44,081 nt of DNA from Polyangiaceae bacterium (lineage in GTDB: Bacteria; Myxococcota_A; Polyangia; Polyangiales; Polyangiaceae). The DNA lies in the NCBI GenBank assembly GCA_013214025.1, contig JABSRN010000023.1, forward strand, positions 1 to 44,081. The letters run 5' to 3'. Made by a program: the position numbers and the translations under genes. The notes under the pieces are model-generated. The model was given only the letters and a program-made list of their open reading frames with translations. It was not told where the DNA came from and searched no databases. Below are positions 1 through 44,081 of this stretch, in pieces (the stretch's first letter is position 1; the number at the start of each line of letters is the position of its first letter).

Positions 1-63
<63 letters not shown>

Positions 64-232
64 CCCCCAAACCGATACGCGGGACCGCGTATAAGTTTTC
101 GCAGCTGCTTCTTTCGGTATTTCCGTTGTTAGCGTGAAGTGGGTGATGGGCATTGGGGGCCACAGGTAGCGAATCAGCACCAATGCCGAATAATTGGCTG
201 TAGCTGGTCAAAGGTTGGATTATCAGAGAGAT

Positions 233-1048
233 ATGGGCGCGCTGTTTCGAATGATTCACTCTCTGCTGTTCTGGGCGGGATTGACTTTGAGTTCGGCGCT
301 GCTGTTTCCGGTCGCGCTGCTCATCTGGGCGGTGACTTCACCCTTCGATCGTCGGCGAGTCGCCCTGCACCAGTTCACCTGTTTCTGGGGATCCTTGTAC
401 ACGTGGTTCAACCCGGCCTGGCCCGTGAGAATTGTGAACCGACACAAGCTGGCGGATACCCCGTCGGTGATGGTGGCTAATCACTTGTCGTTTTTGGACA
501 TCCTGGTGATCTTCCGGCTGTTCAATCACTTTAAATGGGTTTCTAAAGTCGAAAATTTTCGAGCTCCCTTCATCGGTTGGAATATGACCCTCAACGGATA
601 CATCCCGTTGCGCCGGGGCGATCGCGACAGCATCGTGAAAATGTTGGCGTCGTCAGAACGCACCCTGAAGGAGGGGAGTTCGATCATGATGTTTCCCGAG
701 GGCACACGATCCTCTTCAGGGAAACTTCGGCCCTTCAAGAAAGGGGCTTTCGATCTCGCGATGAAAACGGGGAGTCCGATTCAGCCCATCGTGATTCGCG
801 GTACCCACCGTGCCTTGCCCGACCGCGGCTTCGTGCTTCAAGGTCGGCACCCGATCGAATTGGTGATTCTGGACGTCATCTCAGCCGAGAGTTACGCCGG
901 GTTGAGCGTCGAGGAACTCACCGACCAGGTATGGAATGCCATCGCGTCGGAACTGGGGGCGGATGAGGTGGAAACGCCGGGTAGCGTCGAGCTATCCCGC
1001 GTGCCCCGACCGCCGGCTGGCATCGAAATCAGCCACGGTCACGCGTGA
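233..1048 (+). CDS. plsC: 1-acyl-sn-glycerol-3-phosphate acyltransferase (PlsC/LPLAT family)
   Basis: Transfers an acyl chain to lysophosphatidic acid at the cytoplasmic membrane to give phosphatidic acid. Numbering from the ATG at 233 (271 aa), a hydrophobic N-terminal segment at about residues 10-35 is followed by the catalytic NHLSFLD box (83-89, the H-x4-D charge relay) and the substrate-binding FPEGTRSSSGKLRPFKKGAF region beginning at 154. Both blocks are intact and the length fits bacterial PlsC. The frame is open back to a TTG at 194. ATG 233 has an AGAGAG stretch only two bases upstream and ATG 251 is also possible, so the start is uncertain. An inverted repeat (GGCATTGG at 149-156, CCAATGCC at 180-187) lies just upstream. 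Family assignment is secure. The exact acyl acceptor (glycerophospholipid or another lysolipid) is not shown by sequence. Confidence 0.9.
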   Translation: MGALFRMIHSLLFWAGLTLSSALLFPVALLIWAVTSPFDRRRVALHQFTCFWGSLYTWFNPAWPVRIVNRHKLADTPSVMVANHLSFLDILVIFRLFNHFKWVSKVENFRAPFIGWNMTLNGYIPLRRGDRDSIVKMLASSERTLKEGSSIMMFPEGTRSSSGKLRPFKKGAFDLAMKTGSPIQPIVIRGTHRALPDRGFVLQGRHPIELVILDVISAESYAGLSVEELTDQVWNAIASELGADEVETPGSVELSRVPRPPAGIEISHGHA

Positions 1049-1055
1049 GCCCGAA

Positions 1056-1847
1056 TTAGCTCCGGTTCCAACCGATGAGGATGCGGTTCATGGGGGTGAC
1101 GGCACGCGGGATGGCTGCCCAATCGATCTGGTATCCTGCATCGTCGAGGCGGTAGCTTCGTGCGATGTCCGCTGCTAGCTCGCGGCCCAGCGCACGTTTC
1201 AGACCACGGAGGGTGCCGACTTGTGCCTTGCGGTAGCAACACGGCATGGCGGCGACCGGTCCGCCGGTGGCGATGGCGAGCTCCAGTCCCTGGTCGGTGA
1301 GTTCACCGCAAGCGTGCACGAGCAGCGTCCCCGCGCCGTCGGGGATCGGGCCCGGGTCGTCCAGGGAGCGGATTCGGTACTCAATTTTCGGTGCTACCCA
1401 GGGCGCGATAGCGACGACAGCTGCGAGAATGGCGTCGAAGGTTTCCGGCTGATGGGGATCGACGAGGATGACCCGTTGCACCTCGCGTTCGCAGAGAGCG
1501 AACAGGATCCCGCTTAATCCGTGTCCCGCACAGAGATCGACCATGGTCGGACTGCGGAGGCGCTTTCGGACTCGCGCGAAGAACTCGAAGGATTCGAGTA
1601 GTTCCTTGAGGTGCACGACCCTGGCTTCGGCTAGGGCGCGGGCCAGCCGGTCCGGTAGGTCGTCACTCGGAAATAGTTCGCGGGGATACTGGTGCAGTCG
1701 CCGCTTGTGTCCCGCCAAGTCGCGCGCGGGGGACGCGTTGAAGTGAGGGTAGACGGTGAAGCGGGCGTCGTGGTTTCCCGGCGCGTTCGCTGTCTCGCTG
1801 GCGGCGCGGCTCGGCGGGGTGCTATTTTGGGTCTCGGGCGGGGCCAC
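1056..1847 (-). CDS. SAM-dependent methyltransferase, Methyltransf_32-like
   Basis: A 263-aa class I methyltransferase. The N-terminal ~60 residues are polar and poorly conserved. The SAM-binding motif I is VDLCAGHGLSG at about 103-113, followed by an acidic ILVDPH strand end near 130. Downstream HACGELTD (about 180) and PCCYRKAQ (about 203) match the pattern of the METTL25/RRNAD1/GSTCD-type group (PF13679), where this C-C-Y/H segment is typical. The substrate in that group is RNA or unknown, so none is assigned here. The start is GTG and no clear ribosome binding site is visible. The stop lies 7 bp from the stop of the plsC-like gene, a convergent pair. An ATG start further in cannot be excluded. 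Confidence 0.75.
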   Translation of the reverse strand: MAPPETQNSTPPSRAASETANAPGNHDARFTVYPHFNASPARDLAGHKRRLHQYPRELFPSDDLPDRLARALAEARVVHLKELLESFEFFARVRKRLRSPTMVDLCAGHGLSGILFALCEREVQRVILVDPHQPETFDAILAAVVAIAPWVAPKIEYRIRSLDDPGPIPDGAGTLLVHACGELTDQGLELAIATGGPVAAMPCCYRKAQVGTLRGLKRALGRELAADIARSYRLDDAGYQIDWAAIPRAVTPMNRILIGWNRS

Positions 1848-2099
1848 AGGGGACAGGTAATGACTTTCGCGCGGCGCCGCAAACCGGTACGCGGAGCCGA
1901 TCTACCTGATGTGCGGAAGCCACTCCTCATTGGTGTTGCGACGGAGCTGGAATCATATATCCAGCGTGTTTCTCGCGGACCTGGCAGGCTCTGGCGGCTG
2001 ACTTGGTGGTTTCTCGGGTTGTCGGGATGCGTTACCCTTCGGGAGCCCAAGTGGGCCTTATATTGAGATGGCGGGCAGAGCGCTCGTAGGAGCTAGAAT
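1848..2099. other. Intergenic region between divergent genes
   Basis: About 250 bp separating the divergent methyltransferase and lipoprotein genes. A short perfect hairpin (GCCCA-AG-TGGGC near 2045-2056) and a TATATT hexamer at 2059-2064 lie upstream of the lipoprotein gene, but no -35 element at normal spacing is convincing. A good Shine-Dalgarno (TAGGAG, 2087-2092) sits 7 nt before ATG 2100. I see no gene here. Confidence 0.5.
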
Positions 2100-3014
2100 A
2101 TGCGGATAATTGGCGCGAAACGACAGAGTGGGCTTGAACTGGCTTGGTTGGCGATCTCTGCCGTTGGTCTGATGGCGGCGTGCAGTGAAGCCGAGTCTTC
2201 CGGAACTACAAGCAGTGGTTCCGGCGACGATTCGGGAGCTACCACCGACGCGGCAGTCGGTACGGGCGGCACGGGCGGCACAGGCGGCACAGGCGGCACA
2301 GGCTCCGGTAGCACGGAGGTTGCGTACCGCGTAAATAGCCTGGATCTTGTTGACCCACCCATTTTTGCCACCGGTTGCCTGGTCAACGTGTCGGGAGCCG
2401 TTAATGATGCGGTGACTGAATCCGTGACTACCGATGTCGACGAAGACGGTTTCATCGATACGAACCTTGTCCAATTGGTGACCGCTCCGACGTTGACGAT
2501 CGGGGATGTTATGGACGCTGAGCTCGTGGCTCCTCAGTGTGTGGAGCCCGCAGCTAGTACGAGTTGCACCATGCCAAGCGATGCTCTCCGGACGGCGACG
2601 AGCATTGAGAACGTGGGTGGCGGTGCCGTGTGTTTCGCGCCCATCGCGGGGACAACCGCTGGTGGGGCTGGGGTCAATACACCGACGGCCTCAGCGACCA
2701 CCATCTGCGGAGTGGCTGATATCGGGGCCCTCGTGGTCGGTCTCGGAGGGATCAATATCGTAATGGAAGACACGACCATGGCTGCAGAGTGGGTGGGGGC
2801 TCCCGCCACTGGTATGACCAACGGTGTGGTCGCTGGCTTCATCACCGAGGCAGTGGCAGCCTCTGCGACGCTTCCTGACGACGCACCGATTATCGGTGGT
2901 ACACCGTTGGGCACTCACTTGTGTGCTGGCGATCGGGATAACCACCCAGTGCACGGTCTCGGCTGGTGGTTCTATCTAAACTTCACGGCTGAATCGGTAC
3001 CCTACAGCGAGTAG
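2100..3014 (+). CDS. Exported lipoprotein of unknown function
   Basis: A 304-aa predicted lipoprotein. A type II signal peptide (basic start, hydrophobic segment, lipobox LMAAC with the Cys at about residue 28) is followed by a low-complexity Ser/Thr/Gly linker ending in a GTGGTGGTGGTG run, encoded by a 9-nt direct repeat near 2265-2305. The mature domain (about 75-304) holds an Asp-rich calcium-like segment (DVDEDGFID) and five to six Cys, so an extracytoplasmic disulfide-bonded fold is likely. I do not recognise the family. The start at ATG 2100 is supported by TAGGAG seven bases upstream. It is followed by a bidirectional terminator shared with the convergent giant lectin gene. The same linker style recurs in the lipoproteins at 19249, 28357 and 36918. 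Confidence 0.8.
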   Translation: MRIIGAKRQSGLELAWLAISAVGLMAACSEAESSGTTSSGSGDDSGATTDAAVGTGGTGGTGGTGGTGSGSTEVAYRVNSLDLVDPPIFATGCLVNVSGAVNDAVTESVTTDVDEDGFIDTNLVQLVTAPTLTIGDVMDAELVAPQCVEPAASTSCTMPSDALRTATSIENVGGGAVCFAPIAGTTAGGAGVNTPTASATTICGVADIGALVVGLGGINIVMEDTTMAAEWVGAPATGMTNGVVAGFITEAVAASATLPDDAPIIGGTPLGTHLCAGDRDNHPVHGLGWWFYLNFTAESVPYSE

Positions 3015-3031
3015 TCGCAGCGCCGTACAGC

Positions 3032-3072
3032 AAAAAAAACACCGGCGACTGAGAAGTTGTCGGTGTTTTTTT
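3032..3072. terminator. Bidirectional intrinsic terminator
   Basis: A-tract, stem and T-tract: eight A, then ACACCGGCGACT pairing with AGTTGTCGGTGT (10 of 12 pairs, tight loop), then seven T. It lies 18 bp after the stop of the lipoprotein gene and about 120 bp before the stop of the convergent gene at 3190, so it can end both transcripts. It is the clearest terminator in the window. Confidence 0.85.
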
Positions 3073-3189
3073 ATTTGGGGTTTCGTCGTTGGTAGCGCTC
3101 CGCCCAGCACTCCGGCAGGGAGCTAGCCGTGATTAGATTAGCCGCCCGGGCGCCTCGCTTGCTCGGGGCGCCGTAGCTACCGCGCTTCA

Positions 3190-6100
3190 TCACTGAGTGA
3201 TGGGGGGCCCTTCGCAGACAACGGGATAGAAGTTGAACAGACAACGCTCGTTGTCCCACTCCCCATTGTTTCCCGGATACATGACGTTGCAATCATAGGT
3301 ATTGAGCGCTGCGCTGGGCTCGCCGACGCGCCAATTGGCGTAGGTTTGCTCGACGCCCGTCGAGCCACCCTCCCAGAAGTGGGTACCATCTGGCATCAGC
3401 CAGCGCCCTTCTTGAGCGGCATCGCTGCCCCCGATCCACGTGACCGCGTTGATCATGCCCAAGACATGAGCACTTTCGAGATCGCTTTCGATCTGAACGA
3501 TGTCCCAGCCGGTGTCTCGCGCAGTGCAATAGTCTTCTGAGTCGCCGATGCTGTCATCGTTGTTGCGGAAGTAGTAGCAACTATTGCCAAAGTAGACCTC
3601 GCCGTTGCCGCAGCTGGCGCAGCTGCCCGTGTCGGGCTGGCAGTCCAGGCCGCCGCCACAGGAACTGACACCGACGCAGCTGCCGAGTTCGCAGGTATCG
3701 GTGGTGCAGGCGATTCCGTCGTCGCAGCTGCCGCCCTCGTTGGTGGCCGCGTATTGACAGCCGAGGGCTGCGACGCAAGATCCCGAAGTGCAGGAGTTGC
3801 CAGCAGTGCAGTCTCCGTCATTGGGGGTGCCGGCGCAGACGCCGCTGGTGCAGATGTCCCCGGTAGTGCAGGCGACGAAGTCGTCGCAGGCTTGCCCCTC
3901 AACACAGGCGACTCCGATGGAGATGCCGTTGATGTCTCCCCCGTCGTCGTCGGCGTCCACTGCCGCTTCGAAGAAGAGCTTGGTGTTCGTATGGTTCGCC
4001 GTATTATCGGCCGGACCCCAGCCCAGTTCGAGGATGTCTCCGTCTGCCACGCTGACGCCGCCCACCGTAGTATCGGACGTAAAACTGAGCAGCCAGGTGA
4101 GGCGCAAGGGGTGGACAGTGACACCATCTATGTTGGCTTCGTCGAGATCGTCAGTGGGGATCTTCAACGTGAAGCTCTCGTCGTTCGGATCGTACAGCAC
4201 CAGATCTCCCGGTCCGAAGGACTGAGTCACGGGTTCCGCGATGACATCGAAGTCGTCGGGAGTCGAAAATACGAAGGTGCCGTCGGCGAACACGTGCAGG
4301 GCGTCGAATTCTGAATTGCAGAAGAGTCCCGCGCAGTCGATTACGCTCTCTGCGTCGAAGAACACGCTGGCAGTTTCCGATGCCGGATCCCACTGAATCA
4401 GCTCTCCGTCGCCGTAGTTAACGCCACCGATGCTCGAAGCACCGGTGACCCCCAAGACGATATTGCCACTGCCCAAAACCGAGATGGCGTTGATGTTTTC
4501 GGCATTCCCGAAGTTACTCTCTGCGAAGGCCAGGCTCTCGGCCACCACCTTGGAGCCTGGGTCTAGATCCTCGTTGAAGGAGAAGAGGCCGATCTCACTT
4601 TCCGTGAACGTGTCGGCGACGAGCGCACCAAACTCGTCTATTGACGAGACGTACAAATCCAGTGCTGTGGAGCAGACGCCCACGGATTCGATACAGGTCC
4701 CCACCAGGCAGTTGTCGGAGCCGATGCAGCTCCCGCCGGTGCACACATCGTCGGTGCAAGCCACGCCGTCGTTGCAAACGAGACTGTTGTTCTCGCTGTC
4801 GCAGGTGTGGCTGGTGGGATTGCAGCTCTCCGTCGTGCAGAGGTTGCTGTCGTTGCAGCTGCCGCAGTTTTCATCTGCGAGCCCACAGCCGGGGGAGATG
4901 CTGTCGCAGCTCCAGCCCTCGCTCTCGCAAGATATGGCTCGGCAGCAGAGTTGATTGTAACAACTGGCGCCGGCCTCGCAGTCACCGGTGTTGTTGCAGC
5001 TGGAGCCGTCCGGGCATGGGTCGCAGGGGCCGCCACAGTCGACGCCGCCTTCCCCTTGATTGATCTTGCCGTCGCTACAGCTGGCAGCCGTGCAGACGAG
5101 TGTGACGCAGCTGCCGCTGACGCAGTCGCTGTCCTCAATACATTTGAGGTCGTCCGCACAAGCGGCGGGGCAGCTGCCGCCACAGTCGACATCTGTTTCG
5201 GTGCCATTTTGCTGGGTGTCGTTGCAGGTCGCGGACGTGCAGGTATTCGAGGTCGGGTGGCAAATCAGGCTCGAATCGCAGTCAGTGTCGTCGGTGCAGC
5301 CCTGTCCGGCGCCGCAGTCGCCGCAGCTGCTGGTGCCGCCGCAGTCCACGCCGGATTCGTCCCCGTTGCTTTGGCTATCGCTGCAGGTGGGAGCGGCGCA
5401 AAGCTGGTCCCCGCCGCATACCAGTTCAATGCAATCGCTACCCTGGGTGCAGCTCTTGCCTTCGGCGCAACGCGTTGCACACTCGACGATGGGTCCGCCG
5501 CAGTCGGTGTCCGTCTCCGAGCCGTTGGGCACGCCGTCCGGGCATGCCGCCGCCTCACACACTTGGCTGGCGTTGCATACGGAGCTGTCGCAATCCGTCG
5601 GGAGCGCACAGCCCTGGCCAGCGGCACAGGTCGGGCAGCCCTCGCCGCCGCAATCGGTGTCGGTTTCGTCGCCGTTCTGGACGAAATCGCGAGGTTCGCA
5701 GATTGGAGCGAGACACTCTTGGGCGGATTCGTCGCATACGGAGCTTTCACAATCGCTGTCGGCCCAACAGCGGAAGGTCGCAGCGCAGCGGGCACACGGG
5801 CTGGTTCCGCCACAGTCGGCGTCGCTTTCACCCTGATTTTGGATGGCGTCCTCGCAAGTGGGAGCCGCGCAGCGGAAGAGGCTTGCTTCAGCGGACACGC
5901 AGCTGAGGCTGGCACAATCGACGTTGCTGTCGCACAGCTTGTCGGCTGCGCAGTTCGCGCCGCAGCTCCCGCCGCAATCGACGTCGGATTCAGTGCCGTT
6001 TTTGAAGCCGTCCGTGCAGCTCAGGCTTTGGCAGGTGTTTCCGGAGCAGACGCTGGTGATGCAGTCGCTACCCAGCGCACAACCTTGACCCAGACCGCAT

Positions 6101-7914
6101 GTCGCGCCGCAGGCGCCGCCGCAATCTTCGTCAGTTTCATCTTGGTTTTGGCTGTTGTCGTTGCAGTTTGGCGTGCTGCAAAAACCGTCAGGGCAAACGC
6201 CGCTGGCGCAATCGCTACCGCTGTTACAGGCCAGGCCGTCAACACAAGGAAGGCACGGGCTGCCGCCGCCGCAGTCGATGGCCGTTTCATTGCCGTTCAG
6301 CACGCCGTCCGGGGTGCTCGTGCCGCCGTCTTCACAGGTAGGAGCCGAACAGTACTGGCCGGGGCTGCAAACGCCGCTCAGGCAATCGCCGGGGGCCAAG
6401 CAGTCGTCAAAGTCATCGCAGGGATCGCAAGTGGCTCCGCCACAATCCGTGTCTGATTCATCCTGGTTCGTGACGCCGTCTTCGCAAGTCGGGGTAGCGC
6501 AGAGGTTGTCGGCACAGACGTCGCTGACGCAGTCACTGCCCTGCTCGCAGGCGTCGCCCAGCTCGCATACCGGGCAGTTCGGTCCGCCGCAATCGATGTC
6601 CGTTTCCCCTTGGTTGAGACCGTTGTTCTGGCAAAGCGCGCTGGCGCAAATCGAGCCGGTTCCGCTGGCCAAACAGACTAGGTCGACCGCACAGTCTTCG
6701 GCGGCCTCGCAGGGCAGCCCCACCGTGCAGCCATCACAACCGCCACCGCAATCGACGCCGGTTTCGGTACCGTTCAAGGCGGAGTCATCGCAACTAGGCG
6801 CTTGGCAGACCGAGAGGTCGCAGACGCGGCTCGCGCAGTCTCCGGAAAAGCCGCAAATGCCGCTGGTGTCGCAGGGATCGCAGGGGAAGCCACCGCCACA
6901 GTCGAGGTCGCTCTCATTGCCGTTCAGCAGGCTGTCCGAGCAGCTGGCGGCCGCGCAGACTCCGTTGACGCATGCGAGTGTGAGGCAATCGCCCCCTCCG
7001 CTGCACGACTGGCCTACGTCACAGCTCGGACACGAGCCTCCGCAGTCTCCGTCGGTCTCGTCGCCGCCTAGCACGCCATCGGTGCAACCCGCTGACACAC
7101 AGACCATTTCACCGCTAGCAGCGTCCGCCTGGCATATTCCCGAGAGACAGTCGCTGCCGGAAGAATCGTTGCACTGTTGTCCGATATCGCAACGGCTACA
7201 GGTGGTCTCGCCACCGCAATCAATATCAGTCTCTGCGCCGTTGCTGACGCCGTCCGTGCATGCGCCGCCGACGCATCGGTTGTCCTCACAGACCCCACTG
7301 GAGCAGTGTTCGCCCGTACCGCAATTCTGTCCGGTCGCGCAAGCTCCGCAGCTTGCGCCGCAGTCAATGTCGATTTCGCTGCCGTTCATTACCCCGTCGT
7401 CGCAGGCGGGCTGTTGACACTGATTTCCCTCGCAGACATCGCTCAGGCAGTCCCGGCCGCCGATACAATTATCCCCGGCAGGACAACCCGGACAATCGCC
7501 GCCGCCGCAATCGGTGGCGGTTTCGCCGGGATCTTGATCGCCGTTTGTGCAAGTGACTGGCTGGCAGACGCCGCTGAGACAGCTATCGTTGGCGCAGTCG
7601 CCGTTGTCAGTGCAGCTATCGCCGAGCGCGCAGGTGTTGCAAGTACCGCCACCACAATCGATGTCAGTTTCCGCGTCGTCTTGGAGCAGATTGTTACAAT
7701 TTCCCGCGCCGTTCCCCGTGCCCGTGTCTGGCGTCGTGCTGTCGATGGGGACGACGCTGGTTTCGCCCGCGCCCGAGTCGCCGGGTGCTCCGGTATCGAC
7801 GGCAAAGGTTGGCAATCCGTGAAGATTGTCGAAGTCGTCCCCGAACATTGCGGTGCAGCCGCTGACGCCAAGAAGGATCGACACGCGGGTGAGCTGGATA
7901 ACGAATTTTTTCAC
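3190..7914 (-). CDS. Giant Cys-repeat lipoprotein with C-type lectin domain
   Basis: A 1574-aa surface or secreted protein. The N terminus has a basic start, a hydrophobic stretch and a lipobox (LLGVSGC, Cys about 20). A Thr/Gly/Pro linker leads into 18 tandem repeats of about 48 residues (about 72-985) with the core pattern C-x-D-x3-N-G-x-E-T-D-x-D-C-G-G-x-C-x2-C and a distal DC-x2-x-x-C. Residues about 1084-1336 are Cys-poor and hold three similar units with a DGDL/DP-type motif, suggesting beta blades. A second Cys-rich stretch (1337-1434) precedes a C-type lectin-like domain (1435-1574) with WIGGSD, GEPS in place of the usual EPN, and WDNERC. The start is GTG. Disulfide-rich repeat stalks tipped by a lectin are consistent with adhesion or prey/particle recognition, which is inference. 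The gene is intact over 4.7 kb with no frameshift. Confidence 0.85.
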   Translation of the reverse strand: MKKFVIQLTRVSILLGVSGCTAMFGDDFDNLHGLPTFAVDTGAPGDSGAGETSVVPIDSTTPDTGTGNGAGNCNNLLQDDAETDIDCGGGTCNTCALGDSCTDNGDCANDSCLSGVCQPVTCTNGDQDPGETATDCGGGDCPGCPAGDNCIGGRDCLSDVCEGNQCQQPACDDGVMNGSEIDIDCGASCGACATGQNCGTGEHCSSGVCEDNRCVGGACTDGVSNGAETDIDCGGETTCSRCDIGQQCNDSSGSDCLSGICQADAASGEMVCVSAGCTDGVLGGDETDGDCGGSCPSCDVGQSCSGGGDCLTLACVNGVCAAASCSDSLLNGNESDLDCGGGFPCDPCDTSGICGFSGDCASRVCDLSVCQAPSCDDSALNGTETGVDCGGGCDGCTVGLPCEAAEDCAVDLVCLASGTGSICASALCQNNGLNQGETDIDCGGPNCPVCELGDACEQGSDCVSDVCADNLCATPTCEDGVTNQDESDTDCGGATCDPCDDFDDCLAPGDCLSGVCSPGQYCSAPTCEDGGTSTPDGVLNGNETAIDCGGGSPCLPCVDGLACNSGSDCASGVCPDGFCSTPNCNDNSQNQDETDEDCGGACGATCGLGQGCALGSDCITSVCSGNTCQSLSCTDGFKNGTESDVDCGGSCGANCAADKLCDSNVDCASLSCVSAEASLFRCAAPTCEDAIQNQGESDADCGGTSPCARCAATFRCWADSDCESSVCDESAQECLAPICEPRDFVQNGDETDTDCGGEGCPTCAAGQGCALPTDCDSSVCNASQVCEAAACPDGVPNGSETDTDCGGPIVECATRCAEGKSCTQGSDCIELVCGGDQLCAAPTCSDSQSNGDESGVDCGGTSSCGDCGAGQGCTDDTDCDSSLICHPTSNTCTSATCNDTQQNGTETDVDCGGSCPAACADDLKCIEDSDCVSGSCVTLVCTAASCSDGKINQGEGGVDCGGPCDPCPDGSSCNNTGDCEAGASCYNQLCCRAISCESEGWSCDSISPGCGLADENCGSCNDSNLCTTESCNPTSHTCDSENNSLVCNDGVACTDDVCTGGSCIGSDNCLVGTCIESVGVCSTALDLYVSSIDEFGALVADTFTESEIGLFSFNEDLDPGSKVVAESLAFAESNFGNAENINAISVLGSGNIVLGVTGASSIGGVNYGDGELIQWDPASETASVFFDAESVIDCAGLFCNSEFDALHVFADGTFVFSTPDDFDVIAEPVTQSFGPGDLVLYDPNDESFTLKIPTDDLDEANIDGVTVHPLRLTWLLSFTSDTTVGGVSVADGDILELGWGPADNTANHTNTKLFFEAAVDADDDGGDINGISIGVACVEGQACDDFVACTTGDICTSGVCAGTPNDGDCTAGNSCTSGSCVAALGCQYAATNEGGSCDDGIACTTDTCELGSCVGVSSCGGGLDCQPDTGSCASCGNGEVYFGNSCYYFRNNDDSIGDSEDYCTARDTGWDIVQIESDLESAHVLGMINAVTWIGGSDAAQEGRWLMPDGTHFWEGGSTGVEQTYANWRVGEPSAALNTYDCNVMYPGNNGEWDNERCLFNFYPVVCEGPPITQ

Positions 7915-8159
7915 GCTAGACTCTTACGGTATTGCCCCACACAGGCGAGGCTGAAGTGATGGCGTAAGCATACCAAGCGCATCGTTCGACAACTACTCCC
8001 GCCGGCCCCCAGAGCCTTGCCTAGAGCGAAATGGGGGGGGCAAAGTCGGATGTTTACCCACATTGATCGCTCCCGGATATTGGTGTCCTGAGGAATCGCA
8101 GACTGTCAACCAGCCCTGTCTGGGGTCGTCGTCAGCACGGGCGCGGCCGACCCCTCAAT
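7915..8159. other. Intergenic region, no gene seen
   Basis: About 245 bp upstream of the giant lectin gene. It contains an eight-base G run (8033-8040). I found no CxxxCxxC radical SAM motif here that could supply the missing front of the SPASM fragment downstream. Confidence 0.4.
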
Positions 8160-8570
8160 GTGGCCAGTAGGCCCCGCGAGCTCGCGGGCCTGTGGCGGCG
8201 GCCGGCATCGCAGATCGCCTTGCACGCTGCCACCATGGCGCTCCCCCGTTGCTTCTGGCCGCATACGTCGATGGTGATTCGCTACGATGGCGACGTCATT
8301 CCGTGCTGTAGCTATCGCTTGGGCAAGCAGTACTCGACCGATGGCGAGCGACGTACGATGGGAAATGTGTTCGACGTTGGCGTGAAGGCTGTCTGGGACA
8401 GCTTGCAGTTTCGACAAGCGAGACGGATGGTGAGCCGCCCGAATTCGGTTGAGAAAGAGCCGGAGCTGAAAGACCATTTTTGTTATGGCTGCGATCGGAT
8501 TTTCGATACGATCCGCCAAGAGAACGCGAGAAACTCCGAGCTTTCACAAGCTGGTCCCGTTGCGGCGTAA
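8160..8570 (+). pseudogene. SPASM-domain remnant of a radical SAM protein
   Basis: A 136-aa frame that resembles only the C-terminal auxiliary-cluster (SPASM) half of a radical SAM enzyme. It shows a CFWPH start, GDVIPCC, a GNVFD...VWDS segment, and a closing CYGC pair near the end. These are the usual Cys positions for auxiliary 4Fe-4S clusters. The catalytic TIM-barrel half with CxxxCxxC is absent both in the frame and in the 245 bp upstream, so a full enzyme would be about 200-250 residues longer. The start is uncertain: GTG 8160 or ATG 8235. It is most likely a 5'-truncated pseudogene. A stand-alone SPASM protein working with a separate partner cannot be excluded but is less likely in this decayed strip. 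Confidence 0.6.
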
Positions 8571-8964
8571 GGACAGTCCAGCCGCGCCCCCCGCCGCTGA
8601 GTAGTTAAAGCTGCTGGGTGGTCAAACCGGCTGCCCGTCTAAGGACTTGGTGAAGGCGTTTACACAGAACTCGGGATAGTCCCGGCCACCATGGCCGGAG
8701 CGGGGCGTAGACACGCGGTCCCCGTTGCGTAGTCCGAACCCGCCGCGCCCTGGGAGATTATTCGAGGAACGGATGGCCCACGGTGGCGATTGCCGCCCGC
8801 TGGATACTGGAACAGTTGCGCTAAGAGCGGAGCCCAATACCCGCTGCCCTTTGCGCGACGCAGGATAGCGAGGTCTGGCACAGCTCCTCCCGGGGTTTTT
8901 CGATCGTCGCTCTGGCTATTTTATGGTCGTCTAACCTTTTAGGATCTGCTCTAAGGTGCGCGTC
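8571..8964. other. Stretch without a convincing gene
   Basis: About 390 bp. A minus-strand open frame at 8622-8837 ends in a fairly natural-looking sequence (RDYPEFCVNAFTKS) that could be the tail of a degraded gene, but I cannot assign it. TAAGG at 8952-8956 is the ribosome binding site for the next gene. Confidence 0.3.
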
Positions 8965-9375
8965 ATGTCGTCGCCTACCGCTGATCTGCGAACCCAATTG
9001 AATGGTTTTTTTGAGCGCTACGCTCAGACATTTCACGAGCAGATGGGAACGTTTTGCGGACTGTACGTTTACCCCTGCTCGACGGTTCGGCTGGACGGTT
9101 CTGTCCAAGTTCTGCTGACGCAGCCCGAAGCCGTGCAGTTCTTTTCGGAGGCACGACTCAAGTACGAAGCCGAAGGCTGCGTTCGCTGGGACATCCATCA
9201 TTTCGATGTCGTGCCCCTGGGCACGCATAGTGCGGCCGCAACGCTCGAATGGCAGATGCTCCGGGCGGATGGCTCGCGAATTCGTAGTTGGAGACAGACA
9301 TACAATGTGCTCGGTGGCGCCGGTGCCTGGAAGGTTCTGCACTCCACTTTGCACAGGGGATCGGAATCTAGCTAG
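8965..9375 (+). CDS. SnoaL/NTF2-like (DUF4440-type) protein
   Basis: A 136-aa cytoplasmic protein with the features of an NTF2-like cone fold: a long amphipathic N-terminal helix (LRTQLNGFFERYAQTFHEQM), strands, a helix around AVQFFSEARLKYEAEG, then strands ending in TYNVLGGAGAWKVLHSTLH. The W-R-x-T-Y-x-V-L-...-W-K-V-L-H-S tail is typical of SnoaL-like and DUF4440 proteins. Members bind small ligands or isomerise substrates, and the ligand is unknown here. ATG 8965 is preferred over GTG 8956 because TAAGG lies 8 nt upstream of it. It is convergent with the ferritin-like gene. It looks intact. Confidence 0.65.
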   Translation: MSSPTADLRTQLNGFFERYAQTFHEQMGTFCGLYVYPCSTVRLDGSVQVLLTQPEAVQFFSEARLKYEAEGCVRWDIHHFDVVPLGTHSAAATLEWQMLRADGSRIRSWRQTYNVLGGAGAWKVLHSTLHRGSESS

Positions 9376-9428
9376 CCGGCTATCTGTTAGCTCAAGGGCT
9401 GCGCCCCGGCTGAGGGCTCTTGGGCGGC

Positions 9429-10142
9429 TTAGCTAATGTCTATATCGAGATCCGAGAAGCGCGGGCCGTAGTCTCGGGCAAAGGTCTCAGTGACAGCGTC
9501 GGCGTATTCGGAGTGAGGCATGAGACCCCAGCGGCGGTCCTCAGCGGGGAAGGGGGAGGTCGACTGGCTAGCCGCGTCTCCCGCGATGCCCCCGTAGCCC
9601 TGGCGCAGCCGTTTCAACATCGCTGGCAGCTTCGAGTCTAACTGCTTGCGGTACTCGGCCTCCCCTGGGGTCGACAGCATCCATTCCAGCAACGTCCAGC
9701 CGAAATCTCGGTGGCGGACTTCATCGCGGAGGATGCGGTCGAGCGCCTTTTTCGCCGGAGCGACATCGCAGTGCTGGCGGAGACGCCGAAACAGGCGCAC
9801 TGCGATGGTCTCGCCGAGACAGAATATTTCTACGCCACTCAACAGGATCTGGTGCTCCAGCGGTTGCCTCTTCCTCGTGATGGCCAGGGTCTCCCGGTGG
9901 ATGTCGGGCATGGCCGTGCCTCCGGCTGCCGTGAACACATCAAAACTCATCTCGGCGTGTTTCATTTCGTCTGCGGCGATTCGCAAACCGTCCGTGACTA
10001 ATTCCGGAGGGGCAGCGATCTGGGTCAGCCACAAGGTGAGATGTTGCGCGAGCGCGGCCGAACGGTACTCCGCTGCCACGCGATGCAACCACTCGGCGCG
10101 CACCGCTTCGCTAGCTTTCGGGATCCCCACACAGCGACTCAC
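9429..10142 (-). CDS. Ferritin-like di-iron four-helix protein
   Basis: A cytoplasmic ferritin-like protein of 237 aa. Counting from GTG 10142, the putative di-iron ligands are E25 (AEYRSAA), E59 and H62 (DEMKHAEM), E111 (LGETIAV), and E141 and H144 (DEVRHRDF), the E / ExxH / E / ExxH arrangement of di-iron carboxylate bundles. No signal peptide is seen. The frame is open to 10190, but GTG 10142 is preferred. It overlaps by GTGA the stop of a short upstream open frame that follows the kinase remnant, a spacing typical of translational coupling. The same fold, with the same ligand pattern, appears as an exported lipoprotein at 36918. Function could be iron handling or an oxygenase-type reaction. 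Sequence alone does not decide. Confidence 0.7.
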   Translation of the reverse strand: MSRCVGIPKASEAVRAEWLHRVAAEYRSAALAQHLTLWLTQIAAPPELVTDGLRIAADEMKHAEMSFDVFTAAGGTAMPDIHRETLAITRKRQPLEHQILLSGVEIFCLGETIAVRLFRRLRQHCDVAPAKKALDRILRDEVRHRDFGWTLLEWMLSTPGEAEYRKQLDSKLPAMLKRLRQGYGGIAGDAASQSTSPFPAEDRRWGLMPHSEYADAVTETFARDYGPRFSDLDIDIS

Positions 10143-10152
10143 GAGGCTACTT

Positions 10153-10959
10153 CTAGCACGCTGTCGTACACCGCGGGGACTTGAGGGCACGGCTCAGCTC
10201 GGTCGCTGACGGACCCCGGCGCATGGGGCGGGCTGCCTCGTGGAACCAGGTGGCTTGTTGGACCGGGGGGGGCTTGGCTTGTTTGACTAGGTCGCCGCAG
10301 CGTTCAGCGGCTTCGAGGATGTCTTCCTGTGGCTCCTGTAGCGCTTTGTCATCGGTTTCGAGGCAGAGCAGATCCGCCGTACCGGTCACCACCGTTAGCA
10401 GGTTGTTGATGTCGTGGGCGATGCCGCCGGCGAGCTTGCCGATGCCCTCCAACTTCTCTTTATGCAGCAGCGCTTCTTGTAGCTTTCCGCTCTCGGTGAT
10501 GTTGATCATAAACGCGAGGTTCGCTGGGCGACCATTGTGCGTCACCGTTCGTGAATGATTCTGAAACTAGACAACCGAGCCGCCTTTCGCGACCATACGG
10601 GCTTCGTAGGTGGTGATGGCGTTGGGGTCCCCGTGCTGTTTACGTTGGGCTTGCTGATCCACGAACACCCGATCGTCTTCGTGGATCAGCGTGATGAACC
10701 GGTCCGGGTCCCACGCTATCAATGCGTCGGCGTCGGCGTCATCGCCAACAAATTGTGCGAAACCTTCATTCGCGTATTGGAATCGGCTGTCCTGGAGAAT
10801 CATGATGCCGGCGATGGCCTGTCCGTTGAGCGGGCGTAACTGTCCAGTACTCTCCTTGCCGGCTGCGACGTCCTTCTCTAGGGCGCTGAGCCTCCAGTTG
10901 CACGATGCGCACGGCGGCGCCGATTGCTGTATCCCCCGCGACGGCTTGAACGCTAGCAC
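10153..10959 (-). pseudogene. PAS-HisKA histidine kinase remnant with in-frame amber
   Basis: Reads as a PAS domain (IAGIMILQDSRFQYANEGF ... TYEARMVAKGGSVV) followed in the same frame by NGRPANLAFMINITE, a linker helix and a HisKA H-box (GKLAGGIAHDINNLL). A TAG at 10567-10569 interrupts the frame where PAS domains usually carry Trp (V-V-stop-F-Q), so a single TGG-to-TAG change would explain it. The HATPase domain is missing: soon after the second HisKA helix (ERCGDLVKQ) an eight-base C run (10265-10272 on the plus strand as G) is reached and homology ends. In an alternative frame past that run an open frame ends at the GTGA overlap with the ferritin-like gene. With no ATPase domain this cannot be an active kinase. 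Confidence 0.75.
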
Positions 10960-11184
10960 ACCCCACTGGGGCGTTGTTCGACAGTCGCGCGCTGCAGAAA
11001 AAGCGGCCGCAGTATCCTGAGTTTATCGCAGGACCGACCACGGGCCACGGTGGGTCGACGCCAGAGCTATCAGTTCGTTTGCCCCCCCCCTGTGAGTGTG
11101 CCGAGCGTGCCGCCGCCCTGGTGTGTACGAGACGGGGCTACTGCGTCCTAGGAACGATTCCTAGCCTGAACCTGCGGCTGCGAG

Positions 11185-12661
11185 CTAATTCGACGAAGAC
11201 TCCGTAGCAATTGGGGCCGATTCTTCAATGGCGTACAGGTAGCCTTCACTCGAACCCTGGAGGATGGTCCCGTCGCGGGCAATGGCGGGGGGAGAGTACA
11301 ACGAGTGTCCGCTGGTCACTTCCCACCGACAACGGGTTCCGCTATCACGGCTTCCCGATCGGACCGCCTGGGAGTCGCCAAGATACAGAGACCATCGCGG
11401 GCTCATGTCTTTGACCTTCATGGCGTGCAGAGTGCCGTCCATGCGGAGGGACGTAGGCGATGCCACTGGCCGCTACCGGGGATGCCCAATTGGGGAACAG
11501 GCAGGAACCTACCGTTTTGCGTGCAGCCAGTTTCCCGGTCGTCGAATTTAAGGCAACGATGTCGCCAGAGTAGGCTTCGGCATAAACGAGATTGCCGCCG
11601 GTGAACACGGGAGTGCTGCGGATGTTTGCCCAGTGGTGGTTGTCGCGACCTGCGGCTTGCCACAGCAGGCGACCGCTAGTTTTTTTCAGGGCTAAGATCG
11701 CGGGATGATCGTAGGTGGTGTCTCTAGCAAAACTCACGATGACGGCGCGGGCGGTGATCACCGGCGGGGGATAGGCTACGATGGGCTTCGGCGTGTCCGA
11801 CGGCGTAAAGGCGGGACGGGTGACGACTCGTTTCCAGCGCTCCTTGCCGTCAAAATCGAAGGCGGCGACCGTTCCTCCTGTGGAGCTAACGTAGATGGTA
11901 GTGTCGTCTGCGGACGCTCCTCCGCGGATTTCTCCTGCGAGCCCGTGTTTCCAGATCGGAGCGCCGGAGTGCACGTTGAAGGAGCGAAGATAACCGCCGG
12001 CGTCGCCCACGATGACTTGCTCTCCCACAACTAGCGGGTAACAGAACATTTCGCCTTGGCCTGACTGTTTCGACAACAGTTTGCCATCGCTGATTCCGAA
12101 TGCGTAGAGCTTGCCGTCGTCACAGCTGACGAAGGCCGTTCTTTTTGTTGTCGCCACGCCGTTTGCGTCGAGATCGGTTGGGGCGAACCAACGAGCCTTC
12201 CCCGTAGCCAGATCGAGAGCATGCAGGCCGTCCAGCTTATCTGGAGTATTGTGATGGCTGCCTGAGGATGGCACGAGCACCAGATCGCCGAGCACCACGG
12301 GCGAGTTCAGCCACCCCTGAATGCCGACCCGGGCCTTCCACCGGATAGCAGGGTGCTGGATGCTCGGTGCGCGAGACACTCCCTGGCGTGAAGAACTGTT
12401 GTGAAAGGTGGTCCAATCTTCACCCCGGACCACAGGCACTGGAGAGGCTAGTTCTGGTTCCGGCTCTTTGGGTGGATCCGTCGGCAGCACGACGCGGACG
12501 GTCTTGGCTGTCGGAGGGCTGGCGGCCGGGGTCCAGGCAAGGGCGCTGCAGACGAGAGCGCCGGCGCTAAGGGCGAGGGGGAAGGCCGCGTTTCTGTTTA
12601 TTGCGGCACCACGCGTCGCCGTAGAACTGATTAAGCTAGAAATCATCGCGGTAGAACTCAT
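11185..12661 (-). pseudogene. PQQ-type beta-propeller (BamB-like), one frameshift
   Basis: An exported beta-propeller built of PQQ-like repeats. From ATG 12661, with AGGGG seven bases upstream, there is a signal-peptide-like N terminus, a Pro-rich spacer, then blades such as HALDLATGKARWF, RSFNVHSGAPIWKHG, AAFDFDGKERWKR, LALKKTSGRLLWQAAGR and VALNSTTGKLAARKT. Near 11441-11446 the frame shifts by one: ...SGIAYVP continues in the next frame as MDGTLHAMKVKDMSPRWSLY through the last blades (GYLYAIEES) to a stop at 11185. A single extra C in CCTCCGC would account for it. Apart from that base the gene looks healthy, so a sequencing indel is at least as likely as a real mutation. Role unknown: BamB-like scaffold or periplasmic/outer-membrane propeller. 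It is divergent from the mutT-like gene. Confidence 0.7.
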
Positions 12662-12860
12662 TGCGCTACCCCTAGCCGGGGTTCGGCCCCAGCGCAAAAC
12701 GGGCCCAGCGAAAAAACGACCCAGCGCAATCAGTTGTTTCTGCGTAGTAAGGCCACCGACGCGACTCGCACGCTGAGCTTCGGACGCGAGCGCCCGTGGC
12801 TCCACGGGAGGGCTGAGTAAGCCGGGAACTTCTGATAGGCTGAGGGGCTATGAGGGACAG

Positions 12861-13259
12861 ATGATTCGAGTCGTCGGGGCAGCGATTACGCGGCAGGGGA
12901 AGGTGCTGGTCGCCCAGCGTAGCGAGAGGATGTTGTTGCCGCTCAAGTGGGAGTTTCCCGGGGGCAAGATAGAAGCTGGGGAAAGTCCTGAAGCGGCGCT
13001 CGTTCGCGAGATTCGAGAGGAACTGGCGCTGGATATTCAGGTGGGCTCTCGTCTGGGTGGTGGTACTGCGCTCTCCGGTGGTCGACGAGTTCAATTGGAC
13101 GTGTACGGCGCTCGCATCGTTCAGGGGCAAATCGCTTTAGTGGAGCATGCGGCTATATCTTGGGCTCTCCCTGAGGAGTTGCATGCCTTCGACTGGGCGG
13201 AGGCTGACATCCCCATCGTCAAAGGGGTGCGCGACTGGTTGTGCGCGACGCCGTCCTAG
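12861..13259 (+). CDS. mutT: Nudix hydrolase, MutT/CTP-pyrophosphohydrolase type
   Basis: A 132-aa Nudix protein that hydrolyses (d)NTPs such as 8-oxo-dGTP to monophosphates. The Nudix box spans residues 35-57: G35-x5-E41-x7-R49-E50-I51-x-E53-E54, with Ala in place of the final Gly. The upstream WEFPGGK segment and short length fit the MutT/NudG clade, and the C-terminal WALPEELHAFDWAEADIPIV matches the usual tail of this clade. The start ATG 12861 gives the conserved beginning MIRVVGAAI. It appears intact and is divergent from the beta-propeller gene. Substrate preference (8-oxo-dGTP or modified CTP) cannot be fixed from sequence. Confidence 0.88.
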   Translation: MIRVVGAAITRQGKVLVAQRSERMLLPLKWEFPGGKIEAGESPEAALVREIREELALDIQVGSRLGGGTALSGGRRVQLDVYGARIVQGQIALVEHAAISWALPEELHAFDWAEADIPIVKGVRDWLCATPS

Positions 13260-13308
13260 CGTGTCGCGTGGGGTCAGCGTCGGTGCTCGAGCGAGCTATG
13301 GCGGCAAC

Positions 13309-13689
13309 CTAGGCGGCTGTGCCACTCAGGGCGCGGCCCATGGCCGCGAGCAAGCGGTCGCGGCTCACCGGCTTCTTAAACCACCCAGTAGCTCCGGAGG
13401 CTTCGGCGCGAGGGCGGGGCATCGACGAGTTGTCGGCTGAGACGATGAAAATCGGCAAATCTGCCCATTCGGCGTTTTTTCGAATTTTAGCGATCCTGTC
13501 GGTGCCACTCATGACGGGCATATGTCGATCGCACTGCACCATGCAGAAGCCACGAGCCGACAGAGCCTCGATGCCCTGACGGCGGTTGCCCGCCTCGACG
13601 ATTGCGGAGCCCGCGGGCTCCAATTATTCGCGCAGGATCCACGTAGAGGTTTCAGAATCGTCTACGATCAGGACCTTTCCGGCTGACAT
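13309..13689 (-). pseudogene. Single-domain response regulator with in-frame TAA
   Basis: Read from ATG 13689, this is a complete CheY-like receiver domain: KVLIVDDSE (acidic pair D10-D11), phospho-acceptor D54 in CDRHMPVMSG, LPIFIVSAD, and the conserved Lys in WFKKPVSRD. Codon 22 is TAA (13624-13626), between ILRE and LEPAG, where homologues normally carry Gln, Trp or similar; CAA to TAA is one step. Everything downstream is undamaged. A fragment could start at TTG 13623 but would lack the first strand and acidic pair. It is therefore probably a young pseudogene. The neighbours on its 5' side are further receiver and chemotaxis remnants. Confidence 0.75.
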
Positions 13690-13760
13690 CGGCTCGGCGA
13701 CTCTCCGAAGGGGAAGCCCGCGCGGACTTCAACCAAAAGTCCTGAATCGCCCTCAGTATG

Positions 13761-13805
13761 CTCCTACCTCACCCAGCCATCTGAGATGGCTGGGTGAGGT
13801 AGGAG
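13761..13805. repeat. Perfect 22-bp inverted repeat with 1-nt centre
   Basis: Positions 13761-13782 are the exact reverse complement of 13784-13805, with one G between, giving a 45-bp near-cruciform. There is no T-tract, so it is not a standard terminator. One arm (13784-13805) is coding sequence for the end of a receiver domain on the minus strand (…SYLTQPS). The other arm replaces the expected C-terminal part of that domain and immediately supplies a stop. This looks like a foldback template-switch event rather than a regulatory site. Confidence 0.9.
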
Positions 13806-14136
13806 TTGGCCCCCGGCGAGTAGCTCAGTGCCACGTCGTCGTCGGTGCTTGAGGTGGAGACAACGACGACCGGGATCGATCGAATGAGGGGGCCGATTTT
13901 ACGTGCCCCAAGAATTCGTGTCCGTTCATGCGGGGCATGTTCAGATCGAGCAGGACGATGTTCGGAGTTTCCCTGTCGGCGTATCTTCCTTATTTGCGCA
14001 AGTACTTGAGCAAATACCGTTGGCGGGGCCACGAAAAGTACGGCGCCGTCTTTACATCGATGGTCTGGAGTTCGATGCGCTTCTCGAGCAAGAACATGCG
14101 GAGCCTCCGGGGGGGTGATGCCAAACGAAACTTCAT
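13769..14136 (-). pseudogene. Chimeric remnant: GST N-terminus joined to a response regulator
   Basis: From ATG 14136 the first ~25 residues read like the thioredoxin-fold start of a glutathione S-transferase (RRLRMFLLEKRIELQTIDV). Without a break in frame it then reads as the middle of an Rcp1-type receiver (YLLKYLRK, TAA, GRYADRETPNIVLLDLNMPRMNGHEFL), including the phospho-acceptor Asp in LLDLNMP. Near 13880-13895 the reading frame shifts, and the domain continues as IRSIPVVVVSTSSTDDD...GANSYLTQPS, ending in the 45-bp palindrome. The first receiver strand with its acidic pair, and the last ~25 residues, are missing. At least three lesions (fusion/deletion, nonsense, frameshift) plus the palindrome mark it as an old pseudogene. 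Confidence 0.65.
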
Positions 14137-14243
14137 GAGTCGATTCCTCTAGTGCAGGGAGTAGTTGTTCTGGGTTCGACTACATGTAGAGCAGGGACTG
14201 TGCCATTCGGACTCAGGGGGTGTTGTGGGACGCCCAGATCCGG

Positions 14244-14286
14244 CACGGATCCCACGTTCGACACGGATCCCACGTTCGACACGGAT
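14244..14286. repeat. 18-bp tandem duplication, 2.4 copies
   Basis: Two exact copies of CACGGATCCCACGTTCGA (14244-14261 and 14262-14279) and the first seven bases of a third. It lies in apparently non-coding sequence between chemotaxis-gene remnants and is one of five similar short tandem duplications in the window's spacers. Confidence 0.9.
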
Positions 14287-14410
14287 ATTGCGCCGACATG
14301 TGTGGCCCGATAGCAGCATTCTGTCGCAAGCCAGGGTGTGCCCTGGAATGCGGAACGTATCGGAAGGGCTCTGCTGCTGCTTCCAGCGGTGGGCGTAGAT
14401 CTGCTGCGGT

Positions 14411-14654
14411 GATGAGCAACGTTTCCACGAGCGGAGGCGGACCAATCCGGCACCCCGTTGTCGACCTCGATGTGGCGGGGGAACTTGTGTCTCTCTGCTA
14501 TGAGATGACCGAGGAGAACTGGCACCCTGTGGGCGAGCTGGAGGTGTTCGATCCAAGTGCCGCGGCGATTGGTGCTTGTCTTCAATCAATGTACCGCGAT
14601 GGCGCCATCGAGGTAGCCCTATTTGTTGACGTGGGCGCCGGCGCCGCCCTTTGA
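14411..14654 (+). CDS. Unrecognised short open frame
   Basis: An open frame of about 80 codons from ATG 14411 (MSNVSTSGGG...) to TGA just before the CheA-like Hpt remnant. Its middle (VVDLDVAGELVSLCYEMTE) has a protein-like composition, but I cannot name a family. It may be another fragment of the decayed chemotaxis locus. Read with caution. Confidence 0.25.
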
Positions 14655-15236
14655 AGAAAAGCTCGACGAAGCGGATGATTTACTTGCTGCCATTGATCGA
14701 GGGAGCACGGAGCCGGAGGACATTCATCGCTTGTTTCGTGGATTTCACACGATCAATGGGAATGTCGGGTTCCCAGGGCTGCAATCGTTGGCCCACGTTA
14801 CCGAGGACATGTTGGACGAGGTAGACAACATCGATCGTGTTGACGGGTTGGTGCGGAATCTCAAGCAGTGGGAGGGGGGGGGCTCGGAGACTTGTGGGAG
14901 TCGAAAGGCAATCGCCAACGGAGTCGTGCTCGAAGACGTCGGACTCAGCAAAGAAGAGAGACTCCAACTGTTGTTCGCTCCGCGATTTTCCACGGCGTAA
15001 ACTGTTACGGAGTTGTCGGGGCGAGGCGTCGGAATGGACGTAGTAAAAAAGTGACCGACGGTGTCGGTGGGGTCATCGAGTTGCACTCGCAGTTGGGGGC
15101 GGGCTCCCGTGGTGAGCTCATCCTGCCGGTCGAGGAGAGCGCCCAGGCCGAAGTGGGATTTTTCCAGAGGCTCGCTCCCGCTGCCGCTACGCAAGAGTCC
15201 GAACTCGAAGACGCTGGAGAGATCGCATTTCTGTGA
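14623..15236 (+). pseudogene. CheA-type histidine kinase remnant
   Basis: The 5' part encodes an Hpt domain: FEEKLDEADDLLAAIDRG, then LFRGFHTINGNVGFPGLQSL, whose His is the phosphorylation site of CheA P1, then HVTEDMLDEVDN. After a nine-base G run (14874-14882) the sequence jumps to the end of a CheA HATPase domain (LSKEERLQLLFAPRFSTA). The P2, dimerisation and N-box regions are absent, a loss of several hundred residues. A TAA at 14998-15000 splits FSTA from TVTELSGRGVGMDVV. A run of six A where seven are needed shifts the frame before KVTDGVGGVIELHSQLGAGS. The C-terminal CheW-like domain is missing. It cannot encode a working CheA. Confidence 0.75.
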
Positions 15237-15272
15237 AGGCTCCTAGGTGAGCTGGTGATGCTCATCGTGCGT

Positions 15273-16278
15273 CTAGGCCGGGCGACGCTTGACCCGGCTC
15301 GTACCATCCACGTCTGCGCGCATGACAAAATCCCATAAGACTTTCGTCCAGGATGCATGCGTCATGAGCGGCTCGTAGAATTCAGGTGCCAAGCGCCGTA
15401 GCTCTGGCAATCGAGAGTCGGCGATGTACGGAAAGTCGTGGTGCTCGTTGTGATAGCCGACGTTGAAGGTCAATCGATTCAGAGGGCCGTAGTAGGAATA
15501 GGTTTCCTGTCCCTCGGCGAACACATAGTGCTCCGCTATGTAATGTCCGGCGATGGGGTGCCAGCCCATGACGATGAGCGTACTGATCGGGAGATAGGCT
15601 AGGGCCTGGGCTCCCCAGAAATGATAGAGGGCGAGCTCGAAGACCGCCTGGACAATGAAGTTCAGCACCATCCACCGGTTGGGAGCTAGGGGCATCAGCA
15701 ACAGCGGCCGCAGCGCGTAGGCAAGTCCCTGAAACAGCAGCCACAAGAGCTTGCTCAGCCGTCCCCGCAACAGCTGCGCTTCGACGCGAGTGGGTACGTC
15801 GGCATCGACGCCATCGATGCCCTGATGGGGTGATGCAATAGGTGGTATTCGCGAAATGCCGCGCTGACCGGTACCCCGATGGGAAGATTGATGAAGATGC
15901 CAAAGAGTCGATTGTGGGTCGGTTTCTTGAACGCCAGATTGTGGCTCAGTTCGTGGACCGCGAGCAGCAGTGATTGATTGATGACGCCCCCAAGTAGATA
16001 GGCAACCGCTATCAACAACCACCAAGGGGCGTCTCCTAAGGAAAAGCAGAGTCCGAGCTGGAGCGTCACCAACAAGGCGCAGCGGAACTTAGTGCGCGGG
16101 CAAGGTCCGTAGAGTTCTTGAATCTCTGGGTACTTCTTGAGCATGGCACGACGGCGCTCGGCATGGGGCTCGGGAGCGTTGGACCAGAGAAAGCCGCCAT
16201 CGCCGCGGATGGGACGCGCTTTGTTTGCAGTCGTGCCGGCAGTGGCGTCGGGGGGCGGGGCGGGGCGGGGGCACGCAT
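15273..16278 (-). pseudogene. DEGS1-like sphingolipid delta-4 desaturase, frameshifted
   Basis: A membrane fatty-acyl desaturase strikingly like animal dihydroceramide delta-4 desaturase. It shows PHAERRRAMLKKYPEIQELY, a first His box HELSH, NRLFGIFINLPIG, second box YHLLHH, then GIDGVDADVPT, WHPIAGHYIAEHY, ETYSYYGPLNRLTFNVGYH and third box NEHHDFP. These match, block for block, DEGS1 motifs known from eukaryotes. One base is missing in a four-G run (15827-15830 plus strand): adding one restores YHLLHHPHQGIDGVDADVPT. A second shift is needed in the G-rich segment near 16240-16275 if the ATG at 16278 is the start; ATG 16144 is the alternative. All eight box histidines survive, so homopolymer sequencing errors are a serious alternative to real inactivation. 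It is the last gene of an operon with a CDP-alcohol phosphatidyltransferase and a radical SAM enzyme. Confidence 0.8.
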
Positions 16279-16294
16279 GGGGCTCCCGATGGGC

Positions 16295-17125
16295 TTACTC
16301 GTGTTTGTCGCCGGATAGAACAAACGCGTCTACGGGGGCGGTGGGGACCTGAGCTGCGCGGTCGTACACTGCCATCAGATCCCGATCGATCTTGTCCGTA
16401 AAAAGGTGCAGCGCGAAAATGCCGCCTTCGCGCGCCGCGTGCAGCACGATGAGCACGGTAAAGACATGCTGGACCAGGTGATATTCTCGCCAGTAGCCGA
16501 GACCCTCGATGACGACGAGAGTGCTGAGCACTATCCAAGTGTAGGTGTAGTGCAGCAGGTGCTCCGCGAGCTTTAGGATTTTGAAAAGCGTGCCGCCACC
16601 TCCAGCGCGACCGCTCGCTTCAGTTCTAGGAGCCACCGGTCGTCGGGTTTCGATGCTCTTGAGGATGGCTCTTCGCGCGACGGGCATGACGTTTCGAAAG
16701 AACGCGACCAGTGCGACCGCCATCGAAAGCGGCCAGCTAGAGCCCGTAGTCCGAGCCAGGTACACACCGATGGCGAGCCAAAACCCGTTGATCAGGAGAT
16801 AGGCGCTTAGATCTTCTAAGAATAATCCTTTGAGTGAAAAGTTCTTATCTAGTCGGGCGAGCTCACCGTCGACGGAATCGAGGACCGATTGCAGGTGGAT
16901 TAGGCCGGCGCCTATCATCAACTCGGATGCCGTGAGCCCAAATGCGAGAAACCAGCACGCAACCATAGACACAGGGATACGAAGCACACTCACCGCGTTC
17001 GCGGACACGCCGAGTGCGCGGAATACGATGGTAAAGTAGATGGATACGGGGCGGGTGAACAGCGTGTCGTAAACGTTGCCAGTTCGGCGCTGAGCCTGCT
17101 TGCGAAGATCGCCTATGCGCCCCAC
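16295..17125 (-). CDS. CDP-alcohol phosphatidyltransferase family membrane enzyme
   Basis: A 276-aa polytopic membrane protein with about six hydrophobic segments. The family moves a phospho-alcohol between CDP and a lipid acceptor. The signature starts canonically: D-S-V-D-G-E-L-A-R near residue 84-92, then eight residues and G. The expected G-x3-D-x3-D (or D-x3-H) is GLFLEDLSAY here, so the third Asp is replaced by Glu and the fourth position by Ala, with an Asp one place later. These residues bind metal or act as base in characterised members, so activity or substrate may differ. GTG 17125 has AAGAGGG five to six bases upstream. The stop falls 17 bp after the likely start of the desaturase, and the radical SAM gene ends 64 bp upstream, so the three are probably co-transcribed. 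Head-group transfer to a sphingolipid is an inference from context. Confidence 0.8.
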   Translation of the reverse strand: MGRIGDLRKQAQRRTGNVYDTLFTRPVSIYFTIVFRALGVSANAVSVLRIPVSMVACWFLAFGLTASELMIGAGLIHLQSVLDSVDGELARLDKNFSLKGLFLEDLSAYLLINGFWLAIGVYLARTTGSSWPLSMAVALVAFFRNVMPVARRAILKSIETRRPVAPRTEASGRAGGGGTLFKILKLAEHLLHYTYTWIVLSTLVVIEGLGYWREYHLVQHVFTVLIVLHAAREGGIFALHLFTDKIDRDLMAVYDRAAQVPTAPVDAFVLSGDKHE

Positions 17126-17138
17126 AGATGCCCTCTTG

Positions 17139-17173
17139 CCGGACTGGTGGTGGACACCGGACTGGTGGACACT
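17139..17173. repeat. Short tandem duplication in operon spacer
   Basis: CCGGACTGGTGGTGGACAC (17139-17157) followed directly by CCGGACTGGTGGACAC (17158-17173), the same unit with one TGG fewer. It lies between the radical SAM and phosphatidyltransferase genes. Confidence 0.8.
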
Positions 17174-17189
17174 GTGATGGCGTTAAACA

Positions 17190-18179
17190 CTAGGGTAGCC
17201 GTCGACGAAGCTGCGTCAACACTTCGCTCGCAATGGGGGAGGGCAAACGCATGGCCTGTTTTCCAATGGGTCGCCATTCATCGACGCGACTCACCTGTCG
17301 AGCGCATCCGACCGTGCAACCATTCGAACAAGGCTTGTCTGTGTAGAAGGCCGCCTTCATGTCGTCCCAAGTGTAGTCGAATAGTGGTTTTTTGGGCCCG
17401 TCAAAACGAGTTTGGGAGCACCATACGACTTGCTGAAATTCGTCGACGTACAAATACCGCGCGCCAGCCCGACAGCGAAAATCGGCGTCGATATCGTTGA
17501 CCATTCGCCAACGGTAGTCGCCGTCTAGGTTGTAGTGTTTGCCGTGAATGGTGGTGACGAGCTCACGGTACTTGTGCAGAGCTTCTTTCGGTAGGCGCAG
17601 CTGACCGTTTTCGTCGTGCAGCAGGTTGAGATTGACATGAAAGTCGCGGTCTCGAGCGAAGGCGACGATCTCATCGGCTTCGTCGAAGTTCGTCGAGCCG
17701 ATCACCACCCCGATGGTCACGCGGAACTTGGCGAATCGGTGCAGTAGATCGAGGCGCTTGTGAACATTGTCGAGAACCTTCTCGGTTTCCTCGTTGCGGT
17801 GCACGCCGTCGACGGAGATCTGCATGTTGTAGAGCTCCAGTCGGTTGAGCTCGTGAATCATCGCCTCGGTCAGCAAGAAACCGTTCGTGATCATGCGTCG
17901 ACGGGGGATGCCCACCTTCTTTGCGTGATCCAGCAGATCGAACAGTTGCGGGTGGAGGAGCGTTTCTCCGCCGGTTAAATCCAGCGAGAATGTTCCGAGC
18001 CCGTGTAGATGAGTGACCACTCGCTTGAGCGTGTCGATGGGAATGGGCTTGGACGTCTTGTCGTATTCGTTGCAGTAGCCGCAGGCCAAATTGCATTTGC
18101 GTGTAACGACCAGCTGGGTGAGCCAATTTCCCCAACGGAGTCGGCGCGGGTTGACGTCCCCTACGTTCGGCAAGTGCAT
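17190..18179 (-). CDS. Radical SAM enzyme with SPASM-like C-terminus
   Basis: A 329-aa radical SAM protein. The cluster-binding motif is CNLACGYC near residues 30-37 (C-x3-C-x2-C with the aromatic residue before the last Cys). LTGGETLLHP is the SAM-binding GGE motif, and ITNGFLLTE and QISVDGV are further barrel strands. The C-terminal 90 residues hold more Cys (FRCRAGA, VVWCSQTR, CSNGCTVGCAR) that could ligate an auxiliary cluster. ATG 18179 is used; no strong ribosome binding site is visible. It is the first gene of the operon with the phosphatidyltransferase and the DEGS1-like desaturase, so a lipid or head-group modification is a reasonable but unproven job. Peptide modification seems less likely because no precursor-like small gene is adjacent. 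Confidence 0.8.
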   Translation of the reverse strand: MHLPNVGDVNPRRLRWGNWLTQLVVTRKCNLACGYCNEYDKTSKPIPIDTLKRVVTHLHGLGTFSLDLTGGETLLHPQLFDLLDHAKKVGIPRRRMITNGFLLTEAMIHELNRLELYNMQISVDGVHRNEETEKVLDNVHKRLDLLHRFAKFRVTIGVVIGSTNFDEADEIVAFARDRDFHVNLNLLHDENGQLRLPKEALHKYRELVTTIHGKHYNLDGDYRWRMVNDIDADFRCRAGARYLYVDEFQQVVWCSQTRFDGPKKPLFDYTWDDMKAAFYTDKPCSNGCTVGCARQVSRVDEWRPIGKQAMRLPSPIASEVLTQLRRRLP

Positions 18180-18449
18180 CGGTTGATGCTATTGCACGGC
18201 GCGGCGCGCCGCCAGTTTCCACCTGGCTGGAGGGCGGGGGCTGGCGGAGCGCCGCGCCGTGCACGGCTGTCGGCCGGTGGGCCGCGACTGGTGCGTGGGA
18301 TCGAGGATGGAACCGGCTGCGCCGTGAAGCATCGCGGGATGTAAGAGAACGCGAAAGAGACGTAGGTGGTGGTTCGGAGTTCGGTGGGCAGGGTGGCCGT
18401 GAACGCGCCGAGCGGCGTCGCCCCCGAGCCTGGCGGGAGGCCGTTGCCC

Positions 18450-18712
18450 GCTCAGCAAGTGAGTAGGCGAGTTGCGGTAGCGCGTTGGCTTGGGCTTGAA
18501 GGGGGAGCCCTGCCTGGGCAAGGACTTGATTTTGTGCGGATCTGCGAGGTCATGTTTTCGCTGATAGCCAAGCCGGCCGCGTCGTCTGCTGCACTGTCGA
18601 TTCGAAGACCGCTGGAGAGTCGGTTGAAGCTCTTTTGCAGCTTCGCGTGACTCTTTTCGGCATTCTTTTGCGCCCAGTGCGAGGACGTATTGGTTCGTAT
18701 GTGCAGAGGCAT
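18450..18712 (-). pseudogene. fliC: Flagellin remnant with internal deletion
   Basis: The first 59 residues are a clear flagellin D0/D1 start: [51 protein letters not shown]. Instead of the next ~200 residues, the sequence passes straight, in another frame, to the flagellin C terminus: [10 protein letters not shown], then [11 protein letters not shown], then a TLLSGQ-like end. Thus D1, the variable middle and most of C-terminal D1 are gone, and one more base slip occurs in the CCCCC/TTT stretch. A textbook Shine-Dalgarno, AAGGAG (18720-18725 on the plus strand as CTCCTT), stands seven bases before the ATG. The product could not polymerise. It indicates loss of a flagellar filament gene whose expression signals remain. 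Confidence 0.8.
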
Positions 18713-18719
18713 ACAATGG

Positions 18720-18725
18720 CTCCTT
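18720..18725 (-). promoter_or_regulatory. Strong ribosome binding site of the flagellin remnant
   Basis: CTCCTT on the plus strand reads AAGGAG on the minus strand, seven bases before the flagellin ATG at 18712. It is the best Shine-Dalgarno seen in the window and fixes the original start of the broken gene. Confidence 0.7.
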
Positions 18726-18954
18726 CTAGGGGGGGGGAAGGGCGTATGAGCCGTCGAGGGAAACGGCCCAGGGGCACAACTTTGATCAGTCTGCCGATGC
18801 TCATTTACTACTACCCCAAGCCGCGGAGCAGGCCCACACGGCTCATGCCAAAGGACATCACGAACGCGGGGTTTCCGCGGAACACGCTCATGTTCCGGAT
18901 CACGCTACCCCTGCCACCTCGGTTCGAATCTCCGACATCGGAGTTGACCTGGCC

Positions 18955-19158
18955 GTGGGCGACATTACCGATGAGAATTCGGAGATGTTTCAACTCGCTG
19001 AAAGTATTGCCGAGCGCGGGCCGGATACTCTCAGTGGAGCGCACTTGGTGGACGCCCTCGCCCGGGCCGTCGCCGTCATGAACGAACAGGGTGAACTTCA
19101 CGTGCGCCCCAGTTTCTTAGTTGGCGACGCGGGCGTTCCATTCGCGGAGTCGGAATAG
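18955..19158 (+). CDS. Small hypothetical protein, start uncertain
   Basis: A 67-aa frame from GTG 18955 (GDITDENSEMFQLAESIAER ... FLVGDAGVPFAESE). The same frame is open back to about 18736 with no ATG, through a His-rich stretch ([13 protein letters not shown]) and VRISDIGVDLAV. A nine-base G run (18729-18737) lies at that end, so the true 5' part may be shifted out of frame. I do not recognise the protein. It lies between a flagellin remnant and a lipoprotein gene and might itself be a fragment. Confidence 0.3.
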   Translation: MGDITDENSEMFQLAESIAERGPDTLSGAHLVDALARAVAVMNEQGELHVRPSFLVGDAGVPFAESE

Positions 19159-19248
19159 CCCCAGACTGAAGCGGCGCTGGGACCTGAGAGCGGCCGGCTG
19201 GCGGCGGTTTCGCCAAGCAGCTATGTAGCTTTGTGATACAATCCATGG

Positions 19249-20043
19249 GTGTCTTATTTTGCCGCCTATCGTCTTACTGCCACCTTCGGAATTTGCGCCG
19301 CGCTAGCCGCCTGCGGGGGAGCAGACTTCAGTCTGGCTGAATCGGACGCTGGGGTTGGCGTCACTGGTACTTCTGGTGGCGCAGGTGGCGCTTCCAACTC
19401 TGGCAATGGCGGGGCGGGGAGCGGGGGGCGACCCCCCTTCGGACAAGGCGGCCACGACACGGCTACCGCGGGAACATCGTCCACAGGCGGAACCTCATCG
19501 ACTGGTGGGACGACATCAACTGGTGGGACGACATCAACTGGTGGGACGACATCAACTGGTGGGACGACATCGACCGCCGGCACGACATCCAACGGAGGTA
19601 CGACATCTGACGGAGGTACGGACAATGTGGAACCGATCTGTCCCGACGCAGCGCCAGTCACGCTAGAGTGTCCGGACCGATGCAACTGCGAACTCGACGG
19701 CTGTCACATGACGGGCAAGGCCGATGAGCCCATCTTCGTCTGCCCTGCGGGTCGACCTTGCTGGATCCATTGCGCCGGCGAGCAAGCTTGCAGGGACGCC
19801 GATGTGGTTTGCGCGCCCGGACAAGATTGCACGGTACTGTGCGCCGGAGCCCAGGCGTGTCGGCTCATGACAGTCAACTGCAACGGAGCGCTGAGCTGCA
19901 ATGTAGAATGTGATGCGTCGAGCGATTCCTGTGAAGACACCGCGCTGCAATGCGCGGCGACGAACTGCGCGGCGAGTTGCGCGGGGGAGTCCCAGCCACT
20001 GCTCCAATGCGATAGAACGACCTGTAGTTGCACAGGCTGCTAG
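19249..20043 (+). CDS. Cys-rich lipoprotein with Thr/Ser/Gly repeat linker
   Basis: A 264-aa predicted lipoprotein. The signal peptide ends in a lipobox (CAALAAC, Cys about residue 22). A long low-complexity linker follows, including four perfect copies of an 18-nt unit encoding GTTSTG (about 19500-19572). The mature C-terminal ~130 residues carry more than 20 Cys, with repeated CAGxQACRxAxVxC blocks (CAGEQACRDADVVCAPGQDC; CAGAQACRLMTVNCNG), a disulfide-bonded repeat found in predicted surface proteins of Myxococcota. The start GTG 19249 lacks a clear Shine-Dalgarno. The nucleotide repeat could change linker length by slippage. Function unknown: surface display is inferred. Confidence 0.75.
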   Translation: MSYFAAYRLTATFGICAALAACGGADFSLAESDAGVGVTGTSGGAGGASNSGNGGAGSGGRPPFGQGGHDTATAGTSSTGGTSSTGGTTSTGGTTSTGGTTSTGGTTSTAGTTSNGGTTSDGGTDNVEPICPDAAPVTLECPDRCNCELDGCHMTGKADEPIFVCPAGRPCWIHCAGEQACRDADVVCAPGQDCTVLCAGAQACRLMTVNCNGALSCNVECDASSDSCEDTALQCAATNCAASCAGESQPLLQCDRTTCSCTGC

Positions 20044-20370
20044 GCGCTAACATCGAGCACGCCCCGCGCATTGCCGTCTCGCCCGCGCATTGCCGTCTTC
20101 TCTTTGAGCTGATGGCCGGGCCCGTAGCCTGGTCCGCTGAATGGCAGACTGATCTCGAGATGGGTTCGAACTGGCGACAGCAGCATCCTTATCCGCCTCG
20201 CCCGTGGCGCTGTTCAGACGCCGTGTAGACAAAATACTGAACACATTCCGGCGGGAAATGGGGAGCCGCGCTTCAGCCATGGCTGGCGGCGATTCCGCCC
20301 TCGACTAGAGACCTCAATCCGAGGCAGTCTCCGCGGGCGACCCGCCGCGGGCGACCCGCCGCCTTTGCCT
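20044..20370. other. Intergenic spacer with two tandem duplications
   Basis: About 325 bp with no gene seen. It holds two copies of CCCGCGCATTGCCGTCT (20063-20079 and 20082-20098, 2-bp spacer) and two copies of CCGCGGGCGACCCG (20331-20344 and 20345-20358) just before the next start codon. The latter may affect translation start of the fusion gene. Confidence 0.75.
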
Positions 20371-22581
20371 ATGACTGACCCGGCCCCCAGCGTACAGCTG
20401 TCCCTGCTGGTGCCTTGTTTCAACGAGGCGCAGAATTTGCCGGAATTTACGAGTCGCGCCCTCAACGCTCTCGAAGCTTTGGGCGTTCCAGCGGAGGTGG
20501 TGCTGGTGGACGACGGATCCTCCGACAACACCGCCTCCGTCATTCGAAGCCTGATGGCAGCCTCTCCTGATTTGGTTTTGGGCGGCTTCCACACGAAGAA
20601 CCAGGGCATCGCGACGGCATGGCAAACGGCGCTGTCTGCGTCTCGGGGTCAGGTGGTCGTGAGCATCGATGCGGATCTCCAATACCAACCCGAAGACGTA
20701 TTGCGCCTATATCGAAAATTGCTCGATTCGAGCGTCGACATCGTTCAGGGCTGGAGAAGCTCCGCGGGGCGGGAGAAGGGGCCCCGGTATCACTTGAGCC
20801 GGACGTTCAACAGCTTGTTGAATGCTACGTTCGGGATGTCCCTGCGAGACAACAAGAGCGGGTTTGTTTGTTGCAGTCGCGAGGTGTTTGCAGACTTGCT
20901 CACCTACAGCCACGACTACCACTACTGGCAGAGCTTTATCATGGTGGCGGCGCACTCCAAGGGTTACAGCTACCAGGAGGCCGAGACCATCTTCGAGCCG
21001 CGGCGTCAGGGGCTCTCGTTTCTGGAGGGCTCGACCGTATCGGCTTCTGCGAAGAGCTTGGTTGACGTGGCCAGGGCGAGCGTCGAATACAAATTTCGCA
21101 ACAGCCCAGGGGATCTAAGTGAGCAGTTCTTGCGGAAACAGTCGGCACTGACGGAGAGGCGCGCGCCTTCGCCACTCGCCCACCCGGCGCGATGGCGCGC
21201 TTACATGGCGAGTTTTGAGCAGACCCACTGGATGATTACCCGAGGGGTCGAGCATCGATACGAGTTGCTCAACCGTACTCAGTGGCTGGCAGGCTCTCAA
21301 CTGCGCGATCTCCAGGACGAGAAGCTACGGCGCTTGATCCGGCACGCATATCGCAACGTGCCCTACTACCGACGTCGGATGCAGATGGCGAAGCTGGGAC
21401 CCGAAGACATTCGGACCCAAGCCGATTTATACAAGCTGCCGTATTTGTCCAAGAACGAAGTGCGTGCCAACCTTCACCTCGGAATCACTGCCGAGAATGT
21501 AGGCAAGGCCGAGATGCAACGCATCGTGACATCCGGCTCCACCGGCGAGCCGTTGGTGTGTTTCGCCGATCGCCGCCAGCTGGAGTTTCGATGGGCTGCG
21601 ACACTCCGCGCGCAAGAATGGACCGGCTACCGCTTCGGAGATCCCTGTGTTCGCCTCTGGCATCAAGCTATTGGGCTGAACCGAAGCCAAGCGCTTAAGC
21701 AACGGCTCGATGCCATCGCGTCGAATCGCACCTTCGTGCCTATGTACGAATTCTCCGAGGGCGGGGTGGCGGATATGGTGCGAACTATGGAGGACGCGGA
21801 GCCGGTGCTCATTGACGGCTATGCCGAAGCGCTAGATTTTCTAGCGCGTTACCTGGAGCGCACCGGCGGCACCCTCGCCGTGAGTCCTGGCGCTGTGATG
21901 TCGAGTGCACAAACATTGCCGGCGGCGAGTCGACGCATTATCGAAGATCGATTTGCTTGCCGGGTCTACGACAAATACGGCAGTCGCGAGTTCAGCGGCA
22001 TCGCTTATGAGTGTGAAACCCATGCGGGGCTTCATACGGTTGCTGAATCCTATATCGTGGAGATCCTCGTCGGAGATCGGCCGGCTCGCCCCGGAGAAAC
22101 CGGAGAGGTCGTGATCACAGATCTCAACAACTTTGGCATGCCATTCATTCGCTATCGCATCGGCGATCTGGCCACCGCTCTCGACGCTTCTCCCTGTGCC
22201 TGCGGCCGCGGAGCCCCTCGTATTGGGAGCATCCAGGGCCGAGTGCAATCGATGATCGCGGGTACGGACGCCCGATATGTGCCCGGGACCTTCTTTGCTC
22301 ATGCCCTTAAAGAGTTTGACTATGCGATCCGGCGATTTGTCGTGGTGCAGGACACGCCAGGGGAGATCCAGCTGAAGATAGTCAAGGCGGGGCGTTTCTC
22401 TTCGGGGGCGCTGGACGAGGCGCTGAGTCTGATTCGGAAGTATCTTGGCGACGATCTGAAGATCAGAGTCCACTTCATCGAAAGCGTTGAACTCACGGCA
22501 ACCGGCAAACACATGGCCGTTGTGTCGAAGTTGCCTGTCGATTTTCAAAAAGTCGGTTCGGCTGTTGTGTCGGCTTTCTGA
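20371..22581 (+). CDS. GT2 glycosyltransferase fused to CapK/PaaK-like ligase
   Basis: A 736-aa two-domain protein. Residues about 8-235 are a GT-A family 2 glycosyltransferase, dolichol-phosphate-mannose-synthase-like: LLVPCFNEAQN, VVLVDDGSSDNTA and SIDADLQYQ (DxD metal site). Residues about 300-735 form a CapK/PaaK-like adenylate-forming domain: LRRLIRHAYRNVPYYRRRM, an ATP-loop VTSGSTGEP near 388, DKYGSREFSGI, RYRIGD and a C-terminal lid region. CapK-type proteins occur in capsule or polysaccharide clusters, and the family activates carboxylates as adenylates. A fused pair could couple sugar transfer to acyl or amino-acyl decoration, which is inference. ATG 20371 is preferred to TTG 20365. 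The 3' end overlaps the convergent epimerase gene by 37 bp. The gene appears intact. Confidence 0.82.
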   Translation: MTDPAPSVQLSLLVPCFNEAQNLPEFTSRALNALEALGVPAEVVLVDDGSSDNTASVIRSLMAASPDLVLGGFHTKNQGIATAWQTALSASRGQVVVSIDADLQYQPEDVLRLYRKLLDSSVDIVQGWRSSAGREKGPRYHLSRTFNSLLNATFGMSLRDNKSGFVCCSREVFADLLTYSHDYHYWQSFIMVAAHSKGYSYQEAETIFEPRRQGLSFLEGSTVSASAKSLVDVARASVEYKFRNSPGDLSEQFLRKQSALTERRAPSPLAHPARWRAYMASFEQTHWMITRGVEHRYELLNRTQWLAGSQLRDLQDEKLRRLIRHAYRNVPYYRRRMQMAKLGPEDIRTQADLYKLPYLSKNEVRANLHLGITAENVGKAEMQRIVTSGSTGEPLVCFADRRQLEFRWAATLRAQEWTGYRFGDPCVRLWHQAIGLNRSQALKQRLDAIASNRTFVPMYEFSEGGVADMVRTMEDAEPVLIDGYAEALDFLARYLERTGGTLAVSPGAVMSSAQTLPAASRRIIEDRFACRVYDKYGSREFSGIAYECETHAGLHTVAESYIVEILVGDRPARPGETGEVVITDLNNFGMPFIRYRIGDLATALDASPCACGRGAPRIGSIQGRVQSMIAGTDARYVPGTFFAHALKEFDYAIRRFVVVQDTPGEIQLKIVKAGRFSSGALDEALSLIRKYLGDDLKIRVHFIESVELTATGKHMAVVSKLPVDFQKVGSAVVSAF

Positions 22582-23516
22582 CGCCACTGGCACCACTCGA
22601 CAGAACGCTGAAGTCCCTCTGCCAAACTGACGGTAGAACGCGTGCCCAAGATGTCGTGTTGGCGCTGCACCCGCCCGACGCGTACCGTTCCTGCGGTTTC
22701 GTCCGCGGCCTCGAACTCGGGTGTGCAAGATTTTTCGAGACAGCGAGAGAGTTCCGCGACAACGTCGAGGACGGACACACCAACGCCCGAGCCGATGTTC
22801 ACGACGCCGCTCGGGATGGGGCGAGCGAGAGCTTGCACTGTCGCGTCTGCCGCGTCCCCGACGTAGAGGTAGTCGAAGACTTGCTGACCATCGCCGAATA
22901 CGACAGGGGGCTGCCCTTTGAGCAGCCGACGGATCGTCCGTGGCACCAGCGAGTTAGCATAGTTGTGTTGGTACAGCCGCGGCCCGTACACGAAGAAGTA
23001 ACGCAAGGAGGTGCCCGTGATGCCCGCCGTGGACGTCATGGAGCGCAATAGGTGTTCGCCGGCGATCTTGGTTGCGCCGTACAAGCTGCGGGCGAGCAGG
23101 GGGGATTCTTCCAAGTAGGGGCCTGGCAGATCGGTCCCGTAGACGTATAGGGAGGACGCTGCGACGACGTGTTGGACTCCGCCGGCGATCGCGGCGGCGA
23201 GAACCTGGTAGGTCCCGTTGATATTTGTCTCCACAAGTCGGGCAGGGTCCGAAGAGGCGTTGTGTTTGGTAGCAGCTAGGTGCAGTAGCCGGTTGCAGCC
23301 GGCTAACACGCTGAGAGCTTGGGCATCGCGCACGTCCGCATCAATGATGCGGAGTCGCGGGTCCCCCGCAACGGATGCCAGATTGGAGCGGTCGCTGCAG
23401 ACACCGTTGTCGATGACGCGAATCTCCGCGGCTGCGGTAGAGAGCAAGCGTTCAACGACATGACTGCCGATGAAACCCGCGCCTCCAGTAATGGCAATAC
23501 ATTCTCCTTCGAACAT
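22545..23516 (-). CDS. NAD-dependent nucleotide-sugar epimerase/dehydratase
   Basis: A 323-aa extended short-chain dehydrogenase of the GalE/RmlB type. The Rossmann glycine motif is TGGAGFIGS at about 10-18, the catalytic YxxxK is YGATK around residue 146, with a preceding ASSLYVYG strand holding the catalytic Ser. DYLYVGDAA and NIGSG are typical of UDP-sugar 4-epimerases. It probably makes a precursor for the glycosyltransferase encoded convergently next door, with which it shares 37 bp at the 3' ends. Start ATG 23516. The exact sugar substrate is not determined by visible motifs. Confidence 0.85.
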   Translation of the reverse strand: MFEGECIAITGGAGFIGSHVVERLLSTAAAEIRVIDNGVCSDRSNLASVAGDPRLRIIDADVRDAQALSVLAGCNRLLHLAATKHNASSDPARLVETNINGTYQVLAAAIAGGVQHVVAASSLYVYGTDLPGPYLEESPLLARSLYGATKIAGEHLLRSMTSTAGITGTSLRYFFVYGPRLYQHNYANSLVPRTIRRLLKGQPPVVFGDGQQVFDYLYVGDAADATVQALARPIPSGVVNIGSGVGVSVLDVVAELSRCLEKSCTPEFEAADETAGTVRVGRVQRQHDILGTRSTVSLAEGLQRSVEWCQWRQKADTTAEPTF

Positions 23517-23668
23517 CGGGGCCAGACGGTATCGCGAAGCCGTGACTAGAGCAATTCGGCGCGGTAGCGATCGGGGATCTCCGAATTCGCGCTGCCGATT
23601 ATGGCAGTTTTATGCTGATGGAACTCTAGTTTCTGACCGGGGGCGTTGCTACGGCAGTCATCTCCGTC

Positions 23669-26227
23669 ATGTCGATTTCTGAGTCAAACGTATTTCATCG
23701 TGGGGCGCGCCTGGTCCTGCGGTTTCGGGTCTTGGTGTTGGTCCTAACCCTTCTTCTTACGGGCTACTTGGGGCACCGCGCCGCTAGGGATCTCCGAATC
23801 AATAACAGTACCGATCTCTATATGCCGTCAGATGGCAAAGAGATGGCGGCGCTGCGCGCGTTGAGGGAGAGTTTTGGCGACGACCAGTTGTTCCTGATGG
23901 TGGTCGAAGGAGAGGTGTTCACGGACAGCTATCTTCATCGTCTGAGAACCCTGCATGAGAGCCTTGACGCCTTCGATTTTGAGACGACGGGCCCTCCGGA
24001 AGATTACTCGGAGGCGGTGTCGGGTCGAGTCACCCAGGCAGCAGCATCGAGTGATGAATTCGAGGAATTCGAGGACCACGCCTCCGGTGAGTCTTGGGGG
24101 GAAACCGGAGGCGGCTTTTTCGATGAGATCACCAGTTTAATCAACGTTCGACACACTACGATGCGAGAGGGGGCGCTGCATGTTGGGGGCCGACTGGATG
24201 AGTGGTCCGGCGGCGGGTTGGAAACTCTCAAGAAGGACGTGCTGAGCGATCGGAGCTTGGTGGGACAAGTGATAGGGGCGGGGGCCGGGCACTCTGTCGT
24301 CATTCTTCGGAGCCAGCCGCTCAATGAAGTCGACTCGAGACAGCTCTCTGCCGTGCTCCGAAAAGTTGCCGAGGAGCAGTCGGGCGAAGGCTTTCGGCTC
24401 TATCTTGCGGGTTGGCCCACCGTGACGGCAGCCTTGGCGGATGCGCTCAAGGCTGAGCAGGCAAAAATATCAGCTGCCTCGGGCCTGGCATTGATTCTGC
24501 TGCTGTGGTTATTCTTTCGGCACCCGATTGGATTTATGGGCCCCTTGGTGGTGGTGGCCATGTCCGTTGTCTGGACGCTGGGAGCGATGACCGTGGTCGG
24601 CATCAAACTGACGGCGGAAGTCCAGATCGTATTGTGCTTCATACAGATTGTGGGCATTGGAGACACCGTGCACATCATCAGTGTGTACCGGGGGCTTCGC
24701 CGGCAGGGGGTTGCCAACGACAAAGCTATATGTGGCGCCGTGGCCACTACGGGTTTGCCCATCCTATTTACAACACTGACGACAGCGGCGGGGCTGATGA
24801 GCTTTCTTGTCGCCGAGACTCCGCCCATTCGCTATTGCGGACTCTTCGGGGCGTTGGGGGTCTTCGTTGCGCTGGTGCTCAGCTTCACGGTGATGCCAGC
24901 GCTACTGAGCTATAATACTAAAAGCCTGTTGGGCGTCTCGGCGGAGGACAAACGAAGCCGCGACTGGTTGGACCGATTACTGGCGTGGGGAGCGGGACTG
25001 TCCCGGCCCACTCCGACGCTGGGTAATCGTCCGGCTTGGCGAGTCGCGGCCTTCGCTGCAGTCTTTACGCTGACGATGAGTTTCTGCGCCAGTCGCGCTC
25101 GGGTAGCGCACGACCCGTTGCGATGGTTCCCCGAAGACTCTGCGTTGCGAGTCGCGTTTCGCACCATTGACGAACACGTGGGCGGAGCGGCGAATCTGGA
25201 GCTCGTGGTTCAGGCGCTTCCCGGTAGCTCATTGTGGGATCGCGGCACGCTGGTGGCGCTGGAGCGTCTTGAGCAGCACGCATTGGCCTACGAAGACGAA
25301 GAGATCGATACGAAATTTGTGACCAACGTCACGTCGGTGTTGGACGTGATTCGTGAGAGCAACCGCGCGCTGCACGGCGGCGATATTGCCCACTACCGAT
25401 TGCCCGATAGCCAGCGCGCCGCCAGCGATTTGTTCACGCTATTTGAAGGCTCCGGACCCGGGCAGCTGAAGCGGCTGATGACGGTGGACGGACAGCGTAC
25501 AGTGATGACATTGCGCGTTCGTTGGTTTGATTCCACCCTGTACGAACGTTTCTTGGACCACATCAACGCTGGGGCAACGGAATTCCTCGGGCCGTACGCA
25601 ACCGTACATGTGACGGGAAACGTGTCCACGAACACAAAAATTGCCGGGGCGTTGATTCGCGACCTTTCCCGGAGCGTCGTGTTGGCCTTTTGCTTGATCA
25701 CCGTCATCATGGTCGCTCTGTATCGAGATCTTAAGTTGGGGCTCGTCGCCATGGTGCCCAATTTGACCCCCGCCATCGCCGTGCTGGGAGTGATGTATCT
25801 GGTGGACATCCCCTTGGATGCCGCGAGCATATTGCTTTCGTCGTTGATCCTGGGGGTGGCAGTCGACGATACGATACACTTCATGCATCAGTTTCACGTT
25901 CACTACGGCCTGCATGGGAGTGTCGATGATGCTATCGATGCGGCGATGAATCATGCCGGGCGTGCCTTGGTATCCACGAGCACCATTCTTTTCTTGGGCT
26001 TTGGTACCTACCTCGTAGGGGATCTAGGCACCTTCCGAGTGTTTGGTGTGATGATGACGGCGGCTATTGTTGTGGCCTTGGTCGCTGATCTGGTGTTCGC
26101 GCCGGCCCTGCTGCGGCTAATGTATAAAGATGTTCCTGCCAGGGGGGCGTCGCCAAACCATTCCGGGTTTGAGTCGCCAACGCCCGCATTGGAGACCCCC
26201 GGTGGCTCGCGCGCGGCGGGATATTGA
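23669..26227 (+). CDS. RND-superfamily (MMPL-type) exporter
   Basis: An 852-aa inner-membrane transporter of the MMPL/HpnN-like RND group. It has a TM1 after a short basic N terminus, a periplasmic loop of about 220 residues, five clustered TM segments, then the same layout again (second loop about 490-660, TM8-12 after it). Conserved motifs on the central helices are VGIGDTVHIISVYR and GVAVDDTIHFMHQFH, where the Asp is the proton-relay site of this family. Substrates of relatives are lipids, hopanoids or other hydrophobic molecules; none is fixed here. The Asp/Glu-rich stretch near residue 130 (DEFEEFEDHA) is unusual. It overlaps nothing and ends 8 bp before the convergent membrane protein gene. 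Confidence 0.85.
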   Translation: MSISESNVFHRGARLVLRFRVLVLVLTLLLTGYLGHRAARDLRINNSTDLYMPSDGKEMAALRALRESFGDDQLFLMVVEGEVFTDSYLHRLRTLHESLDAFDFETTGPPEDYSEAVSGRVTQAAASSDEFEEFEDHASGESWGETGGGFFDEITSLINVRHTTMREGALHVGGRLDEWSGGGLETLKKDVLSDRSLVGQVIGAGAGHSVVILRSQPLNEVDSRQLSAVLRKVAEEQSGEGFRLYLAGWPTVTAALADALKAEQAKISAASGLALILLLWLFFRHPIGFMGPLVVVAMSVVWTLGAMTVVGIKLTAEVQIVLCFIQIVGIGDTVHIISVYRGLRRQGVANDKAICGAVATTGLPILFTTLTTAAGLMSFLVAETPPIRYCGLFGALGVFVALVLSFTVMPALLSYNTKSLLGVSAEDKRSRDWLDRLLAWGAGLSRPTPTLGNRPAWRVAAFAAVFTLTMSFCASRARVAHDPLRWFPEDSALRVAFRTIDEHVGGAANLELVVQALPGSSLWDRGTLVALERLEQHALAYEDEEIDTKFVTNVTSVLDVIRESNRALHGGDIAHYRLPDSQRAASDLFTLFEGSGPGQLKRLMTVDGQRTVMTLRVRWFDSTLYERFLDHINAGATEFLGPYATVHVTGNVSTNTKIAGALIRDLSRSVVLAFCLITVIMVALYRDLKLGLVAMVPNLTPAIAVLGVMYLVDIPLDAASILLSSLILGVAVDDTIHFMHQFHVHYGLHGSVDDAIDAAMNHAGRALVSTSTILFLGFGTYLVGDLGTFRVFGVMMTAAIVVALVADLVFAPALLRLMYKDVPARGASPNHSGFESPTPALETPGGSRAAGY

Positions 26228-26235
26228 GCGCAGAT

Positions 26236-27972
26236 TCAGTCCTTCGGAACGGTTGCGGGCCGCAGCAAGCGCATCGCGATCAGCAGCGAGAGCAAGCTGA
26301 TCAGCGCACCGAACACCAGCGCCACGGGGCGAAATTCGAAGGTGAGCCGGGGGGCATCCGGCGTCACGTTCATTCCGATGAGGCCCATCGGGGTCACCAG
26401 GGGACGACCGTCATGGCTTTGCCAGCTAGGGTGATAATTCATGTTCCACACGAGCAGTCCGGGGCTCGCCAAACCGACAGCTTCGATAGTTACGCTCGAC
26501 GGGGTCCATTGCACGATGCGCGCCTTGGCTGCAGGAGCTCCGTCAGGTACAGCCACCGCCACCTCACCCGCTTGCGGCCAAAGCTGCCGCGCAAACAATC
26601 GCGGAGCGGCAGGGTCGTAGCAATGTAGGTCGCCGCGATTGGCGAGGACGTCCAGTGTGCTGCTAGCCCGGTGCTCGCGGCTCATGGATTCCCGGTGACC
26701 AAGGTATGCTCGTTGGGTGAAGGGCTGTCGGAGCACGTCGCTGGCGGCACCGAGCGCGCCATCCTGCTGAGTGAAAGCCCCGCTCAGGATCGGGAATTGC
26801 AGCCACAGTAGGTTGCCGGCAATCAGTACCAGAGTTGGCAGCGCCCAGCGCCCGAGCTTGTCGAAACCAAGTGAGGCGGCGATCCCCCAGCAGATGGTCA
26901 TGTACAGGAACATCCGCGAGCAGACGCGGATCTTCGAAAACACCGGCAACTGGTGGAGTGCCGTCCAAGGATTGACCAGGCCTGTGTCGCCCAGGCCTGT
27001 CCAGAGGAATAGGAAGCCGAGAACAAGCCAGGGTAGGGCCTGCCGTTTCGCGATGCCCGCACCCGCGGCAAGAGCCGCCAGCAATACAGGGCCCAAGTAC
27101 GTGCCGTATTCGTGCCACCACCAAATCTGGCCGGCAAATCGTGTTCGTCCACCGCTGTTCTGGTTGGGGGCCAAAAATATATCAAACAGCGCAGAAGGGG
27201 GGATGGCTTCGGCGGGCAGAGCTCCTCGATTGAGTCCGGCGAGCAGTAAACCGGCAGGGAGCAGCAGAATGGCACTGAGCCCGACCGCCAACAACACGGT
27301 GCCCGCTGCCACCTGTAGCGGACGTGCTTGGCGGCTTCGGACGCTCTCGTAGACGACCCAGCTTCCGACTAAGAGCGAACCAAGAACGAATACTTGTAGT
27401 CCCCCTTCAAGCAGGATGACGGCGGACCAGAGCGCTGCGCTGACCCAACCGCGATTTCCGTGCGTCAACGATTGATTCATCCCGAGGAACACCCACGGCA
27501 GCAATACGACCGTCACGAGCCCGAGGTGTCCGGCCGCCACGTGCAGGGCGACGCTGCCGTTGCAGCAGACCGTGAGGGCGCAGAGCCAAGTTCCCCAGCG
27601 TCCCGCTCCAACTGAAGCGGCGAAGCGTCGAGAACCTTCTATGCCCAGCGCCAGGATCACGATCCACCAGATCCGGTTTCCCAAGAAGGGGCCGAACAGC
27701 ATGGTGAAACCGAAGCTGGGGGCGAACACCCGGGCCTGAAAGCTATCGATGAGAGACGCTCCACCGCAGTGATAAGGGTTCCATAGCGGAAGCTGCCCGT
27801 AGTCAAATACCGCGTGGTGAGCCGCCGTTGCCTGGGCGGTGAAGAAGTCCCAGTCACCGGCGCCTAGACAACTCGGGCAGGACAGCACGCCGATGCCGAA
27901 TAGCAGTGACAGAACTATGGACGGAGCCCAGCGCTGTGTGAGTGCAAGAACTGGCTGGAGTCGGCTGTCCAC
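26236..27972 (-). CDS. YfhO-like polytopic membrane protein
   Basis: A 578-aa protein with about 11 hydrophobic segments. The pattern LPLWNPYHCGG after the first TM helix is the hallmark of the YfhO/GT-C-like group, as is the C-terminal soluble beta domain with LLVWNMNYHPSWQ and DGRPLVTPMGLIGMNV before the last TM helix. An Asp near the start of the first periplasmic loop (GDWDFF) could be catalytic, as in GT-C enzymes. In Gram-positive relatives YfhO modifies wall polymers with a lipid-linked sugar. Here a role in envelope glycosylation fits the neighbouring glycosyltransferase and epimerase genes. Start ATG 27972. It is convergent with the exporter gene (8 bp between stops). Confidence 0.75.
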   Translation of the reverse strand: MDSRLQPVLALTQRWAPSIVLSLLFGIGVLSCPSCLGAGDWDFFTAQATAAHHAVFDYGQLPLWNPYHCGGASLIDSFQARVFAPSFGFTMLFGPFLGNRIWWIVILALGIEGSRRFAASVGAGRWGTWLCALTVCCNGSVALHVAAGHLGLVTVVLLPWVFLGMNQSLTHGNRGWVSAALWSAVILLEGGLQVFVLGSLLVGSWVVYESVRSRQARPLQVAAGTVLLAVGLSAILLLPAGLLLAGLNRGALPAEAIPPSALFDIFLAPNQNSGGRTRFAGQIWWWHEYGTYLGPVLLAALAAGAGIAKRQALPWLVLGFLFLWTGLGDTGLVNPWTALHQLPVFSKIRVCSRMFLYMTICWGIAASLGFDKLGRWALPTLVLIAGNLLWLQFPILSGAFTQQDGALGAASDVLRQPFTQRAYLGHRESMSREHRASSTLDVLANRGDLHCYDPAAPRLFARQLWPQAGEVAVAVPDGAPAAKARIVQWTPSSVTIEAVGLASPGLLVWNMNYHPSWQSHDGRPLVTPMGLIGMNVTPDAPRLTFEFRPVALVFGALISLLSLLIAMRLLRPATVPKD

Positions 27973-28356
27973 ATTGGAATATTAGAACAGTGCGCCTTCA
28001 TGCGAACAGCAAAGACGTGCGCTCGGTGATGTCTCCCGTTCGAGGCTGGCGGCGCTGGTGGGCTAGTGTTTTTACGGGTGGCTACGGGCGTAAAGCTTCG
28101 ATAAGCGGAGGGTTTTGTTGCCGGAGTGGTCTCGTCTATCCAATGGCCGGAGCCGATTACAGCGTTGAGATTGAAGGTGGTTTGGCTGCTGGTTGTCTGC
28201 TCGGGGGGGATGAATACGATCGAGCGTTGCCTGTCGGCGGCGCCGGTTCGATAGCGGCGGGCAATGAGCTTGCGCGGTTGAGTTGACGGCGTCGGAGTGA
28301 GCTGGGAAGTCTGGTGTCCCTGGGGTGCTGGGTGATTGTGGAATGAGGCGAAGACG
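27973..28356. other. Intergenic region between divergent genes
   Basis: About 385 bp between the YfhO-like gene and the esterase gene. I find no gene or structured repeat I can support. GAGG at 28344-28347 may serve as ribosome binding site for ATG 28357. Promoters for both genes should lie here but no consensus is clear. Confidence 0.4.
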
Positions 28357-29346
28357 ATGACGAGCAGGCTCAGCGCAGTGTTTGTTGGTGCACTCTTAGT
28401 TGGCACCAGCCTATTCACTTGTCTCCTTGGTGGGTGCGCCGTCGCGGGGAGCGCCCCGACGCTCAGTGGTACCGCTGACGCCGGTGGGGGTACCGGCGGA
28501 GGTGGTGCTGCCGGAGGTGGTGTCGAGGCTCCCCCCGATCAGCCGCCACCGATCCTCGGTAATGGACTCTCTGAGCACGAAGTGGAGGAGGGTTCATTCT
28601 TGATGTACGAACCTCGCACCGTCGCCATGGACGATCCGGTTCCCGTGGTGTTCGCTTTCCCAGGATTTGCCATGGACGGCGAGACGATGCGGGTTATCAC
28701 GGCGTTCGACCGGATGGCGGATGCGAACAACTTCGTCGTGATATTCCCGACGCGCACTTTCGAGGATGTCGGCGGCCGGGAGGTCTGTGGCATCGCCCGC
28801 TTGCTCACGCCGAATCCGGGTGATTCGATGGGTTTCTTTACCCAGATGTTGGACAGCGTCGAGAGCCTTCGTGCACTCGACCGCGATAAGGTTTTTGTTA
28901 CTGGGTTTTCATTGGGCGGATTTTTTTCCAGCACTATCGGCTGTCACCGTCCCGAATTGGTGCGAGCCATTGCGCCTCATTCGGGGGGCGGGCCCGGCAT
29001 CGATTGCATTCCGTCGAGCTTGCCCGTGATGATTCTCCACGGCACGGACGATCCTGTTGTGGATTACGAATGTGTCTCAACTCAAAGTCGCGCACGCTGG
29101 GCGATACATAACGGCTGCTCCGTTACCTCATTCGATGAGGTTCAGCTCATGAATGGTGTGTGCGAGGTGTTTCACGGCTGCGCCGAAGGCGGCGAGACGC
29201 GCTTCTGTTACTTCAAAGATCCCGCTGAAGACAAAGGCATGGGCCATGGCTGGGCGGGCGCCGAAGGGTTTCGGTTCTTCGCAGGGGGCACTCAATATGA
29301 AGACGCCACCCAGTTAGTTTGGGACTTCTTCGCCAGCACCCTGTAA
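28357..29346 (+). CDS. Exported lipoprotein esterase (PHB depolymerase/feruloyl esterase-like)
   Basis: A 329-aa alpha/beta hydrolase anchored as a lipoprotein. The signal peptide has lipobox LLGGC, followed by a Gly-rich linker and the catalytic domain from about residue 65. The nucleophile is S185 in GFSLGG (GxSxG), the acid is in GTDDPVVDYE, and the His is in GMGHGW, the LpqC/PHB-depolymerase arrangement. VVFAFPGFAMDG provides the oxyanion-hole strand. Family members cleave polyesters or plant phenolic esters outside the cell. The actual substrate is unknown. The start at ATG 28357 fits GAGG upstream better than 28336. Several Cys could form disulfides in the exported form. A duplicated 18-bp unit covers its stop codon. 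Confidence 0.82.
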   Translation: MTSRLSAVFVGALLVGTSLFTCLLGGCAVAGSAPTLSGTADAGGGTGGGGAAGGGVEAPPDQPPPILGNGLSEHEVEEGSFLMYEPRTVAMDDPVPVVFAFPGFAMDGETMRVITAFDRMADANNFVVIFPTRTFEDVGGREVCGIARLLTPNPGDSMGFFTQMLDSVESLRALDRDKVFVTGFSLGGFFSSTIGCHRPELVRAIAPHSGGGPGIDCIPSSLPVMILHGTDDPVVDYECVSTQSRARWAIHNGCSVTSFDEVQLMNGVCEVFHGCAEGGETRFCYFKDPAEDKGMGHGWAGAEGFRFFAGGTQYEDATQLVWDFFASTL

Positions 29347-29378
29347 CGGACAAGCTCAGCGTAACGGACGAGCTCAGC
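29343..29378. repeat. 18-bp tandem duplication spanning a stop codon
   Basis: GTAACGGACAAGCTCAGC (29343-29360) is followed directly by GTAACGGACGAGCTCAGC (29361-29378), one mismatch. The first copy contains the TAA stop of the esterase gene, so the duplication arose in and just after the gene end. Confidence 0.85.
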
Positions 29379-29384
29379 GTGACG

Positions 29385-29668
29385 ACCGACGCCCTGGGGT
29401 GCTGACTGCACTCGCAGTAGCAAAAATCGCCCTCTGACGGCTCTCCCAAGAAACAGAAGGAGACCGCTGTCTGGCAATAGCTATCGCAGAGGGGAACGGT
29501 TAGGCAGTCTCTGAGATCGAGACAGGCGTCGTGCGTGTCGTGTTGGACTTGACAATTCGAATAACTCGGTCTGCCGTCGGAGTCGCATTCGAGTTCGGAC
29601 CCCTGGGCAATGGCGCATTTGACTATGGCTTCGAACCCGCGGTCGCGTCCCTGTTCCAGTTCGTCCAT
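29385..29668 (-). pseudogene. Fragment of a Cys-rich protein
   Basis: A minus-strand frame with about 16 Cys in 95 codons: ECDSDGRPSYSNCQ, DACLDLRDCLTVPLCDSYC, SFCFLGEPSEGDFCYCEC. The spacing suggests a disulfide-rich secreted domain. The frame continues upstream (CYCDCMDELEQ) but a TAA lies ten codons before MDELEQ, and no signal peptide is present. Downstream it runs into the antisense of the esterase gene with loss of protein-like character, so the natural end is near 29385. It is probably a truncated relative of the window's Cys-repeat proteins. A short genuine gene is possible. Confidence 0.4.
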
Positions 29669-30097
29669 ACAATCGCAGTAACAGAGGCGTTATTGGTCGA
29701 GAATCGGAGTCGCTCTGACCACGGCACATGTTCGAACAGCCGAATACATCACCCCGGGTTAATCGGAGTTGGCGGACAGGACCGACATCTCTGTCCGGCG
29801 GAGATAGCTGAACTAGTTAAGCTATTTCCAGTGCTCATGGAGGCCAATAACGAGAAAGTATGTAGACGCCCTACAAAATCCATGCGGCCAATAAGACAAT
29901 GGTGGCCGATAGATGACTACATTGAAGTGGCCGCTCGGACGTGGCTGATGCGCTCCTCTTTGGCGGTTCACTGAACGATTTCAGACCCTTCGCGGAGCCC
30001 GGAATACGCTCGTCGGGGCCCGCGTAAGGTCAGCGGCTCTTGCCCACGAATAGGGAGCCGCAGTTCACTAATCGCAGCGCGGCGATCTCGCTGAGAA
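29669..30097. other. Stretch without a convincing gene
   Basis: About 430 bp between the Cys-rich fragment and the next lipoprotein gene, with slightly more A/T around 29830-29930 than the surroundings. Plus-strand open frames here lack any recognisable domain. No repeat or terminator is clear. Confidence 0.35.
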
Positions 30098-30904
30098 TTA
30101 AAAAATCGGATCGGAGCCGTTTTGACAGAGCGCAAACGCTTGCCCGGAAATCGTGAGAGCTGTGCCCTCGTGAGGGGTGAGGTTTTGTTGCGCGTTGGGA
30201 GGATCCGCACTGGGGATATTCTGCAGCATCCATACATTCGCAGTGTGAGCGACTCGTTGAATCTGCACGATCACCACTAACGAGTCGCCTTCGTTGTACG
30301 CGCTAGGAAGACTCGTTTCCGTGGTCTGGGGGGCCACGGTTCCGTCTGCGAAGCGCACCTTGATCTCATCCTCAAAAGCGTCGCGTGTGAGAAGAATGGT
30401 GTAGCTGCCGTCGCGGATGTTGATCGTCGACCTCACGCCGGATAACATGATGGCGCCGAATACCTCGATCTCATCACGCAGCACCGGCTCAGTGGAAGCG
30501 ATGGTAGTGACGCCTCCGATTGGGAATTCCCAACAGCCGTTCTCCAACCTGGGTTCGACGGGGCTGTAATCAAAGGGGATCGAGTCGTACAAGAAGTCAA
30601 CGGTGGGCTTGCCCCCGTCTTCACCGCCAGGCACCCAGCTGTCTATGGCGCCGTCGTGGATGCCCCCGCTGTGGATTGAGTCTTCTATAGCGGTATCGAG
30701 CGATGTATCGGCCACCGTGCGACTGTCGCTCATTCCTCCGTCCATCACCGTCCGCCCGCTGTCCTCGACGTTGCCGGCGTCGAGAAAATCGGCGTCGGTC
30801 GAGCCCCCCTCTTGAGTCAGTTCGGAGCTTCCATTTGGATCATTGTCGTCTTCAGTACAACCAAGATTCGCCATCATCGCGAATCCAAGCACCCATAGGG
30901 GCAT
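30098..30904 (-). CDS. Exported lipoprotein of unknown function
   Basis: A 268-aa predicted lipoprotein. From ATG 30904 the signal peptide runs MPLWVLGFAMMANLGC with the lipid-modified Cys at about 16. An Asp/Ser/Gly-rich linker of about 100 residues follows, then a beta-rich domain: GCWEFPIGGVTTIAST, EIEVFGAIMLSGVRSTINI, SYTILLTRD, and NVWMLQNIPSADPP. I do not recognise the domain. Two Cys in the mature part (GCWEF and ALCQNGSD near the end) could pair. The frame stays open upstream to 31387, but that extension is Arg-rich and unlike a protein start, so ATG 30904 is chosen. Confidence 0.7.
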   Translation of the reverse strand: MPLWVLGFAMMANLGCTEDDNDPNGSSELTQEGGSTDADFLDAGNVEDSGRTVMDGGMSDSRTVADTSLDTAIEDSIHSGGIHDGAIDSWVPGGEDGGKPTVDFLYDSIPFDYSPVEPRLENGCWEFPIGGVTTIASTEPVLRDEIEVFGAIMLSGVRSTINIRDGSYTILLTRDAFEDEIKVRFADGTVAPQTTETSLPSAYNEGDSLVVIVQIQRVAHTANVWMLQNIPSADPPNAQQNLTPHEGTALTISGQAFALCQNGSDPIF

Positions 30905-31487
30905 CGACCTAGCGGGAAAGGGCGGAGGAGTGGATGTTCCGAGTGTTGTCACTCGGCCTCGCCTTAGCACGCTCAGGCCGCCGTGACCGGCGCCAAGATT
31001 TGGAGCATTGTTTAGAATGGCGAGCGGCGGAGAATAGTCCACCACGTCGTCGCCGCCGGAGGGTGCGACGTGAAATTGGCTCGCCTTCTGTCGGACAGTT
31101 CCACAGTTGTGTCGGAGATCGCGAGCGAGTTGTTGTTGGGTAGCTCCACAATAGATGGGGGAAATGAAATCGCATATCGGGTTTTCTGGGGAGAGCTGCA
31201 ACGCCGCAAGCGCTCCCGCGCGATCTTGCGCAGAGAGGCGCGGCCCCGCCTTGCTGAATCGAGGGCGACGGCGGTATCGCGAGGGCCCGCGGTATCGCCG
31301 GTCGCATGCCTTCGCGGACGGCGGGTATCTAGAGGATGGATGGGCCGGAGCGGTTCGGGCAGGTGCCCCGGTCTGAGCAACCGTCAACGGGCGCGGCTGA
31401 GGAGCCTGGAGTCGATCAATACACTGACTGGCTAGACTCCTTTGCCCCTTGCGCCGAGCACGGTGGGCGCTGCTATACTCGGTTCTG
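30905..31487. other. Intergenic region, 580 bp
   Basis: Lies between two divergent genes. The minus frame of the lipoprotein is open through most of it, but the predicted peptide is Arg/Pro-rich with no domain. A TATACT hexamer at 31474-31479 sits only eight bases before ATG 31488; without a matching -35 box I do not call it a promoter. No repeats seen. Confidence 0.4.
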
Positions 31488-32954
31488 ATGAGCGAAAGTC
31501 TCCGCCCTCCGGGCGCGCCGAAGCGGATTGCGATTTTAATAGTCGCCTACAATGCAGCCTCCACTCTCCGTCAAGTGCTCGATCGGATCCCAGAATCGGT
31601 GTGGGAGGAAACAGCTGAGGTGATCGTCTTCGACGACGAAAGTACCGATGATACCTACTTGGTCGGGCTGGGCTACAAGGCTTTGCACGGTAAGAGTAAG
31701 CTGAGCGTATTTCGGAATGAACGAAACCAGGGATACGGCGGAAACCAAATGCTCGGTTATCGCTACGCCATCGACAAGGGTTACGATGCGGTCGCGTTGA
31801 TCCACGGCGACGGGCAATACGCTCCTGAAGAATTGCCGAAAATGTTGGCGCCCATCCTGAGCGGAGAGGCCGATGCAGTGTTCGGATCCCGCATGATGAC
31901 GGCGGGCGCGGCCTTGGAAGGAGGCATGCCTCGCTACAAGTATGTCGGCAATCGCATCCTCAGCGCATTTGAGAATAGCCTACTGGGCACCAAATTGAGC
32001 GAATTTCACTCGGGTTACCGTGTCTACTCCTGCGCCGCTCTCAGCCGGGTTCCCTTCGAGCTGAACACAAAAGACTTTCACTTTGACACGCAGATCATCA
32101 TTCAGATGTCGGCCGCTGGCATGCGTATCGTCGAGTTACCGATCCCCACCTACTACGGCGATGAGATATGCCACGTAGACGGCATTCGTTACGCCAAAGA
32201 CGTGGTAAAATCGGTCTTGCAGTTCAAGTTACATAGCTTCGGAATTCGTCGGGCTGCCGAATACGAGGTTCGCCCGCGCTACAGCATCAAGAAGAGCTTA
32301 CTGTCATCCCACGCGCAGTTGTTGAGCATGGTAGGCTCTGCCCGCTACGACATCCTTGACGCGGGTTGTGGCAGCGGTGAATTAGCGTCGCTGTTGCAAG
32401 ATCGTGGCCACAGAGTCACGGGGATGGACGCCCGCCCCCCGCAGACCCAGCTCGAAAAGTTCATCCAAACGGACCTGAGCTCGGGGCTCAAGCTCGAAGC
32501 CGACCAACGCTTCGACGTTATCCTGTTCGCCGATGTTCTTGAACACTTGCCGGATTCGGCGTTGCTGCTCCGGCAGGCGCGTGATCACTTGAAGCCTGGT
32601 GGTCGGATCTTGGTGTCCTTACCGAACGTCGCCCATTGGTCGATCCGCGCACAACTGGCCGCCGGGCGCTTCGAGTACGCCGATCAGGGTATCTTGGACC
32701 GAGGTCACTTGCGCTTCTTCACCGATCGAAGCGCTCGTCAGTTATTCGCGGAATGCGAGCTAGTGGTGCGGGATTGCTCCGTGACGCCGGTGCCCTGGGA
32801 GAAGGTGACCGACAACGCTGTGTTGCACGATGCCCTCGAGAAAGTCGATCACGGCCTGGGGCAGCTGAGTCCGAATCTGTTTGCCTACCAGCACCTGTTC
32901 ATGCTGGTCCCCGATCCGGAAGCCGATCGGGAGCCTCGCGTTGAGTCTAGCTAA
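31488..32954 (+). CDS. GT2 glycosyltransferase-SAM methyltransferase fusion
   Basis: A 488-aa bifunctional protein. Residues about 15-240 form a family 2 glycosyltransferase (IAILIVAYNAAST, EVIVFDDESTDDT, ALIHGDGQYAPEEL as DxD-like site, FGSRMM, FHSGYRVYS). Residues about 285-470 form a class I methyltransferase (YDILDAGCGSGELASLL as motif I, FDVILFADVLEHLPD, LKPGGRILVSLPNVAHW). This domain order is a known architecture in cell-surface polysaccharide clusters, where the second domain can methylate or cap the glycan. It is cytoplasmic, possibly membrane-associated. ATG 31488 is preferred to the upstream in-frame start at 31449, which adds a poor N-terminal extension. Intact. Confidence 0.85.
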   Translation: MSESLRPPGAPKRIAILIVAYNAASTLRQVLDRIPESVWEETAEVIVFDDESTDDTYLVGLGYKALHGKSKLSVFRNERNQGYGGNQMLGYRYAIDKGYDAVALIHGDGQYAPEELPKMLAPILSGEADAVFGSRMMTAGAALEGGMPRYKYVGNRILSAFENSLLGTKLSEFHSGYRVYSCAALSRVPFELNTKDFHFDTQIIIQMSAAGMRIVELPIPTYYGDEICHVDGIRYAKDVVKSVLQFKLHSFGIRRAAEYEVRPRYSIKKSLLSSHAQLLSMVGSARYDILDAGCGSGELASLLQDRGHRVTGMDARPPQTQLEKFIQTDLSSGLKLEADQRFDVILFADVLEHLPDSALLLRQARDHLKPGGRILVSLPNVAHWSIRAQLAAGRFEYADQGILDRGHLRFFTDRSARQLFAECELVVRDCSVTPVPWEKVTDNAVLHDALEKVDHGLGQLSPNLFAYQHLFMLVPDPEADREPRVESS

Positions 32955-33056
32955 CCGGGGTCCCTCTCGCGTGCTGCTGGCGGGATTCGGGGAAGTCGTC
33001 CAGACGACGAGCTGACATCCCATTGAGACGGCCGGGGCGTCAGTGCAGACACGTGC

Positions 33057-34646
33057 CTAGGGCTCAATGCTCTGGGTAGGGAAGTGCTTGGCGAATTGCT
33101 CGCGTCCTTTCGGGTAGTTCGGGAATCGATTGAGCAGCGACCGGTAAAATGCGCGGGACGCTTGATACTGTCCGCGCCGTGCCATGACATCCGCCAAGTT
33201 GAAGGCAACTTTCGGATCTTGGGGCCAGAGGGTAACCGCCTGAGCGAGCACCGATTGTGCGGAAGCGTGATCGCCGGCGCGAACATAGAGCCGAGCCATG
33301 TTGTTCATTGATCGGCGCGCAATTTCGGACTGTTGCGGAGCGCGTTTGATGGCCGCTGAGTAGGCATTCACGGCGGCGGCTTCGTCACCGCGATTCTCCA
33401 TCTGTTTGGCGATTTGATAGGGCGGGATGGGGGAACCGGGGGCTGCTTGCGCGGCGTCGACGAATAGGGCGAGGGAGTCGGAGAACAGGGAGGCCCGAGT
33501 CGCCGTGAGCCCCCCGAGAGATACCAAAATAGCCGCCGCGACCAGGAGCCGCGCGCGACCGAGGGAGCGCAGCACCGCTGCCGTGCCGAGTCCGAGTCCG
33601 AGGACTGTAAAGTACAGATAGCGATCCGCCATGGTGTTTTGCAGCGGGAAAAACACTTGGCTGACCGGCAACAACGGCAGCCAAAAGAAGACGCTGGCAG
33701 CGAGCGGTAGCGACTGCTGGTACTTGAAGTAGGCTACCGTGGCGCCCAGCAGGCTCGCCCCGCACACAAGCCAACCCAGCACTGCGGTGGCCGAGAAGCT
33801 GGTGAGTGGCTGCACGTCGTACACGATGGACAAATCGAAGGGGAACAAGAGCTGTCCGAAGTAGCGGACCCATACTTCGCCCATGGTGATGAAGGCGGCG
33901 CTAGGGGAGCCACCGAGCGGTTCGCCCACCATGTGCACGACACCACCGATGTGATGGTGAACCGCGAAGGCCGCTAGGCCGACTCCGAGACTGACTCCGA
34001 GCACACCCCAGTGGGGTCTACGGCGGGCGAGCAGGTCGTGCATCAACAGGAGGCCACCCGCCACGACGGTCATGGCTTTGGAGAAATGCGCCAAGGCAAG
34101 TAGGCCGGGGGTGAACCAAATCAGGCGATCGCGTCGGGTGTAGCTCAACCACGCCATGGCAACGAAACAACCCGCCAGTACGTCTTTGCGGCTAGCGATC
34201 CACGCCACCGATTCGACGTGCACGGGATGCAGCGCGAACAGCAGGATCGTCAACTCCACGGTCCAGCGATCTTTCAGAGCCGCCCCCAGAGCCGCTCGCA
34301 GTAGCAATACCGTGATAACGTAAAGAACAACGTTGTTGAATCGCATCAGGCGAGGCGAGTCTCCAAACAGGCCAAATTCGAGCAGGTGACTGATGTCTCG
34401 AATTGGCAGATACTCCGCGCCCAGTGCAAATCGTGTCGCGGCGTCGAACTGTGTGAATATCGCTTGGCAGTGGGCGAGGCTAAACTCGTGAAGGATTCGG
34501 TTGTTTTGAACCAACCAATCGTCGTCGTATGCCAGATAGCCACCCCCGAAGCTCGGCAAGTAGACCAACAAGAGGAGAGCGGTGAGCCAAATGGCGGGTG
34601 CGCGGGTTCGTGCTAGCTCAACGGAATGGGGCGACGACGCGTTCAC
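33057..34646 (-). CDS. TMTC-like membrane glycosyltransferase with C-terminal TPRs
   Basis: A 529-aa membrane protein from GTG 34646. About ten hydrophobic segments form a GT-C-type core: the first luminal/periplasmic loop has YLAYDDDWLVQNN (acidic pair), then HPVHVESVAWIASRKDVLA, the strongest signature of the TMTC/DUF1736 group, and ADRYLYFTVLGLG. Residues about 400-525 are tetratricopeptide repeats (AVNAYSAAIKRAPQ, SMNNMARLYVRAGDHASAQS, ...FNLADVMARRGQYQAS). In animals TMTC proteins are O-mannosyltransferases; bacterial relatives are mostly uncharacterised. The start lies five bases from the hspQ stop, so the two are an operon. The frame is open 53 codons further up inside hspQ, but that part looks antisense-like. 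Confidence 0.8.
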   Translation of the reverse strand: MNASSPHSVELARTRAPAIWLTALLLLVYLPSFGGGYLAYDDDWLVQNNRILHEFSLAHCQAIFTQFDAATRFALGAEYLPIRDISHLLEFGLFGDSPRLMRFNNVVLYVITVLLLRAALGAALKDRWTVELTILLFALHPVHVESVAWIASRKDVLAGCFVAMAWLSYTRRDRLIWFTPGLLALAHFSKAMTVVAGGLLLMHDLLARRRPHWGVLGVSLGVGLAAFAVHHHIGGVVHMVGEPLGGSPSAAFITMGEVWVRYFGQLLFPFDLSIVYDVQPLTSFSATAVLGWLVCGASLLGATVAYFKYQQSLPLAASVFFWLPLLPVSQVFFPLQNTMADRYLYFTVLGLGLGTAAVLRSLGRARLLVAAAILVSLGGLTATRASLFSDSLALFVDAAQAAPGSPIPPYQIAKQMENRGDEAAAVNAYSAAIKRAPQQSEIARRSMNNMARLYVRAGDHASAQSVLAQAVTLWPQDPKVAFNLADVMARRGQYQASRAFYRSLLNRFPNYPKGREQFAKHFPTQSIEP

Positions 34647-34650
34647 GGCT

Positions 34651-34965
34651 TCAGTTGAGATCTCGAGTGCGCACGTAGTGGTCGCCCACTTTTTTGTCGA
34701 AAAACTCGTCGAGGCGAGGATGAACGATCGGTAGCCCTCCCCCAGCGCACGCAAGATGGCGCTCGGCGACGTAGGTTTCCTGGTCGGAGCTGTGCACCAG
34801 AACACGGTACCAAGGTTTGTCCTTGGGGGGCCGAGACCGCGCCACCTGCTCGTACCACTCGTCGCTCAGCCCGAAATTGAAATCGATGTCCACAACCACG
34901 CCTCGGTAGCCGAATTTCTCGTGGGTCACGATTTGACCGATCATGAATTTTGGTGAATGGGGCAC
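34651..34965 (-). CDS. hspQ: HspQ/YccV-like hemimethylated-DNA-binding family protein
   Basis: A 104-aa cytoplasmic protein of the YccV/HspQ fold: FMIGQIVTHEKFGYRGVVVDID, then WYEQVARSRPPKDKPWYRVLV, TYVAERHL and a C-terminal PIVHPRLDEFF. In Escherichia coli HspQ is a Lon substrate and specificity enhancer and was first described as binding hemimethylated DNA. The protein is of normal length with no visible lesion. ATG 34965 is the natural start. A 17-bp dyad (35047-35063) lies about 80 bp upstream and could be an operator. It sits first in a two-gene unit with the TMTC-like glycosyltransferase. Confidence 0.85.
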   Translation of the reverse strand: MPHSPKFMIGQIVTHEKFGYRGVVVDIDFNFGLSDEWYEQVARSRPPKDKPWYRVLVHSSDQETYVAERHLACAGGGLPIVHPRLDEFFDKKVGDHYVRTRDLN

Positions 34966-35046
34966 AGGCGGTCCAGTTCGGCGCGTCAGAGCGCTGGTTT
35001 CATCGGGATCCTAGCCCACAGCGGGGAAGGCGAGCGGATTCTCGCA

Positions 35047-35063
35047 TGTTAACGACGTTAACA
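35047..35063. promoter_or_regulatory. Perfect dyad, possible operator
   Basis: TGTTAACGACGTTAACA is perfectly symmetrical (8-bp arms, one central base). It lies 82 bp upstream of the hspQ start and about 145 bp upstream of the decayed hybrid kinase. The size and symmetry fit a dimeric repressor site. No cognate regulator gene is adjacent, so the assignment is tentative. Confidence 0.45.
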
Positions 35064-35208
35064 TGGCGATTCAGGGGCGCACCATGACCGTGGCTCGTCT
35101 CAGGGAGCGCTGCCCCGCGGACACGCGACTGGTGGGGGCAGTGTATTTCCGCCGAACCGCCGGTATTGGCCGCTAACGTAGGCTCAATAATCGCTGTCTT
35201 TAACGCGG

Positions 35209-36219
35209 ATGGGTGGGAAAGATCAGGATAGTTGGGTCTCGGGCAACGATGCCGAGCACGAGCTCAAAACTGAGCTGGAACGGATGGTCGACGTTGCGGA
35301 GATGCGCGGTATCGGTTCGTTCGAGGAGACCGAGGTTCTCCTGCGGTGTCGCCGAATCGAGCTGTTGACGGAGCAAGTAAGCGCACTGCAAGAAGACGAG
35401 CTGGAATTGCTGAGCAACGGGGTGCTGCGACTCGATGCCGAGTTGCAAAAGTCCCGGGACCGCGCGTTGGAGCTGGCGCAATCCAAGTCGGACTTCCTGA
35501 CAAATATGAGTGATGGGATCAGCACCCCAATAAACGGAGTGCTCGGGATGAGCGTGCCCCTACTCACCTGCATTGCGGATGATGTGCCCCAGTGGGTGCT
35601 GGGCGATCCTGGTCGAATCCGGCAGCTATTGCTCAACGTGCTCGGAAACGCCGTCAAGTTCACCGAAGACGGTTCCGTCAGGCTGCGCGCGACCTGCCAA
35701 TTGATGGACGGTCAGCGATGCCGTCTTAGCGTTTATGTGGAAGATAGCGGGGTCGGTATCGCACTCGAGCGGCTCGAGGCGATCTTTGGGCACTTCACTC
35801 AGGCAGTGTCTGGCTCCACCCGGCGATTCGGCGGTACCGGCATGGGGCTGAGTGTCAGTCAAAAACTGGCCGAGCTGATGGCGGGCACCATTTAGGCGAG
35901 GAGCGCTGGCATCGGTCGTGGCTCATCCTTCGAGATCAGCATTGAGCTAGCTGTTTCGGACAACAAGATCAACCAGAAGGTAGCCGTTCGAGCGCTGGAA
36001 AAACTAGGAGCTGTCGTCGAGGTGCCCGACAATGGTCGGCTCGGCGTGCACATGCATGCATCCGGCGAGTACGACGCTGTGCTGATGGACTGCCAGATGC
36101 CGGAGATGGACGATTACGTGACCAAATCGCTTCAAGCGGGCTGCCCTCGGCGAGGTAGTTGTCCGGTGGACTTCGAGCTAGAGCCGCTTACAATTTATCC
36201 GTTGCCTTACCGGCTTTGA
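35209..36219 (+). pseudogene. Hybrid histidine kinase-receiver remnant
   Basis: A coiled-coil start is followed by a HisKA region in which the phosphorylated His is replaced: NMSDGISTPINGVLGM instead of the usual NMSHEIRTPMNG; GAT stands at 35512-35514. After ...VPLL about 90-100 residues are missing and the sequence resumes at QWVLGDPGRIRQLLLNVLGN (N-box), DSGVGI (G1) and GGTGMGLSVSQKL (G2). A TAG (35893-35895) ends the frame, but beyond it the same frame continues as a receiver: SDNKINQKVAVRALEKLG, YDAVLMDCQMPEMD with the phospho-acceptor Asp, then directly DYVTKSL, so about 50 receiver residues are deleted. Two internal deletions, loss of the key His and a nonsense codon make activity impossible. 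The tail overlaps the rhodanese gene on the other strand. Confidence 0.8.
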
Positions 36220-36631
36220 CCCACCCTTTGATACCGGCTGGCATGACGCTCACCTCGGTGTAGCCGTCTGCGAGCGCTAGGGACGCCGCGTGGTGGGAGG
36301 CACCGCAGCGTTCGGTAGCGCAGTAAAATACAAGGGCTGTCTCTTTGGCATCCGGCAGATTTGAGACGTCACTGTAGGAGACCAAAATGGCCCCAGGCAC
36401 GACGCCGTACTGCTGTCGGAGTTGGTCCCGGTTGACATCGACAAACTGGCTCTGAGACAGCTCTGCTTCGTCGACGGAGAGCTCCGTCACCGAGGCTTCA
36501 CTGGACTCCGCAACGGATGCGGTGTCCGTGTCGCCCGTCGAGCCGGACTTGGCAGGCGCGGAAGGGGAGCCGCAGCCATTCAGGTAGACAATCGCTATCC
36601 CTCCAATAATCAAGATATCCAAAAAGCGCAT
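36188..36631 (-). CDS. Rhodanese-like lipoprotein
   Basis: A 147-aa exported protein. The N terminus is a short hydrophobic signal with lipobox VYLNGC, followed by a Ser/Thr/Asp-rich linker. Residues about 63-143 are a single rhodanese fold: FVDVNRDQLRQQYGVVPGAI, ALVFYCATERCGASHHAA (first Cys at the active-loop position, second Cys four residues on), and GYTEVSVMPAGIKGWVKAG. Single-domain rhodaneses transfer sulfur from thiosulfate or other donors to thiol acceptors. A periplasmic lipoprotein form suggests sulfide or redox chemistry outside the cytoplasm. ATG 36631 has GAGAGG about nine bases upstream. Its 3' end overlaps the tail of the kinase remnant by 32 bp. Confidence 0.82.
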   Translation of the reverse strand: MRFLDILIIGGIAIVYLNGCGSPSAPAKSGSTGDTDTASVAESSEASVTELSVDEAELSQSQFVDVNRDQLRQQYGVVPGAILVSYSDVSNLPDAKETALVFYCATERCGASHHAASLALADGYTEVSVMPAGIKGWVKAGKATDKL

Positions 36632-36917
36632 GATGCCATTCCTCTCGGGAGTTCGTTGACACTAGCCTAACGGATCAGCGCCCGTCCGAGTTTCAGCGAG
36701 AGGGCGATTTTAGCCAGGGGGTGCGGCGGCGGAGAATGTCCGGCGGCCGGTCTTGGGTTTGCGAAACCGAGGGCGTGGTAGCTCGCAGAGTCACGCAGAG
36801 CCGGTTGCGCCCGTGACTCGGATGTCATGGTGATGGGCCAGCGGCACACAAACTAGCTGGATGTGAGTCGGATATCGCCCTGTCAGCTTGGCCCAAGCTT
36901 TGCTTATTGAGCCGGGC

Positions 36918-38558
36918 ATGGCTTTAAGAATATCTCCCCGCAGTTGGCAACTCGGGTTGTATGCGGCTCTCGGATTGGTTCCTTCGTGCGGAGCTGTGGT
37001 GACGTCGGAATCCGGAATTGACGGTGTCGGTGCGGACACTCCCGGAGCTGGAGGTGGCGTCGCGGCAGACGCGGCGGTGGGTCCCGATGCTTCGGGAGGA
37101 TCGGCTTCTGCTGGTACTGGCGCTGGCGGCGTCGCCGCTGCCGGCACAAGTTTCGGTGGCTCGGCTTCTGGCGGTGTCGGCCCGGGGGGCCCGGTACCGG
37201 AGGACGGCGGCGGGAGCGGCGGCAACCTGAACCTAGCGAACCCGTTCCCCTGCGTGCCCCTGGCGAACCCGCCGGTGGATGACTTCGGATTTCAGACTTG
37301 CGAAGGCGAACTAGTTCGTCGCTACGCTGAGCGCACCTGCACTTTCGCCCCGCCGCAGCCGGGGCCGGCGCCGGATGGGGCAGTCGACACTTGTGCGACC
37401 CATGAAGGCTGTAACGCGAGCGAGCTCTCCTTCTGCGAGCGGGATAGATGGTCCGGAGGCACGATTTGTTCGGAGGCGTGTCAGACAGACGCCGATTGTG
37501 CGGAGGGATCGATCTGTGAATGCGGCGCAGAGGTGTCCCGTTGTGTCCCAGCGACGTGCACGACAGACGCCGACTGTGAGGGCGACTTGCTGTGCACGCT
37601 CCATAGTGCGGATCCCTTTGAGAACTGTGGTTATCGGGCCTATGGTTGTCAGTCGTACCAGGACGCCTGTGGGGGCAACTTAGATTGCGACGGAGGCGGG
37701 TTCTGTTCCGATTGGGGAACTCGGAGCTGTGATGGCTGTGTTAGCATCGGTAGGCCGTTCCTGGTGTCTGGCGAAGCCCGGGTGGCAGCAGCCGTCGCCC
37801 GCTCGGATTGGGCGACGGCTGAGCTCGCGCCGTCGCTTTCCGTCGGTCCCGTGAGTCGAGCGGCATTGGCGAGGGAGTGGACTCGCATCGCGCTCATGGA
37901 GCACGCGTCCATCGCGGCCTTCGCGCGATTCACCCTCCAGCTCTTGCAGGTGGCAGCACCCCAGGATCTCATCGAGCAATCCAACCGAGCGATGCATGAC
38001 GAGGCGCGGCATGCGCGGATGGCGTTCACTCTGGCCAGCGCCTACGGCGAACAACCGGTAGGCCCGGATACGCTGGACATGAGCGATTCGATGAACGGCT
38101 GGGATGTGGAAAGTTTGCTTGTGACCACGATCGAAGAGGGCTGCATTGGCGAGACGGTGGCCGCCATGATCGCGGCCGAGGGCAGCGCGAGAGCTGAAGA
38201 TCCCGTCGTTCGCGCCGCCCTGGCGGAAATCGCGGACGACGAAAACCGCCACTCGCAATTAGCCTGGCGCTTCGTTGCTTGGGCGCTGACTGAGTACGGA
38301 CAGCGGGCGCACGATATCGTCCGGCGCGAATTTCAGCGCCATCTGAATACGCGGTTGGCTGCCACGGCGTTGTCCGTCCCGGGGCAAGAGCTCGCCATCG
38401 ATTTGCGGAGGCACGGGGTGCTCAGTCCGTCCCAGAGCTGGTCTCTCGCAGCCATCGCGCGCGCCGAAGTGATCGGCCCCTGCGCCATCGAACTGTTGCG
38501 CAGTGTCCCTGCGCCATTCGCGGACAATCGGCCGCGTTCCCGTGAGTTGGTCGCCTGA
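36918..38558 (+). CDS. Cys-rich lipoprotein with C-terminal ferritin-like di-iron domain
   Basis: A 546-aa exported protein. Lipobox LVPSC (Cys 24), a long Gly/Ala/Ser linker, then a Cys-rich part (about 110-285) with EGF-like pairs such as CQTDADCAEGSICECG and CTTDADCEGDLLC. From about 315 a four-helix ferritin-like domain carries ligands E328 (MEHASIAAF), E362 and H365 (DEARHARM), E412 (GETVAAM), and E442 and H445 (DENRHSQL). The set is complete, so iron binding is expected, outside the cytoplasm, which is unusual for this fold. The cytoplasmic paralogue at 9429 shares the pattern. A role in extracellular iron or redox chemistry is inferred. ATG 36918 is preferred over 36888. The gene is intact. 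Confidence 0.82.
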   Translation: MALRISPRSWQLGLYAALGLVPSCGAVVTSESGIDGVGADTPGAGGGVAADAAVGPDASGGSASAGTGAGGVAAAGTSFGGSASGGVGPGGPVPEDGGGSGGNLNLANPFPCVPLANPPVDDFGFQTCEGELVRRYAERTCTFAPPQPGPAPDGAVDTCATHEGCNASELSFCERDRWSGGTICSEACQTDADCAEGSICECGAEVSRCVPATCTTDADCEGDLLCTLHSADPFENCGYRAYGCQSYQDACGGNLDCDGGGFCSDWGTRSCDGCVSIGRPFLVSGEARVAAAVARSDWATAELAPSLSVGPVSRAALAREWTRIALMEHASIAAFARFTLQLLQVAAPQDLIEQSNRAMHDEARHARMAFTLASAYGEQPVGPDTLDMSDSMNGWDVESLLVTTIEEGCIGETVAAMIAAEGSARAEDPVVRAALAEIADDENRHSQLAWRFVAWALTEYGQRAHDIVRREFQRHLNTRLAATALSVPGQELAIDLRRHGVLSPSQSWSLAAIARAEVIGPCAIELLRSVPAPFADNRPRSRELVA

Positions 38559-38575
38559 CGGTCTCAGCCGCCTCA

Positions 38576-39068
38576 CTAGGCTGCGGGCTGCTCCGCCTTT
38601 GGTGGAGGTGTGCGGGGGGGCCACTGTACGATGAAGCGAACGACGGTGCCAGCGCCGGGAACGGAGCGCACTTCGACCTCGCCCCCTATGTCGTGACAAG
38701 CCGCTTTTATGGCGCTCATGCCGACGCCCCGTCCGGAAGTGTTGGTCGTATGGTCGCGACTGCTCACGCCGTCAGTGAACATCGCCGGGACGAGGTCTTC
38801 GCGCGTTTCGGCCGGAAGCTGAGCTCTGCGCGCCCTGCTGGACAACGTGAATCAAGCCTTGGTGACGATCGACCGAAACGGAGACATCCTTGTCCTCTAA
38901 TCCCAGGTTGAGCCGTGCCAGTTCATCGTATGACGTCGCAAGATCCGACACCATTCGGTTAAAAGCGCCGGCCAAGAGCTCGACTTCGTCTCCACAATGG
39001 ACTTCCGCCCGGACGTTTTTCTTGCCGCGAGCCAGCTCCTCCCCAGCGTTCGGTTGCACAGCTGGCAA
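38576..39068 (-). pseudogene. HAMP-histidine kinase remnant, deleted and partly inverted
   Basis: The 5' part encodes a HAMP domain and linker helix (EVHCGDEVELLAGAFNRM, DELARLNLGLED). The 3' part, in another frame, encodes the last half of a CheA-like HATPase (REDLVPAMFTDGVSS, SGRGVGMSAIKAACHDIGG, SVPGAGTVVRF). The phosphotransfer region and N-box are missing. Between the two halves, the expected next segment (ALRALLDNVNQALVTIDRNG, the start of the following sensor-like domain in this kinase type) is present only on the opposite strand, at 38823-38896. So a small inversion appears to have accompanied the deletion. The remnant cannot encode an active kinase. It follows, in convergent orientation, an intact ferritin-like lipoprotein gene. 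Confidence 0.7.
38823..38896 (+). other. Inverted internal segment of the kinase remnant
   Basis: Reads ALRALLDNVNQALVTIDRNG then DILVL and a stop on the plus strand. The matching N-terminal parts (HAMP) and C-terminal parts (HATPase) on either side read on the minus strand. A stop codon (TGA, 38820-38822) immediately precedes it. In intact relatives this segment follows the HAMP linker in the same direction. Confidence 0.6.
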
Positions 39069-39117
39069 TCCATCGCCGTAACCGATAGAAATGATCCAGT
39101 TTTTCTAGCCAGGAATT

Positions 39118-41180
39118 AGGGACACATACCTAGTGTTTTTGTTGAGCGACTTTCGCGCAACGGGGTCGATAAGATCGACTTGTTGCTGATGATCGACAAC
39201 TCGAGGTCCATGGCGGACAAACAAGCCATATTGCTGGAAGCCATTCCGAAGCTCGTGGACCGACTGGTCAACCCCAAGTGTGTGCCGGTCGGCGGTGGCC
39301 CTCTAACTGAGCCAGGACGGGACGGTTGCCCCGCGGGCAGCGAGAGTGAGTTTCGCGCGGTGCACGACAGCCACATCGGTTTCATCAGTTCCAGCTTGGG
39401 TGCCTGGGGAGTGGGAGATCGTTGTTCGACTGCCGGGGGAGCCGATATGGCCCACTTGATCCCCACGGTGCGCGATGTGGACGTGCCCGAATTTCTCAGC
39501 GTAACCGACACGACTGATAGGAACACGTTTCGTGATGCTCTCACCCGGACGGTGGAAGCGATCGGTGAAAACGGTTGTGGATATGAGGCCTCGCTAGAGG
39601 CGTGGTACCGGTTTTTAGTAGATCAGGCGCTCTATGCCTCCCTCGAGATTGATGCTCAGAAAGTGCAACGCCGGGTGGGTATCGATGAAGAACTGTTGGC
39701 GCAGCGAGCGCGGTTTCTTCGACCAGATTCCTTGGTGTCGGTGTTGATGTTGAGCGATGAAAACGATTGTTCGCTCCAAGCCGAAGGCGTCGGCTGGATT
39801 CCGGTGGGTTACACCAACGGAAACATGTTTCGAGGGTCCACTGTGTGTGTGAAGCAAACCCTGACGATGCCTGTTGTTACAACTGTGAAATGGTACCGCT
39901 GTCGGGTTGCGAGGCGGATCCCGTGTGTCAATCAGATGGGCGGCATGATTCCAACACCGACCCTTTGAACCTCCGTTGCTGGGATCAGAAGGGTTGTTTC
40001 GGATATGATTTCATGTATCCGCCTGAACGCTACGTGAACGCGTTGAGGAATTCTCAATTGTGCACCTCCAATCCGGATCTATCCTTGGGCGCTTGTCCCC
40101 CGGAAGACATCCACCCGAACCCGCTGTTTGTTTTTGGCGGCGTCGGGCGTTCGCCAGAACAGGTCATTCTGGGTGGCATCATTGGCCTACGGTGGCAAGA
40201 CATCGCAGTAGATCGCGAGCACGAGGAGTTGCGGTATCTGCGAGGGGATCAAATTCCGTGGAGCGCATTGGTGGGAGGTGTCGACGGGCCCGTGAACAAC
40301 CCACGCATGCGTGAAAGCCGGGACCCGCGAAGTGGCTTGCCGGGACCCGCTGCCGCGTACATGGCGGCTCCGATCTCGGGCCATGAGCACGAGATGATGG
40401 ATTCCTTACAATATTCCTGCATCTTTCCGGTGCCCACTCCGCAACTGTGTCTGGACAGCAGCACGACGGGCTGCGATTGCCGAGACTCGGAACTGACTCG
40501 AAATCCCTTGTGCCAGGCGGCAGACGGCAGTTGCAGTTGCAGTCCCGGGCCAAGGCCTATCCCGGATCTCGTCACCTGTCGGTACTGCAGGGGTTGGGCG
40601 AAAGCGGAATCGTTGCGTCCATTTGCCCGAGGAACATCGATGATGATACGCGCCAGGACTACGGCTACAATCCAGCGATCGATGCCATTGTCGAGCGCTT
40701 GGCGGTTCAGCTGGGAGGTGGCTGTCTGGTTCAGGACGTTGCCCTGGTGCCCAACGGGGAAGGGGGCTCGAAGTGGCTTGTAGTGTGGTGGGGGCCACGG
40801 TTCCGAAGACACACTGCGCGTGTGATTCTGCCCAAGCGCGAGCCCTGGTACCAGATCTGTTGGAGGTGGCGCTTCGTGATGAGATGAAGCAGAAGGGGAT
40901 TGGTGGACCCGACACGGCCCCTTGCGCGGAGTACTGCCTGTGCGAGATCTTGCCCGCAGGCGGATCGGACTCTTCTGATGGCTACGCGGATTGTTTGAAC
41001 AATGAAAATTCCGAATCCATTGGCTGGTGTTATATCGACCCCGCCCGCGGTCTCGGCAATCCGGAGCTGGTGGAGGCGTGTGTGGACGATCCCCGCCTAC
41101 TCAAGTTCTCGGACCCTGAGGGCAACTTGCCCGCGACGGGGTCGACGACATTCATCGCCTGTCTGGGCGTTGGAAACTGA
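39118..41180 (+). pseudogene. VWA-like exported Cys-rich protein, three frameshifts, no signal peptide
   Basis: A member of a large exported family common in Polyangia. It begins at SVFVERLSRNGVDKIDLLLM, IDNSRSMADKQ (a MIDAS-like DxSxS: D-N-S-R-S), continues through CGYEASLEAWYRFLVD and MLSDENDCS, and ends at TTFIACLG. Three shifts interrupt it: in a TG dinucleotide repeat (39842-39851), in a CAGTTG repeat (about 40526-40545) and at G runs (40757-40766). Restoring them joins DDACCYNCEM..., AYPGSRHLSVLQGLG, VASICP and ...EYCLCEI as expected. The usual signal peptide and first ~40 residues are absent; a TAG precedes the homologous part. Slips at simple repeats may be sequencing errors, but the missing N terminus suggests a real truncation. 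Confidence 0.7.
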
Positions 41181-41226
41181 GAAGGCCGGCGCCGAATTTG
41201 GCTTTCTGGATACAGGGCTTTCTTCA

Positions 41227-42459
41227 CTACAGGGTAGCCCGCTGAATCGCCGTTTCGAGTGCGCCGGTGCCGTGTTCGGTCGCAACCATATCGACCGACA
41301 TGGGGGACATGGCGAATACGGAGACCTGGCAGTCGGCCCCCCCGACTTGTTCCTTCAGGCGGGCGATGAATCGCGCGTCGAGTACCGTGCCGGCGCGGAG
41401 CAACACCACCTGACCGTCTGCCGAATAGAGCGTCTCCGGCAACACCTGGCCCGAGCGGAGCTCAGCGAACAGCAAATCTTGGACGTCCGCGCGCGTCTCG
41501 AAGATGTCTAAAAACAGAGAGCCCACATCGGATGATACCTCGTATCGATGGTGAACTGTGTCAGACGGAATGGGTGGAGGCCGGCTAGATTCGAACTCAA
41601 AACAACTCGGCAGATGCGGGGAGATGAGCCGAACGCCGGCACGCTGCAGTTCGGATTTGAGCGCTCCCTGAATCAGGTTCGTGGTTTCGGCGAGGAGATC
41701 GCATAGATCCATTTGTGACGTGGGGTCCGTCTGGACCATCGCGGAATGTAGAGCCAGGGCCACCTCGCGACTGACCGAGAGACGGATATCGAGCCAGCTG
41801 TTGTCTTCGGGAATGCCAACGCCAGTCCACGACCAAAATGCGAGGTCGCTCGGCTCGGCGATGTCGTTGCTGGCTGGGGAGTCTGGGAGCTGGGCCGGGG
41901 GCTCAGCGTGCACGGCTTTGAGAACGGAAGTGGCACTGCGGAGGACCGCCGCAACGCTACCCGCTTCCAGCCCGCGCAACGATCCGCAGTCACCGTCGCG
42001 CTCGTCCACGATGCGATACCGGATGTCAAAACGGCGGATAATTTCCTGCAGCCGGTCGATTTTTTGCGCCTGCGCTTCGTGGCGTCGGATGGCGCGTTCG
42101 GCTACCCGAGTCCGGGCGACCACTTCGGCGTCACTGACGGTCTTTGGCAAGTAGTCATCGGCACCCCGGTTGAGGGCCGAGACGATAGACACTTTCTCCG
42201 ACCGACCCGTGAGCATCATGATGTAGGGGCTGATGTCGAAGTCCAAGGCGCGAAGCATGGCGACAAACTGTAGACCGCTGATGTTCGGCATCACCCAGTC
42301 GGTGATAATGATGAGCGGCTCGAGGGCGTCGCGTATCCGCGCCAGGGCGTGTGCCGCGCCGTCAAAGCTTTCCACCGTGAAGCCGGCAGCGCTGAGCAGC
42401 GCGTCGTATCGGGCCCGCTCGGCGGCGCTATCGTCGACGATGATGATGATGGGAGCCAT
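41227..42459 (-). CDS. Response regulator with CheX-like domain
   Basis: A 410-aa cytoplasmic protein. Residues 1-125 are an intact receiver (D9-D10, phospho-acceptor D54 in ITDWVMP, T84, K106). A coiled-coil linker (about 115-150) follows. Residues about 205-300 resemble a CheX/CheC-type chemotaxis phosphatase fold: DIRLSVSREVALALHSAM, then DLCDLLAETTNLIQGALKSEL, the helix that carries the E-x2-N catalytic pair in CheX (here E-T-T-N). The C terminus (residues about 340-385: YSADGQVVLLRAGTVLDARF) looks like the start motif often found before HD-GYP or PATAN-type domains. It could dephosphorylate CheY-like proteins or itself. ATG 42459 has TAGGAA nine bases upstream. It is one of very few intact signalling genes here. 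Confidence 0.7.
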   Translation of the reverse strand: MAPIIIIVDDSAAERARYDALLSAAGFTVESFDGAAHALARIRDALEPLIIITDWVMPNISGLQFVAMLRALDFDISPYIMMLTGRSEKVSIVSALNRGADDYLPKTVSDAEVVARTRVAERAIRRHEAQAQKIDRLQEIIRRFDIRYRIVDERDGDCGSLRGLEAGSVAAVLRSATSVLKAVHAEPPAQLPDSPASNDIAEPSDLAFWSWTGVGIPEDNSWLDIRLSVSREVALALHSAMVQTDPTSQMDLCDLLAETTNLIQGALKSELQRAGVRLISPHLPSCFEFESSRPPPIPSDTVHHRYEVSSDVGSLFLDIFETRADVQDLLFAELRSGQVLPETLYSADGQVVLLRAGTVLDARFIARLKEQVGGADCQVSVFAMSPMSVDMVATEHGTGALETAIQRATL

Positions 42460-42579
42460 GGTGTGCCGTTCCTATAAGAAACGGCCCATGTCGGCATCGC
42501 TTAAGTGCCGAAATTTGCCGAAAATGCTGGGTGATGAGGTATCCTCAGTCCTCGGTTTAGAGTGTTCCGCATCGGAAAA

Positions 42580-42927
42580 ATGACTCCCATTGCTTCCAGT
42601 CTCTACGAAGGCATTCGTTCAAGAAAACTCGCGTCGGAACAGTTCACAGAACTGCTTTCGGCTCCCGGGCTTCGTGTCGCGCGGATCGTCTCCGATGGTC
42701 ATACGACCCCCGAGAGCGAATGGTACGATCAAGAAACCGGCGAGTTGGTGTTCGTGATTCAGGGGGCGGCCTTGGTGCTATTCGAGGCAAGTGGGGCAGA
42801 AGTGAGCTTAGTCCCCGGCGATTACGTGAACATCGCGCCCCATGAGCGGCACCGAGTGACTTGGACGGATCTGGCCCAAAAAACCGTGTGGCTGGTAATT
42901 CACTACGATGCTTCTCGGGACGAGTGA
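42580..42927 (+). CDS. Cupin-domain protein
   Basis: A 115-aa single-domain cupin. The first motif region is SDGHTTPESEWYDQETGELVF with an acidic residue replacing the usual second His, and the second is LVPGDYVNIAPHERHRVTW, where the His pair is likely to ligate a metal. Beta-barrel cupins of this small type (often with W-Y-D-Q) have unknown function; some are isomerases or dioxygenase-like, others just bind metals. ATG 42580 (MTPIASSLYEG) is preferred to 42562. It stands alone between the divergent REC-CheX gene and the convergent Cys-repeat gene, and appears intact. Confidence 0.75.
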   Translation: MTPIASSLYEGIRSRKLASEQFTELLSAPGLRVARIVSDGHTTPESEWYDQETGELVFVIQGAALVLFEASGAEVSLVPGDYVNIAPHERHRVTWTDLAQKTVWLVIHYDASRDE

Positions 42928-43024
42928 GCCCGCAGCCCCCGAAAAGGACCGCGACGAGCAGACGCTCCAGGGGGCGGCGGCGGTAGCGGGACCCAGCGGG
43001 GTGACGCGAAGCTAGGGCTCTGCC

Positions 43025-44081
43025 CTAGCGAATGTCGAGGAAGCAGGTCTTCATCGTGCTGTGGCAGGTACCGTCGCAGCATTCAGCGTTCGTCTCGCAG
43101 GCACCGCCCATGGGCGCACACTCGACTTCGGCGATGCCGCACACTCCGTCCCAGCAGTTGCCGGAACAACAATCGGAGGAGGTGGTGCAGGAGCCGCCGT
43201 CGCTGATGCAGGTGCTCCCGCAGTACAGCGCGCCCGTGGCATCGGGGCTACAGATACGGCCGCAGCACTCGTCGGGGGTGGAGCAGCTTTCGCCGTCTGC
43301 CGCGCAGCTGGGGTAGGTCGAGCCGCCGTCGGGGTCGCTCGGATCGGGGGTGCCCGTGCAGGAGCCGTTGTTGCAGGAGCCGCTACAACATTCATCGCCA
43401 GTGCTGCAGCTGCCGACAGGCTTACATGCCAAGCAGCGTTCCACGCCGACGACGCTCATGATGCAACGGTCACGGCCGTCTTGCCCACCGGGACAGCAGT
43501 CGTTGGTCCCGCCGATACAGATCTCGCCGCCTGGTGCACAGCCTCCGGGGTTTCCGCAACGCCCGACGCCGCTATCCCCCATCATCTCGCAGGTCCCGGC
43601 TCCGCCGCTCTCGGCGACGAAATTACAGCAGTCTTCGTCGGCTCGGCACAGTTCGCCGTAGGGGCGGCAGCCGCCTAAGAATTGACAGGACTTGAACCCG
43701 GTGCCGTCGTCAGCGCAGACTCGAGAACAGCACTCTATGGAGGTGTCGCAGGCTTCTCCTGCGGGATCGCACTCCGACAGCACCTCGCAACGGCTGCTGT
43801 TGCACTGAGCGTTGCAGCAGTCGGAGCCCTCAGTGCAGATTTCGCCTTCGCTGCGGCAGCGTCCGCCGGCCTGGCAGCGGTCATCATCGCAGCGCCTGGA
43901 GCAACAATCGTTGCTGGAGTTGCAGGCCTCGCCGAAGGGGCGGCACTCGCCGGCGAGCTCACAATTGGTCCCGTTACATGAGTTGGAACAGCAATCAGCG
44001 TCGCTCCCGCAGGCTTCGGTTTCCGTGGCACAGGTGGCCTCCGCCGAGCAGGTGCCGTCCGTACAACCGAGGGAACAACAG
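43025..44081 (-). CDS. Cys-knot-repeat secreted protein, 5' end beyond window
   Basis: At least 352 residues remain open to the window edge, so the signal peptide and N terminus lie outside. The visible part is tandem repeats of 25-35 residues with a C-x4-GE-x-C-x4-DCC-x2-x-C core: GEACNSSNDCCSRRC, GEICTEGSDCCNAQC, GEACDTSIECCSRVC, GESCSTPDECCGRIC, GGSCTTSSDCCSGNC, GACETNAECCDGTC. Adjacent CC pairs in each unit suggest a knottin- or colipase-like disulfide fold. The last unit is followed by HSTMKTCFLDIR and a stop. Likely an extracellular protein, related in style to the giant Cys-repeat lectin but with a different repeat. No frameshift is seen in the visible part. Confidence 0.75.
   Translation of the reverse strand, partial: CCSLGCTDGTCSAEATCATETEACGSDADCCSNSCNGTNCELAGECRPFGEACNSSNDCCSRRCDDDRCQAGGRCRSEGEICTEGSDCCNAQCNSSRCEVLSECDPAGEACDTSIECCSRVCADDGTGFKSCQFLGGCRPYGELCRADEDCCNFVAESGGAGTCEMMGDSGVGRCGNPGGCAPGGEICIGGTNDCCPGGQDGRDRCIMSVVGVERCLACKPVGSCSTGDECCSGSCNNGSCTGTPDPSDPDGGSTYPSCAADGESCSTPDECCGRICSPDATGALYCGSTCISDGGSCTTSSDCCSGNCWDGVCGIAEVECAPMGGACETNAECCDGTCHSTMKTCFLDIR

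Follow-up and report, generated by a model that had tools for sequence, protein, structure and literature searches.

A conserved, lineage-restricted fusion of a GT2 glycosyltransferase domain with a CapK/PaaK-like adenylate-forming domain

The analyzed stretch of DNA (the window; 44,081 nucleotides from a Polyangiaceae bacterium) encodes a GT2-CapK protein, in which one reading frame runs through a GT2 domain and then a CapK/PaaK-like domain. This protein is a real, conserved and lineage-restricted fusion, and a new combination of two known families. The fusion, its conservation, the intact motifs of both halves and their fold classes were observed. We tentatively read the protein as a cytoplasmic enzyme with two functions, soluble or peripheral, that may serve the making of a surface glycan or glycolipid.

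Integrity and distribution of the fused gene

Features were located from a list of open reading frames and their translations (Table 1). The frame of the fusion opens with a TTG at position 20365, the ATG at 20371 is the preferred start, and the stop codon ends at 22581. The first-pass annotation had placed both domains in one polypeptide, and this was borne out by a single intact frame of 736 amino acids with zero internal stops. It had also named a frame error joining two genes as the alternative. A frame error, chimera or assembly join was excluded by full-length fused homologues at 49–64% identity in related genomes, which were present in 17 genomes besides the window's own (59 genomes searched), and because homologues with both halves in frame recur across genomes of the class.

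Table 1. Positions of the fused gene, its domains and the adjoining gene in the window.
Feature	Positions	Strand	Basis
GT2-CapK fusion protein	20371–22581	+	ORF list and translation; both halves conserved in 56/317 class genomes
GT2 domain, residues about 1–245	20371–21105	+	Pfam, PDB sequence matches, fold Z, invariant columns, no transmembrane helix
CapK/PaaK-like adenylate-forming domain, residues about 275–730	21193–22560	+	NCBIfam, PDB matches, fold Z, invariant columns
NAD-dependent epimerase/dehydratase	22545–23516	−	Pfam Epimerase, E 6e-49; convergent, 37-base overlap with fusion gene

Within the window's class, the fused gene was found in 56 of 317 genomes, as a single copy in each. 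All matches cover both halves without stops, three of them being cut at one end. Families elsewhere in the order and in the class are represented among the carriers. Scanning GTDB genomes for the pattern gave nine fused loci (some on the same contigs), and each record bore the label Polyangiaceae, Polyangium, Myxococcales, Myxococcota or Deltaproteobacteria. Two samples of genomes from other phyla, 349 from the phylum of a Sphingopyxis and 251 from that of an Anaerolineaceae, yielded matches to the CapK half only and no fused copy, with few candidates scored per genome. The fusion had been described as uncommon, which agrees with its absence from these two samples but not with its standing as a conserved family in its own class. 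No description of it was found in the literature, most subscription journals lying outside the coverage of the search.

The CapK halves of the fused proteins formed one group with a support of 100 in a tree of 61 CapK sequences, and neither this tree nor the class search placed a standalone CapK within that clade. In the glycosyltransferase tree the fused rows did not form one clade, but a single-clade topology could not be rejected at p-AU 0.36, and long branches come together in this tree.

For structural comparison, an AlphaFold2 model was built from a 27-row alignment. The model has a mean pLDDT of 83.8 and a pTM of 0.76, with a weak linker near residues 245–270 and a disordered tail. Each half was compared with known folds using VIA-align; Foldseek was also run. 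When both halves were checked for active-site conservation, as the first-pass annotation had proposed, the motif positions proved invariant in 27 aligned homologues (mean column identity 72%). Note that we take from family knowledge which of these invariant positions are catalytic.

The GT2 half

Pfam Glycos_transf_2 matched residues 11–169 (E 2.8e-27). The best sequence relatives in the PDB were ArnC, DPMS and GtrB, and the modeled fold gave Z values of 25.9 to DPMS, 25.4 to ArnC and 23.9 to GtrB, compared with 18.7 to the soluble enzyme GPGS. In sequence and predicted fold, the half is closest to these polyprenyl-phosphate glycosyltransferases. Residues 1–245 have the GT-A fold, the DxD motif (D100/D102) and DADLQ..PE in common with the GT2-family enzymes DPMS (5mlz), ArnC (9bhe) and GtrB (9nyd), so that the fold and motifs expected of the polyprenyl-phosphate group are present. 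Invariant positions are D48, D100, D102, Q104, D160, S163-G164-F165, R211, G214 and S216, the last three forming an R211-x2-G-x-S segment with which the sequence of DPMS aligns. C-terminal membrane helices, as found in GtrB, ArnC and archaeal DPMS, are absent; a hydropathy scan of all 736 residues gave 0 hydrophobic segments above threshold. Enzymes of the DPM1 type lack C-terminal membrane helices. In contrast to DPMS, ArnC and GtrB, the GT2 half has no membrane helices and bears a C-terminal CapK domain, and its donor and acceptor are predicted.

The acceptor could instead be a soluble molecule or another lipid (e.g., diacylglycerol or a growing glycan), which we consider rather unlikely. 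Such an acceptor would suit a protein without a transmembrane helix, and further soluble GT-A enzymes match the fold with Z of 18–19, but the polyprenyl-phosphate enzymes match clearly better (Z 24–26) and the R..G.S segment aligns with DPMS.

Genomes G019 (50%) and G023 (46%) each encode a relative of this half that stands alone. No CapK gene was present near either within the 20 kb examined, so this glycosyltransferase reaction does not need CapK. In G019, a methyltransferase gene comes after the standalone relative.

The CapK half

NCBIfam AMP-ligase models matched this PaaK-like half at about residues 305–640 with E values from 1e-31 to 1e-41, all far below the equivalog cut-offs. The Pfam AMP-binding match was sub-threshold and a weak hint at most, so a scan with Pfam alone would miss the half. 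None of the curated PaaK-type NCBIfam cut-offs was reached: the score was 110 bits against a cut-off of 646 for phenylacetate-CoA ligase PaaK (TIGR02155). The flexirubin-type ligase FlxY (NF053551) was rejected as an assignment (116 bits against 520).

Searching PDB sequences matched solved PaaK structures (PaaK2, BT_0428 and PaaK1) with an E of 3e-26, and the modeled fold is that of PaaK in the ANL superfamily, with Z of 29–30 to BT_0428, PaaK1, PaaK2 and HCL over about 300–320 residues. The P-loop TSGSTGEP (387–394), YGSRE (536–540), YRIGD (595–599) and the TGK lysine K713 were located, which together supply the P-loop, the A5/A7/A8-type motifs and the C-terminal catalytic lysine that mark this superfamily. 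Invariant positions comprise T387-S388-G389-S390-T391-G392, Y536-G537, R539-E540, R594-Y595-R596, G598-D599, G623-R624 and T711-G712-K713.

The full adenylate-forming fold and the P-loop, YG.RE, YR.GDL and TGK motifs are common to this half, the phenylacetate-CoA ligases PaaK1 and PaaK2 (2y27, 2y4o) and BT_0428 (4rvo), at 21–29% identity. Where PaaK2 has the stretch FGYGLFTGGLG, however, the CapK half has an invariant RLWHQxxG segment, and from this replacement phenylacetate is unlikely to be its substrate.

Genomic context

The gene had been proposed to act in a surface-glycan route together with an epimerase, an RND exporter and a YfhO-like protein encoded nearby. Only the epimerase part was upheld. 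Epimerase/dehydratase-like genes are the most recurrent type of neighbor (11 of 23 loci) and make up 12 of 102 genes within 2.5 kb of the fusion gene versus 5 of 191 farther away, a contrast somewhat inflated because some of the near genes went into building the epimerase model. Six of these neighbors lie on the strand of the fusion gene, no more than 32 bases from it. The recurrence of NAD-dependent epimerase-like genes supports a sugar-related role for the fusion. The route through the RND (MMPL) exporter and YfhO-like gene was not supported: neither was found beside fusion homologues at up to 23 loci, and in the window the neighboring genes alternate in strand.

No synteny was conserved across the 23 loci. 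Methyltransferase genes recur near the fusion gene at four loci, and a DUF362-type gene lies near it in three genomes (L045:7468-8883, L047:12260-13657 and L056:2609-4057; Pfam was run on the L056 copy, with which the other two clustered). Two of these three loci also hold a methyltransferase gene there.

Other genes of the window were recorded as follows. Just upstream of the fusion, at 19249–20043 (+), is a lipoprotein-like ORF with a GGTTSTG-type repeat run and no Pfam match. Two multi-helix membrane proteins are encoded at 26236–27972 (−) and 33057–34805 (−); one is YfhO-like by eye with no Pfam match, and the other has a C-terminal TPR and resembles TMTC-type GT-C enzymes, which would use lipid-phosphate sugars. 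At 31449–32954 (+) is a second GT2 fusion, of GT2 (residues 29–199) with a SAM methyltransferase (residues 298–439), whose GT2 is 25% identical to that of GT2-CapK.

The homologous loci likewise hold no conserved acyltransferase or polysaccharide cluster. The lack of a conserved acyltransferase would fit an acyl-glycan synthase, in which the CapK half bypasses CoA and the acid of its acyl-adenylate passes directly to a sugar or lipid that the protein itself binds. Some PaaK relatives (BagE/FevW) make esters or amides without CoA, and BagE/FevW are among the weak NCBIfam matches of the CapK half; PaaK1, PaaK2 and HCL, among its best fold matches, are CoA ligases, however, and we regard direct transfer as improbable.

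A second fusion of CapK with a glycosyltransferase

Four genomes of a single genus (g14) share a CapK-GT4 fusion (L086:6463-8994, +). Genome G013 encodes a CapK from another clade with a GT4 domain behind it in the same frame, and three further genomes of its genus carry the fusion at 87–88% identity. In sister genera the two are separate adjoining genes (e.g., G018:C2:805996-807360, then 807402-808514). CapK-GT4 resembles GT2-CapK in joining CapK to a glycosyltransferase and occurs in the same bacterial family, but its CapK belongs to another clade, its glycosyltransferase to another family, and the domain order is reversed. Its restriction to one genus, with the halves adjoining in sister genera, indicates that the coupling recurs and arose twice. 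Other CapK frames (L088, L089, L090, L098 and L073) have long N-terminal extensions; these matched no Pfam domain and may be artefacts of frames that happen to stay open.

These distributions bear on whether the halves of GT2-CapK, while sharing one pathway, work on separate molecules, the fusion merely equalizing enzyme amounts. A linker of ~30 residues, with low model confidence around 245–270, would permit this, as would GT2 relatives that occur alone. We nevertheless consider it distinctly unlikely, given that the fusion is kept across several families, that the CapK half was not seen alone in its clade, and that a second such fusion arose separately.

Proposed function

In the favored reading, the protein would carry out two steps toward a surface glycan or glycolipid. 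A nucleotide-sugar would serve its N-terminal GT2 domain as donor, and the sugar would be placed on a lipid phosphate, most likely polyprenyl phosphate. The C-terminal CapK domain would convert a carboxylic acid and ATP to an acyl-adenylate, and the acyl group would then be handed to CoA, to a carrier protein, or straight onto a sugar hydroxyl or amine. The fusion would keep sugar loading beside acid activation, allowing early decoration of the lipid-linked sugar. Predicted from sequence and model are the two enzymatic activities, a lipid phosphate as acceptor, the acid, and the union of acid and sugar in one product. The reading is supported by the conserved fusion, invariant motifs, DPMS- and PaaK-like folds, the second GT-CapK fusion, the epimerase-like neighbors and the presence of a CapK gene in a Rubrivivax polysaccharide cluster (see below). 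It is weakened because the GT2 half has no membrane helices, because its fold is also that of soluble GT2 enzymes acting on other acceptors, because the standalone relatives in G019 and G023 have no CapK gene within 20 kb, because the surroundings of the gene hold neither a conserved acyltransferase nor a conserved polysaccharide cluster, and because the epimerase contrast is somewhat inflated. That the protein is a self-contained acyl-sugar synthase, which loads sugar onto a lipid carrier and, needing neither CoA nor a separate acyltransferase, ligates an ATP-activated acid to it to give a class-specific acylated lipid-linked sugar, is very unlikely.

In the literature found, what CapK-type ligases do in polysaccharide clusters appears unproven. 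A biofilm transposon screen in Rubrivivax hit a polysaccharide cluster that contains a CapK-annotated gene, RGS1_10410, beside glycosyltransferase genes (PMC3684757); it is likened to the fusion by annotation, but its CapK is a separate protein. GT2-CapK and the separately arisen CapK-GT4, in the same family, tie the CapK ligase to glycan assembly, and GT2-CapK provides one purifiable target for finding the acid and its acceptor. The fusion suggests that the cell couples the building of a surface sugar to the acid decoration of that same sugar.
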